64,000 bases of DNA from Microcella putealis (GTDB lineage Bacteria > Actinomycetota > Actinomycetes > Actinomycetales > Microbacteriaceae). The stretch is taken from contig NZ_SGWW01000001.1 of assembly GCF_004216575.1 (NCBI RefSeq), positions 744,001-808,000 on the forward strand. Direction: 5' to 3'. A program made the position numbers and the translations under genes. Below, one piece after another: positions 1-64,000 of this stretch. How positions within the stretch are numbered: the stretch's first letter is position 1; each line of letters starts with the position of its first letter. The notes below the pieces were generated by a model. The model had not been told where the DNA came from and made no database searches. It worked only from the letters and a program-made list of their open reading frames with translations.

Positions 1-477
1 GTCGTGCCGAACGCACTCTCGGGCGCGCTGCAGTACGCCTCGCTCGAGCTGCCGAGCAACGACAGCTGGCGCGCGTACAACAGCCTGCAGCAGCTCGCCT
101 ACGCCTCGACCGTCGTCATCGCGGCGCCGTTCGCGCTCGTGACGGGCCTGCGGCTGTCGCCGGTATGGCCTCAAAAATGGATGCGCGCCCGCGGCCCGCT
201 CTCGGACGGCTGGGCCCGTCAAGCCCACCGCCTCGTGCTGTGGTTCTACATTGCGTTCACGATCGTGCACGTGGGCCTCGTGCTCGGCACGGGCGCGACG
301 CGGAACCTCAACAAGATGTACGCGGGGCTCAACGACGGCGAGTCGCCGCTCGGCTGGATTCTCTTCGCCGCCTCGCTCGCGGTGATGGCCGCGGCGTGGG
401 TGCTGTTACGCCCGCCGGCGCAGCTCGCGATCGCCGAGAAAACCGGCGACGTGCGCCGGATGCCCGCGACCCGCTAG
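1..477 (+). CDS. cytochrome b561-type membrane protein, C-terminal part (runs off left edge)
   Basis: The reading frame is open from the first base, so the N-terminus lies outside the window. The visible 158 residues hold three hydrophobic segments (roughly residues 33-51, 77-97 and 118-136). The His-containing helix around residues 74-92 ([20 protein letters not shown]) is the kind that ligates b-type haem in cytochrome b/b6-domain proteins. Such proteins are usually the membrane anchor of a molybdopterin oxidoreductase or a thiosulfate-reductase-like complex, but the partner is not visible here. The TAG stop overlaps the gltX stop on the opposite strand by two bases. The family call is fairly sure; the exact electron partner is unknown. 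Confidence 0.65.
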
Positions 478-1973
478 AGCGTCGCGCGCAGCGCCCGCAG
501 GCGGGCGAGTGTCGACTCTTTGCCGAGCAGCTCCATCGACTCGAACAGCGGCGGGCTCACCCGGCGCCCCGACACAGCGACGCGCAGCGGGCCGAAGGCG
601 ACGCGCGGCTTCAGGCCTAGCCCGTCGATGAGGGCGGCGCGCAGCGCCTCCTCGATCGGCGCCGGCGTAAAGTCGTCGAGCCCTTCGAGCGCCGCAATTC
701 CGGCGTCGAGAACGGCCGCCGCGTCCGCGCCCAGCGAGGCGCGTGCATCCGCCTCGATTTCGAGGTCGGCGTCGTCGGTGAAGAGGAACGCGACGAGCCC
801 CGGAACCTCGCCGAGCAGCGTCACGCGCTCCTGCACGAGGGGGGCGACGCGGGTGAGCAGCACGCGCTCGCTCGGCCGCGGCACGTCGTTGAAGAGGCCA
901 GCGCCGCTGCAATACGGGATGCTGCGCTCGACGAAGTCGTCAATCGCGAGCTTTCGCACGTGGTCGCCGTTGATCGCTTCGGCCTTCTTCACGTCGAAGC
1001 GGGCGGGGTTCGGGTTCACGTTCGCCACGTCGAAGGCGGCGACCATCTCGTCCATCGTGAAGATGTCGCGGTCGTGGGTGAGCGACCAGCCGAGCAGGGA
1101 CAGGTAGTTCAGCAGGCCCTCGCGAATGAAGCCTCGGTCGCGGTGGTGGAACAGGTTCGACTCGGGGTCGCGCTTCGACAGCTTCTTGTTGCCCTCGCCC
1201 GTGACGTAGGGCAGGTGGCCGAAGCGCGGGATCGCGGTCGCCACGCCGATGTCGATGAGCGCGTGGTACAGCGCAATCTGGCGCGGAGTCGACGAGAGCA
1301 GGTCTTCACCGCGCAGCACGTGGGTGATGCCCATGAGCGCATCGTCGACCGGGTTCACGAAGGTGTAGAGCGGGGCACCGTTCGGGCGCACCACGACAAA
1401 GTCGACGAAGCTGCCCTTCGGGAAGGTGATCTCGCCGCGCACCAGGTCATCGAAACTGAGGTCGCTGTCCGGCACGCGGAGCCGCAGCGCGGGCTCGCGA
1501 CCCTCGGCGCGGTAGGCGGCCTTCTGTTCGTCGGTGAGTTCGCGCTCCCAGTTGTCGTAGCCCTGCTTGGGGTCGCGACCGAGCTCGATGTTCTTTTGCT
1601 CGATCTCCTCCCCCGTCAAGAAGCTCTCGTAGAGGTGACCGGCATCGAGTAGCTGCTCGATGATTCCGCGGTAGATGTCGCCGCGCTGCGACTGCCGGTA
1701 GGGCTCGTTGGGGCCGCCCGTCTCGACACCCTCGTCCCAGTCGAGCCCGAGCCAGCGCAGAGCGTCGAGCACCTGGTGGTAGCTCTCTTCGCTGTCGCGC
1801 GCGGCGTCGGTGTCTTCGATGCGGAACACGAAGGTGCCGCCCGTGTGGCGCGCGTACGCCCAGTTGAACAGCGCCGTGCGAATGAGGCCGACGTGCGGCG
1901 TTCCGGTCGGCGAGGGGCAAAAGCGAACGCGCACATCGGCGCCGGAAGCGGTGGTGAAAGCGGGGGTCGTCAT
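474..1973 (-). CDS. gltX: glutamate--tRNA ligase
   Basis: Class I aminoacyl-tRNA synthetase of 499 residues, the usual bacterial length, that charges tRNA with glutamate in the cytoplasm. The HIGH-type motif is in [10 protein letters not shown] (residues 21-29) and the KMSKS-type loop is KLSKR (264-268), and the C-terminal anticodon-binding helical domain is present. ATG at 1973 is chosen because the conserved fold starts a few residues later. A GGAG sequence precedes it, and a TAGGCT hexamer lies nine bases upstream. Its neighbours, an FAH-family gene upstream and housekeeping genes, match the usual actinobacterial context. In many actinobacteria this enzyme also mischarges tRNA-Gln for GatCAB; that role is inferred, not seen. 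Confidence 0.97.
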
Positions 1974-1985
1974 GGCCGCTCCAGC

Positions 1986-3299
1986 CTACCGGCGGGGCGC
2001 TGCCGTGTCCGCCGCAGCGGGCGCTCCCGATCGTGCCCCCGCCCGCGGCGTCGCCATCAGCAGCACGACGACGACGACGACCAGCGCGAGCGCGGCGAAC
2101 GACAGCCCCGAGTAGCCGATCAGCGACAGCACGACGCCCGACAGCGCGCCCGCCGCAGCCCCGCTGCCGCTCATGACGAGGTCGCTGCGGCCCTGCAGCA
2201 CGGTGCGCCGAGCGGGGGGAGCCGACTCGGTGAGCAGGGCCGACCCCGCGACCGTCGCGGCGCTCCAGCCGAGCCCAAGCAAGATCAGCCCGACAACAAC
2301 CCACGCCTCACTCTCGCTGCCGAGCGCCGTCGACAGCAGGCTCGCCACGAGCAGCACCTGGCCGATCAGAATCGTCACCCAGCGGCCGAACCGGTCGCTC
2401 AGAACGCCGAACACGGGCGCGAGCGCGTACATACCCGCGATGTGCAGGCTGATCGTGAAGCCGACGATCACGAGGCTCGCCCCGTGGTCGGTGAGGTGCA
2501 CGGGCGTCATCGCCATGACCGCGACCATCGTCGCGTGGCTGAGCGCGATCGCGACGAACGCGAGGCGCACGCCGGCCGGGTCGCCCGCAGCGACCGGCGG
2601 CGGCGCCGTCGATCCGGATGCGCGCGCGGCATCGCTCGCCCGCTGCGCGTCCCAGCGCGCCGCGACCCGCAGGGGGTCGGGCCGCAGAAGCAGCACGTAC
2701 AGCACGGCCGCGCTCAGCTGGGCGATCGCCGTAAACACGAAGGCTCCTGACAACGGAGGCAGCCCCAGCCACGAGCCGAGCGACTCCCCCGGCCCGATCA
2801 GGTTCGGGCCACTCACCGCGCCGATCGTGGTCGCCCAGACGACGAGGGAGAGATCGCGACCGCGCGTGGCGTCGGCGGCGAGGTCGGCCGCGGCAAACCG
2901 CGACTGCAGGTTCACGGCGGTGCCAACGCCGATGGAGGCGAGCGCGACGAGCAGCAGCGGAAACCAGCCGAGCGCGGCCGACGCGATGGCGAGCATTCCG
3001 CCAACGGCAGCAACGGTGGCGCCCGTCGCGAGCGCCGGGGCGCGGCCCGCACGGCCGGCAAGACGCGCGAGCGGCACGGCCGCGAGGGCGGCGCCAAGCG
3101 TCGCCATTGTGGCTGCCATGCCCGAGAGCGCGGGGGTTCCCGACACCTCGGCCGCGAGCAACGCGCCGAGCGACAGCGTCGAGCCCATACCCAGCCCCGC
3201 CAGCACCTGCCCGGCCATGAGCGTGCCGCGCACGCGACGCTGTAGTCGCGCCACCTCTGACGCGGTCAACGCCGTGTCGACGGATGCGGGGGTGGTCAC
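1986..3299 (-). CDS. MFS transporter
   Basis: A 437-residue protein with about twelve hydrophobic helices in two halves joined by a hydrophilic linker near residues 215-245, the standard major-facilitator layout. A loop of the type GVLSDRFGRW follows the second-half helices, like the conserved cytoplasmic MFS loop between helices 2 and 3 or 8 and 9. Substrate cannot be told; the closest general class is drug-efflux-like MFS. It lies 12 bases upstream of gltX on the same strand and may be co-transcribed. The GTG start at 3299 has a TAGACT hexamer five bases upstream and no Shine-Dalgarno sequence, so the transcript is probably leaderless. Confidence 0.85.
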   Translation of the reverse strand: MTTPASVDTALTASEVARLQRRVRGTLMAGQVLAGLGMGSTLSLGALLAAEVSGTPALSGMAATMATLGAALAAVPLARLAGRAGRAPALATGATVAAVGGMLAIASAALGWFPLLLVALASIGVGTAVNLQSRFAAADLAADATRGRDLSLVVWATTIGAVSGPNLIGPGESLGSWLGLPPLSGAFVFTAIAQLSAAVLYVLLLRPDPLRVAARWDAQRASDAARASGSTAPPPVAAGDPAGVRLAFVAIALSHATMVAVMAMTPVHLTDHGASLVIVGFTISLHIAGMYALAPVFGVLSDRFGRWVTILIGQVLLVASLLSTALGSESEAWVVVGLILLGLGWSAATVAGSALLTESAPPARRTVLQGRSDLVMSGSGAAAGALSGVVLSLIGYSGLSFAALALVVVVVVLLMATPRAGARSGAPAAADTAAPRR

Positions 3300-3304
3300 G
3301 CGCG

Positions 3305-3338
3305 CGAGTCTACGCCCGGCGCGATACCCCGGCCGGTA
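3305..3338 (-). promoter_or_regulatory. MFS gene promoter with inverted repeat
   Basis: On the minus strand a TAGACT -10 hexamer (3310-3305) sits five bases before the GTG start. An inverted repeat with arms GATACC and GGTATC (3321-3338) covers where the -35 region would be. Its position suggests an operator; the regulator is unknown. Confidence 0.4.
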
Positions 3339-3393
3339 TCACCATTGCGCCGCCCGCCGCACGGCCTCAGCCGGCGGCGCGACACCGGGAAAC

Positions 3394-4182
3394 TTACGCG
3401 TCGACGCGGTCGTCGCGGTTCTTCGCCGGGTTCGACAGGCGACCGAGGCCCTCGATCTGAATCTCGACAGTCTGCCCGTCGAGGAAGCCGCCGAGCCCGT
3501 CGGGCGTACCGGTGAGGATCACGTCGCCCGGCAGCAGGGTCCAGACGTCGGAAATGAACTCGATGAGCTCGGGGATGCCGAACACGAGGTCGGCCGTGTT
3601 GCCCTTGCGGCGCAGTTCGCCGTCGACGAACGTCTCGATCTCGAGGTTCGTCGGGTCGATGTCGGTCTCGATGTAGGGGCCGAGCGGGCAGAAGGTGTCG
3701 TAGCCCTTCGCTCGCGCCCACTGACCGTCGGCGAACATGACGTCGCGCGCCGAGACGTCGTTCGCGATCGTGTAGCCGAACACGACGCTCTGCCAGTCGT
3801 CGCGCTTGACGCGCTTGGCGACCGAACCGATCACGATGGCGAGCTCGCCCTCGTGAACGATGCGTCCCTCAACCGGCGGCAGGATGATCGGGTCGCCGGG
3901 GCCCACCACCGCGGTGTTGGGCTTCAGGAAGATGAGCGGGTTCTTGAGCCCGTCGTGCCCCATCTCTTTAGCGTGCGCGGCGTAGTTCATGCCGACACAG
4001 ATCACCTTCGATCGCGGGATGACCGGGGCCAGGATGCGCGCGTCAGCCAGCGAGACGCGCTCGCCGGTCGTGTCGTACCCGTGGAACATCGGGTCGCCCG
4101 TGAGGACGACCAGCTCGTCGCCATCGAGGATGCCGTAGCGAGGGTCAGAGACCTCGGCCGTAGCGAAACGCGCGATCTTCAC
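3394..4182 (-). CDS. fumarylacetoacetate hydrolase family protein
   Basis: A 262-residue protein with the FAH C-terminal fold: VGMNYAAHAKE (about 63-73), the metal-binding acidic residues in HEGELAIVIG (Glu111 and Glu113) and NDVSARD (Asp142), and a glycine-rich GDVILTGTPDG stretch near the end. Family members are Mg2+-dependent hydrolases, decarboxylases or isomerases of 2-oxo acids, and the exact substrate cannot be assigned. An FAH gene near gltX is a recurrent actinobacterial arrangement. GTG at 4182 is preceded by TAGGCT at six bases spacing with no Shine-Dalgarno, which indicates a leaderless mRNA. Confidence 0.9.
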   Translation of the reverse strand: MKIARFATAEVSDPRYGILDGDELVVLTGDPMFHGYDTTGERVSLADARILAPVIPRSKVICVGMNYAAHAKEMGHDGLKNPLIFLKPNTAVVGPGDPIILPPVEGRIVHEGELAIVIGSVAKRVKRDDWQSVVFGYTIANDVSARDVMFADGQWARAKGYDTFCPLGPYIETDIDPTNLEIETFVDGELRRKGNTADLVFGIPELIEFISDVWTLLPGDVILTGTPDGLGGFLDGQTVEIQIEGLGRLSNPAKNRDDRVDA

Positions 4183-4241
4183 GGCGAGAGCCTACCCTTC
4201 GAACTCGAAAACTTGATGCAGACGTATATATACAGTGCGCG

Positions 4242-4742
4242 CTACTGGGGCGTCACGACGTAGGTCGCCGTGACCTCACCCTGCGCGTCGGTCGCGACCG
4301 AGAGGTCGACGCGGTACTCCGCCGACGTGAAGGCGCCGTAGCCGCTCGTGGCGTCGCTCGAGACTCCGCTCGCCGTGAAGCCCGCGTCTTCCAGCGCGCC
4401 CTGTGCGCCCGCGAAGGCACCGGCGTCGTCAAGACGCGTGCGCACGACCCAGCCGGAACCCTCGGGCCCGGCCCCACCGCCCAGCACCTCACCCACGAGC
4501 GGAATGCCCTGCGGGAAGCTCGACGGTACCGAGCCGTCGGTCGTCAGCTCGACACCGCCCAGCACATCGCCCACGAGGCCGCGAATCTCTTCGTCGATGC
4601 CCGAGGTGATCTGCTCGACTCCCTGACCGACCAGCCCCTCGACGAGGTTGTCGATCGGCGTTCCGGTGCTGCAGGCGCTCGCGCCGAGCGCGATCGTCGC
4701 GGCAAGGGCGGCAACGGCAAGGGGACGACGGCGGACAACCAT
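4242..4742 (-). CDS. small secreted lipoprotein, unknown function
   Basis: A 166-residue protein with a signal peptide: a positively charged start (VVRRR), a hydrophobic stretch, and a lipobox ending in Cys24 (ASAC), so it should be lipid-anchored to the outer face of the membrane. The mature part is Gly-, Val- and Asp-rich with no motif I recognise, and its C-terminal half is predicted to be beta-rich (alternating Val/Thr). It lies 22 bases downstream of typA on the same strand. An AT-rich palindrome, GTATATATAC (4224-4233), follows its stop codon. No function should be inferred. Confidence 0.7.
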   Translation of the reverse strand: MVVRRRPLAVAALAATIALGASACSTGTPIDNLVEGLVGQGVEQITSGIDEEIRGLVGDVLGGVELTTDGSVPSSFPQGIPLVGEVLGGGAGPEGSGWVVRTRLDDAGAFAGAQGALEDAGFTASGVSSDATSGYGAFTSAEYRVDLSVATDAQGEVTATYVVTPQ

Positions 4743-4764
4743 GGGGGGCTCCTTCGGGCGGGAC

Positions 4765-6672
4765 TTAGGCGTTCTGGCGCTTCAGACGGCTGGTCGCACG
4801 AGCGCGCAGCGTCTGGTCGAGCTCGACCTTGCGAATGCGCACGATCTCGGGCGTGACCTCGACACACTCATCTTCGCACGTGAACTCTAGGCATTCCTCG
4901 AGAGTCAGCTGGCGCGGGGGCGTCAAGCGCTCCAGCTCCTCAGCCGTCGACGAGCGAATGTTGTTGAGTTTCTTCTCTTTGGTGATGTTGACGTCCATGT
5001 CGTCGGCGCGCGAGTTCTCGCCCACGACCATGCCCTCGTAGACCTCTTCTGTCGGCTTGACGAAGAACGTCATGCGCTCCTGCAGCGCCATCATGGCGTT
5101 CGTCGTCACCACGCCCTGGCGGTCGGCCACGATCGAGCCGTTGTTGCGGGCGACAATCGAACCGGCCCACGGCTCGTAGCCGTGCGCGATGGCGTTTGCG
5201 ATGCCCGTGCCGCGCGTCGTCGTCAAGAACTCGGTGCGGAAGCCGATAAGGCCACGGCTCGGCACGAGGAACTCCATGCGCACCCAGCCCGTGCCGTGGT
5301 TGGTCATGCCCTCCATGCGGCCGCGACGGGCCGCGAGCAGCTGCGTGATCGCGCCGAGGTACTCCTCGGGCGCGTCGATCGTGAGCGCCTCAAACGGCTC
5401 GTGCAGCGTGCCGTCGATCGTCTTCGTGACCACCTGCGGCTTGCCCACCGTCAGCTCGAAGCCTTCACGACGCATGTTCTCGACGAGAATCGCGAGCGCC
5501 AACTCGCCGCGGCCCTGCACCTCCCACGCGTCAGGACGCCCGATGTCGACGACGCGGATCGAGACGTTGCCGATCAGTTCGCGGTCGAGGCGGTCTTTCA
5601 CCATGCGCGCGGTGAGCTTGTGGCCCTTGACCTTGCCCACGAGCGGGCTGGTGTTCGTGCCGATCGTCATCGAGATCGCGGGCTCGTCGACCGTGATGGC
5701 TGGCAGCGGACGCACGTCTTCAGGGTCGGCGATCGTCTCACCGATCGTGATGTCTTCAATACCGGCGATCGCGACGATGTCGCCGGCCATCGCCGACTCC
5801 GCCGGGAAGCGATCGAGCGCCTTCGTCTTCAGCAGCTCGGTGATGCGCATGTTCTGGTGGCTACCGTCGTGGCGCACCCAGGCGACCTGCTGGCCCTTCT
5901 TCAGCGTTCCGTTGAAGATGCGCAGCAGGGCGATGCGGCCGAGGAAGGGGCTCGCGTCGAGGTTCGTGACGTGCGCCTGCAGCGGGTGCTCGTCGTCGTA
6001 GGTCGGGGCCGGGATGTGCTCGAGGATCGCCTCGAACAGGGGCTCGAGGTCGTCGTTGTCGGGAAGCGACCCGTCGGCGGGTCGAGTGCGGCTGGCCGCA
6101 CCGGCGCGGCCCGAGGCGTAGATGACCGGCAGGTCGAGAATCGCGTCGACGTCGAGGTCAGGAACCTCGTCCTGCAGGTCGCTGGCGAGGCCCAGGAGCA
6201 GGTCGTGCGTTTCCTCCTCGACAGCCTCGATGCGCGCATCCGGTCGGTCGGTCTTGTTGACGAGCAGGATGACCGGCAGCTTCGCCGCGAGCGCCTTGCG
6301 CAAGACGAAGCGGGTCTGCGGCAGCGGGCCCTCGCTCGCGTCGACGAGGAGGACAACGCCGTCGACCATGCTGAGACCGCGCTCGACCTCGCCACCGAAG
6401 TCGGCGTGACCGGGGGTGTCGATCACGTTGATCGTGATCTCTTCGCCGCCGGAGTGCTTGCCCGTGTACGTGACCGCCGTGTTCTTGGCGAGGATCGTGA
6501 TGCCCTTTTCGCGCTCGAGGTCGTTCGAGTCCATCGCGCGCTCTTCGACGTGGGCGTGCGCGGCAAACGAGTTCGTCTGGCGCAGCATGGCGTCAACCAG
6601 GGTCGTCTTGCCGTGGTCGACGTGGGCGACGATCGCCACGTTGCGGAGGTCGGAGCGGGTGGCGAGCGCCAT
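4765..6672 (-). CDS. typA: translational GTPase TypA/BipA
   Basis: Ribosome-associated translational GTPase of 635 residues, near the family norm of about 610-640. GTPase motifs are visible: G1 AHVDHGKT (16-23), the switch region around REKGITI, G3 DTPGH, and G4 [11 protein letters not shown]-like domains II, III and V and the BipA-specific C-terminal domain follow; the family signature [10 protein letters not shown] is near the end. BipA assists 50S assembly and stress-responsive translation. ATG at 6672 is preceded by an AAGG sequence at suitable spacing. Confidence 0.97.
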
Positions 6673-6794
6673 AAAACAGCCTTACGAATTGGGGGGTGGT
6701 GGGCGGCCGAGAGCGCCGGTGACGGCGGGCCAGTTCGCCAGTCTACGCGGAGTGCGCGATTTTGGCCGCGCCCACCGCCCGCATCAGCTCGCGG

Positions 6795-8615
6795 CTACTC
6801 GGCTGCGCTGGCCGCCATGATGGCGCGGCGCAGGCGCCGACGCTCGCTCTGCACGTCGGGGTCGGGAATCGGAATGGCCGCAATCAAGCGCTGCGTGTAC
6901 GGATGCTGGGGGGCGCGCAGGATCTCATCGCGCGAGCCCGTCTCAACCAGCTTCCCCTGATTCATGACCGCAATGCGGTCGGCCATGACGTCGACGACCG
7001 CGAGGTCGTGACTGATGAACAGACACGCGAACTGCATCTCGGCCTGCAGGTCTTTCAGCAGCTGCAGCACGGTCGCCTGCACCGAGACGTCGAGGGCCGA
7101 CGTCGGCTCATCGGCAACGAGCAGCTGCGGGCTGAGCGACAGCGCGCGGGCAATACCGACGCGCTGCTTCTGACCACCCGAGAGCTCGTTCGGGTAGCGG
7201 TTGCGGTACGAGCGTGGCAGCTGCACGGCGTCAAGCAGGTCTTCGACGCGGCGCGCGAGCGCCTGACCTTTCGCTTCACCGGCCAGCATGAGCGGCTCGC
7301 CAATGCTCTCGCCGATCGGCATACGCGGGTTCAGCGACGACGACGGGTCTTGGAAGACGATGCCGACTTTGCGGCGCAGCGCCTGCAGCGTCTTCCGATC
7401 GGGGTTGGAGATGTCGACACCGGCGACCTTCAGCGTGCCGCCAGCGATCGGCTGCAGGCCGATCGAGGCACGGCCGATGGTCGACTTGCCCGAACCCGAC
7501 TCGCCGACAAGACCGAGCACCTCACCGGCGTTGATCGTGAAGCTCACGTCGTCGACGGCGCGGAAGACGTCGAGCTTGCCGCGCTTGCCGTATTCAATGA
7601 CGACGTTCTCGACCTCGAGTACCTTCGTCGCGCTGGCCGCGGCTCGCTCGGCACGGGCGTGCGCTTCCTCCGCGAGGCGGCGGTTTTCCTCCGCGCGTTC
7701 TTCCAGTGTCGAGTCGACGATGTCCCCGGTCACCACCGTGGCGAGCGCCGCGGTCATGTCGATGGTGGCCTTCGAGTCGTCGGCACTGCCGAGTCGCGGC
7801 ACGGCGGCGAGGAGCGCCTGCGTATACGGGTGCTGCGGGCTGTTGAAGATGTCGCGCACGGGTCCCTGCTCGACGATGACACCCTTCTCCATCACGACGA
7901 TCCAGTCGGCGAGGTCGGCGACGACCCCCATGTCGTGCGTGATGAGCAGGATGGCGCTGTTGACGCGCTCGCGGAGGTCGCGCAGCAGCTCGAGAATTTC
8001 GGCTTGCACCGTGACGTCGAGCGCGGTCGTCGGCTCGTCGGCGATCAGCAGCTGCGGGTCGCACGATAGCGACTGGGCGATCATGGCCCGCTGGCGCTGG
8101 CCGCCCGACAACTGGTGGGGGTACGAGTTGAACGCCTTCTCGGGGTCAGGCAGCTCAACGAGGCGCAGCAGCTCCAGCGAGCGTTCCTTTGCTTCGGCCG
8201 GCGTCACGCCGCGGTGCAGACGGATCGTCTCGACGAGCTGGAAGCCGACGGTGTAGACCGGGTTCAGCGCGGTCATCGGCTCTTGGAAGATCGCGGCGAC
8301 CTTCTCGCCACGAATCTTGCGCATCTCGTTCGAGCGCAGGCCGCGAATCTCTTTTCCGTTCAGCTTGATACTGCCGCTGATGCGGGAATTCGACGGCAAC
8401 AGGTCGAGGATCGCCATCGAGCTTGCACTCTTGCCCGACCCCGACTCGCCGACCACGGCAACGACCTGCTTGGGGTAGATCGCGTACGACAGGTCTTTCG
8501 CGGCGGGCACCCACTCACGCTCGACACCAAAGTCGACCGAGAGATTGGTGAATTCGAGCACCGGCACGATGCCCTCGCGTGAGGCGGCCTGCGGCTGGCT
8601 GGTGGTGTCGGTCAT
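6795..8615 (-). CDS. peptide-type ABC transporter, fused double ATP-binding protein (DppD-DppF type)
   Basis: A single 606-residue chain carries two complete nucleotide-binding domains. The first has Walker A GESGSGKSASS, signature LSGGQRQR and an ADEPTTALD Walker B. The second has Walker A GESGSGKST, signature LSGGQKQR and ADEPTSALD. Each ends in the HPYTQ-containing oligopeptide C-terminal segment that is specific to Opp/Dpp ATPases. An Ala/Glu-rich linker (about 310-340) joins them. It powers the importer encoded by the permease genes upstream. It is separated from those permeases by an opposite-strand gene, so it probably has its own promoter; AGAAGGA precedes the ATG. Substrate (peptides, nickel or other) is unresolved. 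Confidence 0.95.
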   Translation of the reverse strand: MTDTTSQPQAASREGIVPVLEFTNLSVDFGVEREWVPAAKDLSYAIYPKQVVAVVGESGSGKSASSMAILDLLPSNSRISGSIKLNGKEIRGLRSNEMRKIRGEKVAAIFQEPMTALNPVYTVGFQLVETIRLHRGVTPAEAKERSLELLRLVELPDPEKAFNSYPHQLSGGQRQRAMIAQSLSCDPQLLIADEPTTALDVTVQAEILELLRDLRERVNSAILLITHDMGVVADLADWIVVMEKGVIVEQGPVRDIFNSPQHPYTQALLAAVPRLGSADDSKATIDMTAALATVVTGDIVDSTLEERAEENRRLAEEAHARAERAAASATKVLEVENVVIEYGKRGKLDVFRAVDDVSFTINAGEVLGLVGESGSGKSTIGRASIGLQPIAGGTLKVAGVDISNPDRKTLQALRRKVGIVFQDPSSSLNPRMPIGESIGEPLMLAGEAKGQALARRVEDLLDAVQLPRSYRNRYPNELSGGQKQRVGIARALSLSPQLLVADEPTSALDVSVQATVLQLLKDLQAEMQFACLFISHDLAVVDVMADRIAVMNQGKLVETGSRDEILRAPQHPYTQRLIAAIPIPDPDVQSERRRLRRAIMAASAAE

Positions 8616-8698
8616 GCGAGTGAGTCCTTCTGCGCGAAGCCGCGCGAGATTGTGCTGTCGATTCGAATCAGGGTGTCGAGCCCTGCGATCATGTGGTC

Positions 8699-9325
8699 AT
8701 GGCGCGTCAAGAATCGGTGGAGTTCCGCTCTCGACTCAACCAGGTCGCCGCGATCGGTGTCTGGATGCTCGGTGGCGCGATTCTGCTCGCCTCGCTGCTC
8801 GCCGGGCTCACCGAGGTGCTGCAGAATCTGCCCCTTGCTGGCGCGATCGCCATGCTGGGCTGGGCCGCGCTGTGGCGCCCCGGAGTGCGGGTCGATAACG
8901 AGGCGGTCGAGTTGCGCAACGTCACGCACACCGCGCGAATCCCGTGGGATGCGGTGATCGACGTCGACACGAAATTCGCCCTGACCGTGCGCACCCCGAG
9001 CCGTGTCTACACGGCATGGGCGGCTCCCGCGCCCGGTCGCTTCTCGAGCCGCGTTGCGCTGCGCCGCACCCGACGTCGTGCGACGGCGGAGGACGGTGAC
9101 CCGTTGCGGCCAACGCCGCTCGGCGAGCGCACCAGCGACCTGCCCAGCACCGACTCGGGCGATGCCGCGCTCGTTGTCCGAGAGCGGTGGCGTCGACTGC
9201 TCGATGACGGCCACATCACGATCGGCGCAGCGGACCAGGCCGTTGCCACGCGTCGACCTCACGTCGCGACCATCGCCGTGACGACCGCTCTGGTCGCCAC
9301 GTGGATCGCCATCGCGTTCGCTTAA
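8699..9325 (+). CDS. PH-domain-like membrane protein
   Basis: A protein of about 208 residues with two N-terminal hydrophobic helices (about 15-60), then a short beta-rich segment of the form WRPGVRVDNEAVELRNV...RIPWDAVIDV, as in actinobacterial bacterial-PH (bPH) membrane proteins. A polar arginine-rich stretch and a final hydrophobic segment follow. ATG at 8699 is chosen; GTG at 8693 in the same frame is an alternative. It lies on the opposite strand between the permease and ATPase genes of the ABC importer, an odd position that splits that operon. Function unknown. Confidence 0.7.
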   Translation: MARQESVEFRSRLNQVAAIGVWMLGGAILLASLLAGLTEVLQNLPLAGAIAMLGWAALWRPGVRVDNEAVELRNVTHTARIPWDAVIDVDTKFALTVRTPSRVYTAWAAPAPGRFSSRVALRRTRRRATAEDGDPLRPTPLGERTSDLPSTDSGDAALVVRERWRRLLDDGHITIGAADQAVATRRPHVATIAVTTALVATWIAIAFA

Positions 9326-9337
9326 GACCCGCATCGC

Positions 9338-10432
9338 CTAGACGGTTCCTTCGGGGGAACGCTTCTCGTCGCCACGCGGAGACGTCGGGTCACTCGGCCG
9401 CATTCCGGCACCGGTGGCACGCGAGCCGAACATCGCCGCGATGATCGACCGGCGACGAGGCCGGAATCGGCTCTGTCGCGGGTCGAACGCGTCGCGCAGG
9501 CCATCACCGACGAAGTTCACGGCCAAGGTCAGCAGGATGATGAACACACCCGGCCACCAGAACAGCCACGGCCGCGTCACGAACGAGCTCTGGTTCTGGC
9601 TGATGAGCCCACCGAGCGACACGTCCGGCGGTCGAACTCCGAGGTTCAGATACCCCAGCGCCGCTTCGAGCAGAATCGCGCCCGCCATGAGCAGGGTGGC
9701 GGTCACGATGATGACGCCAATCGCGTTCGGCACGATGTGCTTGAAGATGATGCGACGGTCGCTCGCGCCCGCCATCTTGGCGGCGTCGACAAACTCGCGT
9801 TCGCGCAGCGACAGGAATTCTGCGCGTACGAGACGCGCCATGCCCATCCAGCCGAAGAGTCCGAGCAGGGCGCCTAGGAAGAGAACACCGACACCGAGTC
9901 CAGCGCCGCTCGCGATCTGACCGAGCACCGCCGCGATGACAAGCGTGGGGATGATGATGAACAGGTCGGTGATGCGCATCAGGATGTTGTCGACCACGCC
10001 GCGATAGAAGCCCGCGATTCCGCCCACAATCGTGCCCAAGACCGTGGCGATCGCCGCGACGACGAACATCACCGTGAGCGAGTTCTGAATACCCCGCATC
10101 ACCTGGGCGAAGTTGTCTTTGCCGATGCGGTCTTGGCCGAACGGGTGTGCGCCGAGCGAGATGCCCTCGCCTCCCGCCCACTTCGGGATCAGTGACAGCG
10201 TCGGTTGCCCGCCGTTGACCGGCGTGTTGAGTTGCTGGAACGTGAGCGGCCACCACCCGGGAATGGGGCCGAACCCGATGGAGGTGAACGCGAGCCCGGT
10301 GATCAGAAAGATCACGATGAGCGACGCCACGGCAATCTTGTGCCGCAAGAAGCGGCGCAGGATCAACCGTGACTGGCTGAGGCCAACCTCGTCCTTTTCC
10401 TGCTTCTTCGTCTTCTCAGGTGCGGTGCTCAC
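9338..10432 (-). CDS. peptide-type ABC transporter permease (DppC type)
   Basis: A 364-residue inner-membrane permease with an N-terminal anchor helix (about 33-53), an OppC-type periplasmic loop containing HPFGQDRIGKDNFAQ, and five further helices. The EAA loop, which contacts the ATPase, is visible as EFVDAAKMAGASDRRI. The GTG start overlaps the stop of the other permease gene (GTGA at 10432-10429), so translation is coupled. A charged C-terminal tail of about 40 residues is longer than usual. Confidence 0.95.
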   Translation of the reverse strand: MSTAPEKTKKQEKDEVGLSQSRLILRRFLRHKIAVASLIVIFLITGLAFTSIGFGPIPGWWPLTFQQLNTPVNGGQPTLSLIPKWAGGEGISLGAHPFGQDRIGKDNFAQVMRGIQNSLTVMFVVAAIATVLGTIVGGIAGFYRGVVDNILMRITDLFIIIPTLVIAAVLGQIASGAGLGVGVLFLGALLGLFGWMGMARLVRAEFLSLREREFVDAAKMAGASDRRIIFKHIVPNAIGVIIVTATLLMAGAILLEAALGYLNLGVRPPDVSLGGLISQNQSSFVTRPWLFWWPGVFIILLTLAVNFVGDGLRDAFDPRQSRFRPRRRSIIAAMFGSRATGAGMRPSDPTSPRGDEKRSPEGTV

Positions 10433-11970
10433 TGCGGGGCCTTCACTCTCGGGTCGAGAACGGCGTACGACAGGTCGGCGATCAGGTTGGCGATCAGCAC
10501 GACCACGGCGACGATGACGAAGTACGCCATGACGGGGTTGGGGTCGACGTTGCTGAGGGCGCGAATGAACAACTGGCCCATGCCGCTGATCGAGAACACC
10601 TGCTCGGTGATGATCGCGCCGCCCACGACGGCGGCAATGTCGACGGGGATGAACGTGGCCAGCGGAATCAGCGAGTTACGGAACGCGTGACGCATCACCA
10701 CGGTGCGTTCGCCGAGGCCCTTCGCCCGCGCAGTGCGGATGTAGTCCTGGTTGAGCACCTCGAGCATGCCCGCCCGCACGTAGCGGGTATACGACGCCAG
10801 CGAGATGAGCACGAGGGCGAGGGTCGGCAACAGGAAGTGGGTGAAGCTGTCGATTCCGAGAATCCACATGTCGCCATCAAGCGTCGGTGTGCTCGCGCCA
10901 ACGGTCGCAATGGGGCGGCCGTTGATGGAGCGATCGGTGAAGTAGTCATCCCACGACTGCATAAAGCGGTCGATGACGATCACGATGAACGACAGCGCGG
11001 CCGTGACACCACCGATGCGCATGTACACGCCCCGGTCGTAACCGCCGGCGAAGAAGCCCACGGCGATGCCGGCCGCCGTCAGGATCGAGCCGACGATGAT
11101 GATGGTGCCGGCCGTCGAGATGTCGAACAGTCCCTGCACCGAGAAGTAGGTCGCGATGGACAGAGCCGCGGCGATCAGCCCGGTGACGAGTGCGCGACGG
11201 CTTTGGAGGCCGGCGAACAGCGTCGTGGTGAGGATGGCGATACCGATGGCGATGAGCGGCAGGGCGACCGGCCCGATTCCCGGGAAGCGGAACCAGTTGA
11301 TCGCGTCCATGAGAGCAAAGACACCGGACGTTGCGAGCGCCGAGACGGCGAAGACAGTGATGCGACGTCGTCGATCACCGCCGATGATGCTCTGCCAGAT
11401 GATGCCGCTGACAAGACCGATGCCGATCAGCACCGCGGGGGGAATATTCGGGTCGGCGAGGAAGTCGTTGAAGCCGATCGCGATGAACTCCTTGAGGAGC
11501 ACGGCGATGAAGAAGGAAGGCAGCGAGAACATCAGGAAGACCAGGAAGGTCACCGTCAGGTCAAAGCCTGTGTTCTGGCGCAGCGCGGAAACGATGCCGA
11601 TGATGATGCCGAAGACGATGGCCAGGAGCGTCGCGCCGGTGAGAAGTTGAATCGTCGATCCCAGCGCAATGGGTAGCAACTCGGTCACCTGCTGGTTACG
11701 CACATTGACGCCGAGGTCACACGCGTTGGCGAATGGGATCAGGCAGCGTGCCGCGCCGCTCAACCACAGGAAGTACCGAAGAGGCGCGGGAACGTCGAGG
11801 TTGAGTTGTTCCGATCGGATGCGGATCAACTCATCGCGGTTTGGTTCGCGGCTCTCACGCAGGTCGCGAAGGGGATCGCCTGACGCCGCTGTCAGGAGAT
11901 ACATGATGAAGGTCGCTCCGAGGAGCAAGAGTGTGGAGACGAAAACCCGTCTCAGGATGAAGCTCAACAT
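10429..11970 (-). CDS. peptide-type ABC transporter permease (DppB type) with a long internal membrane insertion
   Basis: The N-terminal 120 residues and the C-terminal 160 residues match OppB/DppB permeases, with the EAA loop in DYIRTARAKGLGERTVV. At 513 residues it is about 170-190 longer than a standard member (roughly 310-340). The extra part, about residues 185-370, adds several hydrophobic helices and a charged loop between the usual helices. It is continuous in frame, so this looks like a real lineage-specific expansion. ATG at 11970 follows a weak GAGGA site. It is followed by the DppC-type gene with a four-base overlap. Confidence 0.92.
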   Translation of the reverse strand: MLSFILRRVFVSTLLLLGATFIMYLLTAASGDPLRDLRESREPNRDELIRIRSEQLNLDVPAPLRYFLWLSGAARCLIPFANACDLGVNVRNQQVTELLPIALGSTIQLLTGATLLAIVFGIIIGIVSALRQNTGFDLTVTFLVFLMFSLPSFFIAVLLKEFIAIGFNDFLADPNIPPAVLIGIGLVSGIIWQSIIGGDRRRRITVFAVSALATSGVFALMDAINWFRFPGIGPVALPLIAIGIAILTTTLFAGLQSRRALVTGLIAAALSIATYFSVQGLFDISTAGTIIIVGSILTAAGIAVGFFAGGYDRGVYMRIGGVTAALSFIVIVIDRFMQSWDDYFTDRSINGRPIATVGASTPTLDGDMWILGIDSFTHFLLPTLALVLISLASYTRYVRAGMLEVLNQDYIRTARAKGLGERTVVMRHAFRNSLIPLATFIPVDIAAVVGGAIITEQVFSISGMGQLFIRALSNVDPNPVMAYFVIVAVVVLIANLIADLSYAVLDPRVKAPQ

Positions 11971-12039
11971 GGCAATGGGGTCCTCGCTGGGTCTGAGCCA
12001 GCCACCGCGGGTGGGGTGGGTCGGGGGTCACGCGAGACG

Positions 12040-12074
12040 ACGGGGCGCAAAGAGGGTTGCCCTTTGCGCCCCGT
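12040..12074 (-). terminator. 13-bp perfect hairpin between binding-protein and permease genes
   Basis: Arms at 12040-12052 and 12062-12074 are perfectly complementary (ACGGGGCGCAAAG and its complement), with a nine-base loop. No T-run follows on the minus strand. It lies 39 bases after the binding-protein stop codon and 69 bases before the DppB-type start. It could be a partial terminator or an RNA-stabilising structure that leaves more binding-protein mRNA than permease mRNA, a common arrangement in ABC importers (inference). Confidence 0.75.
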
Positions 12075-12112
12075 CAGTTCTCAGCCGAACTTAGGGGTGA
12101 TGATCACCGGCC

Positions 12113-13909
12113 TCAGGAGGCCGGGGTCCACTCCCAGAAGTTCCAGATCGGTCCGGTCTGCCAGGCGTTGTACTCAACGCCCTCAACGTTCGGGCCGATA
12201 GCCTGAACGCCGGGCAGAATGAACAACGGAAGACCGAAGTGGTCCGCCCAGATCAGGTTCTCAGCCTCAAGGATGAGCTCGAGCTGCGCGTCGGGGTCAG
12301 CCGTCACGACGAGCTCATCCCAAATAGCGTCGACCTCGGGGTTCGAGTAGCCACCGAAGTTGCCACCGCCGCCGGTGCCAAAGAGCTGCGGGTTGCCGAC
12401 GACGCCGACGCCGACGGTGCTCCACCCGAAGATGAAGGCATCCCACGTGTCGGGCTGGCCGAGCGCGGCACCCCAGACGTCGGCACCCAGTCCGCCGTCT
12501 TCAATGATGAAGCCGGCCTCCTGCGCGCTCGCCTGAATGGCGAGGAAGGCGTCCACGCGGTTCGGGTTCGCGTTGTTGTAGGCAATGCGAACGGTCGGGG
12601 TCTGGCCAGCGAGGAGCTCGCGAGCGCCCTCGATGTCGACCTCGGCGAAGTCAGCCGAACCGTTGTTGGCGATTGCATCGTCGTAGCCCGGAACGCCGAT
12701 GAAGAGGGTCTGCGAGTTGAGAACCTCGGCCTCGGGGTCGAGCGGGCGAATCAGCGCCTCGACGATCTGCTCGCGCGGGATCGTCTTCAGGAAGGCCTCG
12801 CGGACGGCCGGGTCAGCGAAGACCTCGCTACCGAAGTTGAGGTCAATGTGGTCGTACGAGCCGGTGGGGCCCGTCTGAACCTCTACGCCCGAGATCGCCT
12901 CGAGGCTGGCCAGCGTGTCGGCCGATGCCTGCGGGTTGATGATGTCGACCTCACCGTTCTGGAGGGCCTGCACCTGCGCGGTCGAGTCCGCAATGAAGCG
13001 GATAACAACCTGGTCGAACGCGGGGACGAGGTCACCGGTGTACGACTCGTTGCGCACGAGGGTCACCGACTGTCCGGCGTCCCACTCGCTGACGATGTAG
13101 GGGCCCGACGCCAGGTACAGCGAGGGGTCGCTGGGCAGCGACGCAAAGTCGAAGCCGGTGTTCCAGAAGTCGGCCAGAGCGCGCAGCTCGGGGTTCGCTT
13201 CCTGCGGGTTCGCCTCGTCACCCTCAGGCAGACCCTGGAAGAACTCGACGAGGCCCTCGGGGTCGAGACCAGCCTGCTCCGCAACCACGTGGGCGGGAAC
13301 CCCGGTCGGCGCGAAGAGGTTCCAGTCGGCGAAGGGCTCCGAGTAGGTCAGCGTGATCGAGCGGCCATCGTCGCCGACCTCGGGGAACGAGGTCAGGTCG
13401 ATGCCTGCCGTGCTGCCGGCCGGGGTGAAGTAGACGTTGCCCGCGGTCTGCTCGCCTGCGTCGTCGAAGACGGCGTCGTCGTAGTAGCCCGACGCTGCAG
13501 CCCACGCGAGGATCATGTCGTCAGCGTCGATGGGCTCGCCGTCTGACCAGGTCACGCCTTCGTTGACCGTGTAGGTGACGGTAAGCGGGTCTTCGCTGAC
13601 GAGCTCGACAGTGCCGAAGCTCTCGTCGTAGACGACCTCGGGCGCGGTGTCGAGGTAGAAGAAGCCCGCCTGGGTGAAGTACGCGACCTGGTTATTGATG
13701 TCGACGTTACCGGTGGGCGTCGCTACGTTGAAGCCGGAGAGCTCGTTGACCTCGGCGATGGTGACGGTGCCGCCCGTGGGGGCCGCGTCGTCAGTGGTGT
13801 CGTCGCCCGGCTCAGCCGTCGTGGTGCAAGCCGTGAGCGCCAGTGCTGCGACGCCAAGGCCCGCAACGCCGACAGCAAAGCGGCGCCTCCGGGGGTGAAG
13901 TGTCCTCAT
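12113..13909 (-). CDS. peptide-type ABC transporter substrate-binding lipoprotein
   Basis: A 598-residue family 5 extracellular solute-binding protein. The signal sequence has a twin-Arg-rich start (HPRRRR), a hydrophobic stretch and a lipobox ending at Cys28 (LTAC), followed by an acidic threonine-rich linker. Family features include the VTWSDGEPIDADD segment and the C-terminal YNAWQTGPIWNFWEW tail. ATG at 13909 is chosen because a strong AGGAGGA lies 11 bases upstream and the signal peptide starts there. It is the first gene of the importer operon and captures the substrate outside the cell. Confidence 0.95.
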   Translation of the reverse strand: MRTLHPRRRRFAVGVAGLGVAALALTACTTTAEPGDDTTDDAAPTGGTVTIAEVNELSGFNVATPTGNVDINNQVAYFTQAGFFYLDTAPEVVYDESFGTVELVSEDPLTVTYTVNEGVTWSDGEPIDADDMILAWAAASGYYDDAVFDDAGEQTAGNVYFTPAGSTAGIDLTSFPEVGDDGRSITLTYSEPFADWNLFAPTGVPAHVVAEQAGLDPEGLVEFFQGLPEGDEANPQEANPELRALADFWNTGFDFASLPSDPSLYLASGPYIVSEWDAGQSVTLVRNESYTGDLVPAFDQVVIRFIADSTAQVQALQNGEVDIINPQASADTLASLEAISGVEVQTGPTGSYDHIDLNFGSEVFADPAVREAFLKTIPREQIVEALIRPLDPEAEVLNSQTLFIGVPGYDDAIANNGSADFAEVDIEGARELLAGQTPTVRIAYNNANPNRVDAFLAIQASAQEAGFIIEDGGLGADVWGAALGQPDTWDAFIFGWSTVGVGVVGNPQLFGTGGGGNFGGYSNPEVDAIWDELVVTADPDAQLELILEAENLIWADHFGLPLFILPGVQAIGPNVEGVEYNAWQTGPIWNFWEWTPAS

Positions 13910-14197
13910 GGGATGTTTTCCTCCTGTGCAAGTGACCGCAAGCGTGCGTTCCGAGCGCACCCTTACGCCTATTGGGTATGACCCTAAAGAGGGGGACACA
14001 CCCAGGCCAAACCCTAGAGCCATTCGTTACACACCGGTAACGCGATTGAACAGAAGTTGGGGAGGACGTGAATTTTGTGCGCGAGACGGAATGAACACGC
14101 ATAAATATTGCGCGCATCCAGATTTAGCAGCGTGCTAAGCGCGTTCCTACCGTTCCGCCGCTCGGCGTGAATCTGCGGATGTTGTGGACATGCTCAC
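13910..14197. promoter_or_regulatory. divergent intergenic region between importer operon and CPBP gene
   Basis: This gap of 288 bases is less GC-rich than its surroundings. It contains an interrupted palindrome GTTAC-ACACCG-GTAAC (14026-14041), placed roughly 120-135 bases upstream of the binding-protein start, suitable for a regulator site. A strong ribosome-binding site lies close to 13920. I cannot pick one -10/-35 pair with confidence. Confidence 0.4.
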
Positions 14198-15040
14198 ATG
14201 AGCACCGGCACACAGGGCGCGAACCTCGTCGTGATTCACAATGGTGAGGTGAGCGCGCACTCTCCCGGCCCTGGAACATCGCCGAGCAACGGGCGCATTC
14301 GCGCCGAGATCGTCATCGTGCTCGGGCTGTCGCTCGGCATGAGCGCGCTGTACGCGATCGTGAACATCGTGAACCGCGCGACGCGCGACATTCCTTTGAG
14401 TCAGCAAACAGCATCCATCAATGTGTCGCGCGACCAGCGCGAGGTGTTCGATCTCATCTATCAGGTGCTGGGTATCGCTGCGGCACTCGTCCCCGTCGCG
14501 CTCGTGATCTTCCTGCTCTGGCGGCCCGAGCGGCCCCACCTCGCCCGGCTCGGCATCGACGGCCGACGGCCGTGGCAAGACACCCGCGATGGCATTGGAC
14601 TCGCGGCGCTCATCGGCATTCCGGGGCTCTTTGTGTACCTCGGCGGCCGCGAGCTGGGGCTCACGGTGACCGTCGTGCCGACCGACCTCGGCGCGTACTG
14701 GTGGACGGTTCCCGTGTTGCTGCTGGCGGCGCTGCGCGCGGGAATCCTTGAGGAAGTCATCGCCGTTGGGTACCTGTTCGCGCGGCTCCGCGAGCTGGGG
14801 TGGGGGCCGTGGTCGATCATCCTGACCAGCGCATTGCTGCGCGGCGCGTACCACTTCTACCAAGGCGTGGGAGCGTTCTTCGGCAACGTCGCGATGGGCA
14901 TCATCTTTGGCTGGCTGTACCAGCGATACGGGCGCCTGATGCCGCTCGTCATCGCCCACGCCGCCCTGGACGCTGTGATCTTCGTGGGATACCCCTGGGC
15001 GGCGGCGACGTTCCCAGGGGTCTTCGGGGTGCCTGAGTAA
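14198..15040 (+). CDS. CPBP-family intramembrane metalloprotease-like protein
   Basis: A 280-residue membrane protein with about seven to eight hydrophobic helices. It has the three CPBP (Abi) motifs in order: Glu-Glu in ILEEVIAVGYLF (about 184-195), the His in RGAYHFYQG (about 225-232), and HAALDAVIF (about 251-259). Family members are Rce1-like proteases in some cases and have immunity or maturation roles in bacteria; the role here is unknown. The gene is followed 10 bases later by a peroxiredoxin gene, so the two are probably co-transcribed. Confidence 0.85.
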   Translation: MSTGTQGANLVVIHNGEVSAHSPGPGTSPSNGRIRAEIVIVLGLSLGMSALYAIVNIVNRATRDIPLSQQTASINVSRDQREVFDLIYQVLGIAAALVPVALVIFLLWRPERPHLARLGIDGRRPWQDTRDGIGLAALIGIPGLFVYLGGRELGLTVTVVPTDLGAYWWTVPVLLLAALRAGILEEVIAVGYLFARLRELGWGPWSIILTSALLRGAYHFYQGVGAFFGNVAMGIIFGWLYQRYGRLMPLVIAHAALDAVIFVGYPWAAATFPGVFGVPE

Positions 15041-15050
15041 CGCTGTATCG

Positions 15051-15569
15051 ATGCCCGCCCTCGAGATTGGCCGCCCCGCCCCCGACTTCACGCTGCCCGG
15101 CGTCACCGTCGTTGACGGCCACGCGCAGCACCGGCACTTCTCTCTGCGCGACATGCGCGGCGCGCCGGTCGTGTTGGCGTTCTACCCGGCCGACAACTCG
15201 GCGGCGTGCACCGCGCAGCTCTGTTCGTACCAGTCAGAGCTCGCGGGCTTCGAGGCGCTGGGCGCCCAGGTGTGGGGCATCAGTCGACAGGACGCCACGA
15301 GCCACGAATCGTTCGCCGCTCGCCAGGGGCTGTCGTTTCCGTTGCTGGCCGATGAGAAGGGCGACGTCGTTGAGCAGTACGGCGTGAACATGTTCGGCAT
15401 CGGCACGCGGCGTTCGATCTTCCTCATCGACGCCGATGGCGTGCTGCGATGGAAGCATGTCGCTCTCGTCGGCGTGCGTTTTCAGAGTGCGGCGCGCATC
15501 CAGGAGCAATTGCGGATGCTCGACGCGCGAGGCGACGCCGGCGCGGTTCGCGACGACGCCGCCTCGTAG
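15051..15569 (+). CDS. peroxiredoxin of the BCP/PrxQ type
   Basis: Thiol peroxidase of 172 residues that reduces hydrogen peroxide and organic hydroperoxides, with thioredoxin-like partners restoring it. The peroxidatic Cys53 lies in FYPADNSAACTAQLC, and a resolving cysteine five residues later (Cys58) is the PrxQ arrangement. The usual Thr before the peroxidatic Cys is replaced within NSAAC, close to the common Thr-x-x-Cys pattern with Ser50. ATG at 15051 begins the conserved GRPAPDFTLPG region. It lies 10 bases after the CPBP gene. Confidence 0.92.
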   Translation: MPALEIGRPAPDFTLPGVTVVDGHAQHRHFSLRDMRGAPVVLAFYPADNSAACTAQLCSYQSELAGFEALGAQVWGISRQDATSHESFAARQGLSFPLLADEKGDVVEQYGVNMFGIGTRRSIFLIDADGVLRWKHVALVGVRFQSAARIQEQLRMLDARGDAGAVRDDAAS

Positions 15570-15655
15570 GCGTTTCCGCGCTCTTACGCGAACGCCTCAG
15601 TCGCGCCGCAGGCGCGCACATCAACGCTGCTGGACGCCGATTGAGGCGGTCGCCG

Positions 15656-18598
<2,943 letters not shown>

Positions 18599-18636
18599 GC
18601 GGTGCGGTGCCTTGTCTGTGGGGGTCTACGAAGCGG

Positions 18637-19008
18637 TTACTCGCCGATGAGGGCGCGGTACTCGTCGGCGCTCATGAGGGCCGGGGTCGCGGCGACGCGC
18701 ACCTTCACGAGCCAGCCGTCGCCGTACGGGTCGGCGTTGATCGTCTCGGGGGCGTCGACGACGGCCTGGTTGGCCTCGACGACCTCGCCCTCGACGGGGG
18801 CGAACAGCTCGCCGACCGACTTGGTCGACTCGACCTCGCCGACGACCGCGCCCGAGGTGAGTGACGCGCCCACGGCCGGCAGGTCGACGTAGACGACGTC
18901 GCCGAGGGCGTCGGCCGCGTACTGGGTGATGCCGACGGTGACGACGTCACCCTCGACGCGCACCCACTCGTGCTCGGCCGTGTACTGCAGATCGCTCGGA
19001 ACACTCAT
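18637..19008 (-). CDS. gcvH: glycine cleavage system H-protein
   Basis: Lipoyl carrier of 123 residues that shuttles the aminomethyl group between GcvP and GcvT. The lipoylated lysine is Lys63 in ESTKSVGE. The beta-barrel lipoyl-domain pattern and the C-terminal [10 protein letters not shown] helix are typical. It starts three bases after the gcvT stop codon and lies 38 bases ahead of gcvP. Confidence 0.98.
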
Positions 19009-19011
19009 GGC

Positions 19012-20151
19012 TTACGCCTCTCGCTTGTAGAAGGGAAGGGGGACGACAGTAAAGGGGATGCGCGTGCCGCGGACGTCGACGGCGAGCGCCGTTCCGTGCG
19101 CGGCAACATCGGGATGCACGTGCGCCATCGCGATGGGCACGCCGAGCGTGGGCGACAGCGCCCCGCTCGTCACGACGCCGACCTCGCGGTCACCGTCGAA
19201 CACCGGGTAGTCGGCGCGGGCGGCGCGGCGGCCCTCGCCCACCATGCCGACGAGCACGGGGGCGCCCGCTGCGGGGCCTGCCTCGATGGCGGCCTTGCCG
19301 ACGAAGTGCGGCTTGTCGGTGACGACGACGCGGCCAAGACCTGCCTGCACCGGCAGGGTCTCGCGGCCGATCTCGTGGCCGTACAAGGGCATCCCTGCTT
19401 CGAGGCGCAGCGTGTCGCGGGCGGCGAGGCCACAGGGCACGAGGCCGTCGGGCTCGCCGGCGGCGAGGATCGCGCGCCACAGCTCGGCGGCGTGCTCGAC
19501 GTCGACGTAGAGCTCGAAGCCGTCTTCGCCGGTGTAACCGGTGCGGGCGACGAGCACCGACCCGCCGCGCCAGGTCATGCCCATGGCGGCGTAGTAGCGC
19601 AGGGTCTCCAGAGTCGTGCCGCCTGAGAGCTCGTCGGTGGTGTCGAGGCCCTCGACGCGGCCAAGGATGCGCTCGGCCGCAGGGCCCTGGAGCGCGATGA
19701 GCGCCATCGTCTCGGTCAGGTCGACCAGCTCGACCTCGTGCACGCCGCGGCGGGCGTGCAGCGCCTCGACGGCGGGGCCCCGGTTGCCGGCGTTCGCGAC
19801 GACCAGCCACTCAGCCTCGCCCGTGCGGTACACGATGAGGTCATCGATGATGCCGCCGTCGTCGGCGAGCAGCAGCGAGTACTTCGCCTTCATGTGCGGC
19901 AAGGTCGAAAGTCGACCGGCGAGCGCCTCATCGAGGTAGGCGCCGGCGTCGGGGCCGCTGACCGTGATCTCGGCCATGTGCGAGATGTCGAACAGGCCCG
20001 CAGCGGTACGCACGGCGTGGTGCTCGGCAAGGTCGGAGCTGTAGCGCACGGGCATGAGCCAGCCGCCGAAGTCGGTGAACGAAGCGCCGAGCGCCTCGTG
20101 CTCGGCATGCAGGGGCGACGTCTGCGGCGGGGGTGTGACGGACTCGGTCAT
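19012..20151 (-). CDS. gcvT: aminomethyltransferase, glycine cleavage T-protein
   Basis: Tetrahydrofolate-dependent enzyme of 379 residues that releases ammonia and makes 5,10-methylene-THF from the aminomethyl-lipoyl group on GcvH. Conserved GcvT features include FTDFGGWLMPVRY near the N-terminus, DISHMAEITVSG, and the C-terminal barrel. ATG at 20151 has AAGGAA just upstream. That ribosome-binding site is part of an inverted repeat downstream of the riboswitch, so start-site access is probably glycine-controlled. Confidence 0.97.
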   Translation of the reverse strand: MTESVTPPPQTSPLHAEHEALGASFTDFGGWLMPVRYSSDLAEHHAVRTAAGLFDISHMAEITVSGPDAGAYLDEALAGRLSTLPHMKAKYSLLLADDGGIIDDLIVYRTGEAEWLVVANAGNRGPAVEALHARRGVHEVELVDLTETMALIALQGPAAERILGRVEGLDTTDELSGGTTLETLRYYAAMGMTWRGGSVLVARTGYTGEDGFELYVDVEHAAELWRAILAAGEPDGLVPCGLAARDTLRLEAGMPLYGHEIGRETLPVQAGLGRVVVTDKPHFVGKAAIEAGPAAGAPVLVGMVGEGRRAARADYPVFDGDREVGVVTSGALSPTLGVPIAMAHVHPDVAAHGTALAVDVRGTRIPFTVVPLPFYKREA

Positions 20152-20192
20152 GGAGTTCCTTTGGGCGCGACGGTGCGGGGCTTCGGAACTCC
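20152..20192 (-). promoter_or_regulatory. riboswitch expression platform: ribosome-site-sequestering inverted repeat
   Basis: Arms 20185-20192 and 20152-20159 are perfectly complementary over eight bases (GGAGTTCC and GGAACTCC on the minus strand). The downstream arm abuts the gcvT ATG and includes its purine-rich ribosome-binding site. The upstream arm begins about a dozen bases after the second aptamer. Pairing would hide the ribosome site, so translation control is likely (inference). Confidence 0.6.
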
Positions 20193-20199
20193 CCCTCTG

Positions 20200-20400
20200 T
20201 CATGGTGCCTGAGAGCTTCACGGGCCGGGCGGTGCCGGTCGCGCTTTCACCGTGGGCGAGGGTCAGGCACCCAGAAAGGGATGCTCGCCCTGCTTTTCAG
20301 AGTGGCCTGCGGCGCGCGGTACGGGTGCCTGAGAGATTGGCGGGGAGGCTTGCTCCTTCGGCGCCCCGGCGTGGCCGGGGACTCTTCCGCGCGCTGTGAC
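20200..20400 (-). promoter_or_regulatory. tandem glycine riboswitch upstream of gcvT
   Basis: Read on the minus strand, two glycine aptamers are visible in tandem. Both end in the hallmark CTCTCAGGCACC, at about 20335-20324 and 20215-20204, 120 bases apart. The first aptamer also has the GCCGAAGGAGCAA core (about 20364-20352) and a GGAAGAGTCC opening near 20390. The second has a longer, more divergent core. Glycine riboswitches switch on glycine cleavage genes when glycine is high, and this one lies directly ahead of gcvTHP. The opposite-strand reading frame across it is not a gene. Confidence 0.93.
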
Positions 20401-20452
20401 GGCCGAGTGTGCAGTTATGGGCTCAGCGTACCAAGCCGGTGTGACGGAGACG

Positions 20453-20635
20453 TTACGCCGCGTCGTCGGAGCCGGGGCGCGCATCCTGATCGTCATCGCG
20501 GTTGTCGCGGAAGTAGCGGACCGTCTGCCAGATCAGCACGACGATGGTCGTGAGCGCCATGAGCGCGAAGACCGGAATCGCCCAGGAGGCGGTCGCGGGA
20601 TCGACGGGGATCGGGAAGGCGAGGCCGGGAATCAC
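20453..20635 (-). CDS. small single-pass membrane protein, unknown function
   Basis: A 60-residue protein with one clear membrane helix (about residues 17-40, AIPVFALMALTTIVVLIWQT) and a short acidic cytoplasmic tail (NRDDDQDARPGSDD). Its GTG start overlaps the stop codon of the LON-domain gene (GTGA), so the two are translationally coupled. Supporting evidence for a real gene is this coupling, the clean hydrophobic pattern, and its end 50 bases ahead of the riboswitch. No family is recognised. Confidence 0.7.
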   Translation of the reverse strand: MIPGLAFPIPVDPATASWAIPVFALMALTTIVVLIWQTVRYFRDNRDDDQDARPGSDDAA

Positions 20636-21273
20636 GGCTCGAGGCTATCGATGTCGTCGTCCCAGTCGCCGGTCAGGGTGAGCATTTCGGCGGCCTCGAG
20701 GGTGAGTTCGCGAGTGGCGGTGAGCAGCTGCTCGGGGGTCTCGCTGCGCAGCAGTTTCTGCTGGTCGAGCGGGCCGAGCGGGGCAATCGCCGCGAGCTGC
20801 CAGATGGCGGCGCGCGGGTCGTCGTCGAGCTGAATGTCGGCCGGCCAGGGCACCTCGACGAACTCGCTCGCCTGAGCGATGGTGGCGCGCACGGTGCGCT
20901 CGACCTCCTCCATGAGGGGACGCAGCTCGTCGTCGACCTCGAAGCCGGGAACGTCGCGCACCTCGGCAACCGGGTACGGGTCGTCGGGGCGCCAGTCGAC
21001 GACCTCGATGCGGCGGTCGCCCTGCGCGACGAGGCCAATGAAGCCCTCGCTCGTCTGCACCTGCGTGATGCGGGCGACGGTTCCGATGGGAAAACGCTGC
21101 TCTCCCCCACCGACCTCGCTGCCGCGCTCGATCAACACGATGCCGAACTCGGCAGGCTCGTTGCCGAGAATCTCGGAAAGCATGACGATGTAGCGCTCTT
21201 CGAAGATGCGCAGCGCTGTCGGCATGTACGGAAACAGCACCGACCCGAGCGGGAACATCGGCATGACGGGCAT
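20632..21273 (-). CDS. LON peptidase substrate-binding domain protein
   Basis: A 213-residue stand-alone LON N-terminal (PUA-like) domain with no protease domain. The FPLGSVLFPYMPTALRIFEERY opening and the RITQVQTSEGF...GDRRIEV segment are characteristic. Such proteins occur across actinobacteria, possibly as adaptors or substrate binders; function is not established. It is divergent from the DUF4395 gene, and its stop overlaps the start of the small membrane protein. Confidence 0.9.
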   Translation of the reverse strand: MPVMPMFPLGSVLFPYMPTALRIFEERYIVMLSEILGNEPAEFGIVLIERGSEVGGGEQRFPIGTVARITQVQTSEGFIGLVAQGDRRIEVVDWRPDDPYPVAEVRDVPGFEVDDELRPLMEEVERTVRATIAQASEFVEVPWPADIQLDDDPRAAIWQLAAIAPLGPLDQQKLLRSETPEQLLTATRELTLEAAEMLTLTGDWDDDIDSLEP

Positions 21274-21331
21274 GGGTCGAGCGTGGCACCGCTACCTGGC
21301 AATGCGCGGTGTCATGGCGGCCCTCACGCAG

Positions 21332-21350
21332 ATACCCCCTGGGGTATAGT
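21332..21350 (+). promoter_or_regulatory. palindromic operator overlapping the DUF4395 -10 box
   Basis: ATACCCC-CT-GGGGTAT (21332-21347) is a palindrome with perfect seven-base arms. It overlaps a TATAGT -10 hexamer (21345-21350) that lies six bases before the ATG, so the transcript is leaderless and a bound repressor would block it. The C-tract/G-tract architecture resembles operators of the CsoR/CstR repressor family (copper or reactive sulfur sensing). No such regulator gene is in the window. Confidence 0.65.
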
Positions 21351-21356
21351 GTCGGC

Positions 21357-21962
21357 ATGTCACCGACTCCCCTCGAGGCCCGCGCGCGCCCCGTCATCGG
21401 GCAGTGGGTTATCGGAATCGATGTTCCCGTCGTCAACGAGCGCGCCGTGCGCGCGTCGGCGGGCATCCTGTTTCTCGCCGGATTCGCCGCGTGGCAATAC
21501 AGCGTGCTGACCGGCGACCTGCGGCCGATGCAGCTATTCGGCATCGCCTTCGCCCTCGAGATGTACCTGCGCCTGTTCGTCGGCACCCGCTGGACGCCGA
21601 CGCTCGCGCTCGGCACGCTCATCACGCGGCCGCAGCGCCCCGAATGGGTCGACGCCCGATCAAAGAAGCTCGCCTGGATGCTCGGCTTCGGCATGGCGCT
21701 CACCGGCTGTTTCGCGTTGGGCTGGCTCGGGCTCGCGCCCGCAATTGCCCAAACCATCTGCGCGATCTGCCTCACGCTGCTGTTCGCGGAGGCCGCCTTC
21801 GGCTACTGCCTGGGGTGCGAGCTTGCGCGGCGCTTGTCTCGCGAAAAGCCGACGCTCTGCTCGGGCGACACCTGCACCTACACACCGCCCAGGCGCGGCG
21901 AGACTCATCGCGTTCACGAGGCGGGACGTTCGACCCTGACCGATCGGTCGAACGGGCTCTAG
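21357..21962 (+). CDS. DUF4395 membrane protein
   Basis: A 201-residue protein with the DUF4395 pattern: an opening IDVPVVNERAVRASAG, about four membrane helices, and a Cys-x-x-Cys-like pair in YCLGCEL (about 157-160). A second cysteine pair (LCSGDTC) lies in the polar tail. DUF4395 genes often sit with rhodanese and thioredoxin genes, suggesting sulfur or redox chemistry; here it stands alone. ATG at 21357 is chosen because a -10 box lies six bases upstream. The longer in-frame start at 21309 would lie inside the promoter. Confidence 0.85.
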   Translation: MSPTPLEARARPVIGQWVIGIDVPVVNERAVRASAGILFLAGFAAWQYSVLTGDLRPMQLFGIAFALEMYLRLFVGTRWTPTLALGTLITRPQRPEWVDARSKKLAWMLGFGMALTGCFALGWLGLAPAIAQTICAICLTLLFAEAAFGYCLGCELARRLSREKPTLCSGDTCTYTPPRRGETHRVHEAGRSTLTDRSNGL

Positions 21963-21965
21963 CCT
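21937..21965 (+). promoter_or_regulatory. SDR gene promoter with palindromic operator
   Basis: TGACCG (21937-21942) and TAGCCT (21960-21965) form a -35/-10 pair with 17-base spacing. A perfect 12-base palindrome GACCGATCGGTC (21938-21949) overlaps the -35, a position and form typical of TetR-family operators. It lies within the 3' end of the DUF4395 gene. A separate regulator gene is not visible. Confidence 0.5.
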
Positions 21966-22008
21966 GTGAGAATCGCGCTATCGCGCGGCCACAGAGTCAA
22001 GGAGCACC

Positions 22009-22875
22009 ATGCAGATCACCGGCAGAGTTTTCGCCATCACCGGAGCCGGCAACGGCATTGGCCGCGAGGTCGCCCTCGGCATCGCGCGCAAGGGCGGGCA
22101 TGTCGCCGCGCTCGACCTCAGCGAGTCGGGGCTCGCCGAAACGGCGGCCCTCGCCGAGGGACTGCCCGGCCGGGTCACGACCCACGTCGTCAACATCACC
22201 GACCGCGAGGCCGCACTCGCGCTGCCCGCGGTTATCATCGCCCAGCACCGCCAGGTCGACGGCCTGCTGAACATCGCCGGCATCATCCAGAAGTTCGTGC
22301 CCGTGAACGACCTCGACTGGGACCAAATCGACCGGGTCATCAACGTCAACCTGTACGGCGTGCTGAACACCGTGAAGGCCTTCTTGCCGCATCTCGTCAC
22401 ACGCCCGGAGGCGGCAATCGTGAACGTCGCGAGCATGGGCGCCTACGCTCCGGTGCCTGGCCAGGGGGTCTACGGCGCAACGAAGGCCGCCGTCGCGCAG
22501 CTGAGCCGCGCCCTGCACTCAGAGCTCATGGCCACGAACGTGTCGGTGACGGGGGTGTTCCCCGGCGCGATTGGCACCAACATCTCGCAGAACTCGGGTG
22601 TCATGACGACCGAAGAGATGGAGAAGCTCGCGGCCGCCGCCGGCGACAAGGCACGCAAGACGACCGCGCCGGCAGAGGCGGGCCGCCAAATCATCGAGGC
22701 GATCGAGAAGGGCACCTACGAGATCTTCATCGGGCAGGATGCGCGGTTCATGTCGCGCCTGTCGCGCCTGAACCCGAAGAAGGCCGCTGGTCTTATTTAC
22801 TCGCAGATGAAGGATCTGCTGGGCTCGTCGCCGCCGAACGGGCCTCAGAGTCGGGAGCCTGCTTTCGGCCCCTGA
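22009..22875 (+). CDS. SDR family NAD(P)-dependent oxidoreductase
   Basis: A 288-residue classical short-chain dehydrogenase. The cofactor motif is TGAGNGIG (about 11-18), NIAG follows, and the catalytic residues are Ser in NVASMG and Tyr-x-x-x-Lys in YGATKAA. The post-catalytic segment GVFPGAIGTNI is usual. A C-terminal extension of about 50 residues carries a basic stretch. Substrate unknown. A good AAGGAG precedes the ATG. Its 3' end overlaps the convergent antiporter gene by 83 bases. Confidence 0.92.
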   Translation: MQITGRVFAITGAGNGIGREVALGIARKGGHVAALDLSESGLAETAALAEGLPGRVTTHVVNITDREAALALPAVIIAQHRQVDGLLNIAGIIQKFVPVNDLDWDQIDRVINVNLYGVLNTVKAFLPHLVTRPEAAIVNVASMGAYAPVPGQGVYGATKAAVAQLSRALHSELMATNVSVTGVFPGAIGTNISQNSGVMTTEEMEKLAAAAGDKARKTTAPAEAGRQIIEAIEKGTYEIFIGQDARFMSRLSRLNPKKAAGLIYSQMKDLLGSSPPNGPQSREPAFGP

Positions 22876-23953
22876 TGAGCCCCACCTCGTACGCCGTGAT
22901 CGCGATCAGGGTGATCGCGACGAGCGGCAGGACGAAGAAGACCATGACCGTCGTGAAGCCGCTGAGCGCGTCGTGCTGCACCGCGTTCAGTATGAGGTAC
23001 ACGGTGTACGCGACGTAGAGGGCGACGAAGAGACCGCCCTCCCAGCGCGCGATGGCGAAGCCCGTGAAGGCGATCGGAAGCAGGGCGACCGCGGCGGCCA
23101 GTGCCAGCGGCAGGTCGAGAGCGATCGCCGACGCGGCGACCGGGATGCCCGCCGGGAAGAAGATCGCCGGCACCCCGAGCACCACACCGATATTGAAGAT
23201 GTTGCTACCGACGATGTTGCCGACGGCAATGTCGCGCTCGCCGCGGCGCACGGCGATGATCGATGTCACGAGCTCGGGCAGGCTGGTGCCGATCGCGACG
23301 ACCGTGAGTCCGATGACGAGGCTTGAGACGCCGAACCCGGTCGCAATGTTGGACGCGCCTTCCACGAGGAATGCCGCCCCGAGGACCAGCAGCCCGATGC
23401 CAACGAGGACGAACGCAACGGCTGCGGCGATCTGCGCGGCGGGCGAGAGCTTGGACGGGGCCGCCGGGATGTCGAGATCGCCCGCGAGCTCGGGGTCGCG
23501 CTTGCTGAACCAGAAGCTCAAGGCCACGTGCACGGCCGCGGCGGCAAAGAGCAAGATTCCGTCGAGCTGGGTGATCTCCCCGTCGAGCGACAACGCGAGC
23601 AGCAGGATCGTGATGCCGACCATGACCGGAATGTCGAAACGCACCAGCTGACGCTTGACGATGAGCGGCAAAAAGAGTGCTGACAGACCGAGGATGAACA
23701 GAACGTTCACGATGTTTGAGCCAACGACGTTACCGACCGCAAGATCGGGGTCTCCCGCCGCGACGGCGCCCACGGTGACCGCCAGTTCGGGCGCGCTCGT
23801 CGACGCCGACACGATGACGAGGCCGACGACGAGCGGCGCGATGCCGAGGCGTGTGGCGAGGGTTGAGGCGCCGCGCACGAGCGCTTCGCCGCCGGCGATC
23901 AGGAGCGCGAGGCCCAGGACGACACGGCCGACATCAAGAAGATCCACGAGCAC
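22793..23953 (-). CDS. cation/Ca2+ antiporter (CaCA, YrbG-like sodium/calcium exchanger)
   Basis: A 386-residue membrane protein with about ten helices and the two inverted alpha-repeats of the CaCA superfamily: ASTSAPELAVT...GNVVGSNIVN in the first half and AIGTSLPELVTS...GNIVGSNIFN in the second. These hold the acidic and Asn residues that bind Na+ and Ca2+. It probably extrudes Ca2+ (or takes part in K+-dependent exchange) across the cell membrane. The GTG at 23953 is used; GTG at 23947 is possible. The polar Ser/Ala-rich tail lies opposite the end of the SDR gene. Confidence 0.92.
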   Translation of the reverse strand: MLVDLLDVGRVVLGLALLIAGGEALVRGASTLATRLGIAPLVVGLVIVSASTSAPELAVTVGAVAAGDPDLAVGNVVGSNIVNVLFILGLSALFLPLIVKRQLVRFDIPVMVGITILLLALSLDGEITQLDGILLFAAAAVHVALSFWFSKRDPELAGDLDIPAAPSKLSPAAQIAAAVAFVLVGIGLLVLGAAFLVEGASNIATGFGVSSLVIGLTVVAIGTSLPELVTSIIAVRRGERDIAVGNIVGSNIFNIGVVLGVPAIFFPAGIPVAASAIALDLPLALAAAVALLPIAFTGFAIARWEGGLFVALYVAYTVYLILNAVQHDALSGFTTVMVFFVLPLVAITLIAITAYEVGLIRGRKQAPDSEARSAATSPADPSSASK

Positions 23954-23971
23954 AGTCTACTGACAAGCATT

Positions 23972-24610
23972 TCATGTTCTCGCAGGAAAGGCGTCGCTGG
24001 CGACGCCCGACCCCTCGAAGTGGGCGAGCCAGCGCGCGAGCCCTCCTTGCAACGCGCCCCGATCATCCTCATCAAGGGCCGCAATGAGCCGGTGCTCGTT
24101 GCGCATGTGGGCGGCGTAGGCGCGATCGATCAGGTCGAGGCCGGCCGGCGTGAGTGCGACGACCCGACCGCGCCGGTCTGACTCGGCCACGCGACGCTCG
24201 ATGAGGCCGGCCGTTTCGAGGCGGTCGCAGCGCTTCGTGAGGCCCCCGCTCGTGATCATCGTGCGCTCGGCGAGCTCGCTGGGGGTGCGCTCGTAGGGCT
24301 CGCCGGCGCGGCGCAACGCGGCGAGCACGTCGAACTCGCCGGTCGACAGATCGAAATCGCGATACACCGCTTCGAGCTCGGTCGTGAGGTAGGCGGCGAC
24401 CCGGTGCAGGCGACCGATGATGCCCTGCGGCGACGGGTCGATCTCGGGGCGCTCGCGACGCCATTCGGCTTGAATGCTCGCGACCCGGTCGCTGTCGCGC
24501 GGGTCGGTCTTGCGGGGGTCGGCCTCGCGAGGGTCGGCCTCGCGAGGGTCAGCCTCGCGAGGGTCAGCCTCGCGAGGGGCGTCGGCGTCGTTGCCTGGGA
24601 GATTACTCAC
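23972..24610 (-). CDS. MarR-family transcriptional regulator with repetitive N-terminal extension
   Basis: A 212-residue protein. The C-terminal 150 residues form a MarR winged helix: TGEFDVLAALRRAG, then the recognition part ERTMITSGGLTKRCDRLE and the wing ESDRRGRVVALT. The first 40 residues are an acidic/basic run of five-residue repeats (PREAD). GTG at 24610 is chosen: TAATAT lies seven bases upstream with no Shine-Dalgarno, so the mRNA should be leaderless. It is divergent from an EamA transporter and probably represses it and itself through the palindromes between them. Confidence 0.88.
   Translation of the reverse strand: MSNLPGNDADAPREADPREADPREADPREADPRKTDPRDSDRVASIQAEWRRERPEIDPSPQGIIGRLHRVAAYLTTELEAVYRDFDLSTGEFDVLAALRRAGEPYERTPSELAERTMITSGGLTKRCDRLETAGLIERRVAESDRRGRVVALTPAGLDLIDRAYAAHMRNEHRLIAALDEDDRGALQGGLARWLAHFEGSGVASDAFPART
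24501..24575. repeat. 15-base tandem repeat inside the MarR gene
   Basis: Five consecutive 15-base units of the form GGTCGGCCTCGCGAG (plus strand) lie at 24501-24575. The last four differ by one base or none; the first is more diverged. They encode repeated PREAD pentapeptides in the MarR N-terminus. Unit length is a multiple of three, so copy-number change would keep the frame. Confidence 0.95.
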
Positions 24611-24617
24611 GCCGGGA

Positions 24618-24661
24618 ATATTACCTTCCCCGGAAGATATTATGTCTTCCATGGAAAATAT
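24618..24661. promoter_or_regulatory. double palindrome and overlapping leaderless promoters of MarR and EamA genes
   Basis: Two related palindromes occur: one with core CTTCC-CC-GGAAG (24625-24636, with flanking ATA/TAT matches out to 24618-24643) and one with core TTCC-AT-GGAA (24647-24656). The EamA -10 TATTAT (24638-24643) lies between them and the second covers the EamA ATG. The MarR -10 (ATATTA on plus, 24618-24623) overlaps the first. This is a typical MarR auto-operator layout. Confidence 0.65.
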
Positions 24662-25625
24662 CTGGCGCTGGATGCTCATCACCGCAATCGCGCCCATCGC
24701 GTGGGGCTCGACCTACGTCGTCACCTCGACGTGGCTACCCGCCGACTCCCCGCTCTGGGGTGCCGTCTGGCGGGCACTGCCCGCCGGCCTCCTACTGCTG
24801 CTCATCGTGCGCGTGCTGCCGCGCGGCGTGTGGTGGTGGCGCTCACTCGTTCTCGGTGTGCTCAACATCGGCGCGTTCTTCGTGCTGATCTACGTCGCCG
24901 CCCAGCTGCTGCCGTCGTCGATCGCGTCGATGATCATGGCCATGGCCCCGATCGCCATGATGCTCGTGGCCTGGGGCGTGATCCGTGAGAAGCCTCAGCT
25001 GTTTTCGCTCGTGGGCGCCGGCCTCGGCTTCGCGGGCGTCGTGGCGCTGCTCGCCACGGGCGCGGGCTCGGTGAACGCGGGCGGCGTGCTCGCCTCTCTC
25101 GCGGCCATGCTCATGTCGTCGGTCGGCTTCATCTTCACCAAGCGCTGGAGCGGCAGCGCTCCCCTGCTGCCGATGACGGCTTGGCAACTCACCGCGGGTG
25201 GCCTGGCGATCGTTCCCGTCGCCTTCCTCGTCGAGGGTGCACCCGCTCCCGTCACCGCGAGTGAGTTCGGCGCCTTCGCCTACCTTTCGCTCGTCGCGAC
25301 CCTCGCCGCTTTCGTTGGCTGGAACATGGGCCTGCGGAAGCTGCCCGCCGCCGCCGTCGGCCTCATCGGCCTGCTGAACCCGGTGACGGGCGTGCTGCTC
25401 GGGGTGGCCGTCGCGGGCGAGACCCTCACCGCCCTGCAATATGGCGGAATCGCGCTGGTCTTCGCGGGCATCCTGATCGGCCAGGCGCCCGTGCGGGCCG
25501 CCGTCGCCAGCGCGGTGCGGCGCGTTCTACCGGGCCGCCGCCGGGTCGACCGCGGGGCCGATGTTCTCGATCAGCCACGCGTTCCAGCTCGTGACGAGGC
25601 GCCAGCCCTCCAGGATGCGGCCTAG
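24651..25625 (+). CDS. EamA/DMT-family transporter
   Basis: A 324-residue drug/metabolite transporter with ten hydrophobic helices in two EamA repeats; the opening IAPIAWGSTYVVTSTWLP is characteristic of the group. It probably exports a small metabolite or amino acid under control of the divergent MarR regulator. ATG at 24651 is chosen because TATTAT lies seven bases upstream; ATG 24642 would lie inside the promoter. The last 45 residues are polar and non-membrane and overlap the convergent DUF2461 gene by 99 bases, so this tail may be a run-on extension. Confidence 0.9.
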   Translation: MENIWRWMLITAIAPIAWGSTYVVTSTWLPADSPLWGAVWRALPAGLLLLLIVRVLPRGVWWWRSLVLGVLNIGAFFVLIYVAAQLLPSSIASMIMAMAPIAMMLVAWGVIREKPQLFSLVGAGLGFAGVVALLATGAGSVNAGGVLASLAAMLMSSVGFIFTKRWSGSAPLLPMTAWQLTAGGLAIVPVAFLVEGAPAPVTASEFGAFAYLSLVATLAAFVGWNMGLRKLPAAAVGLIGLLNPVTGVLLGVAVAGETLTALQYGGIALVFAGILIGQAPVRAAVASAVRRVLPGRRRVDRGADVLDQPRVPARDEAPALQDAA

Positions 25626-26186
25626 GGCCTCATCCCCGAACATCCAGTCATCCATCGGGTGGGTTCGCGCGATCGCAAGACTCGTGAGTTGAAGAAGGGC
25701 GATCTTCGGATGCTCGCGCGGGTAGCCGCGCGGAGCCGTCGCAAGCGCGCCCTCGCGCATGATCGCGAAGCCGTGCTCCTCGAGCTCATCGAGCGTCGCC
25801 TCGAGGTCGCCCACGAGGCGGTTGTCGTCGACGAGGGCGCGGAAGCGGCGTAGCTGGTCGCGGCTCGGCTGGTAGATGCCGCCGGCGAGCATCAGCCCGT
25901 GCTCGTTGAGCTGCCCGTAGTGCGCGGTGCCGTCGGCGGGAGTCGTCACGAACCCGATGTGGTCTTTGATTGGACGCTTGTCGGCGCTGAAGCGCACGTC
26001 GCGGTGGGGGCGGAAAATCTTGACGGGTCCGAACTCCGCACCGAGCACATCGGCGAGCTGCTCGACCGGCCCGCGCACCGTCTCGGCGTAGCGCGCCTTG
26101 TTCGCCTGCCACCACTCGCGGGTGTTGTTCTCGGCGAGCTCGGCGTAGAAGCGCGGCGCGTCGGGGTGGAAGCCGGTGAAGGTCAC
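25527..26186 (-). CDS. DUF2461 domain protein
   Basis: A 219-residue protein matching DUF2461 (TIGR02453): FYAELAENNTREWWQANKARY near residues 11-31, then KIFRPHRDVRFSADKRPIKDHIG, then GGIYQPSRDQLRRFR. Function in the cell is not established. GTG at 26186 overlaps the stop of the upstream gene (GTGA), so the two are coupled. Its 3' end is antisense to the end of the EamA gene. Confidence 0.9.
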   Translation of the reverse strand: MTFTGFHPDAPRFYAELAENNTREWWQANKARYAETVRGPVEQLADVLGAEFGPVKIFRPHRDVRFSADKRPIKDHIGFVTTPADGTAHYGQLNEHGLMLAGGIYQPSRDQLRRFRALVDDNRLVGDLEATLDELEEHGFAIMREGALATAPRGYPREHPKIALLQLTSLAIARTHPMDDWMFGDEALGRILEGWRLVTSWNAWLIENIGPAVDPAAAR

Positions 26187-26761
26187 GCGGCTCCCCCACT
26201 CGCGTCGTCGGTGAGCACCGCGTCGGCGGGGCGCAGCGCCAGTTCGGTGCGTTCGGCCAGGTACGCCGGGAGCGGCATGAGGGCGCTGTCGGGTGCCGAC
26301 GGCATCCAGCGAATCAGGATGCGGCCGTCGCGCACGACGACCAGGCCGGCGGCTTCGGCAGCGCCGCTCGCGACGGGGGTGGCGTCGAGCAGCACGGTGG
26401 CGCCGTCGGGGAAGCCGACGTCGACGAGCTGCTCTTTCATCGCGCGCCGCTCGCGGGCCGACTCGGCCTGGTGCCCAGGAAGCACCTGCCGCGTGGCGCG
26501 GACAATCTGCCCCACCACGTAGAGCCGCGCATCGGTGTCGACCGCGACGACCCCGAGCCGCCAGCCCACTCCGGCCCGGCGATACGTCTGCTTGCGCGGA
26601 ATGAACCCCAGACTCCTGCGCGCACCGATCGTCGTGCCGAAGTGATCGTGCGGGTGTGCGGCCTGCGTGAGCCGCGCGACGGCAACGGCGAGGGCCGCGC
26701 GGTCGTCGGCGTGCATCCATGCGACCGCGTCAGCGGCGGGTTCGGGCGGCGTGGGCGTCAC
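26183..26761 (-). CDS. conserved hypothetical protein
   Basis: A 192-residue soluble protein with no motif I can name. It has a conserved-looking central part (residues 40-110) with GARRSLGFIPRKQTYRRAGVGWRLG, where many Arg residues are regularly spaced. No Nudix box is present, although the general length would fit. It lies 10 bases after the DUF1761 gene and overlaps the start of the DUF2461 gene, so all three form one minus-strand operon. Start GTG at 26761. Confidence 0.75.
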   Translation of the reverse strand: MTPTPPEPAADAVAWMHADDRAALAVAVARLTQAAHPHDHFGTTIGARRSLGFIPRKQTYRRAGVGWRLGVVAVDTDARLYVVGQIVRATRQVLPGHQAESARERRAMKEQLVDVGFPDGATVLLDATPVASGAAEAAGLVVVRDGRILIRWMPSAPDSALMPLPAYLAERTELALRPADAVLTDDASGGAA

Positions 26762-26771
26762 GCGCGGCAGG

Positions 26772-27200
26772 CTAACCGAACAGGCCGATGATGAGCCCAG
26801 CGAGGGTGTAGTTGAGCACGTCGCTGCCGACCTCGATGAGCCAGACCCTGAAGCCCTGCTGGCCGAACAGGCGGTGCGACAGCGATCCGGCGGCGGTGAA
26901 GACGACGCCGAGGGTGAGGCCGATCAGTGCGCCGCCGAGCGGACCGACGGGGCCGAACGCGAGGGTCGCGACGCCAATCGCGAGGGCGATGCCGATGACC
27001 TGCACGGCGGCGGCGACGGCGGTGCTGCCGAACACAACCCCCATGTTCATCCCGGAGGTGGACATGTCATCGGGGTCTTTGCCGAGCGCACGCCACCAGA
27101 CGGGGAAAAACGTCTTCGGGCCGAACCAGACGGCGCCGGCGAGAAATACGACGACGAAGGCGACGCCGACGGCGAGCCAGCTGATCGGGATGAGCTCCAT
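26772..27200 (-). CDS. DUF1761 membrane protein
   Basis: A 142-residue protein with four membrane helices and the DUF1761 pattern: FLAGAVWFGPKTFFPVWWRALGK after helix 1 and a Met/Gly-rich start to helix 2. Function unknown. ATG at 27200 has TACGCT seven bases upstream and no Shine-Dalgarno, so it is probably leaderless. First gene of a three-gene operon with the unknown gene and the DUF2461 gene. Confidence 0.88.
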   Translation of the reverse strand: MELIPISWLAVGVAFVVVFLAGAVWFGPKTFFPVWWRALGKDPDDMSTSGMNMGVVFGSTAVAAAVQVIGIALAIGVATLAFGPVGPLGGALIGLTLGVVFTAAGSLSHRLFGQQGFRVWLIEVGSDVLNYTLAGLIIGLFG

Positions 27201-27366
27201 GGGCGCGAGCGTAGACCCGGGGTGGGCGTTGGCACGAGAGGTGGGGATGAGGAAATGCGGGTCAGTCGCGGGCGGAACGGAAAACCCAGGGCACGACCTC
27301 TGGGGCGACGTTCGCCTTCGTGGGGCATGTGCCCCTCACGGCACGTGCCGTCAGCGGCACACTCGC

Positions 27367-27424
27367 GCACCGCCGCACCGCCGCACCGCACCACTGCACC
27401 GCCGCACCGCCGCACCGCACCACC
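27367..27424. repeat. 29-base tandem repeat, two copies
   Basis: Positions 27367-27395 and 27396-27424 are the same 29-base unit differing at one base. Each unit is itself built from CACCGCCG-like eight- or nine-base steps. It lies just beyond the hairpin that follows the heliorhodopsin gene. Confidence 0.9.
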
Positions 27425-27428
27425 GCTC

Positions 27429-27473
27429 ACACCGCGCCTTTGGTGCAATACCGGCCGAACGAAGGCGCGGTGT
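27429..27473 (-). terminator. 12-bp hairpin downstream of the heliorhodopsin gene
   Basis: Perfect arms at 27429-27440 (ACACCGCGCCTT) and 27462-27473 with a 21-base loop, starting 41 bases after the heliorhodopsin stop codon. No T-run follows. It is a likely transcript end for the minus-strand operon (inference). Confidence 0.65.
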
Positions 27474-27514
27474 TGCACCATACGACCGGTTTCGGGGCAT
27501 CTTGTGCGAAGCGA

Positions 27515-28339
27515 CTACCCCTCGGTCAGCACCGGGATTATCGCACCCGAGAACACCTGCCACGCGAGCGCCGTCTTCGCGACGAGGCTCAGCGTGATGT
27601 AAGTGCGCTCGCCGACGAGATAGTCCTTCCACTTGCCGAGCTGCCTGTACTGCAGCCACTGGTTGACGGCAAAGGTGTTGAAGAAGGCGAACAGCGAGAT
27701 CACGATGCCCACCACGAACGCGGGCGTCTCGACCTCCGACTCGCTGCCGATGCGCAGGAAGTAAATGACGACAACAATCCACGGAACAATGCCGACCATT
27801 GACCCGAAAATGAAGGGCAGCATCCCGCCCGAACCGGGCTGCTCGTACTTCTCCTGCAGCGCGCCGAACAGGATCATCGCGGCGTTTGCACTGAACAGGG
27901 CGATCAGGGCGCCGATGTCGGTCACGCCGTTGATGGCCAAGATCAGCCAGATCATGATCGACGAGCTGAGCGAGTACTCGACCCAGCGGAAGTAGTTGCG
28001 GTTCTGCATGAGCCCGGCCTTGTATCGGCCGTAGAACATGGGCGACGAGATGAGGAAGTGGAAGAAGGCGCTCAGCGCGAGGAAGGCGACAACGCCGATG
28101 CCGACGTTGACGTCGAACAGCTCCACGCGCTCGGGAGGGATCGGGAAGCCGGGAGGGCCGGCCAGATAATCGGCCGTCACGGCGAAGGTGACCTGCGTGC
28201 TCAGCATCGTCAAGACGACGGCGAAGCCGATGGCCTGTACGAGGTGCAGGCTGCCGGCCACCACGTTGTAGATGCGCAGGCGGGCAATCTTCTGGTCGTC
28301 GGTGCGGTCTGCGGTCGTCGATCGGGATGCACGTGCCAC
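27515..28339 (-). CDS. heliorhodopsin
   Basis: A 274-residue seven-helix retinal protein of the heliorhodopsin family, whose N-terminus faces the cytoplasm, opposite to type-1 rhodopsins. The Schiff-base lysine is Lys255 in SLVAKTALAW (Lys241 in the type protein 48C12). The counterion Glu121 is in FRWVEYSLSSS (Glu107 there). His32 and His94 match His23 and His80 there. The family motifs ILFGALQEKYEQP and GIVPWI are present. GTG at 28339 has GGGAG eight bases upstream. Members have slow photocycles and are thought to be sensors or regulators of partner proteins rather than pumps. Upstream on the same strand lie GNAT and DUF5519 genes. No retinal-synthesis gene is in the window. Confidence 0.97.
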   Translation of the reverse strand: MARASRSTTADRTDDQKIARLRIYNVVAGSLHLVQAIGFAVVLTMLSTQVTFAVTADYLAGPPGFPIPPERVELFDVNVGIGVVAFLALSAFFHFLISSPMFYGRYKAGLMQNRNYFRWVEYSLSSSIMIWLILAINGVTDIGALIALFSANAAMILFGALQEKYEQPGSGGMLPFIFGSMVGIVPWIVVVIYFLRIGSESEVETPAFVVGIVISLFAFFNTFAVNQWLQYRQLGKWKDYLVGERTYITLSLVAKTALAWQVFSGAIIPVLTEG

Positions 28340-28414
28340 AGCGGAACTCCCTTGTTCGGTGGGTGCCGCGAACGCTAGCAGTTGGGGTCGCGAAAGTGAT
28401 CGCCATTCGCTCGG

Positions 28415-28918
28415 TCAGAGCACGCGGCTCATCACCACGCTGTCGTACGTCTTGCCCGGCCAGTGGATGGTCTCGCCGTCGGTGAACCCCCAGCGTTCGT
28501 AGAGCGCGCGGAGGTGGGCCGCTGGCGCGGCGGTATCGAGGGCGAGAATCTGCGCATCCCGGTGTTTCGCGTGTGAGGCAACCGTCTCGAATAGGCGGCG
28601 CGCGAGGCCCTGGCCGCGGTGGCTGGGGTGCACCGCCAGCTGGTTGAGCCATGCGACGCGCGGTTGGCGGGCCAGCGCGGCCAGCCGGCCGATGTGCTCT
28701 CCAGGCGGGATGCTGACGGTCGCCGTCGCTATCAGCTCGCCGCTGCGCTCGATCACCCACGACAGGCCAGCGAAGAGTCGGAGCCGGGTGGTCGCCTCGG
28801 ACTGGTCGACCGCCGTGAAGTTGAGCCCGGCCGCGCCATGCTCGGCGTAGGCCGCGTGGACGAGACGCGTAACGGCGGGGATATCGCCGTCGAGGGCGGG
28901 GCGGAGCGTGTTGGTCAC
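28415..28918 (-). CDS. GNAT family N-acetyltransferase
   Basis: A 167-residue acetyltransferase. The acetyl-CoA binding motif A is visible as LNQLAVHPSHRGQGLARRLFE (about 90-110), and the last conserved part is LRALYERWGFTDG. Substrate unknown. GTG at 28918 overlaps the stop of the DUF5519 gene (GTGA), so the two are coupled. The heliorhodopsin gene follows 75 bases downstream on the same strand. Confidence 0.9.
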   Translation of the reverse strand: MTNTLRPALDGDIPAVTRLVHAAYAEHGAAGLNFTAVDQSEATTRLRLFAGLSWVIERSGELIATATVSIPPGEHIGRLAALARQPRVAWLNQLAVHPSHRGQGLARRLFETVASHAKHRDAQILALDTAAPAAHLRALYERWGFTDGETIHWPGKTYDSVVMSRVL

Positions 28919-29391
28919 GATACGGAATCGGCCGGTGCCGTCGCCCACGCGATCGACTCGCGCACGATGTCGACGATGACGGCCAGCTCGCGTTCGTCGC
29001 GCGGGCCGTAGACGAGGAACTCGGTGCCCCAGTCTTCGTACTGGTGCGGTTCGGCCCACCCGAGGTCGACGAGCTCAGCGCTGCGCGCAGGGTCGAGCAC
29101 GAGGTGCAGCGAGGTGTCGTCAACGCCGTGAAGGTGCACCGGCTCGAACCGCGCGTCGACCGGGGCCAGTGAGCGCCGTGGCTCGACCGGCAGCGCGATA
29201 CCGGTGAGATGCACCGCTCGGCTGGATGCGGGCGACACCGCGCTGTGCCCCTCGACCACACCCGGCAGCGCGAAAACCGCGGCGACTAACTCGCCCCAGA
29301 CGGCAGGCGGCGCCTGCTGGTCGAGCTGTCGCTGGGGCCCGTCGGTCGAGACCCGGGGGCGCTGGCCGTCGCGGGGGTGAAGTGCGGTCAT
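28915..29391 (-). CDS. luciferase-domain (DUF5519) family protein
   Basis: A 158-residue protein with the DUF5519 pattern: VVEGHSAVSPASSRAVHL, the segment VDDTSLHLVLDPARSAELV, then GWAEPHQYEDWGTEFLVYGPRDERELA. The name reflects a domain relation only; light emission is not implied. ATG at 29391 is chosen because TAGATT (-10) lies seven bases upstream, giving a leaderless transcript. Its promoter overlaps that of the divergent hydrolase, whose ATG is only 15 bases away. Confidence 0.82.
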   Translation of the reverse strand: MTALHPRDGQRPRVSTDGPQRQLDQQAPPAVWGELVAAVFALPGVVEGHSAVSPASSRAVHLTGIALPVEPRRSLAPVDARFEPVHLHGVDDTSLHLVLDPARSAELVDLGWAEPHQYEDWGTEFLVYGPRDERELAVIVDIVRESIAWATAPADSVS

Positions 29392-29406
29392 GTGGTCAAA
29401 TCTAGA

Positions 29407-30060
29407 ATGCGAGTTTTTGTTCACGGCTCAGGGCGCACAGGTCACGCCGCGTGGCCGATGCTGACAGCCGACGCCGGCACGTTCCTCGCCATCGACCTGC
29501 TCCTTCCCGTCGAGAAGCAAGCCGCGCTCCTCGCTGGTGAGTTAGAGAGGGCCCCCGCTGCCACCGTGGTCGCCCACTCGTGGGGCGGCACGCTCGTCGG
29601 CATCGCAATGGCGCACAACGGCGCTCGACCGGCAGCCCTCGTCCTCGTCGAACCCGCGCTGTTCGATCTGGCCCCAACCAACGAGAGCGTGCGCGACCAC
29701 ATCTCCGTCATGACGGATGCGCGAGCTCTCGCCGACGCCGGTGATCTGCGCGGCTTCTGGAACCTTGTAAAGCCGATGATGTTTGGTGCGGAGGCGACGG
29801 ATGACGCGTGGGCAGCAGACGAGCCCCACGCGGCGCGATTCGCCCGGCTGACCGTGCCGTGGGGGTTCGATCTCGGCGCGGCCCTGCGCGAACTTCCCCC
29901 GACTCTCGTCATCACCGGGGCCTGGTGGGACGGGTATGAGGCGATTGCCCACGCTCTCGTGCAACGCGGCGCGGAGCACGTGAAGCTGTCGGGTGCCGGG
30001 CACCGGCCACAGGACCTGCCTGACTTCACACGCATGCTCGACGATTGGCAATCGCACTGA
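29407..30060 (+). CDS. alpha/beta hydrolase
   Basis: A 217-residue alpha/beta-hydrolase fold protein. HGSGRTGHAAW near the start is the oxyanion loop, the nucleophile elbow is HSWGGT (about 58-63, Ser59), and the catalytic His lies in GAGHRPQD near the C-terminus. Substrate unknown. ATG at 29407 is used; the longer frame from 29377 would run through the promoter of the opposite-strand DUF5519 gene. Confidence 0.88.
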   Translation: MRVFVHGSGRTGHAAWPMLTADAGTFLAIDLLLPVEKQAALLAGELERAPAATVVAHSWGGTLVGIAMAHNGARPAALVLVEPALFDLAPTNESVRDHISVMTDARALADAGDLRGFWNLVKPMMFGAEATDDAWAADEPHAARFARLTVPWGFDLGAALRELPPTLVITGAWWDGYEAIAHALVQRGAEHVKLSGAGHRPQDLPDFTRMLDDWQSH

Positions 30061-30120
30061 ACCATGCGCCACCGCGCAAGCCCCTGTTGAGGTCGCGATA
30101 CTCCTCGGTACTGTCGGCCG

Positions 30121-30498
30121 ATGATCACCGGAATCCACACCATCGTGTACAGCGACGACCCAGAGGCAACCCGCGCCTACTTCCGAGACGTCATCGGGTG
30201 GCCCTTCATCGAAACATCACCGGGGTGGCTGATTTTCGCAACCGGTCCGAGTGAAGGTGGCGTGCATCCGCGTACTTGGCCGGGCCAGGACGAGCCCTAC
30301 GAACAGCGCCACGAGTTGTCGTTCATCTGCGACGACCTCGACGGCACTCTCGGCGCGTTGCGTGAGAACGGCGCGACCATCGACGAGGAGATGTGGGAGC
30401 GCGAGTATGGCCGCGGGCTCAGCATCCCGGTACCCGGGATCGGGCGGGTGATGCTGTACGAACCGAGCTACGCCCCCGCGTGGGAGGCGACTCCCTAG
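30121..30498 (+). CDS. VOC family protein
   Basis: A 125-residue vicinal-oxygen-chelate (glyoxalase/bleomycin-resistance fold) protein. The paired beta-alpha-beta-beta-beta modules show IHTIVYSDDPEATRAYFRDVIGW and HELSFICDDLDGTLGALRENG. Reaction unknown. A TTGAGG/TACTGT promoter with 16-base spacing (30087-30114) lies six bases from the ATG, so it is leaderless. The end overlaps the convergent DUF4190 gene by four bases. Confidence 0.88.
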   Translation: MITGIHTIVYSDDPEATRAYFRDVIGWPFIETSPGWLIFATGPSEGGVHPRTWPGQDEPYEQRHELSFICDDLDGTLGALRENGATIDEEMWEREYGRGLSIPVPGIGRVMLYEPSYAPAWEATP

Positions 30499-30797
30499 AC
30501 CGTCGTCGCGCTGAGGAACACGCCAAGAATCGACAGCATCCAGCCGACCCAGGCCAGCACCATCATCACGATGAGCCCGGTGAAGATGGCGCTCACGATG
30601 ATGGCGGCCAGCGCGAGCCCGGCCCCCTGCTCGCCCGTGCGCGCGATCTGACGCTGGGCGATGATGCCGAACACGAGGCCCACCGGGGGAACGACGAAGG
30701 CGCAGATGAGCGCCACGATGGCGAACGAGTTTGTGGGCGCTACGGGCTGGGCGGTCGACGAGTAGGCGGCGTACTGCGGCTGTTCGGGAGTCGTCAC
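30495..30797 (-). CDS. DUF4190 domain membrane protein
   Basis: A 100-residue protein with a Pro/Gln/Ser-rich N-terminus and two membrane helices flanking the DUF4190 signature (NSFAIVALICAFVVPPVGLVFGIIA...RTGEQGAGLALAAI). Function unknown. GTG at 30797 is preceded by GAGACT at six bases. Confidence 0.88.
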   Translation of the reverse strand: MTTPEQPQYAAYSSTAQPVAPTNSFAIVALICAFVVPPVGLVFGIIAQRQIARTGEQGAGLALAAIIVSAIFTGLIVMMVLAWVGWMLSILGVFLSATTV

Positions 30798-30870
30798 GCG
30801 TTCAGTCTCTCAGCGCGCGGCGCCGGCGGCCGCGGCCACTCACAGCGCCGCAGCGATTTACGCTTAGTCA

Positions 30871-31449
30871 ATGCGTCTTCGCCGCCTCGTCGCCCGCACT
30901 TTCTGGGCCGTCAGCCGCTGGAAACTCGTCACCGAGCCGGCGCCCACGCGCCCAACGATCCTGCTCGGCGCTCCGCACACGTCGAACTGGGACTTCGTGT
31001 TCATGCTCGCCATCACGTGGAAGCTCGACATGCACATCCGCTGGCTGGGCAAGAAAAGCCTTTTTCGAGGATGGCGCGGGCCGATCATGACGCGTTTGGG
31101 CGGCATCCCCGTCGATCGGGATGCTCCCGGTCGCGTTGTCAACGAGGTGGTCGACCGCATTCGCTCGGGCGAGGTCTTCGGACTGGTGGTCACACCCGAT
31201 GGCACGCGCAAAGGTCACTCTCACTGGAAGTCGGGCTTCTACCGGATCGCTCGCGAGACCGGGTTGCCGGTGACGCTCGGCTACGTCGACCGCACCACGA
31301 TGACCGTGGGGCTCGGGCCGACCATCGAGCTGACCGGTGATGTCTCGGCCGACATGGACCGCATCCGCGCGTTCTATGCCGACAAGGCGGGCGCTGTGCC
31401 CGAGAACCGGGTCGAGCCGCGGCTGCGCGAAGAGCTCGCTACGGAGTAG
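30871..31449 (+). CDS. PlsC-type 1-acyl-glycerol-3-phosphate acyltransferase family protein
   Basis: A 192-residue acyltransferase. The catalytic His-x4-Asp motif is HTSNWD (36-41) and the phosphate-binding block is TPDGTRKG (about 110-117), both typical of the PlsC family. It probably acylates a lysophospholipid or a related glycerol lipid at the membrane; the single N-terminal hydrophobic part is weak. ATG at 30871 has TACGCT six bases upstream, so the mRNA should be leaderless. It is convergent with ychF. Confidence 0.92.
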   Translation: MRLRRLVARTFWAVSRWKLVTEPAPTRPTILLGAPHTSNWDFVFMLAITWKLDMHIRWLGKKSLFRGWRGPIMTRLGGIPVDRDAPGRVVNEVVDRIRSGEVFGLVVTPDGTRKGHSHWKSGFYRIARETGLPVTLGYVDRTTMTVGLGPTIELTGDVSADMDRIRAFYADKAGAVPENRVEPRLREELATE

Positions 31450-31452
31450 CCG

Positions 31453-32526
31453 CTACACGTTGAAGCGGAACTCGACCACGTCGCCGTCTTGCATGACGTA
31501 GTCCTTGCCCTCCATGCGGGCCTTGCCCTTGGCGCGGGCCTCGGCGACCGAGCCGCACTCGACGAGGTCGTCGAACGAGATCACCTCGGCCTTGATGAAG
31601 CCCTTCTCGAAGTCGGTGTGGATGACGCCGGCGGCCTGCGGAGCCTTCCAGCCCTTGCCGATCGTCCAGGCGCGCGACTCCTTCGGGCCGGCCGTCAGGT
31701 ACGTCTGCAGGCCGAGGGTGTCGAAGCCGATGCGGGCGAGCTGGTCGAGGCCGCTCTCGGTCTGGCCGGTTGAGGCGAGCAGCTCGGCCGCATCCTCCGG
31801 GTCGAGGCCGATGAGCTCGCTCTCGATCTTCGCGTCGAGGAAGACGGCCTGGGCGGGCGCGACCAACGCGGCCAGAGCATCCATGCGGGCGCTGTCTCCG
31901 AGCACGCCCTCGTCGACGTTGAAGACGTAGATGAACGGCTTCGCCGAAAGCAGGCCGAGCTCGCGCAGCGGCGAGGAATCGAAACCGGCCGCCGACAGGG
32001 TCGTGCCGCCTTCCAGAAGCGCTTTGGCGGCGAGCGCCGCATCCAGCACCGAGGGGTCAAGCTTGCGCCCGCGCACCTCCTTCTCGTAGCGAGTGATCGC
32101 CTTCTCGAGCGTCTGCAGGTCGGCGAGCATCAGCTCGGTGTTGATGATCTCCATGTCGCTGGCCGGGTCGACCTTGCCGGCGACGTGCACGACGTCGTTG
32201 TCGGTGAAGGCGCGCACGACCTGGGCGATCGCATCCGACTCGCGGATGTTGGCGAGGAACTGGTTACCGAGGCCCTCGCCCTCGCTCGCGCCCTTCACGA
32301 TGCCGGCGATGTCGACGAACGACACCGTCGCGGGCAGGATGCGCTCACTGTTGAAGATGCCGGCGAGCACCTTCAGGCGCGCATCGGGCAGCTCGACCAC
32401 TCCGACGTTCGGCTCGATCGTCGCGAACGGATAGTTCGCCGCGAGCACGTCGTTCTGGGTCAGGGCGTTGAACAGGGTGGACTTGCCGACGTTGGGCAGT
32501 CCGACGATTCCGATGGTGAGGGCCAC
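31453..32526 (-). CDS. ychF: redox-regulated ATPase YchF (Obg-like)
   Basis: A 357-residue TRAFAC-class protein. G1 is GLPNVGKST, G3 DIAGIVKGAS, and the altered G4 NVDE in place of NKxD is the YchF feature that favours ATP over GTP. A coiled-coil insert and the C-terminal TGS domain (YLTAGPKESRAWTI...DGDVVEFRFNV) follow. It is ribosome-associated and linked to stress responses. GTG at 32526 is chosen over TTG at 32535 because ALTIGIVGLPNVG is the family start; TAGGCT lies eight bases upstream. Confidence 0.97.
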   Translation of the reverse strand: MALTIGIVGLPNVGKSTLFNALTQNDVLAANYPFATIEPNVGVVELPDARLKVLAGIFNSERILPATVSFVDIAGIVKGASEGEGLGNQFLANIRESDAIAQVVRAFTDNDVVHVAGKVDPASDMEIINTELMLADLQTLEKAITRYEKEVRGRKLDPSVLDAALAAKALLEGGTTLSAAGFDSSPLRELGLLSAKPFIYVFNVDEGVLGDSARMDALAALVAPAQAVFLDAKIESELIGLDPEDAAELLASTGQTESGLDQLARIGFDTLGLQTYLTAGPKESRAWTIGKGWKAPQAAGVIHTDFEKGFIKAEVISFDDLVECGSVAEARAKGKARMEGKDYVMQDGDVVEFRFNV

Positions 32527-32581
32527 GGGGGGCAAGCCTACCTTCGGGCGGGTGCCCGGATGCGCGGGTTACGGTGGCGGG

Positions 32582-34423
32582 ATGCATGCGTTCACGCCGC
32601 CCTCCCCCGACCGCACCCGCCCCGAGCTGCGCGGCAGCTTCGGCATGGCCGCCAGCACGCACTACCTGGCGACGGCCGCCGCGAACTCGGTGCTCGAGCG
32701 CGGCGGCAACGCTGCCGACGCCGCCGTCGCGGCCGCGTTCGTGCTGCACGTCGTTGAGCCGCACCTGAACGGCCCGGGCGGAGACCTGACGGCGCTCATC
32801 GCTCCCGCCGACGAGGCGCCGTATGTGCTCGCCGGCCAGGGCGCCGCACCGGCCGCCGCGACCATCGAGCGCTACCGCGGCCTCGGGCTCGACGAGGTGC
32901 CGGGCGCCGGCCCGCTCGCCGCCGCCGTGCCCGGCTCGGTCGTCGCGTGGCTCCACCTGCTCGCCACCCGCGGCACCTGGGAGGTGCGCGACGTGCTCGC
33001 CTTCGCCCGCGACCTCGCCCGCGACGGCCACCCCGTGCACGAGAACGTCACCCGCGTCATCGAGCGCGTCACGTCGCTCTTCACCGAGCACTGGCCCACG
33101 TCGGCCGCGCAGTGGCTCGTCGAGGGGGCGGCGCCTGCGCCGCAGTCGCGCGTGACGAACGCCGCGTACGCGGCGCTTCTGAACGGGATGATCGCGGCGG
33201 GTGAGCAGTCCGACTCGCGCGAGGAGCGCATCCAGGCGGCCGCCGACCACTGGAGCCGCATCGTCGGCGAGGCGGTCGAAGAGTTCGCCGCGACGCCGGT
33301 GCGGCACTCGGACGGCGGCGACCACGCCGGCGTCATGACGGCGGCCGACGTGGCCGCGTTCGCGCCCGCGGAGGAGGAACCGGCGCGGCTCGCGTTCCGC
33401 GGGTTCGAGGTCGTGAAGGCGGGCGTGTGGACGCAGGGCCCCGCGTTGCTGATGACGCTCGCGATTCTGGATGCGGTGGCCTCGGCCGACGGGGACGACC
33501 GGCGGTTGGACCCGGGCACGGCCGAGGGCATCCACACGATCACCGAAGCGCTGAAGCTCGCGCTCGCCGACCGCGACGCGTGGTTCGCCGACCCGGCGGG
33601 GCTCGCCGCGCGCGGGCTATCGGTTCCGCTGGATGAGCTGCTGAGCGCGTCGTACGCCCGGGAGCGGGCGGCGCTCATCGGTGAGACGGCGTCGAGCGAG
33701 GTGCGGCCGGGGCGGCCCGGCGGGCGTGAACCGTGGATGCCGCCGGTGCGTATTGCCGCCGACGCTTCAGACGGTTCGGCGGGCGCGTTGGCGGCCTCGG
33801 GCGAGCCGACGATTGACCGTCGCACGGGCGCGCAGCGCGGCGACACGTGTCACCTCGACGTGGTCGATCGTTCGGGGTTCATGATTTCGGCGACGCCGTC
33901 GGGTGGTTGGCTGCAGTCGTCGCCGACGATTCCGGCGCTGGGGTTCTGCCTGGGCACGCGCCTGCAGATGACGTGGCTCGACGAGTCCTCGCCGTCGGCG
34001 CTGGCGCCGGGGGTGCGGCCGCGGTCGACGCTCTCGCCGACCCTGCTCGCACGGGACGGCCGCGTCGTGGAGGCGCTCGGCACCCCGGGCGGCGACCAGC
34101 AGGACCAGTGGCAGCTGCTCTACCTGCTGCGCCGCATTGTGGGCGGTTTCGAGCCGCAGCAGGCGATCGACGCCCCCATGTTCCACACGGATGCGATGGT
34201 CGCCTCGTTCGCGCCCCGCACTGTACAGCCGCGGTCGCTGACGGTCGAGTCGCGAGTCGGCGACGAGGTGGTCGCGGAGCTGCGTTCGCGCGGGCACGAG
34301 GTGAACGTGGTGGGGCCGTGGACGCTTGGGCGACTGAGCGCGGTCGGGGTCGACCCTGAGCGTGGGTGGTTGTACGCGGCGGCGAACTCGCGCGGGGCGC
34401 AGGGGTACGCGGCCGGGCGTTAG
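32582..34423 (+). CDS. gamma-glutamyltransferase family protein
   Basis: A 613-residue member of the Ntn-hydrolase gamma-glutamyltranspeptidase family. The N-terminal part has MAASTHYLATAAANSVLERGGNAADAA. The autocatalytic processing Thr lies in GDTCHLDVVD (about residue 422), and the downstream MTW...RPRSTLSPTLL segment is present. No clear signal peptide is seen, so it is probably intracellular. It may cleave gamma-glutamyl compounds or be a cephalosporin-acylase-like relative. ATG at 32582 has TACGGT six bases upstream. The stop overlaps that of the convergent SDR gene. Confidence 0.92.
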   Translation: MHAFTPPSPDRTRPELRGSFGMAASTHYLATAAANSVLERGGNAADAAVAAAFVLHVVEPHLNGPGGDLTALIAPADEAPYVLAGQGAAPAAATIERYRGLGLDEVPGAGPLAAAVPGSVVAWLHLLATRGTWEVRDVLAFARDLARDGHPVHENVTRVIERVTSLFTEHWPTSAAQWLVEGAAPAPQSRVTNAAYAALLNGMIAAGEQSDSREERIQAAADHWSRIVGEAVEEFAATPVRHSDGGDHAGVMTAADVAAFAPAEEEPARLAFRGFEVVKAGVWTQGPALLMTLAILDAVASADGDDRRLDPGTAEGIHTITEALKLALADRDAWFADPAGLAARGLSVPLDELLSASYARERAALIGETASSEVRPGRPGGREPWMPPVRIAADASDGSAGALAASGEPTIDRRTGAQRGDTCHLDVVDRSGFMISATPSGGWLQSSPTIPALGFCLGTRLQMTWLDESSPSALAPGVRPRSTLSPTLLARDGRVVEALGTPGGDQQDQWQLLYLLRRIVGGFEPQQAIDAPMFHTDAMVASFAPRTVQPRSLTVESRVGDEVVAELRSRGHEVNVVGPWTLGRLSAVGVDPERGWLYAAANSRGAQGYAAGR

Positions 34424-35184
34424 ACCGAGAACCCTCCGTCGCTCGTGATGAGCTGACCCGAGATCCAGCGCCCGTCATCGGAGAGCAGAAATTCGACGAG
34501 TCGGGCCGCGTCGTCGGGCGTGCCGAGGCGTCCGGTCGGCTGCCGCGCGGTGAGGGTGTCGCGGATCTCGTCTGTCATCCAGCCGGTGTCGACGGGGCCC
34601 GGGTTGATCACGTTGGCCGTGATGCCGCGGTCGCCGAGTTCGCGTGCGGCGGCGATGACGATGCGGTCGAGCGCGCCTTTGCTCGCCCCGTACGGCAGGT
34701 TGTCGACGACGTGGTCGCTCGTGAACGCGGCGATCCGCCCGCCCGTCTCGGGCACCTGCCGCGCGAAGGCGGCGATGAGCTGCCAGGCGGCCCGCACGTT
34801 GACGGCGAAGTGCCGCTCGAAGCTCTCGAGCGTTGTCGTCAGGATGCTCGAATCGATGCTTTCGGAATGGCACAGCACCAGCCCGCTCACCGGGCCGAGG
34901 GCCTTGGCCGCGGTCGTGACGACCGATTCGACGGCGGTCGCGTCCGTGAAGTCAACCTCGATCGGATGCGCGAGGGCGCCCGCCGCGCGGATCTCCTCGG
35001 CGATGCGCATCACCCCGTCGCCCTCGTAAGGAAGCTGGGCGCGTTGCTCGTACGCACCCCAGTGCGTGAAGGCAATGTCCCACCCCGCGTGGGCGAGCCG
35101 CAGGGCGACGGCGTGGCCGATGCTGCCGCGGCGCCCCACCCCGGTGAGGAGGGCCGTCGGGCGTGCAGACGATGATGTGGCCAT
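34420..35184 (-). CDS. SDR family oxidoreductase
   Basis: A 254-residue short-chain dehydrogenase. The cofactor region is TGVGRRGSIGHA (about 14-25). The Tyr-x-x-x-Lys pair is YGASKGA, and the segment NVINPGPVDTGW is conserved. The usual catalytic Ser region reads FTSDHVV. It resembles reductases of the 3-oxoacyl/aminoglycoside-modifying type; substrate unknown. ATG at 35184 follows the DUF2087 gene by four bases, so they are an operon. Confidence 0.9.
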   Translation of the reverse strand: MATSSSARPTALLTGVGRRGSIGHAVALRLAHAGWDIAFTHWGAYEQRAQLPYEGDGVMRIAEEIRAAGALAHPIEVDFTDATAVESVVTTAAKALGPVSGLVLCHSESIDSSILTTTLESFERHFAVNVRAAWQLIAAFARQVPETGGRIAAFTSDHVVDNLPYGASKGALDRIVIAAARELGDRGITANVINPGPVDTGWMTDEIRDTLTARQPTGRLGTPDDAARLVEFLLSDDGRWISGQLITSDGGFSV

Positions 35185-35188
35185 CGGG

Positions 35189-35728
35189 TCACTCTGCCGT
35201 ATTCGAGTCCGCCGCGGGCGCCACGAGTGCGTACTCGGATCCGTCCGCGCGACGCTCCAGGAGCTCCTGGTCGACGAGGTAACGGCGCAGCACCGCGACG
35301 TCATCGCTGAAAACGGCGAGCCGTTCGTTGATGGCGCGCTCGTTGAGCACCTCGTCGGGGCGGAAGGCGCGGCGGGCAACCTCCGATAGCAACTCGCGCC
35401 GCGCATCCGGGTTCGCCGGATACTGCGCGATGCGACCGCCGACGAGGTACCGGTCGACGCCCCGACGGGGCGCGACCGCGTTCACCGCAAGGATGCGCGC
35501 TACGACCCGGTCGTCGAACCGCCCGGTCTCGGGGTCGACCAGTCCCGCGGCCCGCAGCGTCTCGGCAACGCGATCGCACTTCGCCAGCGGCAAAGGCTCG
35601 ACGGCGTCGTCGAGTGTCGCGCCGAGCATCAGCCGCGCGGCCGCCTCGCGGGAGTGTGGTTTCGCGAGGGCGGCGATGATCGGGCGCCAGGCGTGGGGGT
35701 TGGCGCTGATCGCTTCGGCATGCGGCAT
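35189..35728 (-). CDS. DUF2087 domain protein
   Basis: A 179-residue protein. The N-terminal half looks like a winged-helix module (WRPIIAALAKPHSREAAARLM...DRVAETLRAAGLVD), and the C-terminal half carries a DUF2087 pattern (ARRELLSEVARRAFRPDEVLNERAIN...DDVAVLRRYLVDQELLERR). DUF2087 proteins are often fused to or near ArsR-type regulators, so a regulatory role is possible but unproven. ATG at 35728 has AGGA eight bases upstream; ATG 35737 is possible. Confidence 0.82.
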   Translation of the reverse strand: MPHAEAISANPHAWRPIIAALAKPHSREAAARLMLGATLDDAVEPLPLAKCDRVAETLRAAGLVDPETGRFDDRVVARILAVNAVAPRRGVDRYLVGGRIAQYPANPDARRELLSEVARRAFRPDEVLNERAINERLAVFSDDVAVLRRYLVDQELLERRADGSEYALVAPAADSNTAE

Positions 35729-35812
35729 ACCGTCCATCCTGTCCTGGCATCGTGGCTTTCCGCGCGACGCTCGCCCCTTGACCGCGACCCACCGCAGGTC
35801 CACAGTGGCCCC

Positions 35813-36160
35813 ATGGCAAAGGTCGAACACTTCGAGATTCCGGTCGACAACATCGAGCGCGCGCAGGGCTTCTACCGTGACGTTCTCGGGTTCACGTATG
35901 AGCCCTGGGGCGACGACATGGGCATGCTGCACCAGCCCGACGGCGAGGGCATCAGCGGCGACCTGCACATTCGTGAAACGCTCGCCCACCCCACAGTGGT
36001 CTTCACTGTCGACGATCTTGAAGGCACCATCGCGCGCGCCGTCGCTGCGGGCGGCGAGCAGGTGGGCGAAATTCAGCCGATGGGCGACACGGCTCGGTGG
36101 GTGTACATCCGCGACAGTGAGGGCAACGCGATCGGGCTGTTTCACGACACGGCCGAGTAG
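35813..36160 (+). CDS. VOC family protein
   Basis: A 115-residue glyoxalase-fold protein: MAKVEHFEIPVDNIERAQGF at the start, then TVDDLEGTIARAVAAGGEQ and DSEGNAIGLFHDT, which carries the conserved metal-site acidic end. Reaction unknown. A TTGACC/CACAGT promoter (35778-35806, 17-base spacing) ends six bases from the ATG, so it is leaderless. Confidence 0.9.
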   Translation: MAKVEHFEIPVDNIERAQGFYRDVLGFTYEPWGDDMGMLHQPDGEGISGDLHIRETLAHPTVVFTVDDLEGTIARAVAAGGEQVGEIQPMGDTARWVYIRDSEGNAIGLFHDTAE

Positions 36161-36184
36161 TGCCGGCCCACCCCACGCGGGCGA

Positions 36185-36697
36185 CTAGCGCGGCGTCGGG
36201 ACGAGCGTGACCGAGCGGATGCGCGCATCCGCGACCTCGACGGTCATCACGGTACCGACGGGCTGGCGGCGGCGATCGGTCGGCGAGCCGGGGTTCAGCA
36301 GGCGCAGGCCGCTCGGCGTCGTCGAATCCCACGGGATGTGCGAGTGGCCGAACACCAGCAGATCGGCGGGGTCGGACGAGCCTGGCCCGAAGCGTTCATC
36401 GCAGCGCCTCTCGCGCCCGGCGGCGGCACCGGTCTCGTGGATGACGGCGATGCGCACCCCCTCGACCTCGACGCGGGCAACCTCGCCCAGCCGCTGCCAG
36501 ACCGCGGGCCCATCGTTGTTGCCAGCCACCCCCACCAGGCGGGATGCGCGCCCCGCAAGCGCGTCAACGGTCGCCTCATCGACCCAGTCCCCCGCGTGAA
36601 TCACGAGGTCGGCCTCGTCGACCAGCCGCCACACCTGCGGTTGCAACTCTTTTGCGCGCACGGGGAGGTGCGTGTCGCTGATCAGTAGGAGTCTCAC
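36185..36697 (-). CDS. metallophosphoesterase (YfcE/MJ0936 type)
   Basis: A 170-residue calcineurin-like phosphoesterase. Metal ligands are visible: Asp and His in SDTHL (7-11), Asp in HAGDW, Asn and Asp in GNNDG, His in VIHETG and GHSHIP. Family members are small phosphodiesterases with broad activity. GTG at 36697 overlaps the stop of the kinase-acetyltransferase gene (GTGA), so translation is coupled. Confidence 0.93.
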   Translation of the reverse strand: MRLLLISDTHLPVRAKELQPQVWRLVDEADLVIHAGDWVDEATVDALAGRASRLVGVAGNNDGPAVWQRLGEVARVEVEGVRIAVIHETGAAAGRERRCDERFGPGSSDPADLLVFGHSHIPWDSTTPSGLRLLNPGSPTDRRRQPVGTVMTVEVADARIRSVTLVPTPR

Positions 36698-37596
36698 TCC
36701 GCTCCCCCGGACCGGTCGCGCGCCTCGTCGCTGATGAGGCGCTTACCCATGCTGACGACCTCGTCGACGGCGAAGCCGAGGTGGCGGTAAAAGCCGACCG
36801 CGGCCTCATTGTCGGCGCGCACCTGCAGGTTCACTTTCGGACAGCCGAGAGCTGCAAGCTCACGCTCGACATGGGCGACGAGCGCACGACCGACCCCATC
36901 CCCGCGCACCGTGCGCGCCGTCGCGAGGTAATTCATCCAGCCGCGGTGCCCGTCGAAGCCCGCCATGACCGCGCCGACGATCACATCATCCTTACCGGTC
37001 GCGACGACGAAAAGCTCGGGCTGCACCGACAGCTTGCGCGCAATGTCGGCGCGGGGGTCATTCCACGGACGCAGCAAACCTGCCTCCTGCCACAGGGCGA
37101 CGACGTGATCCTCATCAGCCGGCACGAATGTGCGGATGCGAATTGCGGCGCCGCCGCCCGACATCAACCGCGCGACCTTGTCGGCGAGCTCGGCGACCGG
37201 ACGTTGTCCGTCGAGCTCGTGCGTTGCGCTGCGGCGCAGCAGCGGCTCGACCTCAGCCGTGTAGCGGCGAATGTCGGCGCGCTCCTCCGCCGTGCGTCCG
37301 TACGTGTTGTTCGCGCGGGTGGCGACCCGGTCGAGCAGCACGTCGATGGGCGCGCTCAGCAGCACGACTGCGTCGAAACGGTCGTAGAAGGCGCCCTGGT
37401 TCTCAACCGTGCCGGAGACGACCAGGTCATCATGGGCGGCGAGCAGTGCATCCATTTTCTCGACACGCCAGAGGCGATCATCGATCGTGTACCCGCCGTA
37501 GTCGGTGTCGACGGCAGTGACGCCGCGACGCGCCAACTCGGCGAGGAGCGTCGACTTACCGGCCCCCGACATACCCGTGATCAGGATGCGCGCCAT
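36694..37596 (-). CDS. fusion: P-loop kinase-like domain and YpeA-type GNAT acetyltransferase
   Basis: A single 300-residue protein with two domains. Residues 1-145 are an AAA/nucleotide-kinase-like P-loop domain with Walker A GMSGAGKST (8-16) and a DYGGY substrate loop. Residues 150-290 match the GNAT protein YpeA: LWQEAGLLRPWNDPRADI, GFDGHRGWMNYLA, and LGCPKVNLQVRADNEAAVGFYRHLGF. I see no frameshift. Substrates are unknown. ATG at 37596 has TAGGCT six bases upstream. The next gene starts within its stop. Confidence 0.9.
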   Translation of the reverse strand: MARILITGMSGAGKSTLLAELARRGVTAVDTDYGGYTIDDRLWRVEKMDALLAAHDDLVVSGTVENQGAFYDRFDAVVLLSAPIDVLLDRVATRANNTYGRTAEERADIRRYTAEVEPLLRRSATHELDGQRPVAELADKVARLMSGGGAAIRIRTFVPADEDHVVALWQEAGLLRPWNDPRADIARKLSVQPELFVVATGKDDVIVGAVMAGFDGHRGWMNYLATARTVRGDGVGRALVAHVERELAALGCPKVNLQVRADNEAAVGFYRHLGFAVDEVVSMGKRLISDEARDRSGGAE

Positions 37597-37650
37597 GGGT
37601 CGAGCCTAGGCAACAGCCACGCGCCACCGCTCAGATCGCGAGAGAACCCT

Positions 37651-38703
37651 CTACGCCAGCGACTCGACCGGCGCGCGCAGCGCCGGCGCGACATCACGCA
37701 TGATCGCCTCGAGGATGCGCGCGTTGAAGTCGACACCCAACTGATTCGGCACCGTGATGAGCAGCGTGTCCGCAGCCTGCACGGCCTGGTCGCGCGACAG
37801 CTCCTCGGCGAGGCGGTCGGGGGTGCCGATGTACTGGCGGCCGAAGCGCGAGCGGGCTCCGTCGAGGATGCCGACCTGGTCGCGCTGCTCCGCTTGGGCG
37901 TGCAGGCCGAAGTAGTGCTCGGTCTCGTCGTCGATCAGCGGGATCACGCTGCGGCTCACCGACACCCGCGGCTCGTGCTCGTGACCAGCCGACGCCCACG
38001 CCGCGCGGAACAACGCGATCTGCTCGGCCTGCAGCTCGTCGAACGGCACACCCGTGTCTTCAGTCAGCAGCGTCGAACTCATCAGGTTCATGCCCTGCTC
38101 GGCCGCCCACACCGCGGTCGCCCGCGTGCCGGCACCCCACCAGATGCGTTGCGCCAGCCCCGGCGCCTGCGGAGTCACCGGCAAGAGCCCCGCCATGCCC
38201 ACCATCTGCGGGTTCGCCGGCGCAAGCCCCGCCCCCGTGATGGCCTCGCGGAACGCCGCCGTGTGGCGCCTCGCCATGTCGGCGTCCGTCTCGTCGTCGC
38301 GCACGCCGTCGCCCGCGCCCGGAACATGGCCGAACACCTCGTAGCCGGCAATCGACGTCTCGGGTGACCCGCGGCTGATGCCCAGGTGCAGACGCCCGCC
38401 ACTGATGAGGTCGGTGGCCGCGGCGTTTTCGGCCATCGCGAGCGGGTTCTCGTAGCGCATGTCGATGACGCCCGTACCGAGCTCGATCCGCGACGTTCGG
38501 GCCGCCGCGGCGGCGAGCATCGGGTACGGCGACGAGTAGTTCTTCGCGAAGTGGTGCACGCGGTAGTACGCCCCGTCGACGCCGACCTCCTCGGCGGCAA
38601 CCGCCAACTCGATGCCCTGCAGAATCGCGTCGCCGCCCGTGCGGGTCAGTGAGCCCTGCACGTTGCTCCAGTTACCGAACGACAGAAAGCCGATGCGCGT
38701 CAT
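37651..38703 (-). CDS. LLM-class flavin-dependent oxidoreductase
   Basis: A 350-residue luciferase-like monooxygenase-fold protein (TIM barrel binding FMN or F420). Typical parts are EEVGVDGAYYRVHHF near residues 37-52, the SSPYPMLAAAAARTSRIELGTGV strand, and the ENPLAMAENAAATDLISGGRLHLGISRG phosphate-site region. Substrate unknown. The start ATG at 38703 lies near a CGCAT-GG-ATGCG palindrome (38715-38726) that may be a regulator or terminator site for the preceding EamA gene. Confidence 0.92.
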   Translation of the reverse strand: MTRIGFLSFGNWSNVQGSLTRTGGDAILQGIELAVAAEEVGVDGAYYRVHHFAKNYSSPYPMLAAAAARTSRIELGTGVIDMRYENPLAMAENAAATDLISGGRLHLGISRGSPETSIAGYEVFGHVPGAGDGVRDDETDADMARRHTAAFREAITGAGLAPANPQMVGMAGLLPVTPQAPGLAQRIWWGAGTRATAVWAAEQGMNLMSSTLLTEDTGVPFDELQAEQIALFRAAWASAGHEHEPRVSVSRSVIPLIDDETEHYFGLHAQAEQRDQVGILDGARSRFGRQYIGTPDRLAEELSRDQAVQAADTLLITVPNQLGVDFNARILEAIMRDVAPALRAPVESLA

Positions 38704-38731
38704 GCTGATGCAAACGCATGGATGCGCGTGG

Positions 38732-39682
38732 CTATTCCATGGGACGCGCGGGCGGGGCGGGCGCCGCGGTGGCGACCGGTCCCGTGGGCGGGTGCGCAGC
38801 ATCCGCCCCCTTCGTCGCGCCGGGGCGCGTCGTCAGGAAGACGCCCGCGAGCACGATCGCGCCGCCGATCAGCTCGCCGAGGGTGATGAGGTCGCCGAAG
38901 ACGAACGCGATCAGCGCCGTGAACACGGGCAGCAGGTTCAGGAAGACGCCGGTCTTCGACGGGCCGAGGTTCGTCACGGCGATGTTCCACAGCAGGTACG
39001 ACATGGCCGACGGGAAGATGATGATCCACGCCAGGCCCAGCCACGCTTCGCCGCTCGGGCCCGCAGCAATGCCCGGCAACCCGACCACCGCGAGCAGCGG
39101 CAGCATGACGACCACGCTCAGCGCCGCCTGCACGGCGGTCGCCGTAATCGGCGGGGTCTTGACGCGGCGGCTGACGATGACATACGCCGTCCAGACGCTG
39201 ATCGCGCCGAGCATGAGCAGGTCACCCGGCGAGAAGACGAGTGCGAACTCGCCCGAGCCGGTGAAGACCACGATGAGAACGCCGACAAACGAGATGGCGA
39301 TGCCGAGAGCGCCCATTTTCAGGATGCGCTCGCCGAGAAAAATGACTGCCGCAATCGCGATGACCGCCGGATTGATGGCGCTGATGACGGATGCCGTCAC
39401 GGGCGAGGTGGTCGCCAGCGCCGCGTAGAGAAACAGGGTGTACCCGACCATGCCGAGGATCGCCTGCAGCGTGTGCAGCGGCCACTCGCGGAGGGCCGAT
39501 CGCCAGTTCGGCTTCTCGAGCCACCAGGCGACGAGTACCAGAATCGGCACCGCGCCAAGCCAGCGCAGCCAGGTCAGCTCGATGGGGGTGAACTCGTCGA
39601 CGACGAGGGCGGCGACCACGAAGTTCGACGCCCAGAACAGCTGGGCAAAAACCGGTGGGCTAAAGCGACGAAGGGCGTTCAC
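38732..39682 (-). CDS. EamA/DMT-family transporter
   Basis: A 316-residue protein with ten hydrophobic helices in two EamA repeats (for example FWASNFVVAALVVDEFTPIELTWLRWL and the second-half MSYLLWNIAVTNLGPSKTGVF), then a Pro/Ala-rich tail. Substrate unknown. GTG at 39682 has TAGCCT seven bases upstream, so it is probably leaderless. It precedes the LLM oxidoreductase gene on the same strand. Confidence 0.9.
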   Translation of the reverse strand: MNALRRFSPPVFAQLFWASNFVVAALVVDEFTPIELTWLRWLGAVPILVLVAWWLEKPNWRSALREWPLHTLQAILGMVGYTLFLYAALATTSPVTASVISAINPAVIAIAAVIFLGERILKMGALGIAISFVGVLIVVFTGSGEFALVFSPGDLLMLGAISVWTAYVIVSRRVKTPPITATAVQAALSVVVMLPLLAVVGLPGIAAGPSGEAWLGLAWIIIFPSAMSYLLWNIAVTNLGPSKTGVFLNLLPVFTALIAFVFGDLITLGELIGGAIVLAGVFLTTRPGATKGADAAHPPTGPVATAAPAPPARPME

Positions 39683-39751
39683 GGTCTCCAGGCTAGGGCC
39701 GCGCGGCGAGCCCGGGCGCCCACGTCGGCGGCTCATGCGAGCATCGATGCC

Positions 39752-40366
39752 GTGCCCCTCGACTTCACCGCCATCGACTTTGAGACCGCCAACGGCCACG
39801 CGGCGAGCGCCTGTTCGGTCGGGCTGGTGAAGGTGCGCGATGGCCGGGTCGTCGATCGCACGTCGTGGCTGATCAAGCCGCCGTTCGGCTACGACGTCAT
39901 GAACGAGTGGAACACCCGCATCCACGGCATCACGGCCGCCGACATCGTTGACGCCCCGCTCTGGAGCGAGCAGTTCGACGAGCTGTGGGGCTTCGTCGAC
40001 GGCGACCTGCTGGCCGCGCACAACGCCGGCTTCGACATGGGCGTGCTGCAGGCCGCGTGCCGCGCGAGCGGCCTCGACGTGCCCGACGCGCGGTACCTGT
40101 GCAGCCTGCGGGTGGCCCGCAAGACCTACCACCTTGACTCGTACCGCCTGCCAGTGGCGGCGATGGCGGCCGGCTTTGACGACTTCGCCCACCACGACGC
40201 ACTCGCGGACGCCGAGGCGTGCGCCGCGATCGTCGTCCACGCGGCAAAGCGCCACGGGGTCGACACCGCCGACGAGCTCGCCGCCGTCTGCAGCACCCGC
40301 ATCGGGGCGATCGGCCGGCGCGCCGAGGAGGACGCCGCCGACCGCCGCCCCGCCGCGCTCGCCTGA
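39752..40366 (+). CDS. DnaQ-like 3'-5' exonuclease
   Basis: A 204-residue DEDDh exonuclease. Catalytic acidic residues are Asp and Glu in IDFETAN (about 8-12), Asp in NAGFDMGV, and the His-Asp pair in HHDALADAEA. It resembles the polymerase III epsilon family, probably acting in DNA repair or processing. Start GTG at 39752; the sequence before it in the same frame is not protein-like. Confidence 0.92.
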   Translation: MPLDFTAIDFETANGHAASACSVGLVKVRDGRVVDRTSWLIKPPFGYDVMNEWNTRIHGITAADIVDAPLWSEQFDELWGFVDGDLLAAHNAGFDMGVLQAACRASGLDVPDARYLCSLRVARKTYHLDSYRLPVAAMAAGFDDFAHHDALADAEACAAIVVHAAKRHGVDTADELAAVCSTRIGAIGRRAEEDAADRRPAALA

Positions 40367-40392
40367 GCTCGCGACGCCGCCGTCCGGCGCGG

Positions 40393-40992
40393 CTAGCCCT
40401 TTCGCACGCTCACCGACACGGGCGTCGGGTTCTGGAAGAGGTCGAGCACCGGGCAGTGCGCGTCGACGACCTCGCGCAGGTAGTCGTAGCGCTCGGCCGA
40501 CTCGGGGCCGGTCAGGGTCACGACGAGGCGCACCTCGCTGAAACCGGCGCGAACCGTCTCATCGATGCCGAACAGGCGCCGCGCATCCAGGTCGCCCTCT
40601 GCCTCGATGGCGACGTCGAGCAGCGTGATGCCGAGCGCCTGGGCGTACAGGCGGTAGACGACGACCTGGCACGAGATGAGCGCGGCGAGCGCATACTCGA
40701 CGGGGCTCGCGGCGACGTCGTCTCCGGCGAGCGCCGCCGGCTCGTCGACGACGATGCGGTGCGAGCCGGCGCGAATGGCGCTCGCGACCGCGCCCTCCCC
40801 CACGCCGGATGCGCGGAAGCTCAGCTGCGCGGTCGCCGGGTTGTCCGCAATGCGGTCTCCCCAGACGGATGCGGCGCTCGCGAGCCGCTCGGCTCGCTCG
40901 CTGATCGAGACGGCCGGGATCTCGGGGGCCGCGGGGACGGCTGCCGAAGACGCAGTGGACGGGGATACGGGGGCGCCAGTGAGAAGTGTCAT
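40393..40992 (-). CDS. OsmC-family protein
   Basis: A 199-residue protein. The Ala/Pro-rich first 30 residues precede an OsmC-like domain. The two conserved cysteines of the peroxidase site are in LISCQVVVY and AHCPVLDLF. OsmC/Ohr proteins reduce organic hydroperoxides. This one belongs to the general OsmC branch, so activity is not certain. ATG at 40992 has TAGCGT six bases upstream (leaderless). Confidence 0.9.
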   Translation of the reverse strand: MTLLTGAPVSPSTASSAAVPAAPEIPAVSISERAERLASAASVWGDRIADNPATAQLSFRASGVGEGAVASAIRAGSHRIVVDEPAALAGDDVAASPVEYALAALISCQVVVYRLYAQALGITLLDVAIEAEGDLDARRLFGIDETVRAGFSEVRLVVTLTGPESAERYDYLREVVDAHCPVLDLFQNPTPVSVSVRKG

Positions 40993-41044
40993 GCGGGGAC
41001 GCTAGAGGCGCGACCGAGCGCGCGTCGAGCATCCCTGAAACGCA

Positions 41045-41081
41045 GTGACACCCCGCGACGCGGAAGGTCACGGGGTGTCAC
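41045..41081 (-). terminator. 11-bp perfect hairpin downstream of mmsA
   Basis: Arms GTGACACCCCG (41045-41055) and its complement (41071-41081) flank a 15-base loop, starting 33 bases after the mmsA stop on the minus strand. It separates mmsA from the OsmC gene promoter. No T-run. Confidence 0.75.
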
Positions 41082-41114
41082 GCGGCGTCACTGAACGGGG
41101 TCGGTGTGCGCCAG

Positions 41115-42602
<1,488 letters not shown>

Positions 42603-42643
42603 GTCTCTCCTGTGGTGTCGGCGCGCGGCGGAGCGCTGCTGCC

Positions 42644-42672
42644 AGTGTGCGCGACGCGCTCTCTGCGCTCAA
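42644..42672 (-). promoter_or_regulatory. probable mmsA promoter
   Basis: On the minus strand TTGAGC (42672-42667) and CACACT (42649-42644) form a -35/-10 pair with 17-base spacing, about 42 bases upstream of the start codon. Confidence 0.5.
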
Positions 42673-42682
42673 GGGCCAAGCA

Positions 42683-42722
42683 CGCGCATCCAATGTGCAA
42701 AAACGCAGATTCGGGATGCGCG
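42683..42722 (-). terminator. 9-bp hairpin downstream of the LysR gene
   Basis: Arms CGCGCATCC (42683-42691) and GGATGCGCG (42714-42722) flank a 22-base loop, starting 28 bases after the LysR stop. Both arms are copies of the heptamer GGATGCG that recurs through the window. Confidence 0.5.
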
Positions 42723-42749
42723 CCGCGCGCGGTCCGCGGGACGGGCGCG

Positions 42750-43664
42750 TCAGCCGCCCGGCAAGAGCTCGGCGCGACGCTCGTCGACCGCCCGAAACAG
42801 CGCATCCCGCACGATGCCGACCGCCCCCACCGCCGGGCTTTCGGGCCTGGACGACAGGGTGAAGCGCAGCCGAAACTCGACCTCGCCGGGCAGCACGGGC
42901 ACGAGCGTGGTGTCACCCTCGGCCATGAAGGCGTGCACGAGGCCGATGCCGGCACCCGCGCGTACCGCCTCGTACTGCGCGAACACGTTCGTGGAGGCGA
43001 ACCCCGTGCGCATGCCGCCCAGCACCGGGGCGAGGTCGAGTTCGTGCACCGTCAGGAGGGCGTCGACGTAGAAGATCAGCTCGTGCCCCGCGAGGTCGGC
43101 GACCGAGGTGATGGGCGCGCGGTCGGCGAGGTAGGCGGGGCTCGCGTAGAGCCGCAGCGCGTAGTCGGTGAGCGCCTCGGCACGCACCCGCGCACCCGTC
43201 GCCTGTCCGATCGTGACCGCGAGGTCGAAACCTGACCCCCGCAGGCTGAGGGGCCGCGTCGAGGTCACCAGCTCGATCGTGATGCCCGGATGCGCGGACC
43301 GAACGCCCGCGAGCGCGGGCGCCACGATGAGCGATCCAAAACCGTCGGGCGCCGCGATGCGCACGGTGCCCCGCACGGCGGGGTCACCCTCGGCGATGGC
43401 CTGCACCTGGTCGAGCACGTCGTCGAGCGCTGCGGAGCGCTCGACGACTTCGCGGCCGAGGGTCGTGAGCTGCCAGCCGTCGGCCCCGCGGTCGAGCAGG
43501 CGCGCGCCGAGCGCGGCCTCCAAGCGGTCGAGTCGGCGGCGCACGGTGGTGTGGTCGATGTCGAGCAGGTCGGCGGCCGCGGTCAGGCGCCCGAGGCGGG
43601 CCACGGCGTTGAGCACGCGCAGGTCGTCGGCGCTCAGCTCGGGGCGGCGCGGCGTGCTCGGCAT
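42750..43664 (-). CDS. LysR-family transcriptional regulator
   Basis: A 304-residue protein. The N-terminal helix-turn-helix is LSADDLRVLNAVARLGRLTAAADLLDIDHTTVRRRLDRLE, and the effector-binding domain begins near residue 92 with VRGTVRIAAPDGFG. The ligand is unknown. It lies upstream of mmsA on the same strand, so it could control that gene. ATG at 43664 has TAGGGT six bases upstream, so it is leaderless. Confidence 0.92.
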   Translation of the reverse strand: MPSTPRRPELSADDLRVLNAVARLGRLTAAADLLDIDHTTVRRRLDRLEAALGARLLDRGADGWQLTTLGREVVERSAALDDVLDQVQAIAEGDPAVRGTVRIAAPDGFGSLIVAPALAGVRSAHPGITIELVTSTRPLSLRGSGFDLAVTIGQATGARVRAEALTDYALRLYASPAYLADRAPITSVADLAGHELIFYVDALLTVHELDLAPVLGGMRTGFASTNVFAQYEAVRAGAGIGLVHAFMAEGDTTLVPVLPGEVEFRLRFTLSSRPESPAVGAVGIVRDALFRAVDERRAELLPGG

Positions 43665-43730
43665 GACGCCACCCTACGGCGCGCGTGCGGCCGGCACGAC
43701 GATGTCGGAGGTGCCTGCGAGAGTGGGGTC

Positions 43731-45062
43731 ATGGAGTTCCTTCTTCCCCTGCTCATCGGTGTCGTTCTCGGCGGTGTGGTTGGCGTCGTCGTCGGCCTGT
43801 TCCTCGGGCGCCGCGGTGCCGCCCCCGCCGGCGATGACCCGGCCGTCGTCGCCGCGCGGCACGAGGCGGCGCTCGCGCAGGTGCGGGCCGACGAAGCGGC
43901 GCTCCGGGCCCAGCTGACGGCTGAGCTCGCGGGTCTGACCGCCACGACCGAGGGGCTGCGCGAGCAGGTCACCCAGGCTCAGCAGGCCCACCGCGAGTTC
44001 GTCGAGCGCACGCAGGCCGAGCAGCGCGCTCGAGAAGAGCGCGAGCGCGCTGACAGCAAGGTCTTGCAGGCGCTGACCCCGGTGCAAGAGACGCTGCGCA
44101 CCATGCAGGCGAAGGTGACCGAGCTCGAGACTCAGCGCAGCCAGCAGCACGGCCAGCTGACCCAGCAGTTGAAGACCGCGACCGAGTCGGAAGAGCGCCT
44201 GCGCGCCACCGCCGAGTCGCTCGCGAGCGCCCTGCGATCGAACAGCGTGCGCGGCGTGTGGGGCGAGACGCAGCTGCGCAACGTCGTCGAGGCGGCGGGT
44301 CTCATCGAGCGCGTCGACTTCGACACCCAGGCGAGCATCTCGTCAGATGCCGGGGCCGGTCGCCCCGACATGGTCATTCACCTGCCGGGCGGCAAGAACA
44401 TCGCGGTCGACGCGAAGGTGCCCTTCAGTGCGTACCTCGAGGCCAGCCAGATCGCGGTCACCGCGACGGGCGACGAGGGTGCGCGCCGCGAGACCCTCAT
44501 GAAGCAGCACGTCAAGGCCGTGCGCTCGCACATCGACGCCCTCGGCTCGAAGGCGTACTGGCAGGGCCTCGACGCCTCCCCCGAACTCGTGATCGCGTTC
44601 ATCCCGAGCGAATCGCTCGTGTCGAGCGCGATGGAGGCCGACCCCGCGATCATGGACTACGCCTTCTCGAAGCGCGTCGCCCTCGCCTCGCCCGTCACCC
44701 TATGGTCGGTGTTGAAGACCGTCGCCTTCTCGTGGCAGCAAGACGTGCTCACCGAAGACGCGAAGAAGCTGTTCGACCTCAGCCGCGAGCTCTACAGCCG
44801 CCTCGGCACCCTCGCCGGGCACATCGAGAAGCTCGGGCGGTCGATCGAGAGCACCGTGAAGAACTACAACGGCTTCGTCGGCTCAATGGAACGCCAGGTG
44901 CTGCCGAGCGCGCGCAAGCTGCAGCGCCTCGACGAGTCGACCGTGCTGGGGCCGCTCGCATCCATCGAAGACGGCCCCCGCGAAATCACCGCCATGGAGC
45001 TTGTCGACAATCTTCCCGAGCTTCCGGCACCCGAAACTATCGAGCAGCCGCGAGGCGACTGA
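43731..45062 (+). CDS. rmuC: DNA recombination protein RmuC homologue
   Basis: A 443-residue protein with an N-terminal membrane helix (about 3-25), a long coiled coil (about 40-170, rich in Ala, Glu, Gln and Arg), and the RmuC nuclease-like domain beginning VRGVWGETQLRNVVEAAGL and including the conserved VDAKVPFSAYLEAS. RmuC limits inversion at short repeats. ATG at 43731 starts the membrane anchor. Confidence 0.95.
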   Translation: MEFLLPLLIGVVLGGVVGVVVGLFLGRRGAAPAGDDPAVVAARHEAALAQVRADEAALRAQLTAELAGLTATTEGLREQVTQAQQAHREFVERTQAEQRAREERERADSKVLQALTPVQETLRTMQAKVTELETQRSQQHGQLTQQLKTATESEERLRATAESLASALRSNSVRGVWGETQLRNVVEAAGLIERVDFDTQASISSDAGAGRPDMVIHLPGGKNIAVDAKVPFSAYLEASQIAVTATGDEGARRETLMKQHVKAVRSHIDALGSKAYWQGLDASPELVIAFIPSESLVSSAMEADPAIMDYAFSKRVALASPVTLWSVLKTVAFSWQQDVLTEDAKKLFDLSRELYSRLGTLAGHIEKLGRSIESTVKNYNGFVGSMERQVLPSARKLQRLDESTVLGPLASIEDGPREITAMELVDNLPELPAPETIEQPRGD

Positions 45063-45120
45063 AACACCGTCACGGGTCTGGCTACGATTGCCCAACCGCC
45101 GACGCAACGATGCGCCGGCG
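45060..45120 (+). promoter_or_regulatory. acyl-CoA ligase gene promoter and leader hairpin
   Basis: TGAAAC (45060-45065) and TACGAT (45083-45088) form a -35/-10 pair with 17-base spacing. The leader then carries a near-perfect inverted repeat (CGCCGACGC and GCGCCGGCG, eight of nine paired, around 45097-45120) that could act as a leader structure or an operator. Confidence 0.45.
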
Positions 45121-45145
45121 TTCACCCCTCGGCGAAAGATCAACG

Positions 45146-46878
<1,733 letters not shown>

Positions 46879-46882
<4 letters not shown>

Positions 46883-47847
46883 TCACGTCCCTTCTCGTCA
46901 CCGCGGCAACGCAGGTGAACCCCGACGAGGTCGTCACCGACTTCGAGCAGACGCTGCTTCTGATCATGGTGTTCGTCATCATGTTCGGCCTCGGCGCCGG
47001 CCTCACCCCGCGCGACTTCAAGCTCGCGCTGAAGCGCCCGCAGGGTCTGATCATCGGCTTCGTGACGCAGTTCGGCATCATGCCGCTCTTGGCGTTCGGC
47101 CTGATCATGCTGTTCCTGTTTCAGCTCGACCCCGCCTACGCGGTTCCCGTCGCGTTTGGCGCCCTGTTGATGGGCGCCGTGCCCGCCGGCACGACGTCGA
47201 ACATCTTCACGTACTTCTCGAAGGGCAACCTCGCCCTCAGCGTGATCATGACGACGAACTCGACGCTCTGGGCGATCCTGATGACGCCGCTCGCGCTCGC
47301 GATCTACGGCTCGTTCATCTTCACGCAGGAGTCGCAACTCGAGATTCCGTTCACGAACATCGTGGCGACCCTCGTGCTCATGCTGCTGCTGCCGGTGATC
47401 GGCGGCATGATCCTGCGGCGCTACAGCGCGAACGTCGGCGCGATCATGGAGCTGCTCGGCGGCCTCATCGGGGTGTTCTTCATCCTGTTCCTGATGGCCA
47501 CGTGGGTGCCGCGCAACTGGAACCTGCTGGCAAGCACCCCCTGGCAGACCTACCTGGTCGCCATCGGCCTCGGGCTTTTCGGCATCTTCATCGCCTACAC
47601 GATCGCGCGCGCCATTCGCCTGCACCCGGCGAACGCGCGCACCATCGGGCTCGAGACGGGCATCCAGAACGGGCCGCTCGCGATCGCGATCGTGCTCGCG
47701 TCCTTTGCCGACGACCCGAACGTCGGCCTGATCCTGATCGTGCCGGCGCTCTACTCGCTGTTCATCGTGATCGTCTCGACCTTCGTGACCTTCTGGTTCC
47801 GCCGGGCGAACACCGCAGAAGAGCAGAAGATCCCGAACCTGCTGTAG
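46879..47847 (+). CDS. bile acid:sodium symporter (BASS/SBF) family transporter
   Basis: A 322-residue membrane protein with about nine to ten helices in the BASS fold. Typical elements are GLGAGLTPRDFKLALKRPQ, GAVPAGTTSNIFTYFSKGNLALSV and GLETGIQNGPLAIAI. Members take up organic acids such as pyruvate, pantothenate or bile acids with Na+. The GTG start overlaps the acyl-CoA ligase stop, so the substrate may be a carboxylic acid that the ligase then activates (inference). Confidence 0.92.
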
Positions 47848-47864
47848 CCACCGCTGCGGCAGGA

Positions 47865-47881
47865 GCCAGACAGGGTCTGGC
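47865..47881 (+). terminator. 7-bp hairpin after the ligase-transporter operon
   Basis: GCCAGAC and GTCTGGC (47865-47871 and 47875-47881) form a perfect stem with a three-base loop 18 bases after the transporter stop codon. No T-run. Confidence 0.5.
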
Positions 47882-47912
47882 CGAGCCGGCGGAGGCGGAG
47901 TAGCGTCGCGAC

Positions 47913-48317
47913 ATGATCGCCACGCGCTTCGCCTTCGCCGGCTTTGCTGTTCCCGACATCGAGGCCGCCCACGACTTCTACGGCCGCATCCTCGGCCTCG
48001 AGGTCGGGTACGCCGACATGGGTCAGCTCACCATCGACCTGCCCGGCGGCGGGTGGATCCTCGTCTACCCCAAGCCCGATCACACCCCCGCGACGTACAC
48101 CGTGCTGAACCTCGAAGTCGACGACATCGAGGTCGCCGTCGACGCGCTCATCGCCGCCGGCGTCGAGCCCGTGCGCTACGACGGTTTCGATCAGGATGCG
48201 CGCGGCATCTCCCGCGGAATCGCGCGCAACGAGGGCCCCGACATCGCCTGGATCACCGACCCGGCCGGCAACATCATCGCGGTGCTGCAGAACCCGCCGG
48301 AGGACATCGTCGCCTAG
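47913..48317 (+). CDS. VOC family protein
   Basis: A 134-residue glyoxalase-fold protein: FAFAGFAVPDIEAAHDFYGRILG at the start, then LEVDDIEVAVDALIAAGVEPV and ITDPAGNIIAVLQ. Reaction unknown. ATG at 47913 has TAGCGT six bases upstream (leaderless). Confidence 0.9.
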   Translation: MIATRFAFAGFAVPDIEAAHDFYGRILGLEVGYADMGQLTIDLPGGGWILVYPKPDHTPATYTVLNLEVDDIEVAVDALIAAGVEPVRYDGFDQDARGISRGIARNEGPDIAWITDPAGNIIAVLQNPPEDIVA

Positions 48318-48353
48318 CGGGGACGCGCTTCGGCAACGAAGCAGGCAAGAGGC

Positions 48354-49364
48354 TTACAGGCCGAACAGCTCGTCCTCGTCTAGCCACTTCGACACCTGGT
48401 GCTCGGCCACCACGCGACGAATCGTGCCCGAACGCGAGCGCAACACGATCGACTCCGTGCGAATCATTGGCCCGTCGCGCAGCACCCCGCGCACGAGCTC
48501 GCCGTCGGTGACGCCGGTGGCGACGAAGAAGGTGTTGTCGCTGCTCACGAGGTCGTTCGCCTCGTAGACGTGGTCGAACGTGAGGCCCGCCGCCGCGCCC
48601 TTCTCTCTCTCGTCGTCGGTGCCGGGCGCGAGCTGCCCCTGAATGAAGCCACCCAGCGCCTTCACCGCACACGCCGTGGCAACACCCTCGGGGCTGCCGC
48701 CCGTGCCGATCGCCATATCGATGCGGGTGTCGTGGCGGGCAGCGTTAATTCCCGCCGCCACGTCGCCGTCGAGGATGAGGCGCGTGCCGGCGCCGGCCTC
48801 GCGAATCTCCTCGATGAGTCGCTGGTGGCGCGGCCGGTCGAGCACGGCGATGCGCATCTGGTCGACGCGCTTGCCCTTTGCCGCGGCGAGCGCCCTAATG
48901 TTCTCGCCGACCGACTGGCGAATGTCGACGACGCCGATGCCCTCGTGCCCCGTGACGATCTTGTCCATGTAGAAGACGCTCGAGGCATCCAGCATCGTGC
49001 CGCGGTCGGCGACCGCGATCATCGAGATCGCGTGGCTGCGCCCGGCCGCCGTCAGCGAGGTGCCGTCGATCGGGTCGACGGCGATGTCACACATCGGGCC
49101 GTTTCCGGTGCCGACCTGCTCGCCGTTGAACAGCATGGGGGCGTTGTCTTTTTCGCCCTCCCCGATGACGACGACGCCCGTGAAGTTGACGGTCCCCAAG
49201 AATTTGCGCATCGCATCCACCGCCGCGCCGTCGGCGGCGTTCTTATCGCCGCGGCCGATGTAGGGCGCTGAGCGGATCGCGGCGGCCTCGGTCGCCCGCA
49301 CGAGCTCCATGGCGAGGTTGCGGTCGGGGTGGAGGAACAGGGTTCCGGTTTCGGTGGTCACCAC
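48354..49364 (-). CDS. glpX: fructose-1,6-bisphosphatase class II
   Basis: A 336-residue GlpX phosphatase that makes fructose-6-phosphate in gluconeogenesis. The metal-site motifs GEGEKDNAPML and VDPIDGTSL, and the segment IGTGGSPEGVATACAVKALGG, are characteristic. GTG at 49364 has AGAAGGA upstream; the longer frame beginning at 49493 would run through the promoter. It is divergent from fbaA, which acts in the same pathway. Confidence 0.96.
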   Translation of the reverse strand: MVTTETGTLFLHPDRNLAMELVRATEAAAIRSAPYIGRGDKNAADGAAVDAMRKFLGTVNFTGVVVIGEGEKDNAPMLFNGEQVGTGNGPMCDIAVDPIDGTSLTAAGRSHAISMIAVADRGTMLDASSVFYMDKIVTGHEGIGVVDIRQSVGENIRALAAAKGKRVDQMRIAVLDRPRHQRLIEEIREAGAGTRLILDGDVAAGINAARHDTRIDMAIGTGGSPEGVATACAVKALGGFIQGQLAPGTDDEREKGAAAGLTFDHVYEANDLVSSDNTFFVATGVTDGELVRGVLRDGPMIRTESIVLRSRSGTIRRVVAEHQVSKWLDEDELFGL

Positions 49365-49507
49365 AGTGGCGTCCTTCTCTCGGCGTCGATCAAACGGATG
49401 AACGGACGCGCCGGGTGGTAGACAGCGCCCGCCCAGCCTAGCGGCGCGACGCACCCCGCTGGCTAGACTCGGAGCCGTCCCACGCACCCCCACGCACGAG
49501 GAGCCTC

Positions 49508-50536
49508 ATGCCCATCGCCACCCCCGAGCAGTACGCCGAGATGCTCGACAAGGCCAAAAAGGGCGGGTTCGCCTACCCCGCCATCAACGTCTCGTCGTCG
49601 TCGACGATCAACGCCGTGCTGCAGGGCCTCACCGAGGCCGGCTCTGACGGCATCCTGCAGGTCACCACCGGTGGCGCCGACTTCTTCGCCGGCCAGAGCG
49701 TGAAGGCCCGCGCCTCGGGCGCCCTCGCCTTCGCCGCGTTCGCCACCGAGGTCGCCAAGAACTACCCCATCACCGTCGCGCTGCACACTGACCACTGCCC
49801 GAAGGACGCCCTCGACGGCTTCGTCATGCCGCTCATCGAGGCGAGCGAGGCCGAGGTCAGGGCCGGCCGCAACCCGATCTTCCAGTCGCACATGTGGGAC
49901 GGCTCGGCCGTGCCGCTCGCCGAAAACATTGAGATCGCCCGCGAGTTGCTGCCCCGCATGAAGAGCATCAACGCGATCCTCGAGGTCGAGATCGGCGTCG
50001 TCGGCGGCGAGGAAGACGGCGTGCAGCACGAGGGCTCGAACGACGCCCTGTACACGACCCTCGGTGACGTCGAGCAGGCCGTCGAGGCCCTCGGCCTCGG
50101 CGAGAACGGCCGCTACATGGCCGCCCTCACCTTCGGCAACGTGCACGGCGTCTACAAGCCTGGCAACGTGAAGCTGCGCCCCGAACTACTCGCCGAGATC
50201 CAGCAGGGCATTGCCGCGAAATACGGCACCGGCGCCCTGCCGCTCGACCTCGTCTTCCACGGCGGCTCGGGCTCGACCGACGCCGAGATCGCCACGGCGG
50301 TGCAGAACGGCGTCATCAAGATGAACATCGACACCGACACGCAGTACGCCTACAGCCGCTCGGTCGCCGACAGCGTGCTCAAGAACTACGACGGCTTCCT
50401 CAAGGTCGACGGCGAGGTCGGCAACAAGAAGGTCTACGACCCGCGCGCGTGGGGCAAGGCCGCCGAGACCGCCATGGCGAAGCGCGTCGTCGAGGCGACG
50501 CAGCAGCTCGGCTCGGCCGGGCACTCGGGCCGCTAA
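49508..50536 (+). CDS. fbaA: class II fructose-bisphosphate aldolase
   Basis: A 342-residue zinc-dependent aldolase that interconverts fructose-1,6-bisphosphate and the triose phosphates. Zinc and catalytic residues are seen in LHTDHC (His93, Asp95, His96). The segment EVEIGVVGGEEDG and the phosphate-binding FHGGSGS follow. A strong GAGGAG precedes the ATG, and TAGACT (49464-49469) is a likely -10. It shares an intergenic region with glpX. Confidence 0.97.
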   Translation: MPIATPEQYAEMLDKAKKGGFAYPAINVSSSSTINAVLQGLTEAGSDGILQVTTGGADFFAGQSVKARASGALAFAAFATEVAKNYPITVALHTDHCPKDALDGFVMPLIEASEAEVRAGRNPIFQSHMWDGSAVPLAENIEIARELLPRMKSINAILEVEIGVVGGEEDGVQHEGSNDALYTTLGDVEQAVEALGLGENGRYMAALTFGNVHGVYKPGNVKLRPELLAEIQQGIAAKYGTGALPLDLVFHGGSGSTDAEIATAVQNGVIKMNIDTDTQYAYSRSVADSVLKNYDGFLKVDGEVGNKKVYDPRAWGKAAETAMAKRVVEATQQLGSAGHSGR

Positions 50537-50542
50537 AGCCTG

Positions 50543-51763
50543 CTAGCTCTCCCCCGGCTCATCACGGTGAGCCGGCGTCGCACGGGGCGTGCGCTGCACC
50601 AGCGGCGTGCGCCCCGTCGGCGTTTCGGCGGCCGCCTCGAACGCCACCTCCAGGTCGGCGCCGTCGCGCCAGCGGATGTCGCGCACCGCCGCCGACAGCG
50701 ACACGTAGTACGGGGCGAGGAACGTCACGCGCCGCCCCTCCGGCAGCGTGGTCGAGATGCGCATGGCCACGGCCACGTGCAGATCATCGGATGCGCGAAG
50801 CGCGATTCGCGCGGACACGAAGCCCGATTCGGGGTGCGCCATCAGCGCATCCAGCATTGCCCGCAGCGCGGTGCGCTGCGCGACGGTGAGGCGGTCGGCG
50901 AGACGATCCGGGTCGTCGAGTTCGACGGGGTGGCCGCGCACGACGCGTTCGAGCCAGGTGGCGGTCGCCTCGGCGAGCAGCGTGTGCCTCAGGTCGAGGG
51001 CGAGCGCCCGCGAGCGCTGAATGTCGCTCTCGTCGACGGAGCCGCGCTCGGCAACGCCGCGCAGAAAGGCGACGGCCGACGCGAGCTGCTCGCTCACCTC
51101 GCTGTCGACACTGTGCGCGAGCGCCCGGTCGTCGATGCCCGCCACGCCGGCCGTTGGGCGCGGCAGGGGCCGCTCACTCCACTGCACGAGTCGGCGCACG
51201 ATCGAGCGCGAGAGTACGGCGCTCGTCGTCGTGCCGGCAACGATCGGGGTGATGGCGATCACGACGGTGGTGAACGCCGGCCATGTGGGGTTGTCGGGCA
51301 CGACCAGCGCGAGCGTGATGACGGCCGTGCTCGCGAGCTGCACGATGCCGAGGGTGATGATCGCGAACGAACGCAGGTAGGGGGCGGCGGCGATGAGCAG
51401 CAGCGAAATCGCGAGCGGCGCCCACCACAGGGTCAGAGCGAACGCGTCGCCGCGATAGCCGAGGGCCGACAGCAGCACCCCGCCGACCATGAGCGGGGAC
51501 AGCGCCGCAACGACGACGGGGCTGAGTAGCCCGCGCGGCGGCCGACTGCGTGCGTGGATGAGCGCGCCCGCCGTGACGAGCACCCCAAGCGCCGCCCACT
51601 GCAGCGCCCAGCCCATCGTTGAAGGCGCCCGCTCGCTGACAATGGCGAGCGCACCGTAGACAGCGAGGACGAGCGTCGCCGTCACGGGCATGCCCGAGGT
51701 CGTGACCCAGCTGATCGGGTCAACGGACCAGGGCGAGGTGCTGCGGCGGCTAGCCACGGTCAC
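50543..51763 (-). CDS. membrane protein with degenerate histidine-kinase-like domain (cassette 2 partner)
   Basis: A protein of about 406 residues. The N-terminal half has about five to six membrane helices. The C-terminal half has a helix pair at the place of the kinase dimerisation domain but no phospho-acceptor His, then a beta-rich end with TLPEGRRVTFLAPYYVSLSAAVRDIRW. This ending is shared with the cassette 1 partner, which has LPEGRRTAVLAPYYLSAKSVVRDISW. No ATP-binding G-box is seen, so it looks like a pseudokinase (inference). GTG at 51763 lies within the 3' end of the kinase gene; GTG 51757 is possible. Function unknown. Confidence 0.7.
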   Translation of the reverse strand: MTVASRRSTSPWSVDPISWVTTSGMPVTATLVLAVYGALAIVSERAPSTMGWALQWAALGVLVTAGALIHARSRPPRGLLSPVVVAALSPLMVGGVLLSALGYRGDAFALTLWWAPLAISLLLIAAAPYLRSFAIITLGIVQLASTAVITLALVVPDNPTWPAFTTVVIAITPIVAGTTTSAVLSRSIVRRLVQWSERPLPRPTAGVAGIDDRALAHSVDSEVSEQLASAVAFLRGVAERGSVDESDIQRSRALALDLRHTLLAEATATWLERVVRGHPVELDDPDRLADRLTVAQRTALRAMLDALMAHPESGFVSARIALRASDDLHVAVAMRISTTLPEGRRVTFLAPYYVSLSAAVRDIRWRDGADLEVAFEAAAETPTGRTPLVQRTPRATPAHRDEPGES

Positions 51764-53006
51764 GCTCCTCGGCCGGCGTGACGGGCGCCGCGCACGCACC
51801 CGCACCCGCCGACGCTGACGATGCCGCGGCCGGCGTGATCGGCACGCGAAGCATCACCGTCGTGCCCTCATCACCCGACCACACCCGGGCCGAGCCCCCG
51901 ATGGCTCGCATGCGGCCGTGGATCGACTCCCGCAGCCCCAGCCGATCGGAACCGACGGCGGCCGGGTCGAAGCCGTGGCCCGCGTCGACCACGAGCACCG
52001 CGATGGCGTCGTCGCGCTGACCGATGACCAGCTCGGCGCGAGCGGTTCCGGCGTGTGCGGCGACGTTGTCGAGGGCGGCTCGCGTCGCGCCGACGAGGGC
52101 GTCGAGAATCGTCGCCGGCACCTCGGCCGTGACCTCCTCCGCCCCGCTCACCTGCACGGTCACGCCGTTCCAGCGGTAGCCGTCGGCGAGGTCGAGCAGC
52201 GCTTGGGCGAGCGGGGCGGGGGCGACGTCGGCGTGACGACCGGCCCGCCGCGGCTCAGTGGGGCGCGCGATCGCGTCGAGGTCCTTCACGATGTGGGCGC
52301 GCATCCGATCAGAAATCACGCCGGGGGCGTGCGAGACGGCCGCGAGGTCGGCGAGCACCGTGTCGTGAACGGCGGCCGCCGCTCGGCGCTGCAGCTCGCG
52401 CTCGCGCTCGTCGATCAGCACGGCGCGCTGCACGGCGAGAAATTCGGGGATACGCTGCTTCGCCCGATGCCGCACCGACGCGAGCAGACCAAACCCTGAC
52501 AGCGCGATGAGCCCGACGATCAGCGGGCCGTAGCCGACCGGACCGAGCTCTCCGAGCGCCAGCCACCCGCCGACGAGGCTCGCGTAGGCGACCGCCATTC
52601 CGGCGAGGGTCCAGCGCACGCCGCTACGCGCGCTGCCGGCAAGCGCGCCCACGAGTGGCAACGCCGTGGCGACGCGATTGAGCAGGAATGGATCAGAACC
52701 CACGTCGGCAAGCGTGACGAGGGCGACCACGCTCGCCGCGGCCGCAACGCCCCCGCCCACGAGGTACAGGGTGGCCGTGCGCACCGAGGGGGTCGCCAGC
52801 AGCAGCGCGGCGAGCAGGGCCATGGCGATGGCCGGGGCGAGGGCGAGGGCGATCGACCCGTCGAGACGGCCAGCTGCCGACACAACGTCGATGATCATCA
52901 CGGTGGTGAGCAGCGATCCGATGAGCGCGACGGTGCGCATGGCCGACGAGAGCCCAGAGACGACGACCGCGGCGGCGACGTCGCGGGGTAGAGCAACGGT
53001 GCGCAT
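51750..53006 (-). CDS. NarL-type membrane sensor histidine kinase (cassette 2)
   Basis: A 418-residue protein with five to six membrane helices (about 15-175), a short coiled linker, a HisKA_3-like dimerisation domain with His214 in AAVHDTVLADL, and an ATP-binding domain. The latter shows an N-box ALDNVAAHA, a G-box VVDAGHGFD, GLRESIHGRM and GTTVML. It pairs with the following gene. It is a close paralogue in layout of the cassette 1 kinase 46 bases beyond its partner. No response regulator is adjacent. Signal unknown. Confidence 0.85.
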   Translation of the reverse strand: MRTVALPRDVAAAVVVSGLSSAMRTVALIGSLLTTVMIIDVVSAAGRLDGSIALALAPAIAMALLAALLLATPSVRTATLYLVGGGVAAAASVVALVTLADVGSDPFLLNRVATALPLVGALAGSARSGVRWTLAGMAVAYASLVGGWLALGELGPVGYGPLIVGLIALSGFGLLASVRHRAKQRIPEFLAVQRAVLIDERERELQRRAAAAVHDTVLADLAAVSHAPGVISDRMRAHIVKDLDAIARPTEPRRAGRHADVAPAPLAQALLDLADGYRWNGVTVQVSGAEEVTAEVPATILDALVGATRAALDNVAAHAGTARAELVIGQRDDAIAVLVVDAGHGFDPAAVGSDRLGLRESIHGRMRAIGGSARVWSGDEGTTVMLRVPITPAAASSASAGAGACAAPVTPAEERDRG

Positions 53007-53052
53007 GCGTCTCCCCTCGCGGTCAGGTTAGTGGAGCGGGTTCACGTCTCGC

Positions 53053-54198
53053 TCAGTGCTCGCCGTCGACGTCGAAACGCACGACGAGCGAGCGGCCGTT
53101 CGTCCACGAAATATCGCGCACGACCGACTTGGCCGACAGGTAGTACGGGGCAAGCACGGCGGTGCGACGCCCCTCGGGCAGTTCGAGGTCGAGCGTGAGG
53201 GCCACGGCGACCTGGCCGTCGGCTCCCGGTGCCAGTTCGAGCCGGGCCGCGTACACCCCCGCCTCCTCGTCGGAGAACACGCCGTCGATGAGGGCGAGAA
53301 TGGCGGCCCGCTGATCGAGCGAGACGCGGTCGGCGAGGCGGTGCGGGTCAGTGACGTGCACGGCTCGCCGGGCAATCACGGCGCCGAGCCACCCGCTGCC
53401 GTCGCGGTCGACGAGCGCCGTGCGCAGCTGACCGGCGAGGCGTGCCGCGTGCTCACGCTCGGCGGGGCCGACCGTGCCGCCGTCGGCGATCGCGGTGAGG
53501 AATGGCAGCGCCTCCACGGTCAACGCTCCCCGCGTCGTGCGGTCAACGACGGCGACGGCTGGTTCGCGCAACGGCGCTGCCGCGAGCGTGTCGACCAGCC
53601 CGGCCCGCCACGCCTCGACTTCCTCGATGAGCAGACGGGTCAGGAAGGTGCCGCCAATCAGGGCGAACAGGGGCGAGGATGCGGCGATCACGATCTCCGC
53701 GCCCGGCGAGACCGCATCCAACGGCTCGGTCACGAGCACGGCGGCGAGGATGCTCGCGCCGGCCACCATGACACCCGCCGGCAAGAAGACGCGGCCGGGC
53801 ACGAATGGGCTGAGCGACATGACGACGAGCGCGGCGGCAACCGGCGCCCACCACAGTTCGGGCACGACCGGATCGCCTGTTCCCGAGCCCCCGCGGGCGA
53901 TCCCCCACGCGCTGGTCAGCACGGCGGCGCTCGCGAGTACGGGAACCGCCATCGCCGGCGCGAGACCGAAGCGGCGACGCGTCGGACGCGCCGCCAGGTG
54001 GATCAGCAGCGTGCCGCTGGCCGCGAGCGCGATGGCGACCCACTGGTAGATCGGCGCATCCGCACCCTGGCCACCCAGCAGCACGCCGCCCGCCCCAAGC
54101 AGCGCGATCACGAGCGGAACCCACGCGGTAACGAGCGACGCGGTCAGCCAGCTGAGCGTGTCGACGTCTTGCGCCGAGCGGCGCCACCACGTCGTCAC
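53053..54198 (-). CDS. membrane protein with degenerate histidine-kinase-like domain (cassette 1 partner)
   Basis: A 381-residue protein: five to six membrane helices (about 15-180), then a helical segment, LPFLTAIADGG, that lines up with VLSDLAAIAHG of the coupled kinase but lacks its His. The region AAILALIDGVFSDEEAGVYAARLEL sits where the kinase has its N-box. No G-box follows. The ending LPEGRRTAVLAPYYLSAKSVVRDISW matches the cassette 2 partner. The start codon overlaps the kinase stop (GTGA), so the two are coupled. Function unknown; probably forms a complex with the kinase. Confidence 0.72.
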   Translation of the reverse strand: MTTWWRRSAQDVDTLSWLTASLVTAWVPLVIALLGAGGVLLGGQGADAPIYQWVAIALAASGTLLIHLAARPTRRRFGLAPAMAVPVLASAAVLTSAWGIARGGSGTGDPVVPELWWAPVAAALVVMSLSPFVPGRVFLPAGVMVAGASILAAVLVTEPLDAVSPGAEIVIAASSPLFALIGGTFLTRLLIEEVEAWRAGLVDTLAAAPLREPAVAVVDRTTRGALTVEALPFLTAIADGGTVGPAEREHAARLAGQLRTALVDRDGSGWLGAVIARRAVHVTDPHRLADRVSLDQRAAILALIDGVFSDEEAGVYAARLELAPGADGQVAVALTLDLELPEGRRTAVLAPYYLSAKSVVRDISWTNGRSLVVRFDVDGEH

Positions 54199-55442
54199 GG
54201 CGCCTCCCCGTCGCTCGCCGAGCCGCGTGGGACGGCCAGGAGCACCGTCGTGCCGGCTTCGGACGACCAGATGCGTGCCGTGCCCCCCGCCCGCTCCATG
54301 CGACCGATGATCGCTTCGCGCAGGCCCAGCCGGTCGACCGGAACCGCGTCGGTGTCGAAGCCGAGCCCGTCGTCGACGACCAGCACGGTCAAGCGGTCAT
54401 CGTCGCCGCCGACGGTGAGCTCGACCCGCTCGGCCTGCGCGTGCCGACGCACGTTGTCGAGTGCCGCACCCACCGCGCCGTGCATCGCCTCGGCCATCGC
54501 CGGATCCAGCCCGTCGTCGCGCAAGAGGTCGACGCCGGTGAGATCGATTCGGCCGCCGCGCCAGCGGTGATCTTCGACCAGTTCGAGGAGGGCGCGACCG
54601 AAGGTGCCCTCGCGCGGCACGATCGAGACCGTGCCGGTGTCGGAGGCGGTCGCCCCGGCGAGCCGCGCGAGGTCAGCGCGAATGCGGTCGCGCATCCGCT
54701 CATCCAGGGGGCCCTCGCCGTGCGCGATGGCCGCCAGGTCGGACAGCACGGTGTCGTGCACGACGGCAGCCGCCGCGCGCTCGCGGCGTCGGCGTTCGTC
54801 GGCGCGCCGCGTTTCTCGAGCGATGTCACGAAAGGCGGGAAGCCTGCCGCGGGTGCGGCGCCATCCGATGTCGACGACGGCAAACGCCGCGGCCATGATG
54901 GCGGCGTCGACGGCGCGGTCGGGCGAGAGCCGCAGTGGCTCGCCGGCGATGAGGTGCCCCACGATCAGGGCGATGGTGCCGAGCGTGAACCCGGTCGCGA
55001 TCCAGCCGATGCCCCCCAGCCCGCGGGCACCCAGGGCGCCGACGAAGGTGAGGGCGACCGCTGCCCCCTCGACGATGTAGCCGTCTCGATCACCCAGGGG
55101 GGCCGCGTAGGGAACCGCGAGGGCGACGTAGGCGGTGCCGACGATGAGGCCGACGCCCATGTGCAGCAGCATCGTCGCCCGCCGAGGACGCAGGGCGAGC
55201 AACACCGAGGTGCCAAAGACCGGCACCCAGGCGAGCACCAGGGCGAAAACCCCGTCGCTGACGCCCGCCGACACCGCTGCGTCGCCAATGACGGCGAGCA
55301 CGAGCAGCAGGGCTGCGGGGCCGATCCACCGCATGGCGGCGCTCAACCCCCGCACCAGGCCCGCTGCGGAAACGCCGCGGGGAGCCGGCAGCGCTGAAGG
55401 CCGCACGGCCGGGGGCACGCCGGGAGCCAGGTCGGACGTCAC
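54195..55442 (-). CDS. NarL-type membrane sensor histidine kinase (cassette 1)
   Basis: A 415-residue protein with about six membrane helices (about 30-190), a charged helix, and a HisKA_3-type box with His229 in AAVVHDTVLSDL. The ATP-binding domain follows with N-box ALDNVRRHA, G-box VVDDGLGFD, GLREAIIGRM and GTTVLL. Key residues look intact. GTG at 55442 lies 19 bases after the ispH stop, so the cassettes may be co-transcribed with ispH. No response regulator is encoded in the window. Confidence 0.85.
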   Translation of the reverse strand: MTSDLAPGVPPAVRPSALPAPRGVSAAGLVRGLSAAMRWIGPAALLLVLAVIGDAAVSAGVSDGVFALVLAWVPVFGTSVLLALRPRRATMLLHMGVGLIVGTAYVALAVPYAAPLGDRDGYIVEGAAVALTFVGALGARGLGGIGWIATGFTLGTIALIVGHLIAGEPLRLSPDRAVDAAIMAAAFAVVDIGWRRTRGRLPAFRDIARETRRADERRRRERAAAAVVHDTVLSDLAAIAHGEGPLDERMRDRIRADLARLAGATASDTGTVSIVPREGTFGRALLELVEDHRWRGGRIDLTGVDLLRDDGLDPAMAEAMHGAVGAALDNVRRHAQAERVELTVGGDDDRLTVLVVDDGLGFDTDAVPVDRLGLREAIIGRMERAGGTARIWSSEAGTTVLLAVPRGSASDGEAP

Positions 55443-55461
55443 CGCCGCGACCCCATGGCCG

Positions 55462-56541
55462 CTAGTTCCGGGTGCGGCCGCCGAGCGCGCGCTCGTCGCG
55501 CTCGCCCGTGGCCGTTGTCCGCAGCTCCTTCGGCAGAGAGAACATGAGGTCCTCCTCAGCCGTCTTCACGATCTCAACGTCGTCGAAGCCGGCGTCTTTC
55601 AGGTCGGCGAGCACCTGCTCGACGAGCACTTCGGGGACGCTGGCGCCGCTCGAGACGCCGACGCTTGACACGCCCTCGAGCCACTCCTGCTTGATCTCAC
55701 TTGCGTAATCAACGCGGTACGCCGCCTTGGCGCCGTACTCGAGGGCGACCTCGACGAGTCGCACACTGTTCGAGCTGTTCGCGGAGCCCACGACGATGAC
55801 GAGGTCGGCCGAGGGTGCGACCTTCTTGATCGCCACCTGGCGGTTCTGCGTGGCGTAGCAAATGTCATCGCTCGGGGGATCGGCGAGGTGCGGGAAGCGC
55901 TCGCGGAGGCGGCGCACCGTCTCCATCGTCTCGTCGACGCTGAGGGTCGTCTGCGACAGCCAGATGAGGTTCTCGGTGTCGGGCACCTCGATGCGGTCAG
56001 CCTCGTCGGGGTCGTTGACGAGGATGGTGCGCTCGGGCGCGTGGCCCATCGTGCCTTCCACCTCTTCGTGACCGGCGTGGCCGATGAGCAGAATCCAGTA
56101 GTCCTGCTTGGAGAAGCGCACGGCTTCGCGGTGCACCTTCGTCACGAGGGGGCACGTGGCGTCGATCGCCTGCAGTTCGCGATCGGCGGCACCCTGCACG
56201 ACCGCGGGGCTGACGCCGTGCGCCGAGAACACGATGTGGGAACCCTCGGGCACCTCGTCGACCTCGTCAACGAAGATGGCGCCACTCTTTTCGAGTTCGG
56301 AGACGACGTGCACGTTGTGCACGATCTGCTTGCGCACGTAGACCGGAGCGCCGTACTGCTCGAGCGCCTTTTCAACGGCGATGACCGCGCGATCGACGCC
56401 CGCGCAGTAGCCGCGGGGCGCGGCCAACAGCACCCGTTTGGGCCCCGTGACCGACGGGTCGGGGCGGAGGCGCTCGCGGCGCTCAGGGACGACGGGCGCG
56501 GTGAGGGTGGTGCCGAGGGCGCCGTTCGTGATCGTGGACAT
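55462..56541 (-). CDS. ispH: 4-hydroxy-3-methylbut-2-enyl diphosphate reductase
   Basis: The last enzyme of the MEP isoprenoid pathway; it makes IPP and DMAPP. A 359-residue protein with the three iron-sulfur cysteines Cys46 (RGYCAGVD), Cys130 (DATCPLV) and Cys228 ([10 protein letters not shown]), the conserved SAHG (His108) and the Ser/Asn substrate motif SANSSNS. The first 30 residues are a polar extension. ATG at 56541 has TAGACT seven bases upstream, so it is leaderless. Confidence 0.97.
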
Positions 56542-56584
56542 CGTGGCCAGTCTACGGGGCGGTTCTGGGCATCCGACCGGCCGG

Positions 56585-57409
56585 TCAGTCGACGTCGCGC
56601 CGCAGGGTCGTCGCCGCCGCAAGAGCGACAAGCGCGAGGCTCAGCACCGCAAGCACGAGCCCGCCTTCGAGCCTCGTGAGCGGCTCGATGACGCCGGGCA
56701 CGGTCGGATCGAGTTGGCCGATCGACGCGAGGATGCCGGCCCCGACCAGCGAGTCGGTCGCGGCCCCGGGGAGGTAGCGGGCGGCCTCCGCAGACCACTC
56801 GGCGGCACCCGCCACGATGCGCAAGATCGGCTCCACGAATTGCGTGAAGACGAGCACGATGACGATCGCGGCGATCTGGCTCGTGAGCAGGGCGCCCAGG
56901 CCGAGGCCCAGCAGCGACCAGAGGGCGCAGGCCAGCACCGTGCGCGCCAGGAGCCCGAGCACCTCGGGTTCGGCGAGCAACGGATCGGTGCCGAACGCGG
57001 CTAACACCGGTGCGCCGGCGGCGACCGAGACAACGGCGCCGATCACGCCATACAGGGCGCCCAGCACCAGCGCGACAATCAGGCGCCCCGCCAACACGAC
57101 GACGCGACGCGGCTGCGCGAGCAGCGTGGGCGTGAGGGTGCGCCAGCGGTACTCGCTCGTGGCCAGCAGCGCTCCGAACAGCAGCGGCACGACGAGCGCC
57201 ACGCTCGTCGTCGAGCTGTACACGAGCGGAGCGGCCACCTCGGCGGGAAGTGGACCCGGGCCATTTAGCTCCGAGCTCGAGACGAAGAACGCAAAGCCGC
57301 CCGCCGTGACCGCGACGTACAGGCCGAGCACGACCGCGAGAATCCACCAGGTGCGCAGCGAGAAAACGCGCAGCAGTTCGGCGTGAACGGCGCGACCGAG
57401 GGCCCTCAT
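56585..57409 (-). CDS. ABC-2 type transporter permease
   Basis: A 274-residue membrane protein with six hydrophobic helices in the ABC-2 exporter arrangement, with a polar loop after helix 1 and [16 protein letters not shown], an amphipathic region before helix 3, typical of this group. ATG overlaps the stop of the upstream ATPase gene (ATGA at 57409-57406), so they form one exporter. Substrate unknown. Confidence 0.9.
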
Positions 57410-58362
57410 GCGGCGACCTCCCCCGCGAAGGCGCTTGAGGCATCCGTCGTCGTGTCAGTGGCCGCCGCATCGTCCGCCGTGAGGCGCAGGAAGATCGACT
57501 CGAGGTCGTCGCCGAGCGGCGCCAGCAGCGTCAGCGGGATTCCAGCGGCGAGCGCCGCCCGCCCGACGGCGTCGGCGTCGAGCCCGGTGGCCACCAGATG
57601 GCCATGGTCGGGGGTGTCGATGCGGGCTCCGGCGGCGGTCAGCGTCGCGCTGAGGGCCGCGCGGTCGGCCGCGTCGACGCGCACCCGCGCCTCGACGCCG
57701 GCCGCGAGATCGTCAAGGGCCCCCGTCATGACGATGCGGCCGCGCGCGATCACGACCACGTCGTCGACCGTCTGGGCGACCTCGCTCAACACGTGGGACG
57801 ACAGCAAGATGGTGCGACCCTCCGCCGCGAGCTCGCGCAGAAAGACGCGCATCCACGTGATGCCGGCAGGGTCGAGGCCGTTGATCGGTTCGTCGAGCAC
57901 AAGCACACCGGGGTCGCCGAGCAGCGCGGCGGCGAGACCCAGCCGCTGGCGCATGCCGAGCGAATATCCGCCCACCCGCCGGTCGGCGGCATCGCTCATG
58001 CCGACGCGGCGCAGCACGGCCTCGACCCGCTCAGCGTCGAGGCCCGCGGCGATCTGCAGCACGCGGAGGTGATCGCGGCCGCTGCGGCCGGGGTGAAACA
58101 CATCGGATGAGAGGGATGCACCCACGCGCCGCGCCGGGTCGTCGAGCGCCGCGTAGGCGGTGCCGCCGAACGTCGCTGTTCCGCTCGTGGCGCGGGCGAG
58201 GCCGAGGAGCACGCGCAGCGTGGTCGTCTTACCCGCGCCGTTGGGGCCAAGGAAGCCCGTGACGCGGCCGGGCTGGGCGGAGAAGGTGACGTTCTCGACG
58301 GCCGTGATGGCCCCGAAGCGCTTCGTCAACGCGCGAATATCTATGGGAGTGCTTGTGGGCAT
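57406..58362 (-). CDS. ABC transporter ATP-binding protein (ABC-2 exporter type)
   Basis: A 318-residue ATPase with Walker A GPNGAGKTTT (about 39-48), signature LGMRQRLG, Walker B LVLDEPINGLD and switch His in SSHVLSE. The C-terminal 100 residues are an added regulatory domain. It drives the coupled permease. It is divergent from xseA. Confidence 0.94.
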   Translation of the reverse strand: MPTSTPIDIRALTKRFGAITAVENVTFSAQPGRVTGFLGPNGAGKTTTLRVLLGLARATSGTATFGGTAYAALDDPARRVGASLSSDVFHPGRSGRDHLRVLQIAAGLDAERVEAVLRRVGMSDAADRRVGGYSLGMRQRLGLAAALLGDPGVLVLDEPINGLDPAGITWMRVFLRELAAEGRTILLSSHVLSEVAQTVDDVVVIARGRIVMTGALDDLAAGVEARVRVDAADRAALSATLTAAGARIDTPDHGHLVATGLDADAVGRAALAAGIPLTLLAPLGDDLESIFLRLTADDAAATDTTTDASSAFAGEVAA

Positions 58363-58503
58363 CCTGTCCCCCGATCGCTTCCCTCGATCCGGTCGGCGTC
58401 GGGGGCGTCTACTACCCTGGCGAGCGCGCGGGGTGGCCGCAAGCGACGCGCCCGGCGACCGCCCACGACGCACCCTCATGCCCCTCCACGAACCCGGAAC
58501 CCG

Positions 58504-59754
58504 ATGACCGACACCGCCCCGTCCACGCCGTCACCGACGAGCGCTGACGCGCCGTGGCCGGTCGCCGAGCTCTCGCAGAAGCTCAAAGGCTGGATCGACC
58601 GCCTCGGCGCGGTCTGGGTCGAGGGTGAGATCACGCAGTGGGGCGTGTCGGGCGGCAACGTCTACGGCAAGGTCAAAGACCTCACGCAGGATGCGACGGT
58701 CTCGTTCGTCGTCTGGTCATCGGTGCGCTCGCGGCTTCCCGAGGGCCTCGGCCAGGGTGACCGGGTCGTCATGCATGTGAAGGCCAATTGGTGGGTCAAG
58801 GGTGGCTCGCTGACCATGCAGGTCTTCGACATTCGGCGCGTGGGCTTGGGTGACCTGCTCGAGCGGCTCGAGAGGCTGCGCCAGAGCCTGCGGGCCGAAG
58901 GCCTGTTCGAGGCATCGCGCAAGAAACCTTTGCCGTTCTTGCCACACCTCATCGGGCTCGTCACGGGCACAGACAGCGACGCCGAAAAAGACGTGCTGCG
59001 GAACGCGGCCCTGCGCTGGCCGTCGGTCGCCTTCCGTGTGCACCACTCCGCCGTGCAGGGCGACCGCGCCGTCGGCGAGCTCGTGACAGCAATCGAAGCT
59101 CTCGACCGCGATCCCGAGGTCGACGTGATCATCGTCGCCCGCGGCGGAGGCGACTTCCAGAACCTGCTGCCGTTCAGCGACGAGCGGGTGGTCCGCGCCG
59201 TCGCGGCGTGCACGACGCCCGTCGTCAGCGCCATCGGCCACGAGAACGACCGCCCCCTGCTCGACGATGTGGCCGATCTGCGCGCCTCGACCCCCACCGA
59301 CGCCGCCAAGCGCGTGGTGCCCGACGTCAGCGATGAACTCGCCGGGGTCGATCAAGCACGCAGTCGCCTGCGCTCGCGCATCAGTCTGCTCGTGCGCACC
59401 GAGGTCGACCGCCTCGGGCAGCTGCGCTCACGCCCGGCACTGGCGAGCTCGTCGTGGATCATCGACGGGCGCGCCGACGAGCTCACACGCCTCGTAGCCC
59501 GCGGCGCCGAGCTCGCAACACGACGCCTCGACCGCGCCACCGATGAGCTGGTTGAGCGGAGGGCGAGGCTGCGATCCCTCTCGCCGCAGTCGACCCTCGA
59601 CCGCGGCTACGCGATCGTGCAGCGCGCCGATGGCGGCGTCGTGCGCGCGAGTGCCGAGCTCAGCGACGGCGATGCGCTGCGGCTCACGCTGGCCGACGGC
59701 GTCGTGGCCGCAGAAGCCCGTATTCCCGGCCCCGACACAGAAGGCGAGCAATAA
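58504..59754 (+). CDS. xseA: exodeoxyribonuclease VII large subunit
   Basis: A 416-residue subunit of exonuclease VII, which degrades single-stranded DNA with XseB. The N-terminal OB fold (VWVEGEITQW...GNVYGKVKD) is followed by the catalytic core (RNAALRWPSVAFRVHHSAVQG, IIVARGGGDFQNLLPFSDE, AIGHENDRPLLDDVADLRASTPTDAA) and a coiled coil. ATG at 58504 is the only start near the conserved region. Confidence 0.97.
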   Translation: MTDTAPSTPSPTSADAPWPVAELSQKLKGWIDRLGAVWVEGEITQWGVSGGNVYGKVKDLTQDATVSFVVWSSVRSRLPEGLGQGDRVVMHVKANWWVKGGSLTMQVFDIRRVGLGDLLERLERLRQSLRAEGLFEASRKKPLPFLPHLIGLVTGTDSDAEKDVLRNAALRWPSVAFRVHHSAVQGDRAVGELVTAIEALDRDPEVDVIIVARGGGDFQNLLPFSDERVVRAVAACTTPVVSAIGHENDRPLLDDVADLRASTPTDAAKRVVPDVSDELAGVDQARSRLRSRISLLVRTEVDRLGQLRSRPALASSSWIIDGRADELTRLVARGAELATRRLDRATDELVERRARLRSLSPQSTLDRGYAIVQRADGGVVRASAELSDGDALRLTLADGVVAAEARIPGPDTEGEQ

Positions 59755-59755
59755 C

Positions 59756-59983
59756 ATGGCGACCGTGACGAGCATCCCCGCCGACATCGACGCACTCAGC
59801 TATGAAGAGGCGCGCGACGAACTGGTGCGCGTTGTCGCTGAGCTCGAGCAGGGCGGGGCAACGCTTGAGCAGTCCATCGCCCTGTGGGAACGCGGCGAGG
59901 CGCTCGCCCGCCGCTGCGAGAGCTGGCTGATCGGCGCGAAAGAGCGTCTCGACGCCGCCCGGGCCGCCGCCGAGACCTCATGA
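59756..59983 (+). CDS. xseB: exodeoxyribonuclease VII small subunit
   Basis: A 75-residue helical protein with the XseB pattern (LSYEEARDELVRVVAELEQG...LEQSIALWERGEALARRCE). The ATG at 59756 lies one base after the xseA stop; the overlapping end ATGA starts the next gene. It binds several-fold to XseA. Confidence 0.95.
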   Translation: MATVTSIPADIDALSYEEARDELVRVVAELEQGGATLEQSIALWERGEALARRCESWLIGAKERLDAARAAAETS

Positions 59984-60627
59984 CTGACCCCGCCACCGGT
60001 CGCCCCATCGTCGCCGAACTGGGTCGACCCGAGACCCCCGCAGAGAAGGCGGAGCGCATCGCTGCGAACCGCGCGAAGCGACGGGCGAACCAGACCGTCA
60101 TCAACCTGGTCGCGTCCGTCGGCGCCTCGCTCCTCTTCGTCGCGTTTCTCGTCTCCGTCGTCGTGCGCGAGGCCCCCACACCACCGGCCGTCGACTACCA
60201 GGCGACCGCCGCCGAACTCGAGGCAGGCGGTCAATTCGACATCGTCGCGCCCGTCGTGCCGCCCACCTGGTCGGCGAACCGTGCGGGGCTCGACGGCTCG
60301 GGCGGCGTCACCGAGTGGTACGTCGGCTTTGTCACCGACCCCGTGGCGACCGACGCCGGATTCATCGCCCTCGTGCAGGGCTTCGAGGGCAACCCCACCT
60401 GGCTGTCTGACCTCCTGCGGAACCCCCGTAGCGAAGGCGAGCAGGTCACGATCGGCGACATCGACTGGACGCTCTACGATCGTCGAGGGGCGGCGCAACT
60501 CGGTAACCGCGAGTATGCGCTCGTCACCGAGACCGACGGCAGCACGATCGTGCTCTACGGCACCGCCGAAGAGAGCGAGTTTGAGCTGTTGGCCACGGCG
60601 ATCGCCGCAGAGCTCTCCGCCCCCTGA
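59980..60627 (+). CDS. DUF4245 membrane-anchored protein
   Basis: A 215-residue protein with one membrane helix (about 42-66, TVINLVASVGASLLFVAFLVSV) and an extracytoplasmic part with the DUF4245 pattern (TWSANRAGLDGSGGVTEWYVGFV). Function unknown. In many actinobacteria a DUF4245 gene follows xseB, as here; the ATG overlaps the xseB stop. Confidence 0.88.
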   Translation: MTDPATGRPIVAELGRPETPAEKAERIAANRAKRRANQTVINLVASVGASLLFVAFLVSVVVREAPTPPAVDYQATAAELEAGGQFDIVAPVVPPTWSANRAGLDGSGGVTEWYVGFVTDPVATDAGFIALVQGFEGNPTWLSDLLRNPRSEGEQVTIGDIDWTLYDRRGAAQLGNREYALVTETDGSTIVLYGTAEESEFELLATAIAAELSAP

Positions 60628-60659
60628 GACGCGTCGCCACCCGACGCCCGAGGAGGAGC

Positions 60660-61298
60660 ATGACCGACGCTGAGCGCACACCGGCAGCCGTCTGGCGGGA
60701 AATGCAGGCGGGCAACGCCCGCTTCGTGTCGGGCGACCCTCACCACCCGCACCAGGACGCCGCCCGACGCACCGAGCTGAGTGACCACCAGCGACCAGAC
60801 GCCGCCCTGTTCGGGTGCTCCGACAGTCGCCTCGCGGCCGAGATCATCTTCGACAAGGGGCTGGGCGACCTGTTCGTCGTGCGCAACGCCGGCCAGATCG
60901 TGAGCGACTCGGTCGTCGGTTCGCTCGAATACGCGGTCGCCGTGCTCGAGGTGCCCCTCATCGTGGTGCTCGCCCACGACGAGTGCGGGGCGGTGCGCGC
61001 CGCCATCGATCAGACCGGCGCCGACGCCCCAACTCTTCCCGCGCACATCCGCTCGCTCGTCACGCAGATCATGCCGGCGGTGCAGCGGGTTCGGATCGCC
61101 TCGGGGTCGACGAGCGTCGACACAATCGACGCGTTCGAGGTCGGCCGCCAGCACCTGCGCGACACCGTCGGAGCCCTGCTCAGCGCCAGCGAACTGATCA
61201 GCGAGGCGGTCGCCGCCGGGCGCCTCGCGATTGTCGGCGCCAACTATCGCCTGCATGACGGGCGCGTGCAAGCCGACGCCTCCGTCGGCGCGCTGTAG
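60660..61298 (+). CDS. beta-carbonic anhydrase
   Basis: A 212-residue zinc enzyme that interconverts CO2 and bicarbonate. Zinc ligands are Cys53 in FGCSDSR (with the Asp55-Arg57 dyad) and His106 and Cys109 in AHDECGAV. The beta-class length is usual. GAGGAG precedes the ATG. Its role fits bicarbonate handling together with the DabA/PII genes 1.5 kb downstream. Confidence 0.95.
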
Positions 61299-61366
61299 CG
61301 CGCATCCGCCTGTCCCCACGATCTACCACCGCCCTGCGAACAAACGAGAGAAACGGACCCATCGCG

Positions 61367-62773
61367 ATGAGCGAGACCGCAGAGACCGACTACCGCATCG
61401 AGCACGACACCATGGGAGAGGTGCGCGTGCCGAAGAGCGCGCTGTACCGCGCTCAGACACAGCGCGCCGTCGAGAACTTCCCGATTTCAGGCACCCGCCT
61501 CGAGGCCGGTCAGATCAAGGCGCTCGCGCAGATCAAGCGCGCGGCGGCGATCGTGAACGCCGAGCTCGGCATCCTCGATGAGACCCTCGCCCGCGGCATC
61601 GTCGCCGCGGCCGACGAGATCATCGCAGGCGCCCACCTCGAGCACTTCCCCGTCGACACCTACCAGACGGGCTCGGGTACCTCGTCGAACATGAACATGA
61701 ACGAGGTGCTCGCCACCCTCGCGACGCAGCACGCCGGCACGGCCGTGCACCCGAACGACCACGTCAACGCCTCGCAGTCGTCGAACGACGTGTTCCCGAC
61801 CTCCGTGCACCTCGCCGTTACAGAGGCGCTGCTCGCCGATCTCATTCCGGCGCTCGAATACCTCGCCGAGGCTCTGGAGGAGAAAGCCGAGCTGTGGAAG
61901 ACCGCCGTGAAGGCCGGTCGCACCCACCTCATGGACGCCACCCCGGTCACCCTCGGGCAAGAGTTCGCCGGGTACGCCCGCCAGCTGCGACTCGGCGTCG
62001 CCCGCGTGCGCGCGACCATCGAGCGCGTCGCCGAGGTGCCGCTCGGCGGCACCGCAACCGGCACCGGCATCAACACTCCCCTCGGCTTCTCGCAGAAGGT
62101 CATCGCCGAACTCGCGTCGTCGACCGGCCTGCCGATCACCGAGGCAGAAGACCACTTCGAGGCACAGGGCGCTCGTGACGGGCTGGTCGAGGCGAGCGGC
62201 GCCCTGCGGGTCATTGCCGTGTCGCTGACGAAGATCTGCAACGACCTGCGCTGGATGGGGTCTGGCCCGAACACCGGCCTCGGCGAACTGCACATCCCCG
62301 ACCTGCAGCCGGGTTCGTCGATCATGCCGGGCAAGGTGAACCCCGTCGTGCCCGAGGCCGTGCTCATGGTCTGCGCGAAGGTCGTCGGTAACGACGCGAC
62401 CATCGCGTGGGCGGGCGCATCCGGCTCGTTCGAGCTGAACGTCGCGATTCCCGTGATGGGCACCTCGCTGCTCGAGTCGATCCGCCTGCTCGCGAACTCG
62501 ACGCGCGTGCTCGCCGACAAGACCGTGCGGGGGCTCGAGGCGAACCTCGACCGCGCCCGCGCGCTCGCCGAGTCGTCGCCGTCGATCGTGACGCCGCTCA
62601 ACCGGGTGATCGGCTACGAGGCCGCCGCGAAGGTCGCCAAGCACTCGGTCGCCCAGAGCATCACCGTGCGCGAGGCCGTCGTCGACCTCGGCTTCGTCGA
62701 GCGCGGTGAGATCACCGAGCAGCAGCTGGACGAGCTGCTCGACGTGCTCTCGATGACCTCGCCCGGCCTGTAA
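61367..62773 (+). CDS. fumC: class II fumarate hydratase
   Basis: A 468-residue aspartase/fumarase-superfamily enzyme converting fumarate to malate. Signature parts are [23 protein letters not shown] and the catalytic loop [12 protein letters not shown]. The ATG at 61367 starts shortly before the conserved [15 protein letters not shown]. It is convergent with the PII-like gene. Confidence 0.97.
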
Positions 62774-62801
62774 GTCTCAGCCGCGTTGCGGGGGGCCGCC
62801 C

Positions 62802-63125
62802 CTACTGGAAGTAGTGGGGGCGGCTCACCGACACCTGAGACACGAACATCACGCCGGGCCGACGCTCGAGCAGCTCGCGCAAGCCCGCGATGAGGGCAGG
62901 GGCGCGATCGTCGGGCACGACCGTGATCGTCAGCGTGAGCGCATCCTGATCGTTGAACAGGGCGCGCCCGTCGTGGGCGCCGTGGTGGCCGAGGCCGGTC
63001 ACGCCGGGCAGGCTCGTGTAACCGGTGCCGCCGGCGCTCACGATCTGCCGCGAGACGGCGTCGGCGTCGGTCGAACGCACGACGACCTCCACCTTCGTCA
63101 TCGGGGAGAGTCCTTCGACGGTCAT
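62802..63125 (-). CDS. PII-like protein linked to DabA
   Basis: A 107-residue PII-superfamily (ferredoxin-like fold) protein with VEVVVRSTDADAVSRQIVSAGG at the start, a short loop GVTGLGHHGAHDGR at the T-loop place, and a second beta-alpha-beta half ending SVSRPHYF. The Tyr uridylylation site of GlnB is absent. Such PII-like genes occur with dabA/dabB and may regulate bicarbonate uptake. ATG overlaps the dabA stop (ATGA). MTKVEVV at 63101 is another possible start. Confidence 0.88.
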   Translation of the reverse strand: MTVEGLSPMTKVEVVVRSTDADAVSRQIVSAGGTGYTSLPGVTGLGHHGAHDGRALFNDQDALTLTITVVPDDRAPALIAGLRELLERRPGVMFVSQVSVSRPHYFQ

Positions 63126-64000
63126 GCCGCCTCCTTCGCGGTCGGGGTCGCGGTCGCGACGTCATCAGTGTCGGGGGTCAGGATGCGCGGGCGCCAGCCA
63201 TCGGCGCCGCGCTCGACCCAGCCGCGTCCGTCAGCGGCCGGGGCGACCAGGCGCACCCACTCGCCGTGCACGAGGTCGCGCACGATGTCGTGGCGCTCGA
63301 TGACGCGGTCGATGCGCTCCAGCGGGGCGTCGACGATTGCCATGAGCCGCACGGGCTCGTGGTGCAGGCCCTCGCGGGTCATGACCGACTGCTGCGGCAG
63401 GCCGATGCGCAGGTCGCCGTCGGGGCCGGCGAGCACGCCGAGGCCGCCGACGAGGTTGTGCACCGTCTTGCTGCCGGCACCAAACACCTCGGGGTCGACG
63501 CTCGAGAAGTAGTACTGCGCGTTGATCCAGTGCGCCACGACCAGCGGCGCGGTGAGAATCGTCGTCAGCGCCGTGCCGTCGGGGTCGGTCGACTGCTCGT
63601 AACTGTGCAGGAAGGCGCGACGCTCGAGGTCGACCCCGCGCGTGAGCGCGCGCGGGCCGATGACGATCGCCGCGTTGCGGGCGAGGCCCCACTCGGGGAA
63701 CACCTGCGCCCAGTCGGCGGCGCGCCGGTCGACCTCGGCCTCGGCACCGACGCGGCGTCCGCCCGGCAGCTCGGCCAGTCGCTCGCGGCGCAGCCGCTTG
63801 CCCGCGATCGCGAGATCGGCTTCCAGGGCACGCACCCGCAGGCGCTGGCGCTCGGGAAGAGCGTGAGCGTCGTGCACGGTCACGCGGTCGGTGACCGTGT
63901 CATGTTCGCCACCGAGAAACACCGTCTCGTCGGGGATACGGATGCCGCGCGCGGCCAGGCCCGCGCGGACGGCCGGGGCGTTGAGCAGGGCAGCCGCGAT
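63122..64000 (-). CDS. dabA: DabA (DUF2309/YbcC) inorganic carbon transporter subunit, C-terminal part
   Basis: The frame is open to the right edge, so only the last 292 residues are visible. DabA-type sequence is clear: IPDETVFLGGEHDTVTD at the left, then AHWINAQYYFSSVDPEVFGAGSK, the glycine-rich VHNLVGGLGVLAG, GDLRIGLPQQSV and HEPVRLM near the C-terminus. DabA is a carbonic-anhydrase-like zinc protein that, with the membrane partner DabB (NuoL-like), accumulates bicarbonate. The partner is expected beyond 64000. The PII-like gene is coupled downstream. Confidence 0.92.
   Translation of the reverse strand: MAAALLNAPAVRAGLAARGIRIPDETVFLGGEHDTVTDRVTVHDAHALPERQRLRVRALEADLAIAGKRLRRERLAELPGGRRVGAEAEVDRRAADWAQVFPEWGLARNAAIVIGPRALTRGVDLERRAFLHSYEQSTDPDGTALTTILTAPLVVAHWINAQYYFSSVDPEVFGAGSKTVHNLVGGLGVLAGPDGDLRIGLPQQSVMTREGLHHEPVRLMAIVDAPLERIDRVIERHDIVRDLVHGEWVRLVAPAADGRGWVERGADGWRPRILTPDTDDVATATPTAKEAA

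Follow-up and report, generated by a model that had tools for sequence, protein, structure and literature searches.

Accounts of histidine kinases usually present them as homodimers, and LiaF-type accessory proteins provide a precedent for the restraint of a kinase. The nearest known analogue of the locus described here is the FasBCA system of group A Streptococcus. It comprises a heterodimerising pair of kinase-like proteins that act on one response regulator (RR); both have six putative transmembrane segments, a DHp and an HATPase domain, and one of the two is a proposed pseudokinase (PMC12675982). In Corynebacterium glutamicum, two-hybrid assays show heterodimers of native ChrS and HrrS, and inactive ChrS raises HrrS signalling to ChrA (PMC9491836). 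In alphaproteobacteria, the inactive pseudo-histidine-kinase DivL tunes the active kinase CckA (PMC12189002).

Analysis of the window (the whole 64-kb stretch of DNA analysed) confirmed two tandem cassettes of a kinase and a membrane partner, which an earlier reading made without database searches (the sequence-only reading) had proposed. The order downstream of ispH is HK1-P1-HK2-P2, with all four open reading frames on the minus strand (Table 1). The reading frames of HK1 and P1 share 4 bases, and the overlap between P2 and HK2 is 56 bases, provided that P2 begins at the listed GTG. The gene at the other border is presumably fba. The cassettes of the window go back to an ancient tandem duplication of the ispH-HK-P-fba type; P1/P2 and HK1/HK2 formed matching sister clades in trees built by a quick method.

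Table 1. Genes of the cassettes, their neighbours and the candidate regulator encoded elsewhere in the genome.
Feature	Position	Strand	Description
HK1	54195..55442	-	DesK/MacS-like membrane histidine kinase that retains its catalytic motifs
P1	53053..54198	-	membrane pseudo-histidine-kinase (predicted fold) without His, N-box and G-box; has the LPEGRR..LAPYY block
HK2	51750..53006	-	another histidine kinase, a tandem paralogue sharing 35% identity with HK1
P2	50543..51805	-	second pseudo-histidine-kinase (predicted fold), 30% identical to P1; real start possibly downstream of the listed GTG
ispH (LytB)	55462..56631	-	ends 19 bases ahead of HK1; conserved neighbour
fba-like aldolase gene	49508..50536	+	convergent to the cassettes; other border, conserved
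tdk-linked LuxR-type RR	contig C6 of the same genome, 56113-56778		candidate regulator in trans

HK1 and HK2 carry the phospho-His, the N-box and the G-boxes of histidine kinases. In an alignment of 30 ispH-type kinases (alignment A2), the phospho-His, the D at H+1, the N and H of the N-box, the D/G/G of G1 and the two G2 glycines tested were identical in all 30 sequences, which bears out the earlier claim of intact kinase motifs. A larger collection kept H and N in 55 of 55 ispH-type kinases, one of which has E at H+1. The former label "NarL-type" was loose; the kinases resemble the NCBIfam family MctS/MacS. The resemblance is distant, since HK1 reached 40.1 bits and HK2 60.4 bits against the MacS model (NF047322), far under its curated cut-off of 300 bits. 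The HATPase_c domain was borderline in HK1 (25.2 and 28.3 bits in two scans; cut-off, 26.4) and under this cut-off in HK2, and neither kinase reached the HisKA_3 threshold. The kinase profile matched VraS, DosS, DosT and DesK sequences.

By their predicted fold, P1 and P2 are membrane pseudo-histidine-kinases devoid of the catalytic residues. Among 61 aligned partners, His occurred in at most 11 sequences at any cytosolic column, every Asn column stayed below 40%, and the D.G.GF motif was found in none; an HD[STG] string was present, unaligned, somewhere in 5 of the 61. The absence of His and G-box had been claimed before, and the N-box is gone as well. AlphaFold models of the partners alone (pLDDT 82 for P1 and 88 for P2) showed a helical hairpin resembling DHp and, after it, a CA-like domain. 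Foldseek ranked DesK first for both models (E 0.026 for P1 and 0.013 for P2, probability 1.00). In VIA, the best kinase row for P1 had Z 9.9 (7.2 A over 139), and that for P2 had Z 10.3 (2.5 A over 98). VIA also returned unrelated membrane proteins at Z 9-10 against the N-terminal part of the partners. No Foldseek match reached E 0.001, and the fold assignment is therefore based on rank, probability, VIA Z and the order of secondary structure. Unlike P, the best structural match, DesK (of DesK-DesR), is an active kinase and has been crystallised together with its RR. A reading of the partners as ordinary membrane proteins is disfavoured by these fold searches. Profile-profile comparison of P with HK gave E 6e-4 at a probability of 28.8 over 54 columns. 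A search of the PDB with the partner profile yielded no relative by sequence (sole match, Tetraspanin-7, E 0.37), and no Pfam or NCBIfam model matched the partner family above its cut-off.

The two kinase-like membrane proteins are encoded as a pair: HK stood directly ahead of P at each of the 79 loci retrieved through P matches (60/60 and 19/19). P matches, weak ones included, were found in at least 183 of 299 genomes of the bacterial family (best six candidates per genome scored). At the level of the order, at least 13 of 346 genomes had matches (best five candidates scored), all of them from the same family; copy numbers from both scans are lower bounds. In the samples searched, the partner family is confined to one bacterial family, which we take, from one named relative and its taxonomy, to be Microbacteriaceae. 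P1 alone as the query gave no match in 23 genomes of other families; a search of genome contigs revealed one relative, and a plasmid search revealed none. The P profile misses the C2-type partner, so that C2-type pairs can be overlooked. No description of this partner family was found among the open-licence papers listed.

The likeness to FasBCA lies in the paired kinase-like membrane proteins, one of which is proposed to be dead. FasC retains a His (H246) needed for activity, whereas P has lost the His and the ATP-site motifs, and the Fas RR is encoded in the same locus, whereas the ispH-linked cassettes have no adjacent RR (PMC12675982). An RR in the same locus was found at the paralogous cassettes L084, L085 and L086. 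The inactive ChrS is a frameshift variant made in the laboratory, and no heterodimers were observed with it (PMC9491836); P, unlike this variant, constitutes a protein family of its own that extends across a bacterial family. DivL is likened to P by description, and P differs from it in forming a fixed gene pair with its own kinase and in having no conserved His.

No receiver domain was detected in the window at E 0.001, in agreement with the sequence-only reading, and the nearest receivers on the same contig lie about 210 kb and 165 kb away. In other genera, a receiver gene was likewise absent from all 25 ispH-linked loci (L118-L142), as it was from 15 further ispH-type loci (among L088-L103); unlike a canonical two-component system, the ispH-type loci have no adjacent RR. 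The cassettes occur in two main settings, namely, ispH-HK-P-fba without an RR and HK-P-RR, which in the genome of the window stands beside tdk. The search for further copies that had been suggested earlier revealed three paralogous cassettes with a LuxR-type RR in the same genome (L084 and L085, HK-P-RR; L086, RR-HK-P). Of 60 family loci, 31 have the orthologous RR downstream of P. A regulator gene conserved next to the cassettes in close relatives, named beforehand as evidence against a unit without a cognate regulator, is missing at the ispH locus and present at paralogous cassettes elsewhere. The proposed search for orphan LuxR-type RRs gave none in this genome, since all 11 receiver-plus-GerE proteins have an HATPase gene within about 2 kb, and a truly orphan LuxR-type RR was rejected. 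GerE matches without a receiver (L060, L061 and L066) were judged by eye to be other regulators, and L066 to be a sigma factor. In genera g94 and g95, HK-P is kept at tdk and the RR is lost (eight loci: L177, L205-L208, L211, L215 and L220), with a C2-type RR near L205/L206; genera g8, g12, g39 and g46 have HK-P without an adjacent receiver. Among the matches listed (nine candidates per genome, E 1e-45), no tdk-type RR was found in the g94 and g8 genomes or, except for G298, in those of g95.

The sequence-only reading had allowed for either no cognate regulator or a distant one. A distant regulator is favoured by the LuxR-type RRs of the paralogous cassettes and by a lone tdk RR in 16 genomes, and the tdk-linked LuxR-type RR is the best candidate for the ispH-type cassettes. 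A tdk-type RR was present in 58 of 58 chosen genomes (57 at ≥285 bits and G034 at 192) and, at E 1e-45, in at least 162 of 299 family genomes (best nine candidates per genome scored), a co-occurrence confounded by kinship and by the choice of genomes. In 16 of 20 RR contexts, picked mostly because a single P had been listed, the RR at tdk had neither HK nor P beside it (E 0.001) in a genome with an ispH-type cassette; for 13 of these genomes the ispH context itself was retrieved, and the other 3 (G205, G288 and G252) were assigned by score. Full P scans revealed either no further P (2) or a weak one beside its own C1b-type RR (8) in 10 of the 16. Further P copies were present in six (G252, G288, G210, G093, G329 and G300); the copies inspected, those of G252, G288 and G210 (L260-L262), are HK-P without a tdk-type RR.

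The receiver residues DD, D, S/T and K were intact in 43 of 43 RRs with adjacent HK-P and in 16 of 16 orphan RRs with an ispH-type cassette. They were intact in 6 of 16 orphan RRs from chosen genomes in which no ispH- or tdk-type P was found. The Fisher p value for 16/16 versus 6/16 was 0.0002, or 0.002 with S/T-only loss uncounted, kinship being ignored; corrected for kinship, the test had no power (4 independent pairs, 1.3 in the same direction and 0 in the other, median p 1), and the RR tree carries long-branch warnings. The 16 genomes without such a P indicate that an orphan RR needs no ispH pair. P absence was judged there from a full scan in 3 genomes (none in G320, weak matches only in G080 and G090) and from the listing of the best six candidates per genome in 13, with weak matches in G166, G105 and G085. 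A C2-type RR and a kinase lie nearby at L257-L259, and G109 had two P matches at a looser limit and one in the full scan. The DHp regions of ispH-type kinases were on average 32-34% similar to those of tdk-type kinases and 22-31% to those of C1b/C2. DHp identity to the tdk-type kinase of the same genome was 52% for HK1 and 29% for HK2, the latter value not tellingly above the 26% between HK2 and C1b. Outside the window, HK2 scored higher with the tdk-type kinase than with its other paralogues (109.6 bits versus 70.8 and 27.6). We can only infer the wiring, since the sample was chosen, is related and lacks phylogenetic power, orphan RRs occur without a cassette, and some genera have HK-P without this RR.

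We infer a heteromer of HK and P, a tuning role of P and phosphotransfer to the tdk-linked RR. Each cassette would encode a heteromeric membrane sensor composed of an active DesK-like HK and the pseudokinase P encoded directly behind it. P would keep the membrane, DHp-like and CA-like folds, with the phospho-His and ATP-site motifs gone. HK would autophosphorylate, P as its dimer partner may tune sensing and the kinase/phosphatase balance, and the phosphoryl group would pass to a regulator in trans, for which the tdk-linked LuxR-type RR is the likeliest candidate. With that RR as the acceptor, HK1-P1, HK2-P2 and the tdk-linked pair of this genome would all converge on one regulator. We lean somewhat towards this reading as a whole. 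A little under an even balance stands the wider proposal of an obligate hetero-kinase class in this bacterial family, in which a fully dead kinase serves as a constant subunit, the self-contained HK-P plug-in duplicates and moves without its regulator, and up to three sensors per cell converge on the tdk RR encoded in trans.

The strongest competitor, although rather unlikely, is that P acts as an inhibitor or scaffold restraining HK and not as a DHp dimer partner, with output through an RR in trans. The position of P directly behind HK in every locus and the tuning of CckA by the inactive DivL (PMC12189002) are consistent with this, but the predicted DHp-like hairpin followed by a CA-like domain is retained in P, which suggests dimerisation through the hairpin. 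Less probable still is that the ispH-linked units feed one or several other RRs, such as the regulators found in the C1b or C2 triads. The three triads of the same genome have related kinases, the DHp identities pick out no single RR, and HK-P lacks an adjacent tdk-type RR in g94 and g95, with the C2-type RR near L205/L206; on the other side, the best paralogue of HK2 outside the window is the tdk-type kinase, the remaining RRs have their own HK-P adjacent, and the orphan pattern is that of the tdk-type RR. It is very improbable that HK-P acts without any RR, for example, on another kinase or a membrane process: units without an RR persist in several lineages, and g94, g8 and g95 (except G298) lack a tdk-type RR among the matches listed, but this RR occurs in each of the 58 chosen genomes, and the HK phosphotransfer residues are all kept, which argues for an acceptor.

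Under the heteromeric sensor reading, the locus would represent a new form of an established kind of signalling, a split sensor with its output protein probably encoded at another site of the genome. If true, kinase and dead-kinase pairs would be natural and conserved, some lineages having lost the RR and others the sensor pair. Such lineages would form a natural series on the role of a pseudokinase subunit and on the wiring of several sensors to one regulator, and a role would be proposed for a family that matched no Pfam or NCBIfam model above cut-off. The C-terminal LPEGRR..LAPYY..VRDI block, described earlier as shared, was found in both P1 and P2. Its [PA]EG[RK] motif is present in 38 of 43 ispH-type and 0 of 18 tdk-type partners, and PYY is present in 34 of 43 and 0 of 18, respectively.

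Analysis of the window, which sits on contig C1 of the 2.5-Mb Microcella putealis genome, revealed on the minus strand, in order, an ABC-type ATPase gene, a permease-like gene, ispH, and the genes for HK1, P1, HK2, and P2, then a convergent fba-like gene. HK1 and HK2 are membrane histidine kinases, each forming a cassette (HK-P) with a partner membrane protein, P1 or P2. The sequence-only reading of both kinases as intact was borne out: histidine-kinase motifs were present, and the tested positions were identical in 30/30 kinases of ispH-linked cassettes (ispH-type) in alignment A2. As that reading had stated, a search of the window found no receiver-domain gene. The ABC-type ATPase and permease-like genes may form one operon with the cassettes; both were unlabelled between xseA and ispH in five loci of relatives (L089, L091, L096, L097, and L102).

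Coordinates of genes near the cassettes and of further M. putealis loci
Feature	Location	Strand	Position
ABC-type ATPase	window 57406-58479	same as ispH (-)	directly upstream, with permease-like gene
Permease-like gene	window 56585-57409	same as ispH (-)	directly upstream of ispH
Triad L085	L085:6151-9380
Triad L086	L086:6040-9084
Histidine kinase	L076:976-1863 (C1:219498-220160)

P1 and P2 had been described as pseudokinases lacking the His and the G-box, and indeed no conserved His or Asn was found in their cytosolic part and the D.G.GF box was absent. AlphaFold models were built from family alignments (mean pLDDT of 81.9 for P1 and 87.9 for P2). As read from these models, each partner has roughly six long helices in the membrane, a DHp-like hairpin made of two helices, and a domain with the order beta-alpha-beta-beta-alpha-beta-beta. 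The top Foldseek match was DesK for both (E values of 0.026 and 0.013; no match reached 0.001). VIA matched the models to the CA domains of DesK and other kinases (Z of 8 to 10 over about 100 residues) and, for the N-terminal part, to unrelated membrane proteins. Within the N-box region, profile comparison linked P with HK over 54 columns (E = 6e-4, probability 28.8). Sequence, gene order, and predicted fold all give good support to the pairing of kinase and pseudokinase.

The HK-P arrangement is real and conserved. The P profile matched 183/299 genomes of the bacterial family (Microbacteriaceae) in 50/78 genera (E of 0.001); in a sample of the order, 13/346 genomes were matched, all inside the same family. 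A kinase of this clade directly preceded P in 60/60 and 19/19 loci (two sets fetched by P match and classified). P1 shares 79% identity with its counterpart in Microcella alkaliphila, the nearest named relative, and P1-type copies occurred in 9/25 same-genus relatives (48 to 79% identity; several of these genomes are incomplete).

Two main genomic settings were found. In the first, ispH-HK-P-fba, there is no response regulator (RR): a receiver was absent from 25/25 fetched loci (7 to 13 kb) of other genera, with ispH labelled in 24 and fba in 25, from 15 loci among L088 to L103 (13 with a labelled ispH and 14 with a labelled fba), and from L068. In the second, HK-P-RR, an orthologue of the M. 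putealis tdk-linked RR followed P in 31/60 loci, for which tdk itself was scored only in a later step. The remaining 4/60 loci (L170, cut by the contig end, L171, L172, and L177) carried HK-P without RR. In quick trees, the ispH-linked partners formed one clade (99), P1 (100) and P2 (99) were sisters (96), and HK1 (100) and HK2 (99) were likewise sisters (97), which indicates that the window cassettes arose by an old tandem duplication.

The regulator had been proposed to be absent or distant. The best single reading, at slightly better than even confidence, is that the cassettes signal in trans to the tdk-linked RR, which is LuxR-type. Of the two options, the distant one is preferred to the RR-free one. 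M. putealis itself has three triads, HK-P-RR at L084 (the tdk-linked RR) and L085 and RR-HK-P at L086, and an orthologue of the L084 RR was found in 58/58 chosen genomes. Among 20 RR contexts, most of them selected because a single P was listed for the genome, 16 had the RR before tdk without HK or P match in a genome with an ispH-type cassette (ispH context fetched for 13, the other 3 assigned by score), 3 had a full triad plus an ispH-type cassette, and 1 (genome G320) had the RR alone and no P. By full scan, 10 of the 16 orphan-RR genomes had either no second P (2 genomes) or just a weak one adjacent to its own C1b-type RR (8 genomes).

Other observations count against the tdk-linked RR. 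Genera g94 and g95 have HK-P-tdk with the RR gone (L177, L205 to L208, L211, L215, and L220); among the matches listed at E of 1e-45, a tdk-type RR occurred in no g94 genome and, in g95, only in G298. Orphan tdk-type RRs, some intact, exist in genomes without any such cassette. Therefore, HK-P can outlast the RR, and the RR can outlast HK-P. In genera g8, g12, g39, and g46, HK-P also lacked an adjacent receiver, and a DHp comparison singled out no one RR partner.

Five receiver residues were intact in 43/43 RRs adjacent to HK-P, and in 16/16 orphan RRs accompanied by an ispH-type cassette, but in 6/16 orphan RRs from genomes in which neither an ispH-type nor a tdk-type P was found (Fisher p of 0.0002, or 0.002 without counting S/T-only loss, on related and chosen rows). 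As few as 3 changes on the tree account for the receiver decay, and a test of independent pairs, of which there were 4, had no power. At L246 to L249, L253, L254, L257, and L258, the orphan RR still precedes tdk and has lost the acid pair, acceptor Asp, or Lys; judged from sequence, such RRs are candidates for phosphorylation-independent regulators.

The nearest known system is FasBCA. Its two kinase-like proteins, with six putative transmembrane segments each, form a heterodimer that acts on a single RR encoded at the same locus, and the proposed pseudokinase retains a needed His (PMC12675982), whereas P has lost the His and the ATP-site motifs. Native ChrS and HrrS of C. glutamicum heterodimerise, with frameshifted ChrS raising signalling (PMC9491836), and CckA is tuned by DivL (PMC12189002). 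P itself is distributed across a bacterial family and occurs in duplicated cassettes without an adjacent regulator.

Among the M. putealis triads beyond L084, the L085 partner is a distant P family member (E = 3e-15), and the L086 partner was not recognised by the P profile (E = 0.19). The histidine kinase at L076 had no RR within the 3.2 kb examined. Genera g81 and g94 carry a second, C2-type RR-HK pair near tdk (L155, L163, L205, L206, L257, and L258). In DesK/NarX-type kinases, the phosphatase Gln sits at kinase position H+5. This position was Ala in 21/21 HK2, Ala or Ser in 7/7 HK1, and Asn in 19/27 ispH-type kinases from other genera; in tdk-type kinases it was Ser, Asn, or Gly (33/33). 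Given these residues, phosphatase activity may vary among the kinase types.
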